Shown: in pieces, positions 1 to 64,000 of the stretch | How positions within the stretch are numbered: position 1 is the stretch's first letter | Layout of the letters: the number at the start of each line of letters is the position of its first letter | Origin: Sarcomyxa edulis | Lineage: Eukaryota > Basidiomycota > Agaricomycetes > Agaricales > Mycenaceae | Reading direction: 5' to 3' | NCBI GenBank assembly: GCA_009761415.1 | Contig: QUOL01000016.1 | Location: 372,001 to 436,000 of the forward strand | DNA length: 64,000 bases | Notes under the pieces: model-generated | What the model saw: the letters and a program-made list of their open reading frames with translations, nothing else | What the model was told of the DNA's origin: nothing | Database searches by the model: none | Translations under genes and position numbers: made by a program

Positions 1-411
1 AAGGCGAATGGGCGATCCGCCCCTGGTACCCCGTTCAATGGAGTCAATACCAGCAGTCCTCGTTTCCCTGCACCCAGCTCTCCCAACTTGATGAATCTTG
101 AACGGCCAGCCATCAATGGACCATCACCGTCTGAACGAAATATCAGACAACCACATCCTGGTATGCCACCCGCTGTGGGTTCTTATCCGCCCACTGGTTC
201 TCCCATGTCACAGGGAATCGTTCAACCACCTCCACGGACTCCCCAGATGGATGATTGGGCTGCACCTCCGCGGCCTATCAATCCTGATGCCTCCAACTCC
301 TCACGGCCGTCATCATACGTTCAGCCTCCAAGGACAAGCAGCGACCACCCACCACCATCATTCTCTCCTAATCCGAACGGTTATCCGTCTGCAGTCCGGC
401 AGCGTACGTGA
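1..411 (+). CDS. C-terminal part of a proline/serine-rich protein (5' end outside window)
   Basis: The frame is open from base 1 to the TGA at 409-411, so this is the last 136 residues of a longer protein. The visible part is low in complexity: rich in Pro, Ser, Asn and Gly, with repeated PPP and SP patches and no hydrophobic segment. It looks like the disordered tail of a signalling or regulatory protein, but no domain is visible and I do not recognise it. No intron is needed in this stretch. The stop is followed by a T-rich 3' region. Confidence 0.6.
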   Translation, partial: KANGRSAPGTPFNGVNTSSPRFPAPSSPNLMNLERPAINGPSPSERNIRQPHPGMPPAVGSYPPTGSPMSQGIVQPPPRTPQMDDWAAPPRPINPDASNSSRPSSYVQPPRTSSDHPPPSFSPNPNGYPSAVRQRT

Positions 412-1027
412 CGTTGCTGTGCTCGACGGAATGTATTACGTTCGTCCCCTCTCTGCCGGTATGATGACGCTGCTCTCTCTCGTTGTTTCTTTCGATTTCG
501 CATTATCTGTAGTTTACCATACTCTCCATACTCGCGCGTTCACTTATCGGTATGACACGGACGAAATATCTTCGCAGTACTTACGATACCCTATGCATTG
601 TTTATGCACTTTCCACGTTACGAACATTAATTTGAACATTTCGCTCAAGCTATTGCTTTGAGCTTTGGCTAGCCTTGGTGACCGGATGGTCATCCAATTG
701 CACAATCGACATTTGTCAGTGTCACGAATCGGTCACTGACCAATCACCGATTGTGACAGCGGGATATAATCGCACGTGATTGCCGGACGCGTAGTCCGTC
801 GGCTGTTCCCTTTCCTGGATGGTGCGTCTCACCGGCTTGTGTCCGGTACGGAAATATTGCTGACTGCAAACAGCTTTCCTATGGTCTAGCACGCAACACT
901 GACATCTGGTGGCCGAAATAATTCGCGCACACGGCCGTATACACCGGTATATATACCCAGCGCCATGCATCATCTTTCCAATCATTACCCACCCATACTC
1001 CGCGGTCAATCATTTCTCTAAACTATC
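412..1027. other. Intergenic region, 3' UTR then promoter of the next gene
   Basis: No convincing gene is seen. The first 250 bases are T-rich and are probably 3' untranslated sequence. A hairpin lies at 720-758, and a TATA-like stretch (TATATA) near 948 lies about 75 bases before the next start codon. Confidence 0.5.
720..758. repeat. Imperfect inverted repeat (hairpin)
   Basis: The arm TGTCACGAATCGGT (720-733) is mirrored by ACCGATTGTGACA (746-758). One extra base in the left arm is the only defect. It lies between two genes and could be a terminator structure or a fragment of a small inverted-repeat element. Confidence 0.5.
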
Positions 1028-1749
1028 ATGCACGATCAAAAACCCCAAGGGCCTTTCAGATTCTCTGGAAGCTCGTCTTTCGACTACTCTATGCCCGAGC
1101 ATCATGCCTGGCGTTATGAAAGAATGCCCTTCAACCATTTCTACCGTCGCGGTCGCGGTGGCTCTCGTATCCTCTGGTTCCTCATCGGTGTAGGTACCGC
1201 AACGTGGTGGAGTTGCCATAAGGAGGCGCACTCTAATGGGCGGTATTTCTCGCATTGCTATAATCCCCACATCCGCCCGGGTCCCCCGCCACCGGTAGAC
1301 AACAACGCGAACTCGCTTGCGAACCGTCAATGGCAGGAAAGATTGCGCAATTTCAATAATATGCCACCTGCTACGAGCTCCCCTCTTCCGCCTCCAGGTG
1401 TGCAGTGGGGTTTCGGTCAACAGTCACAAGCACAACAGTGGGAGGAGGAAAAGGAGAGAATGTGGGCTCTGGGTAGACAAGCCGGGGATAGCGTTCGTTC
1501 TTCTCCCTGTCCGTGATACTTCTTCTCATTGATGGGGTCTTCAAGCAGATGGCAGAAATGTCGGAGACGACACTCGAATCAATATTGACTACCGTCGAGG
1601 CATTGCGCTCCGTGAGTTCCTAGTCGACCAACCATATCCTTACTCAGTGACTCCCACAGAAATTGGCTGAACATCGTGCTGAGAGAGCAGCGGATAAGTC
1701 GCACGAGCCCCGCCGTCATAACGAACACGTCTTTACACCCAAACACTAG
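1028..1749 (+). CDS. Small single-pass membrane protein whose last exon is interrupted by a transposon
   Basis: Three exons fit: 1028-1492, 1549-1611 (or from 1546) and 1660-1749, with GT-AG introns and a continuous frame of 205 residues. A short hydrophobic stretch (ILWFLIGVGTATWW, about residues 46-60) suggests one membrane pass. It is followed by a Pro-rich linker and a charged helical C terminus. From base 1691 the exon runs into the left terminal repeat of the KDZ element, so the last 19 or so residues and the stop codon are transposon sequence. The original tail lies at 15656-15720: joining 1660-1690 to it keeps the frame and gives a coiled-coil-like end (ERAERQKLLDKQLEDEKN), about 207 residues in total. 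Function is unknown. Confidence 0.7.
1683..1690. repeat. Left target-site duplication
   Basis: GAGAGCAG, identical in sequence and orientation to 15648-15655. The flanking bases differ (A before the left copy, C before the right copy), so the duplication is exactly 8 bp. From memory, 8 bp duplications are reported for Zisupton/KDZ transposons. Confidence 0.85.
1691..1743 (+). repeat. Left terminal inverted repeat
   Basis: It matches the reverse complement of 15595-15647 at 42 of 53 positions without gaps. The best preserved parts are GCCGTCATAAC (1712-1722) and TACACCCAAA (1734-1743). It also codes for the transposon-derived C terminus of the interrupted host gene. Confidence 0.85.
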
Positions 1750-1769
1750 GTCAGCCCGCTGCACTCTCA

Positions 1770-3170
1770 GACATATGGTTGACTTTGACCATAATATCTG
1801 CACAAAGCAGCTGTAGTAGAGGTATATATGGTTGGTGTAGTCCTTAGCTTATGAAACGGTAGAAATTGACCATACTCGTGTCAGAGCTCACAGCCGGGTT
1901 CTTTCAATACGGTTGTCGATTACCATATCCCATAGGAGGGGACATATAGTGAGCTTCTACCATACCTGCCGGCCTCTGCATATAGCTGAACCCCACCATA
2001 GAATCCAGATCTGGAGGTATAGTCATCAACCACCATACCTCGTAGAACTGCTCCGTACGGTGCGCCTTCACCATACCTTGTAGGACCAATCCGTACGGTG
2101 GGCTCCCACCATACCTCATAGGACCACTCCGTACAGTGCGTCTCCACCGTACCTTGGAGGACTGGCGCTCCGCATTCCATACGGTGAGTTTTCGACAAAC
2201 GGTCAGCTTCTACTATACCTGCTGACTTTTGCATATAGCTGAACCTCACCATAGAGTCCGTATTTGGAGGTATAGTCATCAACCACCATACCTCGTAGAA
2301 CTGCTCCGTACGGTGCGCCTTCACCATACCTTGTAGGACCAATCCATACGGTGGGTTCCCACCGTACCTTGTAGGACTGCTCCACATTCAATACGGTGCA
2401 CTTTCACCATACTTTATGGAACCCTCTGTACGGTGAGTTTTCACCATGCCTCGTAACCCTCCGTATAGTGATAAACCACCATATTCACTGGTTTCCGCAC
2501 ATAGCTGATATCCACCATATAGCTTGTCCCTCAAAGTGATAGTTGTCAGCCACCGTACCTCGTGGGACTCCTTTGTACGGTGTGCTTCCACTATATCTGA
2601 TGGCTCTGTGATCTTTCAGTTGTCAATCACCATACCTCAAAGAGTGGTACCTCCCGCTTGTATGGTGAGCCTCCACTATATCTGCTACCTTCCGCATATA
2701 GCTGAAACGCACCTTATAGCTTTTGGAAGTATAGTGGGAAATCACCGTACCTTGTAGAGGTATTTTTTCTGTACGGTGAGCGTCTGTCTTATGATCTGTG
2801 TCCACCATATCTACTGACCTTTGTAGCTATAGTCGCCAAATGACTATACCTTGCAATGCCCAACTCACGGTGAGTATCTACTATATATGTTCACTACTCC
2901 TTGTTATAATCACATGGGCACTACAATATGCGGTGCGATGGGGCACCGGGCTGTTCTCCTGATATCTATGTTCTCCTCAAGATGAGGAGAATGTATATAT
3001 ACAGGGGTCTCAGAGTTCGGCCCTCGCACTGTCATTTATTTTTATTTTTATCATTGAATTATCTAGTAGAGTCGTCTACCACCGTACTTAAGTCATGGTC
3101 ATATGGCAATTCCCCACCATATATTATACACCACTTTAGTCTATGGTGAGGCTTCACTGTAACTGCTCAA
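1770..3170. repeat. Left subterminal array of short inverted motifs
   Basis: More than twenty copies of CACCATA or CACCGTA alternate with TATGGTG or TACGGTG, so each unit of roughly 40-50 bases is itself a potential hairpin. Typical spacers are CCTTGTAGGAC and CTCCG. A higher-order tandem duplication of about 240 bp is visible: 1985-2095 is nearly repeated at 2225-2340. Open frames here are repetitive by-products, not genes. By analogy with other large DNA transposons, the motifs could be transposase binding sites; this is inference. Confidence 0.8.
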
Positions 3171-3288
3171 ATCTTAGCGGCGTTTTTATTGGTGCTTTCC
3201 CAGGAACTTAAACACGCTGAACTGGTCTTGACTCTTGGCATCGAAAATGAAAGACTATATTGTATATTAACGAGGGAAAATCACAATT

Positions 3289-4295
3289 TTATTTTGATCT
3301 CGACGCCGACACCATCATGGAAACGAGGCATTTTGCCGTCGACGAGCTTAGGCCAAACGCTCGCTGGATCGAGGCGATCCATTTGACCCGTCCAACCTCA
3401 TCAAAAATCCTTCGAAGCTCTGCCAAATCCTCCCCGTCCTTCCCAAGATCTTCCATGAACCTGCTCACATCTTCCGAAATCTCCACATCATCATTTGAGT
3501 CTGACCCGTTGCTGCCTCCTTCGAATTCGTAAGCTGATGTTGGAGTCACTGAAGCCGCAGGATAGGAGGGAGACGCTGACACGGGGTAACGCCAGGAATG
3601 GGCCAGGGCAGGCTTTGTAGGAGTGGGCATTGGAGATGGTGAAGTAGGAGTCCTAGTTGTACGATAGGGAGCGGGGGTAGGTGGTTTTGCTGTGCCGTGA
3701 GTGACCTTCTTTGTTGGCGTAGTAGAAGATGCGATTGCAGAACGGGGTAGGTAGCGATTACCTACCGCTCGAGCAACCCAGTCAAGGCCAAACGGCAGTG
3801 CGATTGACCGTAAGAAGGTGTGCTCCATGAATTCGATCGAAGATGTAGACGAAGGAATGGATTGGATGTTTGCAGAAGCAAAGACGGTGATATTGTGACT
3901 CATTGATGTTTCGTCGACAATTGATTGCGGGGGCCGTTCACCTTGAACGTGGAAAATCACGGTGCCTACACCACACATTCGATCCAATGCACACGCCTGC
4001 ACAATGGATGAGAAAAACAGCATACAGAGATATACGTCAGGATACTCACCGTGTCTTGAATGAGCTCCATACACGCTGCACGGGTAGTCTTGCGATCCTC
4101 AACCTCAGATTGCCAGTCCTTGTCAAATTTTCCCAAAGGTGGTACTTTGCCATCCGTTGACCATCCACGGGTATTACGAGCGAATTCCCCACTATAAAAA
4201 TAAGGCAACATATCTTTTGGCTGCGTATGGAGAGTTTTGGCGTAGCGGGATGCAGCATAGGTTGGTGGAGTCTTCTGCCACGGGTTGGTAGTCAT
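3289..4295 (-). CDS. Unknown transposon cargo gene, 317 residues
   Basis: Two exons fit: 4295-4050 and 3996-3289, separated by a 53-base GT-AG intron in phase 0. The N-terminal 170 residues look folded (aromatic and Cys-containing, starting MTTNPWQKTPPTYAASRY). They are followed by a Thr/Pro/Ser-rich linker, an acidic patch (SNGSDSNDDVEISEDV) and a C-terminal helical part. I do not recognise the family. An open frame extends upstream of 4295 in another phase, so a further 5' exon cannot be excluded. It lies just inside the left array and is transcribed toward it. Confidence 0.6.
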
Positions 4296-5279
4296 GACCC
4301 AGCGACGAATATCGGAAGAGATGGAAAATCAGGTGTGGGCAGATGAAGTTCGAAGCACTGCCACCGCAAAATTCCGGGCCTCCTTCCTTCTCTTCGACGT
4401 TGAGCTCATGCATTGGGAAACACTTTTCTCTACGGTGTGCCACCACATAAAGTCTCTTCTAGTATACAAGAATGAGATTGCGTATGTACTTTAGCTTACA
4501 AAATCTTAGTTTAAGCCCCAGTCAAGTCTGGGTGTTTTGACTTTTTCGGATGATGGCACTGCCACCCCACCGCAGCTACGGATCTCCTTGAGTGCAATCA
4601 TGACATTGCTTTAAAGTACCTCAGGATTCATTGAGACATGGCCCAACAATAGTGGGAACGTTGCGTGCGCAGATGGAATTCATTAATGTTTTAAATGCAT
4701 AATATTGAATTGAAAATATGTTTTAAATGCATAATACGACAGTATTCCACCCGAAGGACAGGGTTACAAGAGGAAAGGAGGTGTACAGATATAGTCATGG
4801 GCTGCAGAAGCCAAAGATATAGGGGAAGAACAATAAAAGGCCCGTGAAGCAAACATGAGGGAGCGGTTTGGGAACGAAGTGATAGATAAACATGTGGGAT
4901 ATCCTGAGCGGACTCGGAAGGGGAAATGTACCAAGGGGAGTGGGGGGAAAAGAGCAAACGTACTGGATACTGATGTTTCCCCACCTCTCGTCTACCATGC
5001 CCCTTCCCAACCCTCCCAAGACAGACAACGATTGCACAGAAGCTACAATGACTGTTAGTTAGTAAATCTGTCTGTCTGCCCAAAGATCAACGACATACCG
5101 AGCATAGCCTTTGATAGTTGTGGGGGAAGAAGAAATCAAGAGCGGAACCCAGTTGAATAAATGAGGGTCAGCTTATATGGCAGTCAGGATGCGCACGGAC
5201 CAGCTCTGCAATGTTTGGGTCTGATGTCTTCACACGTGGTGTCGGTGGCAACCTTCCGAGTCGGCGAGGAAAGCTCAGC
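4296..5279. other. Intergenic region inside the transposon
   Basis: It separates two divergent cargo genes and probably holds both promoters. The only structure seen is a 17-base direct repeat, TGTTTTAAATGCATAAT, at 4687-4703 and 4719-4735. Open frames on the minus strand here have no splice or composition support. Confidence 0.5.
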
Positions 5280-5945
5280 ATGGCTGCAAAGACAGACACT
5301 AAGCATACACGTTATTATGCAAGGTACGCTATGATATCTTCTCGCAGCTAACTTACTATCATTCATGTCTTCTATCTCTGTAGACATCAGGCTGCGCTCC
5401 GAGAGAGCGCCCGTCAGCGATGGCATGAACGCGGAAAACATTATCGGACCACAAGACGGCTTAACAACTCACAGACATCGGAGAGTGACTCTGATTACAT
5501 ACCCGAATCTTCAGACTCTGAGTGCTCCACCAGTAGTTCCGATACCGACATGTCATACGGCTCAGATAGTTCCTTTCATCGGGGCGAGCCTCGCGGAATC
5601 GACCCATTTCTCACTGCCTACCATTCCTCCAACTGGGACGTATCCCTTCGACTTACCAGCAAATCCATACTCGCGATTATGCAAGACGAGTCGAACCTCT
5701 GGGCCGCACAATGGGGAGGGAAGCATTGTTGGCAGGACATGTATAAGTTGCTGAGCCAGGATGAAGTGGCGCAGAGAGACTCGGATATAGTTGCACATAT
5801 GGATAGAGCAGAAGACTTATTTGAGGCTTTCCATGGAGCTTGTGCCCTCATAGACTTAGATGATGAGGTTGAGTATAGTGATTTGATTACGCAACTTGAA
5901 GACGACCTTCGACTACTAGGAGAGGTGTGGACAAGCTCTCCCTAG
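5280..5945 (+). CDS. Unknown small cargo protein with a basic Arg/His N terminus, 201 residues
   Basis: Exons 5280-5323 and 5384-5945 join across a 60-base intron in phase 2. The first 50 residues are strongly basic (RYYARHQAALRESARQRWHE), resembling a nucleic-acid-binding or nuclear basic helix. Then come a Ser/Asp-rich acidic patch and a C-terminal half that looks globular, ending in an acidic helix. Basic segments of this RYY.RH type recur, from memory, in proteins beside KDZ transposases of mushrooms; the role is unknown. It ends 24 bases from the convergent coiled-coil gene. Confidence 0.65.
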
Positions 5946-5968
5946 AGATTAGAATAATTACGAAATAT

Positions 5969-8274
5969 CTATGCCATTGTGATATCGCCTCCTTCCTGAA
6001 CAACCACTTGTAAGGACTCTTCGACATCCTCTCCTGCAGTACGATGCATGGAATTGATTGAGGTCAGCATTCTATTGACCTGAAGATGTCGCACACGCTG
6101 TTCGTACTGGAGAGAACCGTAATCTGGAGCAAGAAGATCATCGACCGTGAGACACGCCGCATCGCAATATGCTTTGATGAAAAAGGCACGGGGGCGAGGG
6201 TGTAAAACCTCGCTCTTCATCGACTCGGTGATTGTGAATTTGTCGCGTGTAGATTTCACTGACCACGTCTTCCAGAAGAAAAAGTCCAGGATAGCATAAT
6301 CGATACTGCACCCACAGTGCAGATGATCTTGGTGAGGTTCCGTATTTTCTGTTGAGGACTTTGATACGAGAGAAGGGTAGCCGACCCCTTGGACCTGGAA
6401 CTTTGCATTGCCAAAGCCGTCCGATAGTTTGACGTCGCGATGTTTTTGGTGAAAGATGCAGATAATGTTTCCTCGGTTGGTTTTGAGAATATGGAGAGTG
6501 AGCCCACGGCTCGTTGTTCCTGCGCGAGGAGCGAGGTCTTGGTTCTCGCGAATTTTTCGCTTGAAATCATATGTGAGTGGAGTTTGGTTGGTCAAAAACT
6601 TAGTGATAGCCCTATCGATTTGTGCTGCGTGATATCGTGAGCAAGACTGACTATCAGGATTTGATCGAAACTCACCAGCCAGCTCAGCCTTTGCCTCAGT
6701 ATCTAAATCCTCGTAGCTGGTGGTACTTTTTTCATCTTCATCGGCTGCTTGGGTGCGCTTTCTCTTCTTCGATACTTTCTTTGTATTGACGGCCTCCTCA
6801 GTGTCGGCCTCCTCAGTTTCGGCCCTGTTGCCTCCAATGATCTGGAGAAGTGTGGCCTTTGCCCCCGCAATCGACTGCTTCAAAATTGATATCTGTTCTT
6901 CCCACTCTACGGACTCCTTCATACCCACTGATGAACGAACATCCCTTAGCGCTTCGTTGAGCGCATCCCGGAGTCCTGAAAGAATGCTCGCCTGTCCAAC
7001 TAATGTACCAGCACCTGTCAGTCGAGGTGGAAACAGTGTGTTATCCAAGCCGCTTTGTTCCCCGGTTATCAACTTCATCTCGGCATCTTCTGGACGCTGG
7101 GACATCAATTTCTTGTCAGTAGATTCCTTTCTATCAGCATTTATAGCACATACCATCTCCTTGGGCTTTGTATTCGCTTCTCTTTCGACTCTTTCTTTCT
7201 CAACACGCGCCGCCACCTCGGCAACCTCTCTCTCAACCCGTTCCTTCTCAACACGCGCCACTATCTCAGTGGCCTCTCCTTCCACCCTCTTCTGTTCGAT
7301 GTGTGCTGCTATCTCAGCAGTGTCTTTCTCAGCACGCGCCGCCACCTCATCAGTCTCTTTCTCCACCCTCTCCTTCTCAACACGCGCCGCCACCTCGGCA
7401 GCCTCTCTTTCTACCCTCTCCTTCTCAACACGCGCCGCCACCTCATCAGTCTCTTTCTCCACCCTCTCCTTCTCAACCTGCGCCGCCACCTCGGCAACCT
7501 CTCTTTCTACCCTCTCCTTCTCAACACGCGCCGCCACCTCATCAGTCTCTTTCTCCACCCTCTCCTTCTCAACCCGCGCCGCCACCTCGGCAACCTCTCT
7601 TTCTACCCTCTCCTTCTCAACACGCGCCGCCACCTCGGCAGCCTCTCTTTCGACCCTCTCCTTCTCAACACGCGCCGCCACCTCGGCAGCCTCTCTCTCT
7701 ACCCTCTCATTCTCAAGACGTGTCGCCACCTCGGCAGCCTCTCTCTCAACTCTTTCCTTCTCAACATGCACCACTATCTCAGCGGCTTCTCCTTCCATCC
7801 TCTCCTTTTCAATGCGTGCCGCCACATCAGCTGCTTCTCCCTCGACTCTTTCCCTCTCAACACGTCTTGCTTTTTCCTCTTCAACACGTACCTTCTCCTC
7901 AGTGTCTATAATGAGGATTTTTTTCTCGACTGACTTGAGCTTGGCTAAGAGAGCGTTTAATTGGGTGTCCGCGGCTGACATTGCCTCGAGAGCCTCTCGT
8001 TTAGCTTCTAAAGGGTGCGTAGATCAATAAACTTTGAACAGATTTTTGTGAGAGTCTCTACTCACGAAGACCACCACCTTTTGCACGTCGAGGGATTCGT
8101 TGAACCGCGTCGTTATTTTTCTTAGTAGAGAAATAAAGTTCCCTCGCCACTTTGACTCGACTTTGAATTTCGGACACATCTTCAAAAAAATTTAGCCATG
8201 GGGTTTAAGTTTTGTAATTGCATCGCACCTTCAGAAAGCTTTCGACGTTCATTATCTGACGGATTGGTTGTCAT
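5969..8274 (-). CDS. Long repetitive coiled-coil cargo protein, up to 732 residues
   Basis: Exons 8274-8229, 8179-8066 and 8007-5969 join in frame. The middle of the protein is about 14 tandem copies of a 16-residue unit (VEREAAEVAARVEKER), which would form a long highly charged coiled coil. A Lys/Arg-rich patch (KKRKRT) that could be a nuclear signal and a C-terminal domain of about 230 residues follow. Two in-frame stretches look like unspliced introns because they start GTATGT or GTGAGT and end CAG (57 and 51 bases, near 7097-7153 and 6630-6680); if spliced, the protein is 36 residues shorter. The C-terminal domain is not recognised. A structural or transposase-partner role is only a guess. 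Confidence 0.65.
7190..7860 (-). repeat. 48-base tandem repeat inside the coiled-coil gene
   Basis: Roughly 14 imperfect copies of a 48-base unit, each coding for 16 residues. Neighbouring units are often almost identical while distant ones differ, which indicates recent expansion by unequal exchange or slippage. All length changes keep the frame. Confidence 0.85.
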
Positions 8275-8347
8275 GTCTGGTTTTTTGAAAGTGTTGTGTT
8301 ACAAATTGTATGTGCCGGTTTGATATTTTGTCGATCAGTCACAAAAC

Positions 8348-8431
8348 CTAGTCGCAAATCCTGGTCGCGAAGCCTGGTCGCGAAGCCTGGTCGCGAAGCT
8401 TAGTCGCGAAGCCTGGTCGCGAAGCCTGAGA
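8348..8431. repeat. 13-base tandem repeat
   Basis: Six copies of CTGGTCGCGAAGC and variants, followed by a partial copy. It lies just upstream of the coiled-coil gene start (8274, minus strand) and so may fall in its promoter. Confidence 0.85.
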
Positions 8432-8799
8432 GTTTCCACACATATTATATTTGCGTAGATTGCTCCGGGCAGAGCAACATGTTTCTGAAGAATATATAAG
8501 TATGAATGGTAATTACCAAGTGACCTGGACAGATAAAAGCCACCACAACAATGAATTCTGTTGCTCGGATGTGAACGATCCCAAAGATAACGGTACAGGC
8601 CAACGTACGCGCAATGGCTCCAGTGGCACAATTGTTGCATTTTGTAACTCGATATAATTTTTCTCTAAATTTCTGGTTATCCTTCATATATATCTATTGA
8701 CTATGAGCGTAATACCATCTGCCATGGATGAGAGACAAAAAGACTCTGTACTTTACCTTGAAGTTTCGTGCAAACACTCCGAGTAATAAGCCAGAAAAA

Positions 8800-8892
8800 A
8801 AACACCCCCAGGAATCGAACCTGAGATCTGCCGATTGAAATAATTCACGTGATTTCAAACCACTACGCAGACACCACACTAACTACGCTAAG
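8800..8892 (-). tRNA. tRNA-like sequence, possibly a tRNA pseudogene or tRNA-derived element
   Basis: On the minus strand there is a perfect B box (GGTTCGATTCC), an A-box-like CTGCGTAGTGG, a pairing T stem, and a run of eight T that would end RNA polymerase III transcription. TCTGC and GCAGA could form an anticodon stem around an intron-containing loop. The 3' acceptor half (GGGTGTT) does not pair with any candidate 5' half, so an intact tRNA could not be built and the amino acid is undecided. Confidence 0.45.
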
Positions 8893-8981
8893 ACACCGAT
8901 ATGCTTGGGAGACTTTATAATGGCCATAACCTCTGGCCAGCTGATCAAAATGACAAAAATGGCGGAGTCTGACAACTGTAC

Positions 8982-9060
8982 AGTCTAATTTAGACTCAGT
9001 GATGACATCATATCGAGTAAGAAGTCTTGATTTCAAGACCTCGGACTCGATATGACATCA
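8982..9060. repeat. Nested inverted repeats
   Basis: AGTCTAA-T-TTAGACT at 8982-8996 is a perfect hairpin. Next to it, a 16-19 base arm (9000-9018) pairs with 9045-9060 apart from a 3-base insertion, and encloses a second perfect hairpin GTCTTGA-TT-TCAAGAC (9024-9039). It may be a small nested inverted-repeat element. Confidence 0.7.
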
Positions 9061-9131
9061 TTGTGACAGTTTGTGACCATCACATACAGAGCAGACACCG
9101 AATATTTCATTGAACGTTGCCTCGACGTCGA

Positions 9132-10268
9132 CTATAAAATACCTAATTGTGATCGGTATGATGCTATGAGTAAGTCTTGATCATGTGTGATCTGCTTTTG
9201 CTTCTCAAGCGCCCGTGTCGAGCTTTCCGCCTTCGCTTCAGCCTGCTTCTTCTCACCGTCGGCCTTGAGCAATTTCTCATGCAGCAGCCGTGCAGTCTCG
9301 CGTCGGGATGCAATAAGGCTGATAAACATGTTACTGAACATGTTTATGGCTTCCTCCGTTCCCTTTTTGTTGTCGCGTCGCAGGTGGGCTGATGAGTAAT
9401 GGACGAGAGGTTTGACAGCATTTGCGTGCTGCGCAGTAAAGAAAAGCCAGCAACCAGTCTCATGTGAGACTTGCTCGCACTAGAGAGATACAATAGGAGT
9501 CAAAATACACCAGCAGAAATATTGCATTAGGACTTACACGTGCAATTATCTCCTCCATACAACGTTTAAACCTCTTGGTCGACAGAGCGACGGCTGAAGC
9601 ATGAGCACGTAACTGGCTGGGACGAGGAATTCCTTGGATACCAAGGCCTAAGCATGTTGAATGAACGAACGTAAGACAACAAACTCACGAAAAACCTCGG
9701 AGCCACGTCTAGCGTAATCCACAAAACCATATACTGGGTTTGTCATGGTGACTCGTGTGCGAACTGTCTCAGGAGTACTGTGTCTCTCAGACATATCCTC
9801 GTGCTCAGCTACGGGTGGTGGTCCCAGAACTTCAGGGAACATCTCGGGATCACGAGCTGGGGGGCGGAAACCAAGAGGACTGGTTGGTAATAACGCAGTG
9901 TCAACGGTGGTGGTATAATCCTGTCAAACCTAGTCATCGAACGAATCTCTCATAATCAAGAAAATGAAATCTACCCCGACACCACTTTCAGAACTAGGTG
10001 TGTGCGGACTACCAAGATTCACGTCTGGACTTTTCAGTCGCTCGAGCTAATTGTAAAGCCAATTAGGTATGAGCTAAGATATTAGGAAAGTTTTATGACG
10101 CACCGACGGCTTTGGTGTCTGGCTTGCAACCACTTGACGAGCTGCTAGCTGTGTGTCTAGATAGACCCTGCCTTTGATGGTGTGTATGCACTGTGTCATA
10201 AGAGGGGAATTGCTGCATCGGTGACAGTGTCTGGGTTTGGACCCCTTCTTTGCGGTTGGGATAGTCAT
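9132..10268 (-). CDS. Unknown cargo protein with C-terminal coiled coil, about 308 residues
   Basis: Five exons fit by phase: 10268-10104, 10046-9975, 9920-9689, 9647-9538 and 9479-9132. The N terminus has a Cys/His-containing segment (CHRCSNSPLMTQC), the middle is Pro/Ser-rich, a compact part follows (around CEQVSHETGCWLFF), and the C-terminal 70 residues are a charged helix rich in Glu, Lys and Ala. The first exon is the least certain because another frame in the same stretch has more natural composition. The family is not recognised. It is divergent from the transposase gene with about 120 bases between start codons, so the two probably share a promoter. Confidence 0.55.
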
Positions 10269-10389
10269 GGGTGAGGCGATTGACAAAGAAGAGAAAAATA
10301 TTTGTCCCTCGAATGATATGGTAGAAAAATACCATACAAAGGATCAAAGCTAACACCGTGCATAAACCAATAGAAATTTGACACTCACC

Positions 10390-13300
10390 ATGTCGTTATC
10401 GCCTCAGCCTGAGGCCGCGTACATATCTCTCGATACCCCACCTCCATCTCCAAATGATTATATATCTGTCGACAGTCCAAGAGCCAAGTCGGGTCTTTTA
10501 TCGAGCATGGCTTTTGCTCCAACTCCTACCAGATTGACCAGACGAGCAAAACCTGTAGCACTAAAGAAACGAAAGCGCGTCATCAGTCCTAGTCCTCAAA
10601 AAGAAGAGACAGTCATTGAAAATACCGGTTTGGACGATGGAATTTCTCAGGGACTTGGATCTGATGATGAATTCTGGGGTGCTGGCGATGATGGAACTGA
10701 AAGAAATGACATACTGGTGGAAGACTCTGGAAATGTTCCCGAGAATATCGAAAGCTATGATAGCTATGTTGATGCAGTTTTAGCTGGCGAGGCAATGTTC
10801 TATCAGATCTCAAAATCTCTGTTTCTCGTGAATGGCTGGGACAGTAGATCTACGACCAGTACGGTAAGCAGACTTCATGGCCTATCGACGTGTAGACTTA
10901 CTGAATTATATACAGAGAATTTGGTATCACCTCCAGACCGTTAAGATTGGTGAAGAAGTGGTCATTGTGTGTTTATGTCCTCGTGCCAGTCCAGATTCTA
11001 CGTGCATGCATGTACAGTTCCTGCATGAGTATCGTGGCGAGAGATTTCCAGATGATGGCACTTTCAATGAGGGTACGTTGATCATTATGCGGTGACACCG
11101 TTACTATCAAATTAATTCCTACAATTTAAGACTACGAGACACCTATCTGCTTCTCGCGTCAACTCAGCACTGATATCGATGAACCCCAATATATAACCCA
11201 TTTCTCTGTACCCTCTCCAAGACAACGTTCACTTGTGAGCCGTGCCGTTGTGAGCCACGATGGAAATGATGCAGGGAGTGGTGAATGGATCTGTAGCAAA
11301 GACCAGAGCCGTAACTGCGCACATATCACGAATGCCCGGCATTGGTTGCAGAAACTAGTGAAAGAGGATCCAGATGCACGCGATGAGAATGCTGGTGGTG
11401 AGGGAACCGAGCCCGTCAATTATCGAGGTATGCAGACCCAATTAATCCTGTCGACTCCCAATGTTGAATTTCTCATAGTACCCCGTGTCCGTCGTGTTGC
11501 CCGAGGCGAGAGTGCTGTTTCATACCAAAGCATTCCTCCACCTATTTGGGCGACTCTTCCAAGTGATCCTGTAGCAGCACGGATACTACCCTTACAATCA
11601 GCTCCAGTACTCATCTCGTTGACACCAAACGCGTCGTGCTGCTGTACCATACCCCGTCAAATATATACAGAGGCAGCACCCAAACAGCAACGTGGATGCA
11701 CCGTCTACACACTTGCATGTTCTTATGACAGTGTCATCGAATTGCAAGATTGTACCATATGCTCCCGCCGCTTTGTTGGACCCGATTGTCGTGAGCTTGG
11801 ACTATTCAACTTCAACAACCGCATTCTATTCACGCATGATCTACTGGACGAATACACTAGTGCCTATACTACATCAGAAACACCCTTTGTATCCTGGGTG
11901 GCTGTTGTCTCTCGACGCTATGAAGGCCATCAGTCAAAAGCCTCGTTTGTTAGCGAACAAATGTTTCGTTCAGTTTGGTTTGCATATGTGAGGCTACAGA
12001 GCCTCGATGGTGATATGAGCTGTCCGGCATGTGGACCCTCACCAGAAAATACAATCTGGGACGGCGTAACATTGGCCTTCAACCGGAAACATCTCCTGCC
12101 TTCTCTCGATCCACCTACTACGACCCACGTTAACTCGGTCTCTCGCAATCTTACCCGCTATGTCTGGAGCCAACAGCTTTTGCCTATACCACATCTTCGG
12201 AAGCTTATACGAAAGGTTATTGTTGGGCCGTCGCTTATTTTGCAAGAACAACAATCTAGCCTACATAGTGTCAGTGGCTTCGTTGCACAGCTTACGACGG
12301 CTCAAGAAGATGATCTCGAGCTTGAGGACAACAGCTCTATGGAGGAACTTGAAGAAGACGATGGAGAAGAAAGTTCCCTTGTTGTTCCAGCATCCGCTCC
12401 CGATAGCCAGCGTCTTACGAAGCAGAAACAAAGAGAAGAGGCTCAGAAACGGGCAGCCGCCAAAAAAAAGGAAGAAACACGCAGAAAAGCAGCACAGGCT
12501 ATCATGGACCGCGTGGAAGCAATACCCGGACTATCTTCTGCACTTACGGAGGTCAACACAGGATTGGGGGCGCTGTTTGCAGAGCAATTTGGTATGGGGG
12601 CATTAGCTATCAGGCGACAGGCGCATCCAGTCTACCACCGGCTTTTAGTTCAGGTATGTTGTACATTGTTCATATTGTATTGTGCAGAGTTTGTAACAAT
12701 GCCGATGTCTCTAGATCAGTGCGGAAGAATCAGTCCTTCAAATGACGACACGACCCGCTCTGCACGATCTAAAAATGTTTCTTGACCATCCCACGTCAGA
12801 AAACTCATCCCGCCTAGTCACAATACCAGCTCTTCACGACGTCTTACAGCATGAATGGTCTTTGATGGGACATCATTCCAGTGCTATGTGGAAGATTTGC
12901 GAATGGATTTATGAACGGGGTCAAAGGGTATTGGATAAGTTGACCGTTCACCCTGCTCTGGTGCATAATGTGAAAGAGCAAGAGAACACAGCAGATTGGA
13001 TGAATGTACGAAGCATGATTATATCTATTCAGTAAATCGGACTAATCTCCTGGCATGGCAATCTAGACAGGGTGCTGTTATAGCTTGCCTCAGATCCGCC
13101 ATCGACCAAAATATCCCGGACTGAAGCACGATGTTCGAGGAGAGGTTGGCGGTAATCGGGGTGCTAAATGCTCAAAATTCTATTCTCAGTATGGTGAGCA
13201 GCGATTGACCGGAGGGATCATGTGCGTGTGGTGCACACATAGCATCTGCTATGGATTTCATTGCATTCCCCGCGGAGAGGGCCGAAACGATGTGTTTTCC

Positions 13301-13672
13301 GCCATTGTGACGAGATGGAAGGAACCACCCAAGCGAATCATTTATGATTTCGCGTGCGCTCTTGGGCCTTACTGCATGATCCGAGAGCCCGACTTCTTTG
13401 CAGATACCTTATTCTTGATTGACGCATTTCATGCCAAGGGCCACACCAAATGTTCGCCAGCTGCATTTCTCACAGCATACTCAAACATCGACCCTCGTTT
13501 GGCTCATATCAATTCGAGTGCAGCAGAATGTGGAAACGGAGGCATCAAACGGATTCGTAAATCTGTCAGTTATATGTCTCAAGACCGGGCCATAGTGTAC
13601 ACGAAGGTTTTTGTGTCAATTTGGAACCGCCATAGGATTAGGAAAATGCTGAACGATGGTACAAGTAGGTAA
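10390..13672 (+). CDS. KDZ-family transposase with cysteine clusters, 1016 residues
   Basis: Exons 10390-10863, 10916-11072, 11131-12653, 12715-13005 and 13067-13672 join with all phases consistent. The N terminus is acidic and disordered. Two C-x-C...C-x-H clusters resembling SWIM zinc fingers follow (CLCP...CMH near 10975-11025; C...C-x-H near 11283-11325). Next come a cysteine-cluster domain (CTICSRRFVGPDC and CPAC, 11755-12032), an acidic and Lys/Arg-rich linker, and a C-terminal KDZ RNase-H-like core. The core shows IYDFAC (13343), FLIDAFHAKGHTKC (13411) and NSSAAECGNGG (13513), the pattern I associate with the D/D/E residues of KDZ transposases of the HMGXB3/CxC-type branch. It would cut and join the element ends. 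The subtype number of the Cys cluster is uncertain. Confidence 0.82.
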
Positions 13673-13705
13673 ATAATAGCTATGCAGGAATGCTACTGTG
13701 TGCGA

Positions 13706-14232
13706 TCATCGTGTATAATGAGCAGGGACTGGTATGGGAACACAGCCCGGACGTGAGTTGATCGAGGTATGAAGCTCACGTATGAGAGAAGATATTCCCC
13801 AACATTCCTCATCGCGCAGATCCCACGGACGATAAATAAGAAAGCCGCGGGGAAGAAAGTATTCTGGTCCCCGGACATTCGCAGGGGTCCAACCCAAAAT
13901 GAGCGGGTCATACACAATGTAGCCTTGGGTATCGGGCTCCATGGCATCCCAAAGGTCTTCCTGAGCATAAAGCTCAATCCAGTTGGCATAATATCGAACA
14001 CGATGTGAAATAGGTCCGTCGGAACGAGTATCCTGGCAATAGATGAGTATGTACTGCACAGAACAGGATAGTAGACAGAACGTACGGGTATATAAACATA
14101 GATTTTGATGGATGGAAGAGCAAGGCATGCGGGCTCAAGACACGCAGGCGAGTCACAGACTCCCTAGAAAGACAAAAACAAAGTCAGAGTGACTCCTGTA
14201 CCCATGAAAAGGGGACGTACTATATCGTGCAT
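13706..14232 (-). CDS. Unknown small cargo protein, 138 residues
   Basis: Three exons fit: 14232-14221 (only four codons, MHDI), 14163-14086 and 14032-13706, all in phase 0. The protein is rich in Trp, Tyr and Pro (for example YYANWIELYAQEDLWDAMEP) and looks like a compact globular domain without signal or membrane segments. The family is not recognised. The very short first exon makes the start uncertain. It converges on the transposase gene and lies just inside the right array. Confidence 0.55.
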
Positions 14233-14259
14233 AGTGAAGTAAGTAATTTGCCCAGTAGC

Positions 14260-15490
14260 GGGGAAAATTTACGGAGTCGGTCAGTGATCGGGTATGGTGA
14301 CCAACGACCATTGACACGTCACACCAAGGAGTCTGACAATAGACGAAACAAGGTAATATATAATGGAGACCCACCATATGTTTGTGACCAACAATATGCT
14401 TACTTAGTGAGAGGGCCATTTGGGCTGCAAACCTTCAGCTGGTTGAGTCTCACTATAACGGTGACAAAAAGTATACAGTGAGAACGCACCATATACATGA
14501 GACCACGTAATATGGAAGGTGACAGCCATATTAGAAAAAGAAATAGTGGGCTTGAACTACAGCGCAAACAAGGTCCAAGTATGGGATGGATCTACCATAA
14601 CAGGTGAGAAACGGTGAAGTTTGGACGTTAGAAATAGCTATGGTAACAACTCACCATGACACGCTATGTATAGCGTAGACGCACGTAGGACCAAAGAATA
14701 GATCTGGCTGAAATGAGCCATCTATAGCGAGATCGGAAGATATGGTGAAAGCAAACCATACTCAGGCATCCGAGAGATATAGTAAGACTTCACCATGCCG
14801 CGAGACTGGGAGATATGGTAGGTATCCACCATAGCAATGAGACGACGAGAAGATATAGTGGAAAGCGAGCCATAACCACAAGATCGAGAGATATAGTGGG
14901 AATTCATCATAGACGCGAGACTGGGGGATATGGTGGAGGTCAATTATAGCCGCAAAACTAGAAGATATGGCGAAGACAAACCATAACTACGTGACCAAGA
15001 CATATGGTGAGGATTGACCATAGCCGCGAGACTGGGAGATACGGTGGATATTGGGCATAGCCATGAGACTGGAAGGTATGGTGAAAGCGAGCCATAACCA
15101 CAAGATCGAGAGATATAGTGGGAATTCATCATAGACGCGAGACTGGGGGATATGGTGGAAGTTGATTATAGCCGCGAAACTAGAAGATATAGCGAAAACA
15201 AACCATAACTACATGACCAAGAGATATGGTGAGGATTGACCATAGCCGCGAGACCACCGTGCCGCGAGACTGGGAGATATGGTAGGTATCCACCATAGCA
15301 ATGAGACGACGAGAAGATATAGTGGAAAGCGAGCCATAACCACAAGATCGAGAGATATAGTGGGAATCCATCATAGACGCGAGACTGGGGGATATGGTGG
15401 AGGACCACTCTATCAGCTGAGATGGACCCTATAGTCAGCACCTACCATAACGCTCTGACAACATGAAGACTAAGTATGGTAGCTCTCGAC
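14260..15490. repeat. Right subterminal array of short inverted motifs
   Basis: Many copies of GATATGGTG or GATATAGTG alternate with CCATA at about 30-base spacing, with spacers such as GCCGCGAGACTGG. A higher-order unit of roughly 230 bp recurs: about 14860-15050, 15085-15270 and 15325-15400 share long near-identical stretches. The core motif is the same as in the left array but the spacer sequence is unrelated, so the motif rather than a recent copy is what is conserved. Frames in this stretch are repeat by-products. Confidence 0.8.
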
Positions 15491-15594
15491 TGTATTTGCC
15501 GCTCAGCCATGAAGGGGACATTATGGTCATCATAAGCTATACTTGTTGAAGTCCAGCGGGCGGGACTGATGCTGAGTGCAAGTACGTGCTCGAC

Positions 15595-15647
15595 TTTGGG
15601 TGTAGGGACGTGTTTGTTATGACGGCCTGACACTTGCGACCTAGCCC
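15595..15647 (-). repeat. Right terminal inverted repeat
   Basis: Reverse complement partner of 1691-1743 with 11 mismatches in 53 bases. Mismatches cluster in the outer half (positions 1-21 of the repeat); the inner half is nearly perfect. Confidence 0.85.
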
Positions 15648-15655
15648 GAGAGCAG
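15648..15655. repeat. Right target-site duplication
   Basis: GAGAGCAG, the partner of 1683-1690, directly followed by the displaced end of the host exon. Confidence 0.85.
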
Positions 15656-15720
15656 AAAGACAGAAATTATTGGACAAACAGCTCGAAGACGAGAAAAACA
15701 GGCCTCGACGTCTTGTTTGA
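15656..15720 (+). pseudogene. Displaced 3' end of the interrupted membrane protein gene
   Basis: Read after 1690, this stretch continues the host frame for 21 codons to a TGA at 15718-15720. It encodes a charged helix (RQKLLDKQLEDEKNRPRRLV). It has no start or promoter of its own now. The 290 bases after it (15721-16012) are probably the original 3' UTR and the tail of the convergent transporter gene; no other gene is seen there. Confidence 0.8.
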
Positions 15721-16012
15721 AGATTTTGAACTTCTGCATCTCATCTCATCTTCTTTCTTGAAGGGTGTATATTTAATATCATTGGACACATACAGTTGTA
15801 CGCTCTCTACATACCTCTCATTCCCGTTCTCAAGCTCTCCTCATGGACTCTATCATCGTGATCATTCGTATCAATGCATTTTGATTCCTCTCTGAGACAG
15901 TGTGACACATTCATACACCCGCATGATAGAAGAAATTCCAAGATGTTACAACACGGATGAGCAATCGACCACTTGCTATCCGTAAACGAGTCCCCTAGTC
16001 CAATCGGTACCC

Positions 16013-17898
16013 CTAGACGGTACTGATGGTCCTACCGTCCTGCTCTCCGCGCCGATTTTGCACGTAGTCTGGTATCTCCGGATTGACCGCACCTTGTTCT
16101 TCAGCTAGTGATGGGCAAGACGGAGATTAGTGGATGGAGAGACAATGACGATCATATGGCGACTCACGCGCGGCAGACCAAAAGTATATAATTAGACCCA
16201 GGATTACCACAGCAAATGCAACGAAGTAGAGCCAGAATGGGGAGTAATGCTGATGGTCGGTAGGATTAGTTTCCCGGGAACATGCGTAGGATGATAATCA
16301 AACGGAATACGCACGAAGAGGAACAGACCTATAATACAATGTTTGAGCACGAGAGATGACGATGGAATAGTCTGGGATCATTTCTCACCGAACAATAATC
16401 CATAGAAATCACTGGACAGAAGACTCAAATTGTAGTATGTCGACGATGCCATTCGATACAAGAGCGGCGCGACAGTATATAAAATGAACATAGCTGATAA
16501 AACGAAATCACCAATTAGCTCGACGAACCGACGAAGAAGATGAATATACGTACAAGCGGTATAAGCTATTAGTATCCCGACTATTGAGTGATTGGTCAGA
16601 TAAGCAAAGATACAGAGAGAAGAAAGAGGAAACAAGGCGCACTAGTAGCACCATTCCAGGTTGCAGTCTTCATGTCATTATGCTCCAAGCCAGCAGCCTG
16701 TGCTCCACAGATGAGGAATCCCCACATTCCAAGTTGGCCAACGACTTCGTAAAGAGGTCGTCTCCGGACGAGGAACTCTTCAGTGGCGTTGGCTGTGGAC
16801 GTAGGAACATGAGCGGCGTTGATAATGATTCAAAGGAAGTAGACGCACTGAATCCATAGAGCGTCGCACCTGCGATCATGAAGCCATCGCCTTTGGCTCT
16901 GGCGATCGCAGTCCATGACTTGTCGGTGAGATGGTCAGAGCCAACGAGCATGCCCAGTCCACCGATGCAAATGAGAACACCCTTCGGGGACATCTTTGAG
17001 TATGAAGATAACTATATGAAGATAGACAGAAATATTACTAACGAGGATTTGCGTCCAATGGTATCTAGGACGCATGTAGACCCACGAGAAGGCCATACAC
17101 ACTGGAATAGCCCATCTAGAGTGAAGAGGATTTAATTGTTGACATAACATACGAGGAGTGCTGATACATACGCGTCGAGCAGCATGCAAGAAAGAAGATC
17201 TGTATAGTCGTAGGCCTTTGAAGTCATATTTAGCTGAGGTCCTACGGACAGACGAGAATAACAATATACGCACTTTGATGACAAGGAAGTTTCCTTCTAC
17301 ATCACACGCTGCTAAGATGATGTCTGGGTATTTGTGGTCAGTGATATGAAACATGACGGCACTAGAGTAAGTGCTCACATTTCCACCCATCGCGAAGAAT
17401 CATGCGTGCCCATCCTTTGAATCCGTCTTCGTGATGATAAGAACTTGAATGAATGTATCTCAGGTCAGAGAGAATACGGCTTACATTGGTAGATCGTGTA
17501 TGGCGTGTATATCAAAAATAGAGAGAGATATCTAGATGAGAATAATCAAAGTAAATCCACTGACAGTATTCGCTGATCCGCACTTACAAAAAGAAAGTCT
17601 GCGTGGTTGGCAATACCCAGTTCCTCGAAACCAATTCCGTCGTCGTAACATTTGTGCATGTAATGCACAACGAGACGACTTGCCCTGCTAATAAGGACAG
17701 TACGAATCGTTTCGTCCAGACACTCTTCATGCGATGCTTGAAGCTGCTCGCAAATGCTCCGACGGAGGTATATTGGATTTTGGGACGTTTGGACTCGCTC
17801 CAGAGAGCCGCGTATAGCGTCTCGACCTGGGGTTCGTCTACATACCCTTTCTTGATATCGTCGATATCATCGTGGTCGTGGTTCATACTCGTAGACAT
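16013..17898 (-). CDS. SLC35F-type (DUF914) multi-pass membrane transporter
   Basis: About a dozen short exons join in phase from MSTSMNHD (17898) to the TAG at 16013-16015, roughly 400 residues. Recognisable family blocks in order are GQVVSLCITCTNVTTTELV, LPTTQTFFLYLSLF, YGFKGWARMILRDGW, DVEGNFLVIKAYDYT, LLDAWAIP, AKGDGFMIAGATLYGFTNA, EEFLVRRRPLYEVVGQLGMW and SSDFYGLLFGLFLF. These are spread over about ten hydrophobic segments, as in the drug/metabolite-transporter superfamily. SLC35F proteins are membrane carriers whose substrates are mostly unproven. The N and C tails are hydrophilic, as expected for cytosolic ends. It is convergent with the transposon-split gene and divergent from U2AF. 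Confidence 0.82.
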
Positions 17899-19040
17899 GA
17901 TACGATAGCTTGATATGAGACGTAAGTGGAAAAGAAGATCAGGACGTATGTTGGGACTCACCCCGAGTTATATACAGTCAAGTAAGGGACCTAGACAGGT
18001 GTCAAGGGCCACTGTATAATTCAAGGAAAACGCGAAAGGCAAGCCAGCCCGACCTGCACACTTCAGACTTTAGATCTAAAAATTTGCAGAGATCTAAATA
18101 GGCACACTCGATCACCTCCGCGATCAAATCTAAACTCAGCGGCTCGACTTTCCTCATCTTCAAGAGTCCAAAGTACTTAGACGTGAGTCCTCCATTAGTT
18201 TAAGCAAAATGTCTACGTATGATAGCGCACATTCAAACTGAAGAGACACCAAAAGCCCGGGGAAGTTCTTACCCGCGAAGAACCACGAATTTGATAGAAC
18301 TCGTGTATAGCACATGGACGCATAACTTTCTGCCACCAGCAGCTATCTAGACCGGCCGTCGGGCAGCGGCTAGGTATGGATTGACAGCACATCCCTTTCA
18401 AGGGTAGAATAGTGTATCTGGCGCATATGTACCTTGGTCTAAGACTAGTCGATAAGAGCAGCCACCTTGACGGGTGGCGCGACAGTGCGAACGTCAAACT
18501 TTGGAGTCCGAGAGATACGAGACCTGGGACCAAAACTTGGAGGGAAGCGCTAGCCGAGAGTTACAGGTTACAGCAGCAAGTTTAGGAGATTGACCACAAG
18601 ACGAACACCACAATCAAAAAAACCTGGGCGGTCCGAGTATGACGACAGTGAGTGAGTTGCAGCACGTCGAAGGAATCCAACAGCATGGGGCCACTGAAAA
18701 CCAAAGAGGCTAGTATTCCAGAGAGAAAAGCCTGTTCGCGAAGGTTTGGACATAGAATCTTGAATCGACGGAATTGGGCTCCAAAACGAGGAAGGATTTG
18801 GATCAAGGAATGCTAAAAACTGGCGAAACGATACCCGGAAGACCAGCGAACAACGAGTCGTTTCTGCATACATCGCACAGCTGGATCGAGGTCATATGGC
18901 AGCAAGTAAACGGCAAAAAGAATTCTTGGAAGGTCGGTTTTGTTGGGGGTGGAGATCAACCGTCGGAGCCTGAAAATTTGGACTTGGTTCTTCTTGTAAA
19001 CGTCCTCAACAGCTCAAGCGTATCCCTCAGAATACTAACC
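17899..19040. other. Long divergent promoter region between transporter and U2AF genes
   Basis: Several open frames occur on both strands, but none has splice support, a convincing start or natural composition. A small palindromic stretch AGATCTAAAAATTTGCAGAGATCT lies near 18070-18093. I see no gene here. Confidence 0.5.
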
Positions 19041-21333
<2,293 letters not shown>

Positions 21334-21789
21334 GAATACTAATCCTTCCGGGGTTCTCCAAAAAATTGTTATCCTATTGGCCTTAGGCCCTTTTTTGTGT
21401 TGTATGTCTGTCAGATGGCCACTCTATCGTACCTTATGCGTTTTTCTCCGTTTCGGAACCACAGTGAGAATGCAGGATCTAGTTTCGGACTAAGTGCAAT
21501 CACGACGTATCAACGTCTCGCGAGAAGATATCAGATATGGACTTGTTACTTCTCAAACCTTGCACAGGATCGATCAATATGTCTCATCCTGTAGAACCCC
21601 TTCAACCCCCATGGATTAGCTTTCAGGGCCGGTATCGAACTCAACGAGAGCCCGGATCCCTCATGAAAATGTACCACCATTCTTATTCTCGCAACAACGC
21701 CCCGTTCAAAGCGGCTTTGGGGACTGTTCCTGTCAGACTATACTTTTCCAGCCCTTTTAAAGTCATCCTTAGTCTTGACTACTCTTACC
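21334..21789. other. Intergenic region between U2AF and amidase genes
   Basis: This holds the U2AF 3' UTR and the amidase promoter. No further gene, RNA or repeat is seen. An in-frame ATG pair at 21790 starts the next gene. Confidence 0.5.
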
Positions 21790-24324
21790 ATGATGTGGAA
21801 GAGTCCGTACCAGGCTGTAGTCGACGTCAAGCGTGCAGAACGCGTCCGGGCGCTGTCTGCCGCCGGAACATCTGTCGCTAGCGAGCATGCCGTATTTCTG
21901 AAGGCAACAGGTGAGTGTCTCACGAATTTTTAAACTTATACACCCCGCGGAGTGCATAGTGGGTTGACTAGAGTCTTTTCTGTTTTTGTAGCTTCGGAGA
22001 TTGTTACTCGTATCGGGAATGGGGATTGGACAGCTTCGGAAGTCGTGGAGGCCTACATCGCTCGGGCAGCACTTGCACAAGCCACAACGAACTGTTTGAC
22101 AGAAGGTGCGGAATTTTTGGAAATAGATTCCATCATGATGATCCCGCCGGCAGTTCTACAAGAACACTGACTTGACCCTGTATTCATCAGTTTTGTTCAG
22201 CCAGGCCCGCCGGGAAGCAAAGGCTCTTGACGCTGAATTCGCAACAACGAAACAGCTGCGAGGTCCTCTGCATGGAGTACCTGTCAGCTTCAAGGACCAA
22301 TGTACGTTGTTCATTCTCTGAGAGTACTTTGAATGCCGTACCGATGACGCCCAACAGATGATATAGTCGGCGCTGATACAACTATAGGATTCACCCAATG
22401 GGCAAATAAGCCGGCCACTAAGGATGCAGATGTGCGTCTGGATAATTGAAAGTATCCCGTCTACCTCCTGATAGCAATCCCATCACAATTTAGCTTGTAG
22501 CTCAATTTCGTGCTGCAGGAGCAATCCCAATCACGAAGACGAACGTTCCCCAGACCATGCTAGCATTCGAATGCAGCAATCCCTTGTGGGGTCGTACCAT
22601 CAGCCCGTATAGCCCGTAAGTGTCTAACTTTCCGGATAAATTTGTTTTGATATATCCTCACATACAGCAACCATACCTGCGGCGGATCCTCTGGCGGAGA
22701 AGCAGCACTTCTCGCCATGGATGGCTCTGTGATAGGGCTCGGAAGTGACATCGGCGGGAGTCTTCGTATACCTACTGCTTATTGCGGTATATATTCCCTC
22801 AAACCTGGTTCTGGAAGGATAAGCCGGACTGGTGCCAAAGGTACGACGCTTCATAACCTTTTGTTATCTTGTTGTGGAATGTTAATCGAATCATCAACAG
22901 GTCCGACTCCTGGATTTGAGGGCATCCAAACCGTTGTAGGTCCAATGAGTCGGTACGAGGGTCACCACGATGTATCGAAACGTGTTATTGAACTTCCTCG
23001 CAGCTCCGTCGGTGACTTGGAACTAGCCTGCCGCACCGTCTTTGGTGCTCAAAGTACTAACAACGAGACAGTGCCTCTTCCTTATCGCGAGGTCACGCTA
23101 CCGTCAAAACTCCGATTCGGATACTACACCTCTGGTAATACACTCATCCTCTCTTATCTAGTCAATGGAGATAAGCCCTGACTTGGACCTTTCCAGATCA
23201 CTACGTTAAAGCGTCACCGGCGTGTAAACGTGCAGTCCTTGAAACTGTAGAAGCTCTTCGAAAAGAAGGTCACGAATGTATTGAATTCAAAGTACCCAAT
23301 GGTATGTTTTCCTCTCACCCAGCATTGTCTTTTCTCACATTTGATTGTTCGTCGATGTTCCGGCGGCAGCTTCTCATGCATTTGACCTATTCGTGGCACT
23401 CACGTCTTCGGACGGCTTTGAGACATTGCTTTCACACTTAGGACCTGATCCCAAGGTGAGAACAATGACTTCTTTGTTTGCTTCTCAATTGCCTTATTCT
23501 TATTTCGCAGGAAGAGAGTCTATTCTTGTTAACCTTGGGCCCTAGATTGGGCTGTGAGTGCTTTGGGTCTTTCAATTTACCTTCATTGGGTGTGGCCGTA
23601 ACTTGACTCCCAGGGGTGATTCGCGGCATTGCTGCCTGGATACTGGAGAACGTTCTCCACGACAAATTGTTCGCAGACACTGTGCGAGCCTGCAGGGTAA
23701 AGCCAGTCAGAGAGTATATAAAGTTCACAGCGCAACGAGATCAATATGTCAAGCGTTTTTACGAAGAGGTGCGTGCTTCACCGTCATTGTAGGTCTCAAG
23801 CACCCTTTGAATCCATTTCTCTTCACCAATCTAGGTCTGGACGAAACACGAGTTTGATGGAATTGTTTGCCCAGTCCAAGCTTTACCTCAATTACCGCAT
23901 GGGTAAGTATGCTCGCAAACGCGGTCTTTCGATTGAGCTATCTTTACTGAATATTGATTTGGGTTATAGTGGTTGCTCTAGCTTGTCTTCTCTTGCTAAC
24001 GCTACGATCCTCTACAACGTTGTCGATAGTCCTGCAGGGTGTATACCGGTGACTCACGTAGACCCGGCCATTGACCAGATAACGGACGAATGGCTTCATG
24101 GACCGGGTCTTGGCTCTCCGACAATCGAAGGGAGACTTTACAAAGGAAAAGCTCCGGTCTACGATCCTGTCAAGATGAAGGGTCTTCCTGTTGCTGTGCA
24201 AATCGTTGGCAAACGATGGGAAGAGGAGAAGGTTTTGGCGATGATGCATGTTGTCGACAAGGCCCTAGGGAGAAGGAGAGGGTTTGGCCCTGGGTATTGG
24301 AACGAGGAGAAGGTCATGAGATGA
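21790..24324 (+). CDS. Amidase-signature hydrolase (acetamidase-like), 569 residues
   Basis: Fourteen exons join in phase: 21790-21910, 21992-22105, 22191-22301, 22358-22431, 22494-22615, 22668-22840, 22901-22952, 23004-23134, 23197-23301, 23370-23455, 23511-23553, 23614-23768, 23835-23902, 23970-24324. The amidase signature is complete: the catalytic Lys in GVPVSFKDQ, the Gly/Ser-rich CGGSSGGEAALL block, and GLGSDIGGSLR with the cis-Ser and nucleophile Ser. C-terminal blocks (DPVKMKGLPVAVQIVG) fit fungal acetamidases. It would hydrolyse a small amide to acid and ammonia; the substrate cannot be told from sequence. There is no signal peptide, so it is probably cytosolic. Length is normal for the family. 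Confidence 0.9.
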
Positions 24325-24500
24325 GCGCATGATTTATTTATTTCATCCCTCCCTTCGTATTGCGCTATATTTTAAATGCAGAGTAATCTGACCTGCCAAT
24401 TATTTATCATGTACGTCCTGCTCGACGATCTGCTTTTCGTTGTTCGACCTTTGTGTTATAAATATATAGCCTTAGCATGTTTGTAGCTCCGGAGAAGAGA

Positions 24501-24887
24501 TCATGTACAGACCCATGTCTTCTTGCAATCACGGTACGCTTGAAAGTAGTCCAGACATTCATCGCGGTCGAAGGAATTGCGGTTCATGCAATCTAGAGAT
24601 GCTTTCGAAGCAGCGGCACAAGGACTGTAGGTTGTTTATCGACACGCAAGAACGTAAACGTCACGACTATGCGAAACTGTGAAAAAGAATCTGGACGAAC
24701 TCGGTGAATTTGGACACTCCACTCTCCTTATGATATGATTAGGAGGAGGGTTTGTGAGTTCAATTCGTAGCGATGCAGTAAATTGGTCCTACGATACCTC
24801 GAATAATTTCTTGTAATGAACAGGTTTAACATTGTCTTCTGGTGCGGGGATAGACCCCGAAGAAGTATCTCCCGGGCCCTTTGACAT
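24501..24887 (-). CDS. COX23: COX23-type mitochondrial CX9C protein
   Basis: Three short exons, from [10 protein letters not shown] (24887) through [13 protein letters not shown] and the final exon to the TGA at 24501-24503, give about 80 residues. The two CX9C motifs are intact: [11 protein letters not shown] and [11 protein letters not shown], followed by KKTW as in COX23/CHCHD7. Such proteins are imported into the intermembrane space by Mia40 and are needed for cytochrome oxidase assembly. The second intron uses the donor GTTCGT, which makes the DPC junction at the first cysteine; the other donor breaks the frame. The gene is too small to stand out as a long open frame. Confidence 0.8.
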
Positions 24888-25330
24888 TCCGTTGCACCAC
24901 TGAGTTTGTTGGTGAGAAAGAGACCTGCAAAGTCACGAGGCGCCGCGGCGATCGCGAGTCTGTGTTTGTCAAGTCGCTCTCAACAAAATAGCTTCTTGGA
25001 TTGTTCTTGGAAGGACATTTCCAGATACAGCCAGAGAGAAAGAAGTCCGCATACTTAATTGCCCTAGAGCGATCATCTTGCATGCCCACGAAACGATAAC
25101 GCGACGACCCAGTTGTTTTATGGCATAATGTATATGTATACTATCCACTTTACTGACTATTGATGTATATATTGAAAGTACGCATGATGGTATCCCAGCG
25201 ATTGTGATTTGAGGAATAGTGCGAAGAGCGGGGAGGTTCGAAGCAGAGTCGTTGGCGACGACACGAGTGATACAGTATGAAACGGAGGACATTGGAGGGA
25301 GGGTTAGCGCCGATAGAATCAAGAAGATGA
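24888..25330. other. Intergenic region between COX23 and FIS1
   Basis: Both neighbours are on the minus strand, so this is the FIS1 3' region and the COX23 promoter. No further gene, RNA or repeat is seen. Confidence 0.5.
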
Positions 25331-26061
25331 TTATTTGCGGGTAGCTCGCCGTATGAGACTTGCGAGGAGTAATGTGCCGACGGCAGCTGCTCCACCTGCT
25401 AGAGCCATTCCGATGTATCCTTCTGCGATTTTCGGAGATTAGATGAGTTATTGACGAGAACGATAAGTGGAGAGAATTTGGCTTTACCTCGAGCTACGCC
25501 CTTCTCGATTAATTGTGCCAGACTCTGCGCTTGCATATTTGTGGGCTCTTTCTCCATGAGAAGAGCTTCATAAAGATACAGATAACGGTTTAGAGAACCA
25601 TAGGTATGGGAAGTGAATGAATGGACGAACCGTTGAACTTCCTCGCCTCCTCAAAGTTGCCCATTTTGAAATGTCCCAGAGCAAGATAATAGAGACATTC
25701 TCTCCGTCTCGTTGGTTCTGATCGATATATATCTAGAAAGCACGAGATACATATTTCTTAGTGGGCTTGCATTCAGATCCTTGAGAGGATTATCACACAC
25801 CTTGCAGCAACCTCACACCCTCGACTTGATGCTCTCGCATCGGACTTTTCACCAGTCCCCATGCATAATTGAATTTCGTTTGAACAGTGACGTGCGCTTG
25901 AGCCAATTCCTTTTGGTATTGTATCCGTAGGACCTGCAAATTCGGTTTGTGTCAGGTGGGTCTCTCTCGCAAGGAAATCGTGAGCGGGATATACGGACAT
26001 CAAGCTCGTCGTATGATAGTGATACTTCTGCATCTGCAGCGTATGGGAGTTCGGTGGGCAT
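25331..26061 (-). CDS. FIS1: Mitochondrial fission protein Fis1
   Basis: Exons join from [20 protein letters not shown] (26061) to RRATRK and the TAA at 25331-25333, about 150 residues, the normal family length. TPR-like helices carry the conserved blocks [33 protein letters not shown] and ARKFN. The C terminus is a hydrophobic segment ([16 protein letters not shown]) followed by basic RRATRK, the tail anchor that places Fis1 in the outer membranes of mitochondria and peroxisomes. There it helps recruit the Dnm1 division machinery. Five exons are used; the first donor is GTCCGT. Confidence 0.93.
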
Positions 26062-26405
26062 CGTAATTTCGTGAAAAGGATTGCGGAAGCAAGTGAAGAA
26101 GCGCAGTGCCTGAACACTCCGAAGAGACGCGCCTCGGTCCACGTGGGCACACAGCACCAAACTCGTCCGAGTCCTTTCTACTGCAAACGTAGCCTGCTGT
26201 GAGGTGTATCTTACGGGGGAACAGGCAGGCATGGTGTGCCTTGGTATATAGCGCATATTTTTGTCAATTACTGATTAGAAGCAAGCTGTAATCTAAGTAC
26301 AGGGAACCGAGTATAAAGTAGAACGAAGAGGACGATTGTAAGTATGGGGTAGAAGATAAGATAAATAATGTATAAAAATAAGGCCCAATCAGAATGGTTC
26401 ATTCG
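26062..26405. other. Intergenic region upstream of FIS1
   Basis: This is the FIS1 promoter and the 3' region of the next minus-strand gene. TA-rich stretches (26330-26380) are present. No gene is seen. Confidence 0.5.
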
Positions 26406-27157
26406 CTAATTACCATCTGCCTCAGCGAATTGCTCAAGTGAGCTTGTCCGTTGGGGAAATCCCAGAGGATATTGTTCCGCGCAGCGATCTTCGTACGTCT
26501 CGAGATGCAATTCCGGAGAGAAAGCTATTTGAACCAGGATGTCAACGAACGTGAACACGAGTGTACAGTCAGACAAGCGCATGAGACGCTTGTAATGAGA
26601 AAGATGCATACGCACATCATAAAGATGGGATATATTCTGCAGCGCACTGTCAAACCGTAAAATGTCAATAGCAGCTTCTCGCCTGGCATGTTTGCGGCGA
26701 AAGATACGCCAGGAGACTTGATCGTTCACCGATCTTTCTATTTCGAAAAGCAAGCTGCAAAAATGATAGTTAGGCGAAGTAAAGAGACTACAATCAATAG
26801 GGGTTCGGACGTACAAGAGCATATGTATCGATGTTTCGACCCAGAGTTCGCGCAGTACGTCCGGAGGAAGGCTAGAGTCCCCGTGGATGAAATTTTCACA
26901 GCGACTTACAAGCTGGAGAAAAGCATCATGGGTGGTCTGATGCGATATGTTGAGTTGATTAACGATGTATCGAGTGGCGCTGAACTCACATGATCGATGT
27001 TGAACGCCTTAGACCTGTGTTTGCTATTTTCTTCCAGAATAGAACGGACGTTTTGTAAGATAGCAAAGGCCTTCTGAAGCTGATATGAGGATATGAAAGC
27101 CTCGGAATCTTGATTGAGTGTCCAGGACGGAGCAGGTTTGCCGGTCAAATTTGACAT
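26406..27157 (-). CDS. Unknown helical protein, 212 residues
   Basis: Exons 27157-26990, 26936-26815 and 26754-26406 join with consistent phases. The protein starts MSNLTGKPAPSWTLNQ and is predicted by eye to be mostly alpha-helical, with hydrophobic spacing typical of a helical bundle (SYQLQKAFAILQNVRSIL and later FLLFEIERSVNDQ). No signal peptide or membrane segment is seen. The composition and clean splicing argue that it is a real conserved fungal gene, but I do not recognise the family and assign no function. Confidence 0.65.
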
Positions 27158-27449
27158 GATTGTGGGTAGATATTAGAATATTGAGTATTGATATGCACGG
27201 GGCATTTGGGTGGAATTAGAGTGATGACCTTAATACGGAGGTCATGGAAGTAAGAGGAGAACCAGAGTTTCAGGGTTTCCACGAAAGTTCACTCGCAGCG
27301 TGGGACGACAACGTTCAATTTTAGCTTGATCGCGATCGAAAGACTTTGCAAAAAATGGTTATTTGATCGTGCTAGGATTGGTTTCCGATCCAATCAACAA
27401 CAAGTACTCTTACACTGCCACTTCACGGAGACGATGTACAGAATGTCTC

Positions 27450-28777
27450 CTACACATGATCCATCGAACTCAAAGTATCTCTCCAGTTGTTGACCTTATC
27501 CTCTACACGTGCATGCTCTTCAGATTGTTTTGTTGCGTCCATCTCTTTCAACATTCTTGGGAGCTCATCTTTAGGGATCCCAAGGTATGGGAACATGGCG
27601 AGCATGTCCAGACCATCGGGGCCATCTTGTGTTGGGCCATGACAGTCGTGTCGTGCGGGTCGTTTGACTGTGTGCCTCACCCCTCCCGGATAGATGATAT
27701 CGCTCCATCTGTCCGTAAAATCTTTCTTCAAATTTGGAGAGGCGAAATTGGCGAGGATAGCGCTCGCATAAACAGCATCGAACAAGACAGGAGGAGGCCA
27801 CAGATTCGAGAGAGGCGAGGAAGTTGGAGGTATATGGACTGATGAGCCATACAGACCTGGATTACTGGAGTGCGCGAGCAGATACTGTTTTTCCTTGTCC
27901 ACGGCGAGGATCTGTGCGGTGCATCGTGGTTCAGTCTTTGAGGTGGCTTCAGGCTCGATATCTGTTGTATCCAGAGCAAAGTTCGGAGTCTACTCGTATG
28001 TTCTGTTAAAATAACTCGATAAGGTAGAATTGAGACAGGACGCGTACGACGAGAAAGGCTACTTGTTTCCCCAGCGCACCATGGAGGTAAAAATTGAGAA
28101 AGATACCATTACGAATGTCGTCGATGGACTCCACATAGTCGCTTTCACACCGACCGCGGCGACGAGTATACTGTTGAATGTACTTTTGTGATTGTCAGTG
28201 AGTTCGATCACTCAAATGGTGAATAAAGGTGACATACAAGATCCCCTTTACTATGAGCCACAAGGTGCGTAGCTTGACAGACCAATGATTCAAGTCCCGA
28301 GACTGGACATACTCCGTCTCGTCTCTCGACATTCCTGCGGAAATCAGGAACACGAGCGGTCGTCACAGAGGAACTTACGGTGGCGCATGCAAAGTGAGGA
28401 TCGGTAGGGAACATCCTGCCTTTCTCCGCGTCGGAAAGATGATAGCGAAGCGCTATGGAAGCAATGGGAAGCTCTGAGTCATAATCGATAGGGCAGCCTT
28501 CCTCGTCGAATAGATCGCCTTGCGCACCAACAACAACCCCTATAGCATATCGAATCCATTTGTAGAGCTTACACGATAGTTTTAGCTCCAGTAGGTCGCC
28601 AATGGGGAATGTGAGACAATGAACCCAAGACCAATTGCCTGGTGCTAGATCGAGTGGTCTGGTCAAGGAGGAGGGTAGTTCAACGTAGACGGTGATCTCG
28701 GCGGTCACGGTCATGGTGAGCGGGCAAACTTTACTTGTGACCTCTGTGACGAGCGGGTCCTCCGCCGGATATGTCAT
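27450..28777 (-). CDS. HNH-nuclease-domain protein of the basidiomycete type
   Basis: The frame runs from MTYPAEDP (28777) through introns near 28225-28170 and 28046-27990 to the stop at 27450. After an N-terminal region of about 130 residues, the motif RDGVCPVSGLESL...CQATHLVAHSKGD is the HNH_2-type core (zinc/metal Cys and His residues). It is followed by YIQQYTRRRGR and a long C-terminal region with RW, FPYLG and KEMDATK. Many mushroom genomes carry numerous paralogs of this type; their biological role is not established. A GTAAGT...CAG stretch of 44 bases near 28338-28381 looks like an intron but removing it breaks the frame, so I left it coding. The catalytic His pattern appears intact. 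Confidence 0.75.
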
Positions 28778-28825
28778 GCGAGGCTTTGTGAGCGTACTTC
28801 TTTTTGGACACCCACCAACGGTGCC
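28778..28825. promoter_or_regulatory. Very short divergent promoter (HNH gene / NBP35)
   Basis: Only 48 bases separate the two start codons, so both untranslated leaders and promoter elements must overlap this spacer or the neighbouring coding sequence. No TATA box is visible. Confidence 0.55.
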
Positions 28826-29948
28826 ATGCCAGTCCCAGACCCATTTTCAGTACCATCAAATGCTCCAGAGCATTGCCCAGTGCGTTCTACATTATCGTAA
28901 CCTCAAAGTTACTTACTCCCTTCCTTCCATAGGGAACAGAATCCGAATTCGCAGGGAAAACAGACGCATGCGGCGGTTGTGCTAACCAAGAAATATGTGC
29001 TTCCAATACACCGAAAGGGCCAGATCCAGCCCTACCTTTCATTAAAGACCGGATGATGAATGTCAAACGCAAAATACTGGTTCTATCTGGGAAGGGTGGG
29101 GTGGGCAAGTCGACGTTTACGGCTCAGCTTGGATGGGCATTCGCAGCGGATGAGCAAACCCAGGTACGCAAAGCTTTTCTGTTTGCTTCGTCATTACCTG
29201 CTTCATCATTCTTTCTTTAGACTGGAATCATGGACGTTGATATCTGTGGTCCATCCATCCCCACCATATTAGGCATTGCTTCCGAGCAAGTCCATTCCTC
29301 GTCCTCTGGTTGGTCACCCGTATATGTTCAAGATAATCTAGGCGTCATGTCCGTAGGCTTTATGCTTCCTTCCTCAAAAGATGCAGTGATGTGGCGAGGT
29401 CCAAAGAAAAACGGTCTAATATCCCAGTTCCTCAAAGACGTCGATTGGGGTGACCTTGACTACCTCATCGTCGATACTCCTCCTGGAACTTCAGATGAAC
29501 ATCTTAGTATCGTGCAGTATCTCAAGGAAAGTGGGATTGACGGTGCAGTCCTCATCACCACTCCACAGGAAGTCGCGCTGCAGGATGTTCGACGAGAGAT
29601 AGATTTCTGTCGGAAGGTTGGGATCAGGGTGTTGGGTCTCGTGGAGAACATGTCTGGCTTTGTCTGCCCGGGATGTAAGACGGAGTCGCAGATATTCAAG
29701 CCTAGCACGGGTGGTGCCAAACGACTTGCAGAGGAGATGGGCGTCGAACTTCTGGGCGCTGTGCCATTGGATCCACGGATAGGGAAGAGTGCAGATTACG
29801 GGGTTAGTTTCTTGGACGAGTATCCAGACAGCCCAGCTAGCATCGCATACTTGGACATCATTGATAGTAAGTCATCACTTTCTTGTTCGACACCCTCGCG
29901 TTGACTTCGATTGATTTTCCAGGAATCAAAGAGATTCTTGGCGATTAG
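28826..29948 (+). CDS. NBP35: Cytosolic Fe-S cluster assembly P-loop ATPase Nbp35
   Basis: Exons 28826-28879, 28933-29163, 29221-29866 and 29923-29948 give 318 residues. The N-terminal cluster motif C-x13-C-x2-C-x5-C is intact (HCPGTESE...[11 protein letters not shown]), which separates Nbp35 from Cfd1. The deviant Walker A is GKGGVGKST, followed by DVDICGPS and [11 protein letters not shown]. The second cluster motif is CPGC within [12 protein letters not shown]. It would form a hetero-tetramer with Cfd1 and act as scaffold for Fe-S clusters in the cytosol and nucleus. Length matches the yeast protein. The last exon is just 26 bases. Confidence 0.95.
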
Positions 29949-30100
29949 TGTCATATTATCCGCGGGACCCATCATCTATAATATATCCATTCGTGTAAAG
30001 CAGACGCATTCCTGCTCGTTTGTATCGAGTAGTCAACCGTGTAATACATAACATACCATTCATTCATTTCATTATCTATTAGTCCTTCCATTCCACACGA

Positions 30101-32902
<2,802 letters not shown>

Positions 32903-33381
32903 GTCAAAGACGGTGACTGCGTATCAGAGATAGCTTTTGCCAAGTTGATTCACTGAGAGAGAATCCGATTAGCTCAGTCAGTACTGGTGACACGGTGGTC
33001 GCGCGCGCGACAAGTGAGAACAAGAAGCAGAGGTTCGGGTGTAAACTTCGCGCCAGGAGAACGAAGACTCTGGGGCCTGCTTTGTGAGTTGAGTAAGGAG
33101 GTGGTGGTATGTTGTCAACCTGTGGATGAATGTCGAAGTTTTGGAATTCTTGAGATGTTTCTTTTACCTTTGCAAAGAGACATTTTAGATTTAGCCGACC
33201 GATTGGCCACAAGATCTCCAGATAAGTGGAAAATTGCTGCCGTCGACGATCGATATCAACAACAAGTGGGGATGAGAAATTTCCTATTCATTATTGTATA
33301 ATTAAATATATCCTACAAGTTGAACTGTGCTCCATGTCTCTATGTATGTAGCCATACAATGAGTCCAAAATTTTATACTAC
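32903..33381. other. Intergenic region between MAP kinase and symplekin
   Basis: Both genes are on the minus strand, so this is the kinase promoter and the symplekin 3' region. A GC-alternating stretch (GCGCGCGCGAC) occurs near 33001-33010. No gene is seen. Confidence 0.5.
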
Positions 33382-36300
33382 TTATGATATTACAGCCTGT
33401 GGAGACGGTGCCGCTACAACCGCAACCTCGGCATCTGCTGGCGGAGGGGCCGCCACGAGACTATTTTCTTCCGAGTCTCCAAAGATATCCAGGAACCCAG
33501 CGACGCGGGCCTTGTTCGTAGCTTTCTTCGTGACATAGTCTCGAAGGCCTGATTTAAGGCTCGGTTGCTTGTCTACCAGTTCACGGAGTTGGTCCTTAGG
33601 AAGTTGCAGCAAGGCACCGAAGCTAGCTGGAGCTATCACTTTGGCGCATCGAATAAATCCTTCCCACAGAGGAGCAATCGTCCAAATCTTTTTCGTGATC
33701 AGACGCGAGAGCAATGTGGTCGACACGAACCCGACCAAAGATTTGTAGGTCGTGACCGCTTGGATGACCTGGAAAGGCATAAGCAAGCACCTCTCATTTG
33801 TCTAGGCTTAAAAATACCACTCACTGTTCGGAGGAATAGAACAGGCAAAACGGGTTCATCCATTATTTGCTGCATGACCACGCCGAGGATCTCAGAACGG
33901 TAAACGTCCGTCATCGAGAAGCAGATGCCGATGGCTATAAAGAACGTTAGTATAGAACACCGTCAAATTGCCGAGAAGACGCACCCTCAATGGCGCTCTT
34001 GAGTCCTATCTCCTTTTCAGAATCGTGAAGCAGCACCATTAGTTCTGCTGGAGTAAGAAGCTCACTCTGCCGGACACGCGGCAGATTCGACGTGACACTA
34101 CCAAAGGTTTGGGGTGGCGTCGTCACGATGGAGCTGAAGACCGAACGAACTAGGTTTTTGGGTTCGGCCTGCCCGTTAAGTATAGAGACGATACGAGGTA
34201 AATGACGAATGATGTCAGGCTGGAAAGTGTTATCAGTGAGACAAACAATCATCACAATGACAAAACATACCTTATCCATCTCCGCGATTATCGGAATGAG
34301 GAACCTCGCGTCTAAATCACGTTCGTTGATCAAAGCTTTGACTAAAGCCACAAGTTGTGTGCTCGGTCTGCCATGCTCAGTGAAGATAGTAAGAACCCTC
34401 AGAGCTAGAGATTCGGCCCCCGGTGGACATGTCCGCATGAGAGTCAAAAGTTTGCCATGGCTCGATCCCAGTGATTTGATCAGTGCAGTGATGAGCTGCT
34501 GTATAGCCTCTTGGACTGTGACGTCCATTTGGCCATAGGCTGAAAATATTCTATTTCAACGAAGACGGTCAATCAATCTGAACGCCAAGGAAAACAAGGA
34601 AATGGCTCGTACTCGTCTAAGAACTCTGGGACCTTGACCGACAAAGCAAAGAGCAACTCCACATGCTGCAGAACATGAGATTTCTGCGCAGGTAGTTCGA
34701 TCCGTTCGGGGAGGTAAGGCGTTTGCACTAAATCCTCCGCAGGGAGTTGCCCGTCTTCCATGTGCTCATCTTGAGCCTCACTGTTCTCGCCATCCTCGGC
34801 TTCCTTTGCTTCATCTTCAACTCCAGGCATGGACACATCCGGAGCGGGCTTCGGTTCAGGAGTTTTAGGACGAGATTGGAGTTTACGGAGCATCTGCAGT
34901 GCAAATTCGCGAATCATGCCGTCCATTGGTGGCGAGTCAGGTACCCAACGTTTTACGGTGATGATAGCAGCTCCTCGTGTGACTTTGTCTGGAGATAGAA
35001 AGATAAGAATAAGACATGATGCATAAATCCTCCGATATCGAGATACACTAACCAGGATGAGTCGTCAATTCGAGGAGGATGTTCAAGGCTTCGGCACGTA
35101 GGGACGGCCTTTGTACTACAAATTCGCGAAGCGTGGTAAACCCGACTTGCATCCTATCGTAAAATTAGATGATATGGCTTCCCGTCGATAGAATAGGCAT
35201 ACCTATCTGTGTCGATGCAGAGATCTCGCAATAGACTCAAGACATCGACAGGAACGGAAGGAAGATCTAACAGGAATCGAGAGAAGGTTCGATCTTTGCC
35301 ATCGAGGAGAGTTTGATACGAGGCCACTATTTGGTTGAGCCACGTATCATAGTTCGGTCTCTATCAGAGTTGAACGATTCTCAGTAAGGGCAGAGTAAAG
35401 TTTTCAGAACTGGCACATACCCAATCTGGATCTTGAGCACTGCGTATCTGGTCATTATACCATTCCTCATTCATCCACGTCGTTGCCAGTCGTATTCTAG
35501 ACAAGACATTAATACTACGAGAGGATGGGAAGGGTATCTGAATACGCACCTAGCCGGGAAGTCCGACATAATATAGTCACACAACGTCTGCCGAAGCTGG
35601 TCTTGCCGCGTGTAAAAGCCCGTCGTGACCAGCTCACCATCTGCGCTTTGATCCATCTCATCGTCACCATTGGTCGGAGGTTCAGCAACGCGTGTAATCA
35701 GCCGAACCAGAAGCAACATCCACATTTCTGTTGGGGAACTGCTGTTTTGCTGAGAATCCACGATACCATCGATGTTTGAATCTTCTGCGCCCTTCCGTAT
35801 CCGCGTGACCGAGTTTCGTAGCTGTTGTATTCGCTCGGGTTCCGTAAGTTCTTTTGGTGGAGGTAACTTAAAGCCTATGAGTTGCAAATTCGTGGCCGCC
35901 GAGTCGATGCCAATGGCCGTGGTGTCGCCTTCTCCGACGGGTATATCTCCGGACAACTGTATAGCAAAATGAGAATTCTGCACTGTCACAGATCCTATAC
36001 AGGGTGCAGACACATACCTCCATATTTAGTCTGTCTGGTTCGTATTCAAGCTCATCTTGGTCGATGTCCATTTGGAGAGGATCGACTGGTTCATCTTTAA
36101 CGGGTGGTGGGGGTAGTACAGTTGCGGGAATATCTTCTACAGGTGCGGTAACCGCGACGGAGTCTGGCAGAGGAACGACAGCTGAGGGGGTGGCCACAGC
36201 TGGAGACTCGCGAGGTACCGGTGGGATGATTCCGCGATTTTGTCGATACGCCTGTACGAGCGTAACGAGCGCAGGTTCAGTAAACGCGGATAGATTGGCG

Positions 36301-37726
36301 ACAATGAGATCAGTTATCAAGGGGGCGGGGAGCGAGGTGAAATCAAAAGCGGCAAGGAAAGACGCCGAAGTATTCGTAGAATTATCTTGTTCAAGTTTAG
36401 GTCGTTTAGCATCGGAGCCTTGTTCGTCGGATGCAGATGCGGGTCGTTTACGATTGTCTGAAGCTATGAGAGCCGCGGCTTTGCGTCTCTTTTCTTCAGC
36501 AGCCGCTCGGTCCATCCTGATGCCTTGCTGCGCCAGAGCTTCACTAATCTGTCCTGCATACTGACCAATGTTAGGCGATCTGTGAGCAATACGCTCGTGT
36601 CAGCAGACGTGGGCGTTGGAAATGCAATGACGCCTACCGTGAAATATGGATCAAAAGTATCCGGACCGCTTTCTCTACACTTTTGATACTAGATGCGGGT
36701 AGTCCAACAAGAGCATTGGGCTGCCATTGTTTCAAAGCTGTGACTACCAATGGAATAGTGGCTGGTCGAAGTTTAGTCAACGTCGCCCAACTGTTGAGCA
36801 TAGCTGATAGCAAGTCAACATTTCTGTCGTCCGGCGGTTTAGTATATCGGAGACATGAGTGCAAAGAGTATACACTCACTGGCTCGAGTACAATATTGTC
36901 ATCACGCCTTCCAAAAGCTTCTGACCTTCTACCTCCAGTTTAGCAACTGAAATGAACGGATGGTCGGCAGGGCAGAAGGAGATATTTGGATCGTTTTTGT
37001 TTTGAAGCTGCAGATTATCAAATTCAGGATTACATCTCAAGGTCAGAAACAGACTGTAGAGGACTACCCTAGGATCAGATACCCCACGCGTCTGAACGAG
37101 AATGACCCGCTGCATGAACTTCATCGCTGACAATTTTACACCCAAACTAACTGCCGGAGACCAAACGAATTCGAGTATTCGACCTTTACATCTCGTTAGG
37201 GTATCCCAAGCGGAAGGGTTGTTTCGATTGGTGCACCTGACATATATTGTAGTAAGTTTAAGATCGGAAACTGTATGTTCTGGAGAAACATACAGCGTGC
37301 GAAAAAGGAGGGGGTAGACGGTTGTAAGGCATTGAACGGCCACTTTGACAATTGCAGGGTTTGAGTCATCGACTAGTTGCGCGAGTGTGTCCAAAGATTG
37401 CGATGCCACTATGGAAGTGCAAAAACATCAAAAAATGGCTCAATCCCTCAGAACGTTAGACATGAAAACTGAAACTAACTGTGTGTTCGAATATCCAAGG
37501 TCAACGAAGACCGACATATGGCAAAGTGTAGAAGGTCGATAACCCATCTTTTGAGAAGGGAATCGCCTGCGTTGACGACAATACCGAGTAGTGTGCCGAC
37601 GAGGATGGGTATAGGTGCAGGATGAGCCTCAAGAGATTCACGTAAAGAATCGAGTAAACCAGCCTGCTCTTTCGAATTAGCCTGTACAGTCAAAGCAGCT
37701 TGAAGGGCGTTCAGAGGATCTGACAT
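33382..37726 (-). CDS. PTA1: Symplekin / Pta1, scaffold of the mRNA cleavage and polyadenylation factor
   Basis: A long multi-exon gene from MSDPLNALQAALTVQ (37726) to the stop at 33382-33384, over 1,100 residues. The N-terminal HEAT-like region (LLKRWVIDLLHFAICRSSL, LAQLVDDSNPAIVKVAVQ, VYPLLFRTLY) is the symplekin/Pta1 N-terminal domain. A Pro/Val-rich low-complexity part follows (36050-36250), then the C-terminal helical domain with IWTIAPLWEGFIRCAKVIAP and LLQLPKDQLRELV, which marks the symplekin C domain. The protein holds CPSF/CstF or CPF subunits together and binds the Ssu72 phosphatase. A lysine/arginine patch near 36390-36510 could be a nuclear signal. Individual exon edges were not all fixed. 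Confidence 0.88.
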
Positions 37727-37859
37727 CCTGGGTAACCGTGAGCCACAATCGAAGGCCGCCTTGCAAGTTAACAGTTGGCCCACTGCTGGTCACAACGGTC
37801 ACAGTAATCTGCAAGGAGGGCGCTGTCGGAGTCTGTAATTGCACCTATCCTCGTACCGA
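37727..37859. promoter_or_regulatory. Divergent promoter between symplekin and V-ATPase subunit G
   Basis: Start codons are 133 bases apart on opposite strands. It contains a palindrome-like GGTCACAACGGTCACAGTAA stretch (37789-37808) with two GGTCAC repeats. No TATA box is visible. Confidence 0.5.
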
Positions 37860-38376
37860 ATGGTCTGTCTTGCTCCCCATCTTACAGGCTGATTCTCATC
37901 TAGCTTGCTACACAGGCTGCCCAGCAATCACAAGGTATCCAAACCCTTCTCGAAGCAGAGAAAGAGGCTGCAAAGATCGTGCAGCAAGCGCGTCAATGTG
38001 CGTGCTCAATCACCCGGGGAACTCAGTAATGCTAATCCTCGAGATCTCTCGTAGACCGGGTTCAGAAACTAAAGGATGCACGAGCAGAAGCCGCTAAAGA
38101 GATAGAAGAGTACAAGAAGGCAAAGGAGCAAGAGTTTCAGGCGTTTGAAGCATCGGTATGTGATCTCGCCGTTAGATGATATGCGGTACTCAAGCCCTCG
38201 TATAGCACGCTGGCGTGACATCCAATGCCCAAGCAGCAATTGATCAAGAGACTCAGGTCAAGCTCCAGTCAATCACAGACTCGTATAACAAGAACAAGGA
38301 CACCGTCGTAAAGAAACTCCTTGACCGTGTTGTCCTCGTACAACCAGAACTCCATCGCAATCTCAAGAAACTATAG
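37860..38376 (+). CDS. VMA10: V-type proton ATPase subunit G
   Basis: Exons 37860-37862 (the start codon alone), 37916-37997, 38055-38155 and 38206-38376 give 118 residues, the usual length. The protein begins MAAQQSQGIQTLLEAEKEAA and continues IVQQARQYRVQKLKDARAEA, the conserved N-terminal helix of subunit G. It ends in a basic helix (RNLKKL). It forms the peripheral stalk of the vacuolar ATPase with subunit E. The start-codon-only exon is supported because the family begins exactly with M-A-A-Q-Q and no other ATG is in frame. Confidence 0.92.
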
Positions 38377-38620
38377 CTCGCCCCAGTGATTTCGTTTCTT
38401 GCTTTCTGAGCCAACTGGCTCGTGGACTTCTGCATTAATTACAATCCGTGCAATGTGACTACAACCCCATCCCGCATCCCTCTCTCCATGAAATAGCCCC
38501 AGAATATCCTATATGCATTATTAGCTGTTCTACAGTTGGGCGCAGTAGCGAACGAACTACATATATACGTACAATGAACAAGCAAAAAATGATGCTCTAT
38601 TATCATGTACAGGTTGCGTT

Positions 38621-41600
38621 TTATCTTGACTCGTTAGCAAGCCACGGCAAGCCTACAGGCATGCCGTTGCCCGACGTTACAGATCTGGGATCAGGATCCT
38701 GCGTGGGCGACGGAGCGAAAGCGAGGGAAGGAAGAGGCGACGGACGACGTTGTGTTATATTCATCTTCTGAGTATCAACCCGTGGATTCGTGGACGCCCA
38801 CGAATCAAGCAACCCACTCGCTTTTAATGAAGGCAGCGATTGCGGAAGCTCTCCCATATTCGCTATGCCTTGAGTCCGTTGTACTTGTATACCACTGTGA
38901 AGAGCAGGATCAATATCAGCATCGTTGATCCGTCTCTGTTCTTTATCCCTCTCCCGCTCATTCGCAGACGAGTTTGCAGATCCAGATCCGGACGCAGTCC
39001 CATTGCCCCTATCGTCCGCATACGAACGGTTATGCAATCGAAGGTCCCCGAGGGAACGACCTAACCCCAATGGAAATACTGAGGGCGCGTTAGGAGATCC
39101 ACGACGGTTATACGCAACAGCATCATCGTGCTGGGGTGGTCGCGGCATCATACCTGCCCCAATGTGTCTGATGTCAGAAGCGCGACGATGTTGATGATGT
39201 TGTTCTTGGTTCTGCTGATGAAGGTGTAATAAGAGTTGTTGCTGAGGAGTATATTGCTGCGATTGTTGTAGTTGCTGGTGTTGATGTGGAAGCGGAGGCG
39301 ACGTCATTTTAGGTTGCCACTCCTTCATAGCGAGGTCGTGGACTTTCATACCCCAGAAGTCTTCGTACTCTAGAGACCATGTGCGGATCTCCTGATCGTC
39401 ACGATGACAATACTTGGTTAACGCCTATTAGTGTAATCATAAATATAAGGATGAACTCGAATGAGAACACTGGAAAGACCTACCCATAGCGCGGCCCCCA
39501 CTGTAGAAATATGTAAAGAATGTGAGATGCACACGGTCCAAATGAAAGATCACTACTTACAGACAAGGGTATGCCGTGCACGGTTGCCAAGGGTAGAAAG
39601 TATCATGTTTAATTTCCCGAGAGCCCACTGCGGCTCGGATTTGGGGCCCCTGGTCGCAGATTGCCTAGCCTGGAAACGCGTACGCCAAAGGAAATCAATT
39701 ATGAGGGGACCCAGAGTGAGATCAACGCTCACAAAGTTCAATGCCAGGGCACAAGACGCGTGATATACATGCATGCTACAGAAACACCAGGCACCAGAGT
39801 TCGAACTAGTCTCAAACATGGACAGTTGGACCTGCAGGCTTTCCTCAGAAAACCGCAAGTGCTCAGGCAGACTCTTCATCCACTCCTATTATACGGAAAG
39901 AGATTAAAATTGGGAAGGCATGGAGGTTACGAGATACTTACGTCCGAGGCCGATTCAGCCTCCAGAAGGGCGTTCGATGCACTGGCATGCGACTCGGGAT
40001 CTGCGGGGGAAAGTACGTTAGAGGTTAAAGTATCGAGGCGATAGACTGTAAAGATTTTCTAACCGTCGAGTACGTCCAACGCACGCTCGATCTTGGCATA
40101 GATCGAGATCACGCGTAGGAGGTGGCCAAATTCGGATGCGTATTGCGTTCTTACCGCCGGGAGGTAAAGGTACTCTATTATACGACGTATCGGTCAATAA
40201 CTAGCTCATCGAAATAACCCCTGTGTTCGGGAAGAAAATCCTCTTCGTTCGTGGGGGAGGAAAAAATGAGACAATTACCGGGTAGAGTCGAGTGCACGGC
40301 TAGCTCGAAGCTAGTCTCGTCTGACGGTAGGCGAAGGCGGAGGTCAACGTCCTTGAATGTTGTAGGCTTCTTTGTAAAGATGGAAGTAACGACGTCAAAG
40401 AAGTGGATGAGCCAGAATATCCGGCGCACACATTCGCGTTCTATGGATGCTTGGATGAATTCTGGAGATGGGACAGGCGTTAGAGTGGGGTGTTCTGGAC
40501 TATGTACACCCAACTTCTCGATTATTTGAAAGGCGAGGTCTGTATTGACAAAGCCTCCGAGGTTAGCATGTTAAATGAGGTAGTCAAGTCAGGATTCCAA
40601 AGTGCCTTACCGTGATAGCGTGAGCTCCAAGACGAGCCGTTATCGCTGGAAGCCACAGTCTCGTGTATTTGGAGCAGACATAATGCTTGCGCGGTGGCTA
40701 AATTAAGTTCGACCATGAGGCGACCTGCACCGTCAAACATGAGGGACAGGGCCTCCTGAGCAAAGACGCGACCTGCAAGCCGGCAAGGAGTCGTGCGAAT
40801 CCGGGGTTGTTTGGACAAAGGTGCAGCCATAGCACAAACAGCATGCAGCAGATATGATGGCACTCGATTGTGACTTAGAGCCGCCGAGAATGACGGTTTA
40901 TGAATGATTGACCGTGACGGATGACAGTGGGTGAAGAATACTGCAACAGGATATAGATCAGAATAGAATCGCGATGGAGTGGGAAATTGTCGACTAACAG
41001 TTTGTGAGCTCACGAGTTAAATTATGGTCGAGGAGTTCAGCTGGACGGTCGGGCATTAGATTAGGGGCTGGTCCAGGATCCATCGGGACGTTTTCAGAAG
41101 CGATCGCATTCCCTCGCTCTGACCTAAATCGTTTGCGACCATTCTGTCGGTCATCCTCAGAATGATCGCTCATTAATTGGGAAGTCGATGGGGCCGTAGG
41201 GACGTATCCGCTTTGCACGTGGTGTTGCTGAGACGGTGAGAAGTGCGTCTCGGGAAACGGAGACACATATGGTTGCTGCCGAGTATCTGATGAGGGAGGA
41301 GATTCTGGGGTGTCTGCTTTGAACGGTCGAGGAGCGGGCACTGGCCGTCCAGAAGCATCTGTATAAGTACAGGTCTTGGACGCAAAATAACTAGGATATT
41401 GTATCAGCGCACATCCGGAGATCGGGCAGATGCATTTGTTAGCTCACCAATTGCTGCAAGGTGCTGAGATAGGGGACGGTTAGAAAAATTGGGAGACATC
41501 AGTATACACAGGAACAAGACAGACCTGTTCCATCGCATCGTCGCTTGCTCTTGTGACAAGCATCGCAGGCCTTGCATGACATGAACACGGGTTAGGATCA

Positions 41601-41818
41601 AAGATGAAGCAATTATCGCTCACCTTTGCAAGACGTTTCCGTTTCGGACCTTTCATGAAAGGAGCATTTGAGTCGCTCTTATCCTCTCCGTTTGAGTCAG
41701 GGGGAAGAGAAATATGCGGTGGATCTAACTGGTAGTGATTGTTCGTGTGAAAGGAGTAGGCGGACTGTGATTCGACTGCAGTAGAGGACATATTTCTGGA
41801 GCGGTCAAAGGGATCCAT
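38621..41818 (-). CDS. Zn2Cys6 fungal transcription factor with fungal-specific TF domain
   Basis: The protein starts MDPFDRSRNMSSTAVES (41818). The zinc cluster is complete with spacing C-x2-C-x6-C-x5-C-x2-C-x6-C (ACDACHKSKRRCDGT, PCSNC, KTCTY) and is preceded by a basic KRKRLAK. Part of it sits on a 16-base exon. The middle carries the fungal-specific transcription factor domain (DLYPVAVFFTHCHPSRSIIH, SYLLHAVCAMAAPLS, ECVRRIFWLIHFFDV). The C-terminal third is rich in Gln, His, Ser and Pro and is probably an activation region. The target pathway cannot be inferred from sequence or neighbours. Confidence 0.88.
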
Positions 41819-42839
41819 AGGAGGCTCCGAAGAGAAGGAAACACGGGGTTACAGGGTTGAGGTGAGTGTGGTACGATGGAAGATCATAGAGGATGTTCGA
41901 CGGAACAAGTCGGACTTGGAACACCAAAAAACCCAGAGAAATGCGTTGCAGAAGATGTGACAAGGGTAGTATGAAGTGGAATGGAGATAGAGTGAAGATA
42001 AAGAGGAATATCCAAGACTTAGGAGAAGTGAGATGTTAGTTACGGAGAGAAGAGATGTGATGCAGCAGACAATGCACCGGATGAAGCCGTCCTCTTGCTC
42101 GCCCCCTTCTTGAAGCTTATCGGACACACCCCGCCGGCACGGCTAATCAAATCTGGGGAGTATACAGAATATAATATTCATAAAAATATGGGGATCTCCG
42201 CTTGCAATGGTCTACGGAATTGTTTTGACGCCCGCCCACTCTAATCGCAAGAGCCTCAAGCTCAAGAAGCCCTCATGCCACCCACCATCCGGTGGCATTT
42301 CGGTACCTTTACTGGTGCGGCGTCAGCGTGGAATCAGGTTGAATCCATCAAAACAATTCGCGAGATGGAAAACAGCTGGAGGATAGCCGCTTGCAGCCGC
42401 CTGGTTTACGGTTCGTCTTACGCCATCTAGGCTTACCGTCGGCTTGACTGAATCCAATTCTGTCAAATCCGTCTCATGGGTGTGCCGCACCGCCGGTACG
42501 GCACCATCAGCTGGGGCTCCATTCCGAATGTCTCGGATCTTAACTCCCTCCATCCCCAGTCACCCCGACAGGCAGCAGCAGACAGCCTCCAACTTGTAAT
42601 GGTATACGTTCAGAATGCATCGCTTAACTAGTTCACTAGTTATAAAGGAAGCAGTGTCGTAAGAATACCTCGGTCGGCCGTTAATAATACCCTCAACCGT
42701 TCGAGACACATGCAAAAAGCACTTTAAAACTCAGCGACTCATTCGTGGATGATTAGAAGGCAATATCGATTCGTAGTGACGGTACAATAGTCTCCCAACG
42801 ACAAAAAAAAAAGAAATACAGAGGGGATACATGTGACGA
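41819..42839. other. Intergenic region, about 1 kb
   Basis: This is the promoter of the Zn2Cys6 gene and the 3' region of the P2 gene. A minus-strand open frame of 76 codons at 42323-42553 has no family resemblance or splice context, so I do not call it. No RNA gene or large repeat is seen. Confidence 0.5.
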
Positions 42840-43360
42840 TCAATCGAACAGACCAAAGCCCATGTCGTCGTCCGACTCCTCCTGTAAAAGAAAAAAATCG
42901 GACCGTTAGTCTGGATACGCGACGTGAAATTCGAGAATGCACTAGCCTTCTCCTCCTCTTTCTCCTCCTTCTTCTCCTCTGCGGCAGCAGCAGCAGCGGG
43001 GGCACCACCGGCGGCAGGGGCAGACGAACCTCCACCTCCACCTGAGGGGACCTAAGATTGAAAGAAAAATAATTAGGACATGTCTTCCATCAAGTGGCAC
43101 TTTCAGTATACGAACGGAAGCGAGCTTGGCAGAGCCCTCGGCGATGACCTAGATAGAGAATATCTATTAGCACAATTCCAATGCACGCAGACAATGCAAC
43201 GCACCTCGTCCAAACTCTTGCCCTTGAGCTCAGAGATGAGAGTATCGAGACGGTCGTCGGCGTCAATTCCGACAGCAGAAAGGACCTTCTTCACGTCAGC
43301 AGCGGAAGGAGAGGCGTTTCCACCGATCTGGAGAAGGAGATATGCAGCAATGTTCTTCAT
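42840..43360 (-). CDS. RPP2: 60S acidic ribosomal protein P2
   Basis: The protein reads [14 protein letters not shown], then [14 protein letters not shown] and [24 protein letters not shown], a Gly/Ala-rich hinge, a Glu/Lys-rich stretch and the signature ending [13 protein letters not shown]. This is P2 of the ribosomal stalk, which recruits translation factors to the 60S subunit. Four exons are used. The last intron (42882-42956) appears to start with GC (AAG|GCTAGT), since no GT donor keeps the frame into the invariant C terminus. It is head to head with another ribosomal protein gene, S15. Confidence 0.94.
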
Positions 43361-43755
43361 CTACAATTCCGCCACATGCAATAAGTCACATCGTTCACTC
43401 TCCTCTGCCACTAAAAACGCACTTTAGATAGATTTTGTAACGGTTAAGTTTGTGGGGGGTTACGGCAGCCTCAGATCACTGGAAAAACAGAGAATCAGCA
43501 ATACGCCCAAGTCAACCACCACTAGCACGCACGTTTAATCCTCTATGGGAAGACCTGTGGATTCTATCCGAAAAATTGTGCAGGAATGATCAGAATAGGT
43601 AATTCGCAATTGTTCAAAGAGGATGACTATACAGCAGCATACATAACATACTCCCACGGTCTTTATTATTCGAACTCCGCTTCAAGAAATTAGTCCCAAG
43701 CAGGTCGTGCTGAACAACTGACAGCCCTTTTTTCCCCATCCCCGACGACTGCAAG
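43361..43755. promoter_or_regulatory. Shared divergent promoter of two ribosomal protein genes
   Basis: 395 bases separate the start codons of RPP2 (minus) and RPS15 (plus). The arrangement would allow joint control of both genes. No specific factor site can be named with confidence. Confidence 0.5.
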
Positions 43756-44687
43756 ATGGTACGAAATATTGATCTGCCATGGAACGAGAGAGGGGAGATA
43801 TTGATCTTGCTTTTCACAGTCTGACGCCAACGTTACCGACCCGCAAGTCGCTGCCGACCTCAAGAAGAAGAGAACCTTCCGCACGTTCTCTTACCGTGGT
43901 GTAGAGCTCGACAAACTCCTAGATCTCAGCAACGAGGACGTACGTCCAATTTAAACCTCTGATTCAAAAAATTGTGGAAATTGACGCTAATTTGATTATT
44001 TAGTTCGTTGAAGTATGTCGCATTCTGGCTATCATTTGCATTGCAGTGTATTAACCCGAAACCTATAGCTCGTCCATGCCCGTGCACGTCGTCGGTTCCA
44101 GCGTGGTCTCAAGCGCAAGCCAATGGGTCTCATCAAGAAGCTACGCAAAGCCAAGAAGGAGGCTCCCCCTAACGAGAAACCCGCTGTCGTCAAGACCCAT
44201 CTCCGTGACATGATTGTCGTCCCCGAGATGATTGGAAGCGTCGTCGGTATCTACAACGGAAAGGTGCGTCGTCAAATTCCTGGATTCCCAAGTGAAGTCA
44301 TCGACCGTGGACTGGCAAATCGGTTTTTGATTAGGTATTCAACTCCGTCGAGATCAAGCCTGAGATGACTGGTCACTACCTTGGAGAGTTCTCGTGCTCT
44401 TACCGGCCCGTCAAGCACGGTCGCCCTGGTGTAAGTCCCATTCCCTCTGTCGATGGCATAACAAAAAATCCTAAACTTTTCTCCTCCTCTCGCTTAGATC
44501 GGTGCTACACACTGTCAGTCTCTCCCCTTCCATTCCATGCTCTCCGAACAAAAGAACTCACATGAACCCTTATCTCCTTCCTTCCAGCTTCCCGTTTGTA
44601 CGTCTCCGCCTCCGCCTATCTTCTTCCTATGTTGTTCTCTACTAACCAACGCTTTTCATGTGTTTTCACAGCATCCCCCTCAAATAG
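43756..44687 (+). CDS. RPS15: 40S ribosomal protein S15 (uS19)
   Basis: Eight short exons fit: the start codon alone (43756-43758), then exons coding for [23 protein letters not shown] (9 bases), [49 protein letters not shown] (10 bases) and IPLK, ending at the TAG 44685-44687. The sequence is unmistakable uS19, with [18 protein letters not shown] and [20 protein letters not shown]. The length is about 150 residues. The C-terminal tail reaches the decoding site. The chain of tiny exons at both ends is unusual. Confidence 0.94.
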
Positions 44688-45473
44688 AGAGGGCACATTC
44701 GTATCGGGGTTTGCGTTCGAATACCATACCGTATCATGTTCATCCATCTGTTTTTTTTCTCACTACTACCCCTCAAAAAATATCATGCGAACCCATATGC
44801 GTATGCGAACACACCTGGCCTTGTCTGTCTTTATCTGTTATCGTGCACTGTCATTTGTCAAGGTCCGTGTTATTGTGAGTTCTCGTCGTCTTCGTGGTCT
44901 TCGTGGACGTCTGGTGGATAGGATATTCATTCTCGCACTCGCAAAAAAAGCCTGTGTCAAAAGCAAACCCATTGGCTTCCACGAGTACCTAGTACCTTGT
45001 CAGAAGTTTAAGAATTGATGATACTCAAAGTGCATATGACTATATGTGTGTTCCTTGTTCTATATCATCATGCTCCTGTACATGTTTCTCAGGAACATGT
45101 GAAAAGAAAGCGTTGGATCGAGTTAGACTGACTAGCTACAGGATGGTCCACTTCGGCTAGAACATGATGCATGAACATCCAACTACATGATGGGCCACTT
45201 CGAAGTATGTATTTCAGAGTTCGGGACGATGGCCAGGCTCCCTCCGGCACGGTCTTCCATGCAAGATCTCGAGCTCGTCCGGTAAATACAACTAGACCAG
45301 TGGACCTCCTCCAGTGCGTCTTCAGCGCCTAGTCTGAGGCTTCAGCCTCGAAGCTGAACAACTTCAGACTATATTCAATTCACATTTAGTCCAGATACAT
45401 TCAATTTCATCCCTAGATCCATCCCCCACCCCAATCACACCTTTGTTTTCTTCCGGTTCGGTTCCATCGTTAC
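44688..45473. other. Intergenic region with a perfect hairpin
   Basis: This is the 3' region of RPS15. A perfect 7-base hairpin (ACATGTT...AACATGT, 45080-45100) is present. A short direct repeat (GATGGTCCACTTCG / GATGGGCCACTTCG, near 45143 and 45189) follows. No gene is seen. Confidence 0.5.
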
Positions 45474-45816
45474 TCACAAAGCGGTCGTCTCGTCCGCATT
45501 AAGTATAAGAGTCGAGAAGAACCTGATAACCTCCAACAAGGCATTGACATCCTGGCCTCGAGCTCAACAACTTCAGACTATACTTTATTCACATCTAGTC
45601 CATCCAGATACATTTAAATTTATTTTCAACCCTAGATCCACCCATCCCCCCTACCCAATCACACCTCCATTCCCTCCATTCCCTTCCTTCTCCATTCCCT
45701 TCCAATATCCCAATCTCCCATCCAAGTCATCACTCACAAAACAGTCGCCTCGTCCGCGTTAAGTATCAGCGTCGAGAAGAACCTGATAATCTCCAACAGG
45801 GCGTTGACATCCAGGG
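45356..45816 (-). repeat. Tandem duplication of the terminal exon and 3' region of the carboxypeptidase gene
   Basis: Copies at about 45356-45553 and 45563-45816 share the exon and the downstream ACAACTTCAGACTATA and CCCTAGATCCA blocks. Similarity is around 80 percent by eye, so the duplication is old enough to have diverged. Confidence 0.75.
45474..45551 (-). pseudogene. Extra copy of the carboxypeptidase terminal exon (distal)
   Basis: Read on the minus strand after a CAG acceptor, it codes for DVNALLEVIRFFSTLILNAD and ends in TGA at 45474-45476. Acceptor, frame and stop are intact, so it could serve as an alternative last exon of the gene at 45734-48769, or be an orphan remnant of a lost neighbour gene. 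Confidence 0.65.
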
Positions 45817-48769
45817 CTGCAAAAAAACGATCACGCCGTGGGTGAGTATGAGTAAATTATCCACATATGTAGCATGCAAGAATCAGACGCGTCGCATGCA
45901 AGCATCAGACGCGTCGCATGCAAGCATCAGACTGCGTGCGTGCAAGAATCAAACACGGTGCTTACATTCATTAACGGTATGAACCCCAGACGGTATCCCG
46001 CTGCTACTGCGTCCATTGGAGTGGTTGTATCGGAAGATGTGTCGCGAGAGCTTCCAGTAGTACCTCGTATCTAATCAAACCCAAATTGTCAGTACGTTTA
46101 GCCTTCATGAACAACGCGTGGAGAGAAAGACGGGAGGAAGAACACGACGACGACGCAGACGCAACGACGACTAAAACCAAAACCAAAACCAAGACGCGAC
46201 CAAGACGCGACGCAGACGAAAACGAAAACGCGAGAAAAAAACCCACCAGTATTCCCCGTAGGCATCCCAGGCGTAACCGCAATACTATCCCCATCCCCAT
46301 CCCCATCCCCACCACCCTTCCCCTTACCCACCCCAAGCCCCAACCCCCGATGCGCATTATACGTCCCCTTAATCGTCCCCGACAAAAGCTGCCACGGCCT
46401 CGCATCCCCCCCGGCGCCTATAGGCGTAACGGGGGCTGGTTCCAGTGCCGTCCCCCATGCGTCTGTGAGTGTGAGCGTTCCAGCACTAGCCGACTGGGAT
46501 TGGGAATGAGATTGGGACTGGGAAATGTCGGAACCGAATGCCGTATATGTGAGGTTGAACCTCTCCGCAAGCGACTCAAGCAGAGCGGTATCGTGTGCCT
46601 TCACCTCCCCCGTCGAGCTCTCCGTATTAATACGATGATTTACAATCGCCCACGCCTGTTCCGGAAGAGCGTTGCTCTTCACTCCACCGGTGATCACATC
46701 CACAGCCTGTGTGGTTCCTAGGAGGGCGTTCCACCCTTTGTCCTCTATAAGAACTTTACCAAGCTTCTTCAAAGCCTTTTTGGAGTGCGTGGAGCGCTTG
46801 ATGGTTTGGCGGAGGGTGGGGGGGAGCGTGGGGGCGTGGGCGGCGTAGCATTGGAGGGTGCCGTACACCGGGGATTTGCGTGTCTGTGTGGTGTATGAGT
46901 GGATGAAGAACACCTGGGGAGGGGATAGGAGAGACGTACGATCTCGACTTTGTACGGATTCGATTCGTATTCGACGAGTAGCCTCGATAAGATCCCGATA
47001 CTCTGTCAATCCAAATCGCACAAGTTAGTCAGCCTCGATCAAGATCATCAATCCCACAACACCTTGTGTCTGAGCGACGACAACTCACAGTATGCACAGG
47101 CGGCACACTCGAATGCCCCCCAGGCGTATGCACCTCCACACGAACGTCGAGGTACCCTTTTTCGGCTATACCAGGCGCTGCGAAGACTTTGCCGAATTGT
47201 TCTGAGAAGCCTCCTGTGTGGACGTGAGACGAACAAACGAACGAACGAACAAACAAGTAATGTAGAGTCAGTCAGAATGAATGAATGGAAATAGATATAC
47301 TGGGGAGTGGGGACTGGGGACTGGGGACTGGGGACTGGGGACTGGGGACTGTAGGGTTGCATTGTATTACTTACCTCCTTCATCGACGATCATCGCAAAG
47401 GCATCTTCTCCGTAGAGAGGTAAGAGGGCTTTGGCGAGCGCTGCTGCTCCCTGTGAACATCGCAAAACAAGTATGAGTGAGTAGGATGTTCCAAGCAGGA
47501 GTAGGTGGAATTATTACCTGTAAACCGCTAGCTTCCTCGTCAAACCCTATCCACATTGCATCAGATTGACGCCTCATACATATCTTGTGAGGGACTCACC
47601 AAAAGCGAGAACAAAAGACCTCGACGGCTTGAACCCCCGTTCCAGAAGAGATTCCACCGTCGATCTGCAAGCAACGACATAGACAGACAAAAATGAGCCC
47701 CACGACAGCTACGAACAGCTACGAACAAGATGGAGGAATAGGAATGACATACAGGATGGATATCAACCCACTCTTATCGTCGGAGCTTCCGCGGCCCCAG
47801 ATGCGTTGACCTAAGAGTCAATAGACGTCTTGAGAACTTTTGTACGTGGAACCAGCGGGAGAAAAGGTTACCGTCAAAGTGTCCTGAATACGGAGGGTGT
47901 GTCCATTCGTCGACTGTCGTCGGATCTACGGGTACGACATCTACATATCAGATGAGTGGGGTTAGATTGGATTTGATTTGATATGATATGATATGAAGGA
48001 ACTCGGGGACTCGGAACGCACCCTGATGAGCGGCGAGAAGAACAGGCTTGAGCGACGCGTCGCTGCCCGTCCATTCGTATAATAACGCGTAGGTGTTGAC
48101 TTTCGTTAGCTTCAATGTGCTGTGACTGTCGAACGATGAGTGCTGGTACATCCATTATTGTGATTAGTATTACGACGGACTTAGCACTTACACGAGAGGG
48201 AAAGCGCGGAGAAGGTAATCATGGAAGAGCCCGAAGACCTCCCAGCGTGGATCGAGTCCGGGACCTTCCATCATGTCATATGATTCGGTTCTGGATGAAA
48301 AGAGAAAGGCAAATCATGCATGGGTGAGTGAAATTGAATTGCGAATCATGACAGAGCACTGTCAAGTACAGCGTCAAACTTGAACTTACGGAATCTTGAC
48401 GGCCCCAGCCAACCAATCCACAGCCCGCAACTTGAACTCGTCCGTTCCAATCGTCTCGCCGAACGCTTCCCAAAGGTCAGCGTTCTTCGAACTTGGAACG
48501 AGGATGCTAGCTTGGGGACATAACGCCTCGGCGTTCGCGTCCGAATGGTGTCCAACGTGATGATGGCCATGGTACAAAGAATGCATCAAAGGCCCCCCAA
48601 CGAGCTTGAGTACCTGGGCAGCTGCGACGACATAGGCAGCTGCTATGATGAATCTGCGAAAACGACTAGATTTCGCAGTTGCCGGTACGAGTGATTCGGA
48701 TTGGGTGGGGAGGAGGGGGACGTCTGCTTTCTCCGTACTATAGCTAGGGATCTTGCCAGTCGACGACAT
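45734..48769 (-). CDS. CPS1: Vacuolar Gly-X carboxypeptidase (M20 family, Cps1-like)
   Basis: About a dozen exons run from MSSTGKIPSYSTEKADVPLL (48769) to TGA at 45734. A cytosolic tail, then one hydrophobic anchor (RFIIAAAYVVAAAQVLKLVGG), fits a type II vacuolar membrane enzyme. Metal-site blocks are visible: LLAAHQDVVPV (His, Asp), GRGSSDDKSG, FGFDEEASG (catalytic Glu), IVDEGGG and a late His in GVHTVNE. The dimerisation domain includes HTPGGHSSVPP. A Ser/Gln and Gly/Asp low-complexity insert (46290-46530) is unusual. It would release C-terminal residues from peptides in the vacuole. The nearest terminal exon (45734-45816) is assigned here, but 45474-45551 is an equally valid alternative. 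Confidence 0.88.
45871..45955. repeat. Short tandem repeat in a carboxypeptidase intron
   Basis: Four copies of a unit of about 22 bases resembling GCATGCAAGCATCAGACGCGTC, the last ones degraded. Confidence 0.75.
47302..47351. repeat. 7-base tandem repeat in a carboxypeptidase intron
   Basis: About seven copies of GGGGACT, six of them perfect. It is G-rich on the plus strand, so the transcript of the minus-strand gene carries AGTCCCC repeats. Confidence 0.85.
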
Positions 48770-49149
48770 GATGGAGGTACCGGTGTGAGACTGGATTGAT
48801 GCGAATGGGATTCACACAGTCTCCCCCAAAAATATATGATTATGATATACGCACATATGGCATGCATTGATAGCAGACACTGATGACTGCTATCGCGGCA
48901 GCTGTGTTATCGTAATCTGAGCGCCGGGGCAACGAGCCGAACTGAACCGGGTCGTCCCCAACTCTCTCATAATTTTGAACGTACATGTACGATGTTGTTT
49001 CTCTAGCTCTGGCATCGTTCCATTCTGTAGGGAATCTCCGTTTCATACACGGGGAGCCTGTCTGGTAGATATCCCTTGCTATAATAATACTGATACGAAG
49101 TTGCTATAATAATACTGATACGAAGTGGCGCACACCCTTGGGCGCCTCT
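48770..49149. other. Intergenic region upstream of the carboxypeptidase gene
   Basis: This is the promoter of the minus-strand carboxypeptidase gene. A perfect 25-base tandem duplication lies at 49076-49125 (TTGCTATAATAATACTGATA unit start). No other gene is seen. Confidence 0.5.
49076..49125. repeat. Perfect 25-base tandem duplication
   Basis: 49076-49100 is repeated without change at 49101-49125, indicating a very recent event. Confidence 0.9.
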
Positions 49150-49232
49150 TCACAAAACGGTCGATTCATCCGCATTCAGGATAAGAGTCGAAAAGAACCT
49201 GATCATCTCCAAATGAGAATTCACATAGATGG
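49150..49232 (-). pseudogene. Third copy of the carboxypeptidase terminal exon, upstream of the gene
   Basis: On the minus strand after a TAG acceptor it codes for IYVNSHLEMIRFFSTLILNA and ends with TGA at 49150-49152, clearly homologous to the last exon of the M20 gene. No other exons of a second gene copy are visible near it, so it is probably the relic of a tandem paralog. Confidence 0.65.
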
Positions 49233-49973
49233 CTAAGGAACCAGAAGGAGTACACAACAACCAACGGAAACAAAAAAAAACCCGCTTTCTTCACATTCAA
49301 TATTCATCGACAGGATGAACGCGAGCCATGATATATGATATCTTGTCCGCAACGAACTTCAAGTAAGTAGACTCCGTATTATGCGTACGCGTAATCTCCC
49401 AAGAGCACCGTGACATGCATACTAGGTTCTACCATTTATGAAATAGACCGAGACGATACGATTATGGTTCTAGCGGCGGATAACGCGAAAGAAGGAGACA
49501 AAAGAACAATGGCGCTAGATGACGAGGATACGATATCGGTTCTGTTTGGATCCATGCCATGAGGGAAAGAAAGAAAGTACGATCATGATGTGAACCGGCG
49601 TAGCGATCGACGTCCGAGTCGCGAGGATGCACGTCAATTGCCAGTCGGTGGGGGTCTGAAAATCATATGGGAATTTAGGACACCAACCCGTACGTATACG
49701 AAGAGCTCGAGGGTAGGGAGAGGATACTATAGATATCATCTCTGGTTTGTGTCCATGCATATGGGGGAAAGAAAGTACAATCATGAGGTCAACCGGAGCG
49801 GATGCACGTCCGAGTCGCGTCAATTGCACGGGTCTGAAAAATATATTAGAAGAGTCTGAAGACCAACCTGCAGCTGCACGAAAAAGTCTCGAGTCACTGG
49901 CAGTAGCATCAACATTCCAATTCCAATTAAAGATCCCCATGCACCATCATACGAGTTAGTATCTACCACCCCC
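49233..49973. other. Intergenic region with a diverged tandem duplication
   Basis: 49541-49690 and 49742-49870 share a mosaic of blocks (GGGAAAGAAAG, GATCATGA / AATCATGA, CGACGTCCGAGTCGCG / GCACGTCCGAGTCGCG, GGGTCTGAAAA, GACCAACC / ACACCAACC). No gene is seen. The rest is the 3' region of the next gene. Confidence 0.5.
49541..49870. repeat. Diverged tandem duplication, about 150 bp unit
   Basis: Two copies, 49541-49690 and 49742-49870, aligned over many short blocks with small deletions in the second. It is non-coding as far as can be seen. Confidence 0.6.
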
Positions 49974-51443
49974 TCAAACCAAATCATACCTCCCCCTCGG
50001 CCCACCAACAACCCCACTCCTCCCCGAACTCGCATACTCAATATCCTCCTCCACAATCTTCGGCGCCACATACCTCCCCTCCTCTCCCTGTCCCTGTCCC
50101 TCTTGTCCTGGCGCATATCGTCGGAAAACATCACCAATACCCAACGGGAAGGTGTTAGTAGGCAGCTGGATTTGGTCTTTGGGCGTTTGTGTCAGGTAGA
50201 GTCTGTGTAGTGCGTCTTCTGCTGCTCTAAATTCCGCCATCTTGAGGGAAGTACCGAACCCTTCTCCGAGTTGATCTGCGCCGGAGTAGATGCCTACGAC
50301 GAAGACGGGGGAGTTTGAGAATCGGCCTGTTTCTTTGAGTAGTCTGCGGTAAAAGGTGAAGATCAGTATGGAAAACCCGATCAATGGCAAGACATCGCGT
50401 CTCACCTAGAAACCGGCCTCTCCCTCCCAAACTTCGCCACCGTCACCGCCAGCGCCTTCTTCGGATCCTGAAACTTGATCATATCCCTAATATCTACCTT
50501 CCGGGAGAGGAAGTATGAGTGAACGAATTGGCGGGCGGAGGGGAGGGAACGTTTTTGGTAGATGAGGCCTGTTATGGCGCGGGGGATGGAGGCTAGGGCG
50601 TCGGTGTGGAGGATGAGGGGTTTGGTGTTGGTGGGTGTTCGGGGCTGTGCGGGGGTGAGTGAGTGAGTGAGTAGATGCGGAGAAGCTAAATTGGGGTAGT
50701 ATGCCGCACCTGTCTATGCCATCGCAACAAGGGTGTAGCCCCCATCTCCTGCGCGACACTAGCACACGACAACGGACCTACATACGCCGTAACAACCGCC
50801 TTCACGACCTGTGTCGGTAAGTACGGATACGTCGCATTAACATGTTCAGCAGCAAACAACCCCATAAGCGTATTCCCCGTATACGCCAACTGTGCGTTAT
50901 CGTGGACTTTTAGTTGTTTCGAAACAGCAGCTGTGGTGTATTTCTGAAGGAAAGGCGTGTAGGATTGATGGGTACAAACCCATTGAACGAGTTCCGGCGA
51001 ATCGAGGATGGTCGCCAGGCCGATACGATGTGCGAATGCGGAGAGAGCGGTTGTGGGTGGTGGTTGGAGGGCAGCCCATATTTCTGGCGAGAATTGTTTT
51101 GATTGGAGGGATGTGGGTGGTTGGAGGTATGCTTCGCGTGGGGGGAATACGGCGAGGGGAGTTGCGGAGGAGGAGGAGACGGAGATGGAGAGGTGGGTTG
51201 GGGATATGCCTGTTGATGTTGCGGCGAGGTTCTTTGCAGCGATGAGAAGCTGTTTTTGTACTCGACCTCGTCCCATCGCGCGGCTAGTAGGGGGAGGGCT
51301 AGAAGGAGGAGGAGGAGGAGGAGTACTAGTAGGGGGAGGAGGGCTAGTAGTTGGAGTTGAGCTGATTATTTTTTGGCACACCGGAATGAACCGATCACAC
51401 ACAAACACGAATCAACACCACAAATAGCAGCCATAGCAGGCAT
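49974..51443 (-). CDS. MRPL3: Mitochondrial large-subunit ribosomal protein mL44 (MRPL3), RNase III fold
   Basis: The main exons contain an RNase-III-like domain (ALSAFAHRIGLATIL, WVCTHQSYTPF, LAYTGNTLMGLFAAEHV) that lacks the catalytic acidic signature, as in mL44. A double-stranded RNA-binding-like domain follows (NSPVFVVGIYSGADQLGEGF, SLKMAEFRAAEDALHRLYL). The N terminus is Pro/Ser/Thr-rich and basic, fitting a mitochondrial targeting sequence. The start is uncertain: MPAMAAIC at 51443 spliced to the Pro-rich stretch, or MGRGRVQKQ near 51278. It ends at the stop 49974-49976. It would be part of the mitoribosome large subunit. Confidence 0.83.
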
Positions 51444-51528
51444 TAGAACACTTTATCATACCACTATCAATACATACACTAGCTAGTCCGGTAGAGTCTA
51501 ATAGAATGAGTCTACTCGAACACCTTGC

Positions 51529-52288
51529 CTACACCTCCTGGGAAGCACCACCATCCTTTGCATTCCGTCCCTCCTTCGTCCCCCTAGGCAACAACTCAGG
51601 CTGGATAAAAGGCACAACACCTCCCTGACTGATAATCACGTCCCCCAACAGTCTTCCCAGTCTAGCAGGTCATGGATTAGATTGTTATTGTTATTGTGGG
51701 CAGAGCGTCGCCACATGTGCATCCGACGCGTCGGACACTCAGGCTCAACGCAAACGCAATAGAGAGAGAGAGAGGGAGGGTGGGAGGGTGGACTGGACTC
51801 ACTCTTCGTCATTCCTGATAGCCAACTGAAGATGTCTGGGTACGATACGGCGTTTCTTGTTGTCGCGTGCTGCATTGCCTGCGAGCTCCAGGATCTCTGC
51901 TGCGAGGTATTCCAGGACGGCTGCTAGATACACTGTTCGACGCGAGCCGTGTTCAGTGTGTAGTCAACGCGTGATCAAAGAGCAAAGACTGACCAGGTGC
52001 ACCCGCTCCCACACGTTGAGCATAGTTGCCTTTTTTGAGGAGTCGGTGGATACGTCCGACGGGGAATTGGAGTCCTGCTTTTGCGGAACGGGATTGGGTT
52101 TTACTGTCGCCTGTCGTCTTTCCAGACGTCTTTCCTCTATACATCAACGTATCAGTACGTGCACGTCTCAGCATCAAATTGGACTGAATCGGACGTACGC
52201 TTTTCCTTTCCCAGACTATCCAAAAAACCGAGAAAAAGTACGCGTTTTCAATCATATTCCGAACAGCCATGCACTCGGCACATACCAT
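51529..52288 (-). CDS. HTA1: Histone H2A
   Basis: Exons: start codon alone (52286-52288), then [26 protein letters not shown] with [20 protein letters not shown], then [20 protein letters not shown] with [16 protein letters not shown], and the last with [20 protein letters not shown]. The C terminus ends SQEV, the SQ(E/D)-hydrophobic motif that is phosphorylated at DNA breaks in fungal canonical H2A. Length is about 140 residues. GAGAP and the acidic-patch residues are intact, so this is canonical H2A rather than H2A.Z. No H2B gene is seen beside it, unlike the usual divergent pairing; the divergent neighbour is a membrane peptidase. Confidence 0.93.
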
Positions 52289-52774
52289 TATAAAAACTAC
52301 GATAGCGAGACCTTGATATTGGTAGAAGGAAGGAAAGAGCAAAGTAGCGTCTTAACTCTTCGTCGACTTTTATAGTAACAAACGGTGTAACGACATGTCG
52401 GACATTGAAAACACAAATTCATTTGTGACGCGTTATGTAACGCGACTGTGACATCAACCTGACGCGACTTTCGGGTCGAGCAGCTACGAGCTTTTTCTCG
52501 GAAGTGCAATTGCGCTACCACCTGGATGAACAGGGTGTATAGGTTGGAGAGTACGATCCACGGTTACACGTGACGGACGCGAACCAGTCACGTGCGCTGA
52601 TAACATTAACACGATGGAACCACGAGGCGAGAGCTCACTCGAACTTCGGCGCTTCTTTGTACTTGGCCTTTATTTTGTGCCTCCTGCCTCCACACGCACT
52701 GTGCCTCCTGCCTCCACGCCTGCACCTCAAGTCTCCAGTGCAACTCAAGTCTCTCCCCCCCAACAAAGCCAAGC
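52289..52774. promoter_or_regulatory. Divergent promoter region between histone H2A and M50-like peptidase
   Basis: It includes CACGTGAC-type sites (TACACGTGACG near 52565 and CAGTCACGTGCG near 52587), E-box-like palindromes, between the two start codons. Direct evidence for their use is lacking. CTCCTGCCTCCACACGC is tandemly repeated at 52681-52715. Confidence 0.5.
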
Positions 52775-54846
52775 ATGGCAGCAACACCCACCCGACCCCC
52801 ATTAGCCCCTCCAATGTCTTCCATCTCTCATGTATCTGGATCTTCTCCGTCTGCCAGTGCTGGTGCTGGTGCTTCGTTGAGTCCGTTGACGCCTACTGGT
52901 GATCAGGTGGGTGCGGGATTGGTTGGTTGGTTGGGTGTTTATCTAACGGTTTATCTAACGGTTTTGTTGATTTATCTTATAATCCATATCAAATCTCACT
53001 TTCGAATTTGACTTCACCTTGAATTCGACTCGACCTAAATCTGACTCGACTTCGAACTTCCCTTCCAGGTCGTCGTCCTCTACGTCGTGCGTCACTCCCA
53101 CCCCACCCCACCCCCACCCACTCCCTTGTTTCTCAGATTAATATTGCCGCAGTATAGATGATAGCCATGGCCGTAGTCATCTTCGGCGTATGGAACGTCC
53201 CTCTCGTTCGGAACCTCATTAACCCTCTGAAGTTGTTCACTATTGGGTGGCATGAGTTGTGTCATATAAGTGCTGTGCGTCCCTCTCTCCTTGCTCTCCC
53301 CATCATGTCATCTCGTCTCGCCGTCTTGTTTTCTTGTTTGATCACTCACTCACTCACTCACTCACTCACGCACTCACGCACTCACTCACTCATTCCACAC
53401 TATACTACGTCCCCCCACCCCACCCCCATCCCCCCCACACCCACACCCACAATCACACCCACAGGCAGTCCTGACCAACGCCACCATCCTCAAAATCACC
53501 ATAGACCCCACCCTCGGCGGGTGTACCATCGTCGAGGGGGGGAAACCACTGTTCATACTTTCGTCGGGGTATATTGGGTCGACGCTCTTAGGTGTGTCTC
53601 TCCCTTCATTTTCATTTCCTCATTCCCTCGTTTCCTCGTTTCCACTCTTCCTCTTCCTCTACTCTTCATTTCCCTACGTCTACCTCTTCCCCTACCTCTA
53701 CCTCTATTACCCGCGACATTTCCACTCCACTCTGCTCTACCACCCACGACGCGTATAGTAACTTAACTTCGTTATGACAGGGGGTTTATTGGTCCTAGGC
53801 GGGTGGGACCTCCTCGTCGCCAAGATTATGAGTTGGGTTATTGGTGTGGGGATGGTTATGCCTTTGGTGCTTGTCCGGGATAAGTTGTGGGTACCGTCAC
53901 CCGTGTTTCTCTTCCCATGCATAATGTTTGACCGCGTAATAGGACGATCATCCTAACGGTATTCTACGAAGCCCTCCTCATTGGGTTTTGGTTCATCGAT
54001 CATGGGTACGTCCATCTCTCTTCTTCATTCCTCCTCAACTACTCGAGTATTCGAAGCTGACTTGGATGAGTGGGTGATTACACTGGACTGGCAGACAAGC
54101 GTTGAGGTGGTATTGTCTGTTCATTGGGATCATGAAGTACGTCTGAGTCCGAGTCCGAGTGGCGTGTTCTGTTCTATGCTATGCTATATACTCAAGAATA
54201 TACTCATATTCTGTTCTTTGGTGGTATATAGCATTTTGTTCGTAGTATGTACGTGCCTTCCCTTTTTACCTTTCTCAGAGGGATAATATACTCACCTACC
54301 TTTCTCTTTCTTTACTTACTCCAGGGGACGTCACAGACGACCGATTCTTCCACAAATCAAACGACTCGGACGCAACGCAGTTCTCGTTGCTATATCCTAG
54401 TATTGGACCGCACGGTGAGTATCCTCCCTATACCCTCCCTCCATCCTCTATCCTATCATCCGATCCCCACAAAACCCCATCCACTCACAACCTCATCCAA
54501 ACAAAACCGCATCCAAACATCCAAACATAAACATAAACATTAAACTGATGTATGTGTACGATATGATCTGGCGATAACAGTATGGGCAATATTCTGGATG
54601 TTATTCCAAGTAGGCGTGTTGATCGCTTTTATTATGATTGGGTTGGCTGGATTTAAAGTGAGATTAGTCTTTTTCTCTATACACCTCAGGTCTTGCAGCT
54701 GATGCTAAGCGTGATTTTAGAGGACGACGGAGCAGATGTTGGCTGAAGCTGGTATGTCACCTTTCCGCGTGATAGTAATGTTAAATTAAATGAGATGTAC
54801 TAACACACACACGTTCATCTGTACAGCCCACTTCCTTCCAACGTGA
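52775..54846 (+). CDS. M50B-like membrane metallopeptidase-domain protein
   Basis: About ten exons run from MAATPTRPPLAPPMSSISHV (52775) to the TGA at 54844-54846. After a Ser/Ala-rich N terminus, hydrophobic segments alternate with conserved blocks. IGWHELCHISA carries the HExxH zinc motif. VEGGKPLFILSSGYIGSTLL, LVLGGWDLLVAKIMSW, FYEALLIGFWFIDHG, WYCLFIGIMN, WDVTDDRFFHKSNDSDATQF and FWMLFQVGVLIAFIMIG follow. This is the fungal peptidase-M50B-like family, with five to six predicted membrane passes. The substrate and organelle are unknown. Introns contain simple repeats, for example (CACT)n at 53341-53399. Confidence 0.82.
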
Positions 54847-55511
54847 CACCGATAATTCAAAAGTTATACCGTCCGTCCCAAGGTATAACGCATGGATCGT
54901 CCCATTTACCTACTTACCCACTTCCCTACTTACCTACTTACCTTCCTACCTTCTTACCTACCCACTTACCTACTTACCCCGCATACGATACCAACACGCA
55001 CGGACATGACTAGTACTTCTATGTATGTATACGCCGCATTTTTCTATCATCCTTACTCGACACTCGACTGGATCAACTCATCTACCCCTTCAATATCATT
55101 TGCATTTGCTTTGAGAAGTCGTTTGCTTCCACCTGGAATTATTAGATGGTGTTAGACAACACCCGCAAATACCGCAAGAGGATGAACTATGAATAGGACG
55201 TATGAATTTCAAAGTGTGACACATTGTTTTCTTTTTCTTTCACGCTAGAGTTGCTTATGGGTTCTATGCTATACGTATTATTATGTTACAAACATGTAAG
55301 TAATGGGATATAATCGCAGTCGTCATATGTATGTATGTACATTACAATGCACAAGTACTTCCTTACTACCAAGTCTATAGAGTATACGCCCCCGTCCACG
55401 GCCGGCCTAGTGTAACTCCACCCACCCACATCCGCTGCCCGAAAACACACACACAAACCCAAGAAACGAATCACCGTCCCGAAACCATCAAACCACATAA
55501 TCATCCCCACC
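54847..55511. other. Convergent 3' region between M50-like and FAD monooxygenase genes
   Basis: It holds both 3' untranslated regions. A TTACCTAC-type pyrimidine-rich simple repeat lies at 54900-54985. Several frames are open only because of this repeat. No gene is seen. Confidence 0.55.
54900..54985. repeat. Degenerate TTACCTAC simple repeat
   Basis: About ten imperfect copies of TTACCTAC / CTACTTAC in a row. Confidence 0.8.
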
Positions 55512-57960
55512 TCAAAACCGAAAGACCCCCCTAAAATACTTCTCCAGCCCTTCCACCCCACTCACAATCGCACCAACAACTCCATCAGGCCGTATCACCA
55601 CCACATAACACCCATCGCTCAAATCATACGCATCATACGCATACCCCCTCCTATCTTCGAATATCAGATCAGCGGCAGCGGTGATAGAGGCGTCGTGGAC
55701 GTCATCATGCGCATCGTCTTCCTCCTCCCGGATTATAGCCGTCCGCACGGCGTCTTTCGGGAGTGGGAAGGCGGCTAGTGCGGTTAGGATGGGAACGCTA
55801 GGATACGGCGGTGCACGGTCTTCTTGTCGGTCTGTATCGGGTAGGATGAGGACGGTGTGGTAAGATGATCCGAGGATGGAGAATAGTTTTATGGGTGGGG
55901 CGTCTGTGTCCTCTATTCGTGCGTTTATGAGTCCTGGGGCGTCTCGAGACCTATCCCCCGCGGATAACGTTCCTCCGTAACGTTGATTGACACCGTAAGA
56001 GTCGATTGGGTCGTCTTTGACGACACCTTTGGATGATTGTTCGTCCAAGACGATAGAGCTCCAACGGCAGTTGACGCCTAGTTGTAATAGACTTCCTCCG
56101 TGGCTCCAATCCGATTGATTTTGGTTGTGGGTTTGTGTGTCGCCTGGTTTTGGGGTTTGGGGTTGACTTTGTTCCTCGAAGGTTTTGTCTAGGAGGGCTG
56201 TGGTTTGTTTGAGCATTTCTTTGATGACAGGGAGGCGTTCTTCGCCGTAGCTAGTGAGGAGTGATGGGGCGGCGAGGTTCTTTTGCAGGAGGGCTAGTTT
56301 CCAGCCTAGGTTGAAAGCGTCCAAGACACCTGAATTCATCCCCTAAAAGTTTTACATGTGGATTGGTCAAAGGATATGATTGTGAGAATGAAGCGATGCG
56401 CGACGTACTTGTCCGCCTGTTGGGCTGTTCCATCCCGACGATCACAGAAAGTGAGCAATCTAGACTAACAAAATCAACATGGAGCGTAAAAATTCATCAT
56501 TCACCTGTGAACATGAGCCGCGTCTGTGAAACCGAACATCAAAAATCACCAATCCGTCAGCTCTTAACAGTTGTTGATTAATATCAGACGAGACCCAGAC
56601 CTCCTGCAATGAATACTCTCCCTACGTTGAGTTTGTCCACCATTCGTATATTGGGGCTGAGGCATGTATAGAATGGAATAACGGATCAGTAATGTTGACT
56701 TGCGATTGTAGAGGAACACTGACCTGTAGTGTGATATCCAAACGATTTCCCCGAATTCTAGATCATCGCGCTCGATAGTCGTTTCAAGGATCTCCAGCAA
56801 AGTTTTTGGGTCTTCAGCTAGTAGTTTGTGGTTTATGCCACGGCCAGTGAGGGTGAAATTGAATACGTCGTGGACCTCCGTAGGCCGTAGGCTGACCCTT
56901 GATAAACATCCCGCATAGTCAGTACAATTACAATCAAGTCATACCAGGTCAAACGAAGGATAACGGATACGTACAAAACATTAGAAACGTCTCCCCACAT
57001 ATGCCAATACTGGGAAACAGAGTTTTCCGAGGGTTGCCTTGTCAGTATCTCACAACGCGAGAGAACAATACGGACTGACATCTCTGCTCAGACCTTTCAC
57101 GCGAATGTCACCCACAACTAGTTTATCCATATGTCTTGTCTCTCCGAGGAAGCTCAATCCTAATAGTTTTCTAGTCGTCCCACGAGCCCCATCGGCCCCG
57201 ACGAGGTACTGGAATGTTGCTGTCTCTTCTCGATCCATTAACGACGGCTCGTGACCGTCGTCCGGGGCTGCATGATGGTCATGGTGATAGACCCACTTCG
57301 CGATACGTGCCGTAACACCGTCCTCATTTTGATCGAAGGAGAGAAGTTCGGTGTTTAGTTCGACTGAACACCCGTGTTTCTCGAGTGCTGAGCGCAATAT
57401 TCCCTCGAGGTGGTCTTGACCAAGATGTTTGAGGTTCATCTTCGGTAGGAAACAATCCCAGGATGCGGTTGGACATTTGATATGAGTGAGTTACGCATCC
57501 TTTGGAAACAATATGTCGAGAAACTTACATAGGGGCATGATGGAGTGGGTTTCACGTATGGAGACATCTCGAAGGAGTATAACATTTTTGCGCCATTAGT
57601 GGGGTCGTACAAGGCTACGGGGAGAGAAAGCATGGCATCTTTCTCGATATCGTTTACGACGCCCAGCGTCCGGAAAACTTCGAAGGATCGTGGCTATATG
57701 ATTCATGAAATCGGTAAACCAGTCGCGTGAGCTCGAAGGAGCCAAAGTCCGAGGACGTACCATGATCCCAGCTCCCCGTTGTCCAGTCCTGTTCCGTGCT
57801 ACCTTGTCTATGATGCGCACCGATACACCATTTTGTAGGAGACTTAACGCTAGAATCAAACCCGTTGGGCCTGCACCAACCTACACAAGTCCGAGTCAGT
57901 CCGGAGAAAGGATCGACGAGTGCAGGGAGACTTACGATCAACACAGAGGGAGAATCCATA
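55512..57960 (-). CDS. FAD-dependent aromatic-ring monooxygenase (phenol hydroxylase-like)
   Basis: Multi-exon gene from MDSPSVLIVGAGPTGLILA (57960; GxGxxG dinucleotide-binding fold) to the stop at 55512. VRIIDKVARNRTGQRGAG follows, then MSPYVKPTPS, HLGQDHLEGILRSALEKHG and VGADGARGTTRKLLG (the DG motif). The second flavin motif, VGRVFIAGDAAHVHSPTGGQ, is followed by GMNSGVLDAFNLGWKLAL. The GDAAHVHS segment is carried partly by a 19-base exon (near 56511-56529). The C-terminal thioredoxin-like region ends in VEGLEKYFRGVFRF. It would hydroxylate an aromatic substrate with NAD(P)H and oxygen; the substrate is unknown. No biosynthetic cluster is seen around it. Confidence 0.87.
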
Positions 57961-58792
57961 GGGTGTCGGGACCAAAGATGGAATGAAGATACTTTTATAT
58001 CCTCACGACGAGCGTTTACCGCCCTAAAGGTCACCGTCCGTGTCCAGGAGAAGGATCAAGTCGTGAGGCAGATCGTGAGGATAACCGTGACCGGCCCATC
58101 ACCTCATGGTCTGGGCTCGAGAAAGGTACAACTGGGGTCACCCCAACGTGAAATGTTCTTCCGTACAAGGATATGTCTCCTTATGGGTGAACGGCACAGA
58201 GTGAGAACCGAGTATTCACGACTTTTTGGTTTGAGACTTGCCAAAAACATTGAAATTCGTATGGCGGAAGGCCACGGATAGACGTCAAGACAATTCGTAA
58301 CGAAGATTCCACGTATAACGAAGCGACCATTTGCATAAAGAATTTGTCAATTTGCAAACCTGATTGTCCCATATGATTTGAGTCCGGATATAAAGGGTAG
58401 CTGAGAATTAGAGGTGGTTATGCAGATACAAAAAAACAGGATGCCGAAAAATGGCTGAGGAGTAAGGTAGGTAGGTAGTAAAAATGGTCCGACGCTATAC
58501 CCCTTAGCAGGCTTCGTTATATAAGTAGTCCGTGCCGAGAAAGGTACACAGACAACGCCATGTAACGAGGGAGCGACTGAAAAGGACGAAGGAAAGAACC
58601 GTGGTGAGAGCATGATAAGATGCGGTGAGGATGCAAAGAGGGATAATGTTGCATGAGGCGGCGAATGGATAGATGATGAGTTTCCTTTCATAGAGTCTAA
58701 ATGAGATGAAATGGGGTCGAACGAGTCCGAGAAAGAGAGAAAGAGAGAGATGGGAATAGAAACACAACAACCTAGTAAGTGGAGTTTTTACC
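57961..58792. other. Intergenic region, promoter of the monooxygenase and 3' region of the Zds gene
   Basis: Open frames at 58347-58932 (minus) continue the 3' region of the next gene in other phases and lack natural composition. No further gene, RNA or repeat is seen. Confidence 0.5.
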
Positions 58793-61632
58793 TCATTTTC
58801 GCCGCTGCTGTTGCCATATCGCCAACGGCAAATCCTCTTCCTCACCGTTCTGCCCCTCAGATGTCCGTTTCCTCGAGCCCTGCGATTGCGCCACAACAGC
58901 ATGCGCACTGACTCCCTTTCGCACTTTCCCATTCACCGGTGGCGGAGGGTGCGAAGGTACCGCGGTAGCTGATAACGATCGAGAAGGTTGTCTACTGCCT
59001 CCATGATGGTGATTTTCTGGGACCGAATTCGGCGAATATCGATTTACGGATTGTTGGCCGTGTTTGTGTACGGGTGGGGGCGATCGTGACCGACGGTGAG
59101 GCGCGCCGGCTCCGGGGGACATCGGAGGGGGAGATGGTGAACTGTGCTTACGAGGAGAACTGGACGACTGCGAGAGCCAGGCAGATTGGTCAGTGGGTGG
59201 CATGGCACCAGGAGGTAGTTGGGGTTGATTATTCTGCATGAACTCCCCGCCATTGTAATAAAAGCTGTCCGAGAGCTGCAATTGCGGCTGAGGTTGTACC
59301 ACCAACTTGGGGGCCTGTGAAGATGATTGTTGTCGAGATTGACCACCAGCGGATTGGGCGGAAGATGTCCGGGGAGGGCCTTGAGATCGTTGACCGTTAT
59401 TACTGTTATAGCCATCGTATTCCTGCTCCATCACTCGATGCTGCATTTCGTACTGAGGTCCCTTAACTGGCATCTCAGCCCTACGTCCTGATCCCGATGT
59501 ACCAGTACTAGCTGGTTTAGTGAGCGGCCCTCTCCTCGACTCCTTCTTCTTCTGCGTCTCTATTTCTCTCTCTCTTTCCTGTTGTTCCCGCTCCAACCTT
59601 TCCTTCTCAGCCTTCTCCCTCTGCTCCCTCTCCCTCTGCTCCTGATCCACCTCCGACCCAGAAGAATTAGTTTGTCCACCGCCAGCTGCCTCCGTCCCAG
59701 TACTCGAAGGAGCCTGTCCCTCAGCAGGAGGCTCAGGAGGATTTTGCGCCTTGTTGATAACGCCCAGATACCAGAACATCAGATTACTAATTAATACTTG
59801 CTCATAAAGTGGCCGTCTAGGATTTGCCAGCTTGATATGACTGAGCCGATAGATAGCGCGTTCGACGTGGATCGGATAACGTGCATACGAGTTTCCAAGA
59901 CCAGACGATAGAGGCGAAGGAGGAGGATTATAAGCTTTGGACGATTTAGACGCTCCAAGTAAGGCCTGCGCAGCTTCGCGTCCAGCCGAGCCCCCAGTGA
60001 TAAGAGGTGGAGGATGTTCATCCTGTTTTTTCTTGGAACCACCGAAGAGCGAACCAAAAAACCCACTCTCTTTCTCTTTTTCCTTTTCGACACGTTCTCG
60101 TTCTCGTTCTTTTTCCTTTTCTTTCCCGTTCTTCTTGCCTCCCTTGTCGCCACCCCATTTCCCGAATAAACCCTTCTTGTCTTTAGTATGTCGTGACGAT
60201 GATGATGGTGACGGTGATGGAGAGGTCACGGTACGTGCTGAGCTTGGTGAAGTGGTAGCCGATGGACTCTCACCCGATGGTGTGGGGGAAGGTTCTGGAG
60301 ATGGAGTGGTGCGTGGTATGCCCTGCGGCTCGGAAGGAGTCTGAGGTACGACGAGCCGCTGAGGTTGTGGTTGGTGCAGAACAGGCTCTGGTTCCTCAAG
60401 AACTAGAGGAGGTGCCTCAGGCGGTGGAGGAGAAACAGGGAGATCGACGGTAGTAGGTGGTGGTGATGTAATCAGAACAGGCGGAGGAATATCTTCATCT
60501 TCGTCTCGAGCATAAGCATCGTATATAGACGCTTCTTCACTAAACGAATCTGGTCTTGGATTTTCCATACTCTCGTTCGAGAAAGTCCTCTGCCGAAGTA
60601 GGCCGGATTCTGTAGGTGATTCTGTAGACTCGCCGTGATCGCTGGACGATACGTCACTGGATGTTCGTGGTTCCATGGCGCCAGGTGTACTGGCTGGGGC
60701 AGCACCCACTGGACGTGCTCCAGCTCCGCGTCTTGACGCTCCAAAACGATGTCCACCACCATCGCCTGGTAGACTTGGTTTCCGGATTTTAGTACGAGCG
60801 GCGCGACGGAGGATTTGTCCTGGAGGAGGGACTATAATCGGAGCATCGGCTTCATCTCCCATTTCTGGCATATCATCCATTTGGGCAATGGCTATCGTGA
60901 TTAGAAAATCGTAGATTATTGTCAATTATAAAGAACGACTTGTCCCAGCGCTTGGGACAAAAGGAGGACTAATAACTCACCTGAGGGAGAGAGATTCAGA
61001 CTAAGACTTCTCCTCAAAAGATTTCTAAGTTTCGAAGGGTCATCGCTCTCCGAAGCCTCTTCTGCCAGTTCCTCGAGTTTCTGTAGATCGTTAATAGTCA
61101 AGTGGGGTCCCACATTATTGTAGACACTGGTCCGATTCCGTCGTAGAGGTACAATCCTCTCATCCTCGTCGGTTCCTTCGTGGTCAGAGGGCCTGTATTG
61201 TCTACTGAGCATAGACTTCTTCCGCCCCAAGCTTGAAGCGATAGAAGCGACAGAGTTCGATCGTTCTAGAGGAGCTGTACCATCAGCAGGAGGAGGCGAG
61301 CGTGCATGCTCCTTGAGAAACGCTCGAAACTCTGCTGGGGCGATCTCTGGGTGGAGACTGGCTGGGACCCAGAAAAGATGGAATGGATCATCGGCGGGAT
61401 TATTGGGCAGGCTGCGCTCTGAGCTGGAGCCATCCTCATGAGAGCTGCTACTTGATTCGCCGTCAGTGAGACCTGGGTTTGATCCTGCTGACCAGTAGGC
61501 TGCGGTGGGGGACGTGGGCGAAGGAAGGTCAGGGTCTATACTCTGAGCACCTGGAGTAGTTGAGCGTCTCTTGATATCCCGCAAAGCTTCTACTTCACGC
61601 TGGATGTCGTACTCTGAAGGCTGCATTGTCAT
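58793..61632 (-). CDS. ZDS1: Zds1/Zds2-type regulator with C-terminal Zds domain, over 900 residues
   Basis: Exon 1 runs from MTMQPSEYDIQREVEALRDI (61632) to about 60982, and the second exon follows after an intron that ends near 60904 (TAG|CCATTGCCC). The protein is mostly disordered: Ser/Pro-rich, with a long Lys/Glu patch near 60050-60160 and Gln-rich parts. The recognisable domain is RYPIHVERAIYRLSHIKLAN with RRPLYEQVLISNLMFWYLGV, the Zds C-terminal domain that in yeast binds PP2A-Cdc55 and controls mitotic exit and polarity. In this protein that domain is not at the very end: about 320 residues follow, unlike in yeast. N-terminal DPFHLFWVPASLHPEIAP is a second conserved patch. Confidence 0.82.
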
Positions 61633-62144
61633 TGAAAGGCCAGGATGTTGTGGTCAGCGCTAGCGGTAGGATAATGAAGTTGCCGGGTAGAAGTTAGTGG
61701 GTTTGAGTACAGCGACCGGCTGTGCTTGAGGCCACCAAAACGTAGATTGGGGATGAAGCTGTTAGGGCGGAATAGTCGTGGTCGTCGTTGAGGACGTCGT
61801 GTTCGACCCAGTCTTTGCGTTGAGCAAGTTCGACGAAGGTCAAAGCCTGAACACAAGGCGCGCGGCAGTTCTGTTTATCACCCACTGTGACTTTCCTCCG
61901 GATTCCTCGTTTTCAATCTCTTTCTACTCAACAATACAGGATTACATCAGGGCGTGTCTATCTAGCTACTCGGAGTCGTGCTATTTTTTTTTTGGAAAAA
62001 AAGTGGCCAGCGCTAAATACGGACGTTTGTCAAGTCGATCTCGTGGATGTTCCATTCTCGGCAGCGATGGCAGCCAAACACACAAGCCTGAGTTGACCTG
62101 AATAGGTTCAGAAAGTCACTGCTGGCAGCCGTAGCGCTGGAGGT
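61633..62144. other. Intergenic region upstream of the Zds gene
   Basis: This is the promoter of the minus-strand Zds gene and the 3' end of MZT1. A T10 run faces an A-rich run (61984-62002). No gene is seen. Confidence 0.5.
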
Positions 62145-62484
62145 TCATCGACCATTCGCATTCGAAGCTTGGGCTACAGAGCTCTCTCGTCTAAGCTCTT
62201 GGATGACTGCCTAGGTACATGATACTGAGGTTTTAGAGGGGCGCATCAGGTAGTCAGGATACGAAATCAAACTTACAGCCAGAGCTTCTGGATTGACCCC
62301 ACTCTCAATCATCCCAACACACGTCGCGAGCGTCTCTTTGTCCAGCTGGGTGTTCAATAGCTGAGATATTTCATGAAGAACTGCCAAGGGTGTCAAGATA
62401 GATAAAACAACATGGTAATATCATTGCCGTACTGTCGAGAGTCTGCTGCGCTGAGGAGAGACGATCTGATTCTCTGGAAGACAT
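62145..62484 (-). CDS. MZT1: Mitotic-spindle organizing protein 1 (MOZART1)
   Basis: Three exons join from [17 protein letters not shown] (62484) through [35 protein letters not shown] and [10 protein letters not shown] to the TGA at 62145-62147, about 80 residues. The helical core with [11 protein letters not shown] is diagnostic of MOZART1, a small partner of gamma-tubulin complex proteins needed for microtubule nucleation at spindle poles. It is 133 bases from the divergent TMA16 start codon. Confidence 0.93.
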
Positions 62485-62617
62485 TGAAAACGACTGCGCC
62501 AATGTCAAACTCAAAACGCACTGAGACCAAAATAGCCGCGCCCTGGCCGCGTTGGTTGCTTCTGCTTGTAGAAAAAACGTGACACAGTCTGAAACTACAC
62601 CCTCGTCGCTGCACGAA

Positions 62618-63359
62618 ATGGCACCCACGAAAACAGGCAAAGCAGCTCCAGTTGCAAAGCCAAAGAAGGAAAAGATAAACCATCCTGCATCTAGGAAAGC
62701 AGGTCAATTAGCTCGAAATTCACTCCGGAAAGGTAAACTTGGGAATTTGGCCTCGAAGAGTCGACAGAAACAGCATTCGTTGGGTGCGTATCATCTTCAC
62801 ATCCAGGGAGACGTTGACTGATATCTATGCATTGATAGTGGATGTCTATGGATTTTTTTACCACGCGATGCCGGAGGATGGGAGTGTGTTAACGCTAGAG
62901 GCGCTGCATAGTTTGGTCAAGGATATATGGCTGACGAGACATGATCTGGAACTAGAGGAAGAGAGAGCTGCGAGAAGAAAGGGAAGACCAAAGAGTGTTA
63001 AAGAGGCTAAACTGGAGGATATCAATGCGAGGGAGATGGATGAATACCGGACTGGAATGGGTACGTTCTTATTCTGTCTCCACCACCTGCCTAGCCGTCT
63101 TAACACTCGAATCGCAGAGGTCCCTGATCTTACACATTCAAAAAACGTCGAGCTGTTCCATCGATGGGACCAAAAAGAAGTAGCTTTCATTCAGCAACTT
63201 CGCTTCATCCGGATATTCAGAGACGAGCCTGAGGTTATCGTCGTATCACGACCCGGGAAACATCAGACCCTCCTCGATGCTGCTAAAGCCGCAGAAGAAG
63301 AAAAGGCCATGCAGATGGACCTCGACGACGAAGCTCCTACTCTGCTGGACTCGAGATGA
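62618..63359 (+). CDS. TMA16: Translation machinery-associated protein 16
   Basis: Three exons: MAPTKTGKAAPVAKPKKEKI with HPASRKAGQLARNSLRK, then VDVYGFFYHAMPEDGSVLTL with LVKDIWLTRHDLELEEERAA, then VPDLTHSKNVELFHRWDQKE with RFIRIF, ending at 63359. The strongly basic N terminus and the HPxSRKA motif are typical of TMA16, a protein of pre-60S ribosome particles. Length of about 185-190 residues is normal for the family. Confidence 0.88.
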
Positions 63360-63712
63360 CCCCTACCATGAGGACTACTCGGCGATTCATGCCAATGACT
63401 CCTGCCATGCTGTAGTCGCAATACCTGCATGTAAATACTGCCATTTTCTACATCATATCTAGCATGCGAGAACCGTAGATCTATCCTAGAGAGTATGTTT
63501 CAAGATGAGCTTTACAGGATGATGATCATGAAAGCTTGAAGTTATTTCGCCTGGCTGGAGCCAAACACGGCTCCGACTCCTGACACTGCGGTATTCATCG
63601 AAGCAATCACCAGCGAACACAACGCGAACTACCCCAATCCCAATCTTGACTTGATATCCACGTACCAGCATCTCTAGAATATACCCAAAGTAAACTCTCT
63701 CTCGTCGCCATC
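63360..63712. other. Intergenic region between TMA16 and ARPC2
   Basis: Both genes are on the plus strand, so this is the TMA16 3' region and the ARPC2 promoter. No gene or repeat is seen. Confidence 0.5.
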
Positions 63713-64000
63713 ATGATTCTCCTCGAAGTGAGTGCTCATTCGAGACGTATTCCTCCGATTCTTGACATCTTTATGTGTGTATAGGCACACAATGTCATTA
63801 TCCACACCACGCTCTCCGAGAAAATTATAAAGTAAGTCATCACCATCATCTTTCAACTTCTCTCCCAACCCACAGCCCACAGACCCTCCTCTCTCGATGT
63901 ACAATTCGTCGACTACGACAGCGTCCGGTTCCATCTCTCTACCCCAGAACGCAAGACGCTCCTCCTTCTGTCCATGCACATCAGATGCTGGGATGATCTC
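63713..64000 (+). CDS. ARC35: ARP2/3 complex subunit 2 (p34), 5' part only
   Basis: The start MILLE (63713-63727), then AHNVIIHTTLSEKII and PSSLDVQFVDYDSVRFHLST, continuing to the end of the window. ILLE...I...TL and D.V.F.DYD.V..H.S are the ARPC2 N-terminal pattern. The second intron needs the acceptor at CCCACAG (just before ACCCTCC) to keep the frame. The subunit anchors the ARP2/3 complex to the mother actin filament. The gene runs off the window. Confidence 0.8.

Follow-up and report, generated by a model that had tools for sequence, protein, structure and literature searches.

Identity and boundaries of the insertion

Near the start of a stretch of Sarcomyxa edulis DNA (GCA_009761415.1, contig QUOL01000016.1, positions 372,001–436,000 of the forward strand), a host gene is interrupted within its last exon, which raises the questions of what the inserted DNA is, where exactly it ends, and whether the genes carried besides its transposase are passengers or parts of the element. 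The window, to which all coordinates refer, is this whole stretch of 64,000 nt. The insertion is very probably a complete, single-copy DNA transposon of the KDZ type and the CxC4 lineage with the boundaries given below, and it is possibly autonomous.

1028–1690, + strand, 5′ part of the host gene (exons 1028–1492, 1546–1611, 1660–1690)
1683–1690, + strand, left TSD copy GAGAGCAG
1691–15647, DNA transposon, 13,957 bp
1691–1743, + strand, left TIR, outer 9 bp CGGATAAGT
15595–15647, − strand, right TIR, outer 9 bp GGGCTAGGT
15648–15655, + strand, right TSD copy GAGAGCAG, identical to the left copy at 8/8 positions
15656–15720, + strand, displaced 3′ end of the host gene, last exon in the joined-flank reading

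The element begins with CGG and ends with CCC. Its 53-bp TIRs are identical at 42/53 positions (1691–1743 against the reverse complement of 15595–15647), and within the limits used no inverted repeat in the first 30 kb scored higher than this pair (30, against 18.6 for the runner-up). Shuffled controls (15 mononucleotide shuffles of five loci), run with left and right limits somewhat different from those of the real search, scored 13.8–17.6. Among exact 8-bp duplications whose left end was placed below 10000 and right end above 14000 in the first 30 kb, the TSD was the only one for which 17 or more of 30 terminal bases matched.

Reading the host frame into the element gives a C-terminus ending in ...KLAEHRAERAADKSHEPRRHNEHVFTPKH, and joining the flanks gives ...KLAEHRAERAERQKLLDKQLEDEKNRPRRLV. 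Four homologs of the host gene were found (P0121–P0124). The C-termini of P0122 (...KVAEHRAEREQQRKLFEQQMQEQKKEPRHYV) and of P0123 from Psilocybe cf. subviscida (...KLAEHRAQREQQEKIEKELEEQRRNPPRLV) are similar to that of the joined product, which upholds the proposal that the host exon becomes open again once the element and one TSD copy are removed. An ortholog with the TIR-encoded C-terminus, one of two observations named in the earlier note as speaking against an insertion, was absent among the four homologs, the two informative ones resembling the joined product. The other, an identical 14-kb arrangement at the orthologous place in distant species, was not encountered either, in a comparison that covered homologs of the host gene. 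P0121 and P0124 apparently read through into introns and are uninformative on the junction. The claim of a complete KDZ transposon with ends exact to the base is thus borne out by the TIRs, the perfect TSD and the reconstructed empty site.

The search of the same genome with the TIR core, suggested in the earlier note, was carried out and detected no second copy. At up to 3 mismatches it returned 12 sites, compared with 10 for the reversed control; the element's own two ends were the sites at 0 mismatches, and the other 10 were all at 3 mismatches. Since only its own ends match exactly and the rest lie near the control level, the element is regarded as single copy by this test.

The transposase

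10390–13672, + strand, transposase, 1,016 aa (exons 10390–10863, 10916–11072, 11131–12653, 12715–13005, 13067–13672)

The transposase gene model reads open across all exons. Pfam analysis revealed CxC4, a KDZ-associated cysteine cluster, at 162.5 bits (cut-off 26.9), whereas the KDZ model itself (PF18758) scored 18.9 bits, below its cut-off of 26.6, and 22.8 bits with the last exon alone. Among 10 transposase homologs scanned with PF18758, seven of which had been picked for their KDZ database tag, four scored above the cut-off, five below it and one gave no match. The hhalign comparison with KDZ returned an E-value of 4e-4 and a probability of 35%. The KDZ label rests on the CxC4 domain, the homologs and the fold, the Pfam KDZ model alone being below cut-off. 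The homologs listed, from Infundibulicybe, Mycena, Laccaria, Coprinopsis and others, showed 40–78% identity in local alignments over 30–100% of the searched part. Fungal KDZ transposases of the CxC4 type (Pfam PF18717) were reportedly described by Iyer et al. in 2014; those proteins, known as protein records and compared at the protein level alone, are homologous to the present transposase.

The predicted structure of a transposase homolog was similar to DDE transposases and integrases in a comparison limited to the families in its list, others being possible matches as well. On this modeling, the transposase is predicted to adopt an RNase H-like fold with D521, D909 and E969 as the catalytic D, D, E. 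A by-eye alignment to the other KDZ copies of the genome had placed Gly817 at the position of the first catalytic Asp; this idea was dropped in favor of D521 because the structural match begins near model residue 170. The CxC/CxH motif is one that we take to be SWIM-like.

Starships carry as their hallmark a captain gene encoding a tyrosine recombinase. The size and gene number of the insertion would suit a Starship or another large cargo element moving by a different mechanism, but a tyrosine-recombinase domain was absent from the Pfam matches of the six gene products, and the insertion instead has TIRs, a TSD of 8 bp and a transposase that is CxC4/DDE-like, making such an origin highly improbable.

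Additional genes and relatives in the same genome

Six genes, the transposase and five others, were modeled by hand with GT–AG introns from the sequence alone, and all six models are open.

3289–4295, − strand, gene A, 317 aa (exons 4050–4295, 3289–3996)
5280–5945, + strand, gene B, 201 aa (exons 5280–5323, 5384–5945)
5969–8274, − strand, gene C, 732 aa (exons 8229–8274, 8066–8179, 5969–8007)
9132–10268, − strand, gene D, 308 aa (exons 10104–10268, 9975–10046, 9689–9920, 9538–9647, 9132–9479)
13706–14232, − strand, gene F, 138 aa (exons 14221–14232, tentative, 14086–14163, 13706–14032)

Four CxC4 relatives (C2, C3, C34a and C34b) are present in the genome, giving five CxC4 loci with the element. 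Two of them, C2 and C3, could be bounded; both show a perfect 8-bp TSD, and their outermost 9 bp are similar. They span 19.1 and 33.4 kb, the 33.4-kb one containing Gypsy-type ORFs. A search for the termini of the other two delimited C34a on neither more than its right side and C34b on neither side. In C2 and C3 the left and right outer ends are unequal, and unequal TIRs therefore look normal for the family. This bears on whether the element is a decayed, immobile remnant, as the mismatches at 11/53 TIR positions and the single genomic copy might suggest; given also the six open gene models and the perfect TSD, such a state is considered improbable.

Gene C combines 48-bp (16-aa) charged repeats with a C-terminal domain bearing His/Cys, and this domain is present in 5/5 CxC4 loci. 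A frameshift close to the gene C start was rejected, as the GT–AG intron 8180–8228 resolves the reading. Its homolog search gave zero hits at E ≤ 0.001 among 1,090 candidates, and single-sequence structure prediction of the domain was unusable (pLDDT 33.6). Gene D, with a CxxC...CxH cluster at the N-terminus, occurs in 4/5 CxC4 loci (the element and three relatives), and gene F in 3/5 (the element and two relatives) in a search covering the fetched stretches. Genes A and B gave no Pfam match at E ≤ 1, and genome searches at E ≤ 0.001 found neither of them outside the element; a likeness of gene B to ORFs of C2 and C34b noted by eye was rejected, phmmer giving no match at E ≤ 1. A tRNA near 8790–8905 was likewise discarded, as ARAGORN at normal settings and Rfam gave no support and low-grade matches appeared with relaxed settings only.

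Owing to their presence in five, four and three of the CxC4 loci, C, D and F look like family genes. Judged by these matches, the extra genes appear to be cargo in part only, some belonging to the transposon family. The four unknown cargo genes of the earlier note thus become five, and the term is not supported for C, D and F, while A and B are unmatched elsewhere. It is unlikely that the extra genes are passengers taken from the host without a role in transposition. This would agree with the lack of matches to A and B in the other copies and the rest of the genome, and with the differing extras of the relatives, namely, in C2 a sub-threshold TET/JBP-like ORF, for which no match to a solved TET structure was obtained, and in C34b an ORF weakly resembling viroplasmin. 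Against it, the six matched stretches of gene C (the C34b copy being split) and all four D matches lie within CxC4 loci, F recurs as described, and C, D and F are open here despite only ∼26–49% identity to the relatives over the matched stretches.

Palindrome arrays and a possible accessory system

1774–3161, no strand, left subterminal array, 16 dyads of TAYRGT-N8-ACYRTA, spacing variable, often 37–38 bp
10317–10336, no strand, lone dyad TATGGTAGAAAAATACCATA of the array type, lying between the D and transposase start codons
14474–15494, no strand, right subterminal array, 8 dyads of TAYRGT-N8-ACYRTA

Two repeat arrays are indeed present, as had been proposed, but they are not separate kinds, one palindromic unit being common to both. 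The lone dyad between the D and transposase starts is the sole copy within the element outside the arrays. Single dyads are also present in the arrays of C3 and C34a.

In En/Spm (CACTA), which encodes TnpA and TnpD, a second element protein recognizes the promoter as well as numerous short motifs in the subterminal regions. By analogy, the lone dyad and the arrays suggest a self-regulated system of transposase plus accessory proteins. The DDE transposase (D521, D909, E969) would make staggered cuts giving the 8-bp duplications; C, D and possibly F would bind the subterminal dyads and draw the ends together, and through the lone dyad would control the divergent D/transposase promoter. This accessory-protein model is plausible, at somewhat less than even expectation. 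The likeness to En/Spm lies in the logic only, a transposase with a proposed second protein on subterminal motifs and promoter; ends and TSD length differ, and the comparison is meant as an analogy.

That the lone dyad is a coincidence and the arrays structural filler is rather unlikely, with about 0.0001–0.0002 dyads expected by chance in 121 bp and single dyads recurring in the C3 and C34a arrays; such a reading gains from the dyad occurring in one element only, no equivalent having been found in C2 or C34b by the test used, and from its position having been spotted only once the motif was defined. More tentatively than for the accessory-protein model itself, CxC4-KDZ elements in general may be multi-component, an accessory set (C always, D and F mostly) acting with the transposase via palindrome arrays, with a self-regulatory loop here. 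If true, a two-component logic like that of En/Spm would have arisen independently in another superfamily. With three members having base-exact ends, similar outer ends, common accessory genes and a candidate binding palindrome, the CxC4 lineage becomes testable in a laboratory fungus as to which proteins are required, what they bind and whether the element controls itself. Considering the transposase gene alone would understate the element's contents.

Comparison with known KDZ and other elements

TET+ KDZ transposons comprise Kyakuja, Dileera and Zisupton (Kojima 2025, PMC12730594); according to the part of that work drawn on here, Zisupton and Dileera give 8-bp TSDs, whereas Kyakuja has 7-bp TSDs and CA..TG ends and lacks TIRs. 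The present element, like these a fungal KDZ element carrying additional genes, resembles Zisupton and Dileera in the 8-bp TSD, shared with C2 and C3, and Zisupton in its TIRs, and differs from Kyakuja in TSD length, CGG..CCC termini and the presence of TIRs (PMC12730594, same part). Unlike TET+ transposons, its six products gave no Tet_JBP match at E ≤ 1, a search that a divergent PE-type dioxygenase could escape; relative C2 has the sub-threshold TET/JBP-like ORF mentioned above. The same portion of PMC12730594 assigns to CACTA/EnSpm CAC..GTG ends and a 3-bp TSD (2–5 bp across the clade), neither of which was found here.

The gene set was not found described in the open-licence literature, as judged by abstract openings and by passages of PMC7641404 and PMC8290104, which is no proof of absence. 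A close comparison is with KDZ1–KDZ3 of Cryptococcus neoformans, which in the sections consulted of PMC12810828 are ∼9.2–11 kb long, with TIRs of 139–241 bp, a KDZ transposase whose CxC domain chelates zinc, and TSDs of 8 bp (KDZ1) or 4–8 bp (KDZ2 and KDZ3). Shared features are a large DNA element, TIRs, a KDZ-type CxC transposase and, with KDZ1, the 8-bp TSD; the present element differs in having CxC4 rather than CxC1 and TIRs of only 53 bp, and in its accessory genes and dyad arrays, none being described for KDZ1–KDZ3 in those sections (PMC12810828). Its size, earlier considered large for a DNA transposon, is less unusual beside these Cryptococcus elements (PMC12810828, as consulted) and the still longer bounded relatives in its own genome.

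Element Boundaries and Empty Site

The genome searched comprised 35.6 Mb in 40 contigs, in which the window corresponds to C8:372001-436000; its introns and the homologs found suggest a fungus of the mushroom type. The KDZ-type element that interrupts the last exon of a host gene was delimited by its inverted repeats (TIRs) and duplication (TSD) as follows.

Element: window 1691-15647, 13,957 bp, ends set by TIRs and TSD.

The TIRs are 53 bp long with 42 matching positions, and GAGAGCAG adjoins both ends as an 8-bp TSD. Within the first 30 kb of the window, with the left end below 10000 and the right end above 14000, no exact 8-bp duplication other than the element's own pair had at least 17 of 30 matching terminal bases. 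The TIRs gave an inverted-repeat score of 30 compared to 18.6 for the runner-up; shuffled controls, run under somewhat different limits, scored 13.8-17.6 (15 mononucleotide shuffles, five loci).

The host gene starts at 1028, and its last exon is broken at 1690. Joining 1690 to 15656, with one duplication kept, restored the frame to ...KLAEHRAERAERQKLLDKQLEDEKNRPRRLV. As an open stretch of such length could arise by chance, homologs of the host gene were sought. Of the four proteins found by homolog search, two were informative on the junction: P0122 and P0123 (Psilocybe cf. subviscida) run on like the joined product, with the C-terminal ends ...EPRHYV and ...NPPRLV, respectively. The closest homolog, P0121, and P0124 appear to have been read into introns, which makes them uninformative on the junction. 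The assembly held no second copy of the host gene. The three signals of the earlier note, namely, the TIRs, an exact 8-bp duplication, and a host exon that reopens once the element and one duplication are removed, were borne out.

CxC4 Relatives in the Genome

The KDZ model matched at least 93 stretches of the genome, none of them within the five CxC4 loci. CxC4 matches numbered five, i.e., the element and four relatives (C2, C3, C34a, and C34b), two of which could be bounded.

C2: contig C2, 1205699-1224796, 19,098 bp, TSD ATCTCAGG.
C3: contig C3, 1026866-1060311, 33,446 bp, TSD CCATAAGA.

The ends of C2 were first spotted by eye, and the terminal motif was derived from them and the ends of the element; C3 then served as an independent test, and it showed 9/9 motif positions at each end, with a pair score of 34 compared to 28 for the next pair. 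The subterminal inverted arrays of C2 share 96% identity over 2 kb. In the three bounded elements, one terminus has CGGATARGT as its outermost 9 bp, and the opposite terminus has GG(C/G)(C/T)TARGT. The CGGATARGT end lies upstream of the transposase in the element; in C2 and C3 it is on the downstream side, an arrangement such as an inversion of the contents relative to the ends would give. The interior of C3 also carries Gypsy-type retrotransposon ORFs (RVT_1, RNase H; reverse-complement frame 612-11916 of the locus).

The right end of C34a is likely the one placed by sequence similarity to the C3 ends; a partner for it was sought and not found. In C34b, gene C is interrupted by ∼26.5 kb of other sequence (C34:2142763-2169264), probably a nested insertion, and an inverted copy of the locus's own array lies beyond the split. 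The TIR core GCSGWYATAACRMRCAC had five exact genome matches (two element ends, two C3 ends, and one of C34a) and, having been built from those same ends, shows only the absence of more exact copies; at up to one mismatch, the total was 11, and the reversed control gave 7. This core is missing from C2.

The Pfam KDZ match begins at profile position 73-76 in 9 of the 10 scanned CxC4 transposase homologs. This start fits the fold search, in which the predicted first catalytic Asp would lie well upstream, ahead of an insert that is mostly helical.

Putative Accessory Genes

Modeling by hand gave six genes (A, B, C, D, transposase, and F), each with an open model. The earlier description of unknown cargo genes holds at most in part: A and B matched nothing elsewhere in the genome, and C, D, and F, found at other CxC4 loci, appear to belong to the transposon family. 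Gene C, which has charged repeats of 16 aa and a C-terminal domain in which His and Cys are conserved, was found at 5/5 CxC4 loci; its long ORF gave a below-threshold Bflower_2 match in the repeat part (35.9 bits, cut-off 38). Gene D, with a CxxC...CxH cluster at the N-terminus, was found in the element, C2, C34b, and C3 and not in C34a; its Pfam match to Med29 was below threshold (E 0.018). Gene F, sought only within the extracted locus stretches, was found in the element, C2, and C34b. The profiles of genes C and F matched nothing convincing in PDB or Pfam.

A 13-bp tandem repeat, CCTGGTCGCGAAG, occurs in 6.3 copies directly upstream of gene C (window 8347-8428). Between genes C and D (window 9002-9061) lies an inverted repeat with 29-bp arms (83%) and a 2-base loop, for which no second genome copy was found at E ≤ 0.001. 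C2 contains a TET/JBP-like dioxygenase ORF (reverse-complement frame 14375-14947; Pfam E 0.0006, 19.5 bits, cut-off 34.9) carrying an HxD motif; comparison with a solved TET structure gave no match. A weak viroplasmin/RNase H1 N-terminal match was seen in C34b (Cauli_VI, E 0.0062; reverse-complement frame 12829-13257).

Palindrome Arrays and Proposed Mechanism

A single palindrome (dyad), TAYRGT-N8-ACYRTA, builds both subterminal arrays, with 16 copies in the left (window 1774-3161) and 8 in the right (14474-15494); when the left array was shuffled 200 times by mononucleotide, none occurred. One further copy stands apart.

Lone dyad: window 10317-10336, with the D start codon (10268) on one side and that of the transposase (10390) on the other.

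Genome-wide, 51 sites were counted, 25 of them in the element, compared to 62 for the reversed control pattern (0 in the element); thus, the dyad is not enriched outside the element. Since the arrays themselves supplied the motif, the promoter copy is the sole test, and its position was noticed after the motif had been defined; with the remaining 26 sites as background, 0.00009 dyads are expected in 121 bp, and with the control as background, ∼0.0002. The C3 and C34a arrays hold one such dyad each, and C2 and C34b showed no repeated array dyad in their D/transposase promoters. Three array-type dyads also lie within 265 bp at C1:567452-567716, outside the known CxC4 loci, possibly a remnant.

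Building on what was observed (the ends with their duplication, the empty site, gene models that are open, conservation across the family, and the palindrome in common), we propose that the element would move by DDE cut-and-paste with an 8-bp stagger. The accessory proteins C and D, and perhaps F, may bind the dyads, pair the element ends, and control the divergent D/transposase promoter. This scheme resembles En/Spm in logic only.

Relation to Published KDZ Elements

The earlier observation of a complete KDZ transposon stands, and as a kind, it is already known. No published account of its gene set was found in the open-licence literature searched; the CxC4 lineage variant, which combines dyad arrays with a conserved accessory set, seems to be undescribed within that coverage. 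According to Kojima (2025, PMC12730594), Zisupton and one Dileera family have 8-bp TSDs, as do the element, C2, and C3, whereas Kyakuja has 7-bp TSDs without TIRs, unlike the element with its 8-bp TSD and 53-bp TIRs. KDZ1 (PMC12810828) shares the 8-bp TSD but is ∼11 kb long with 241-bp TIRs, compared to 13,957 bp and 53 bp in the element.
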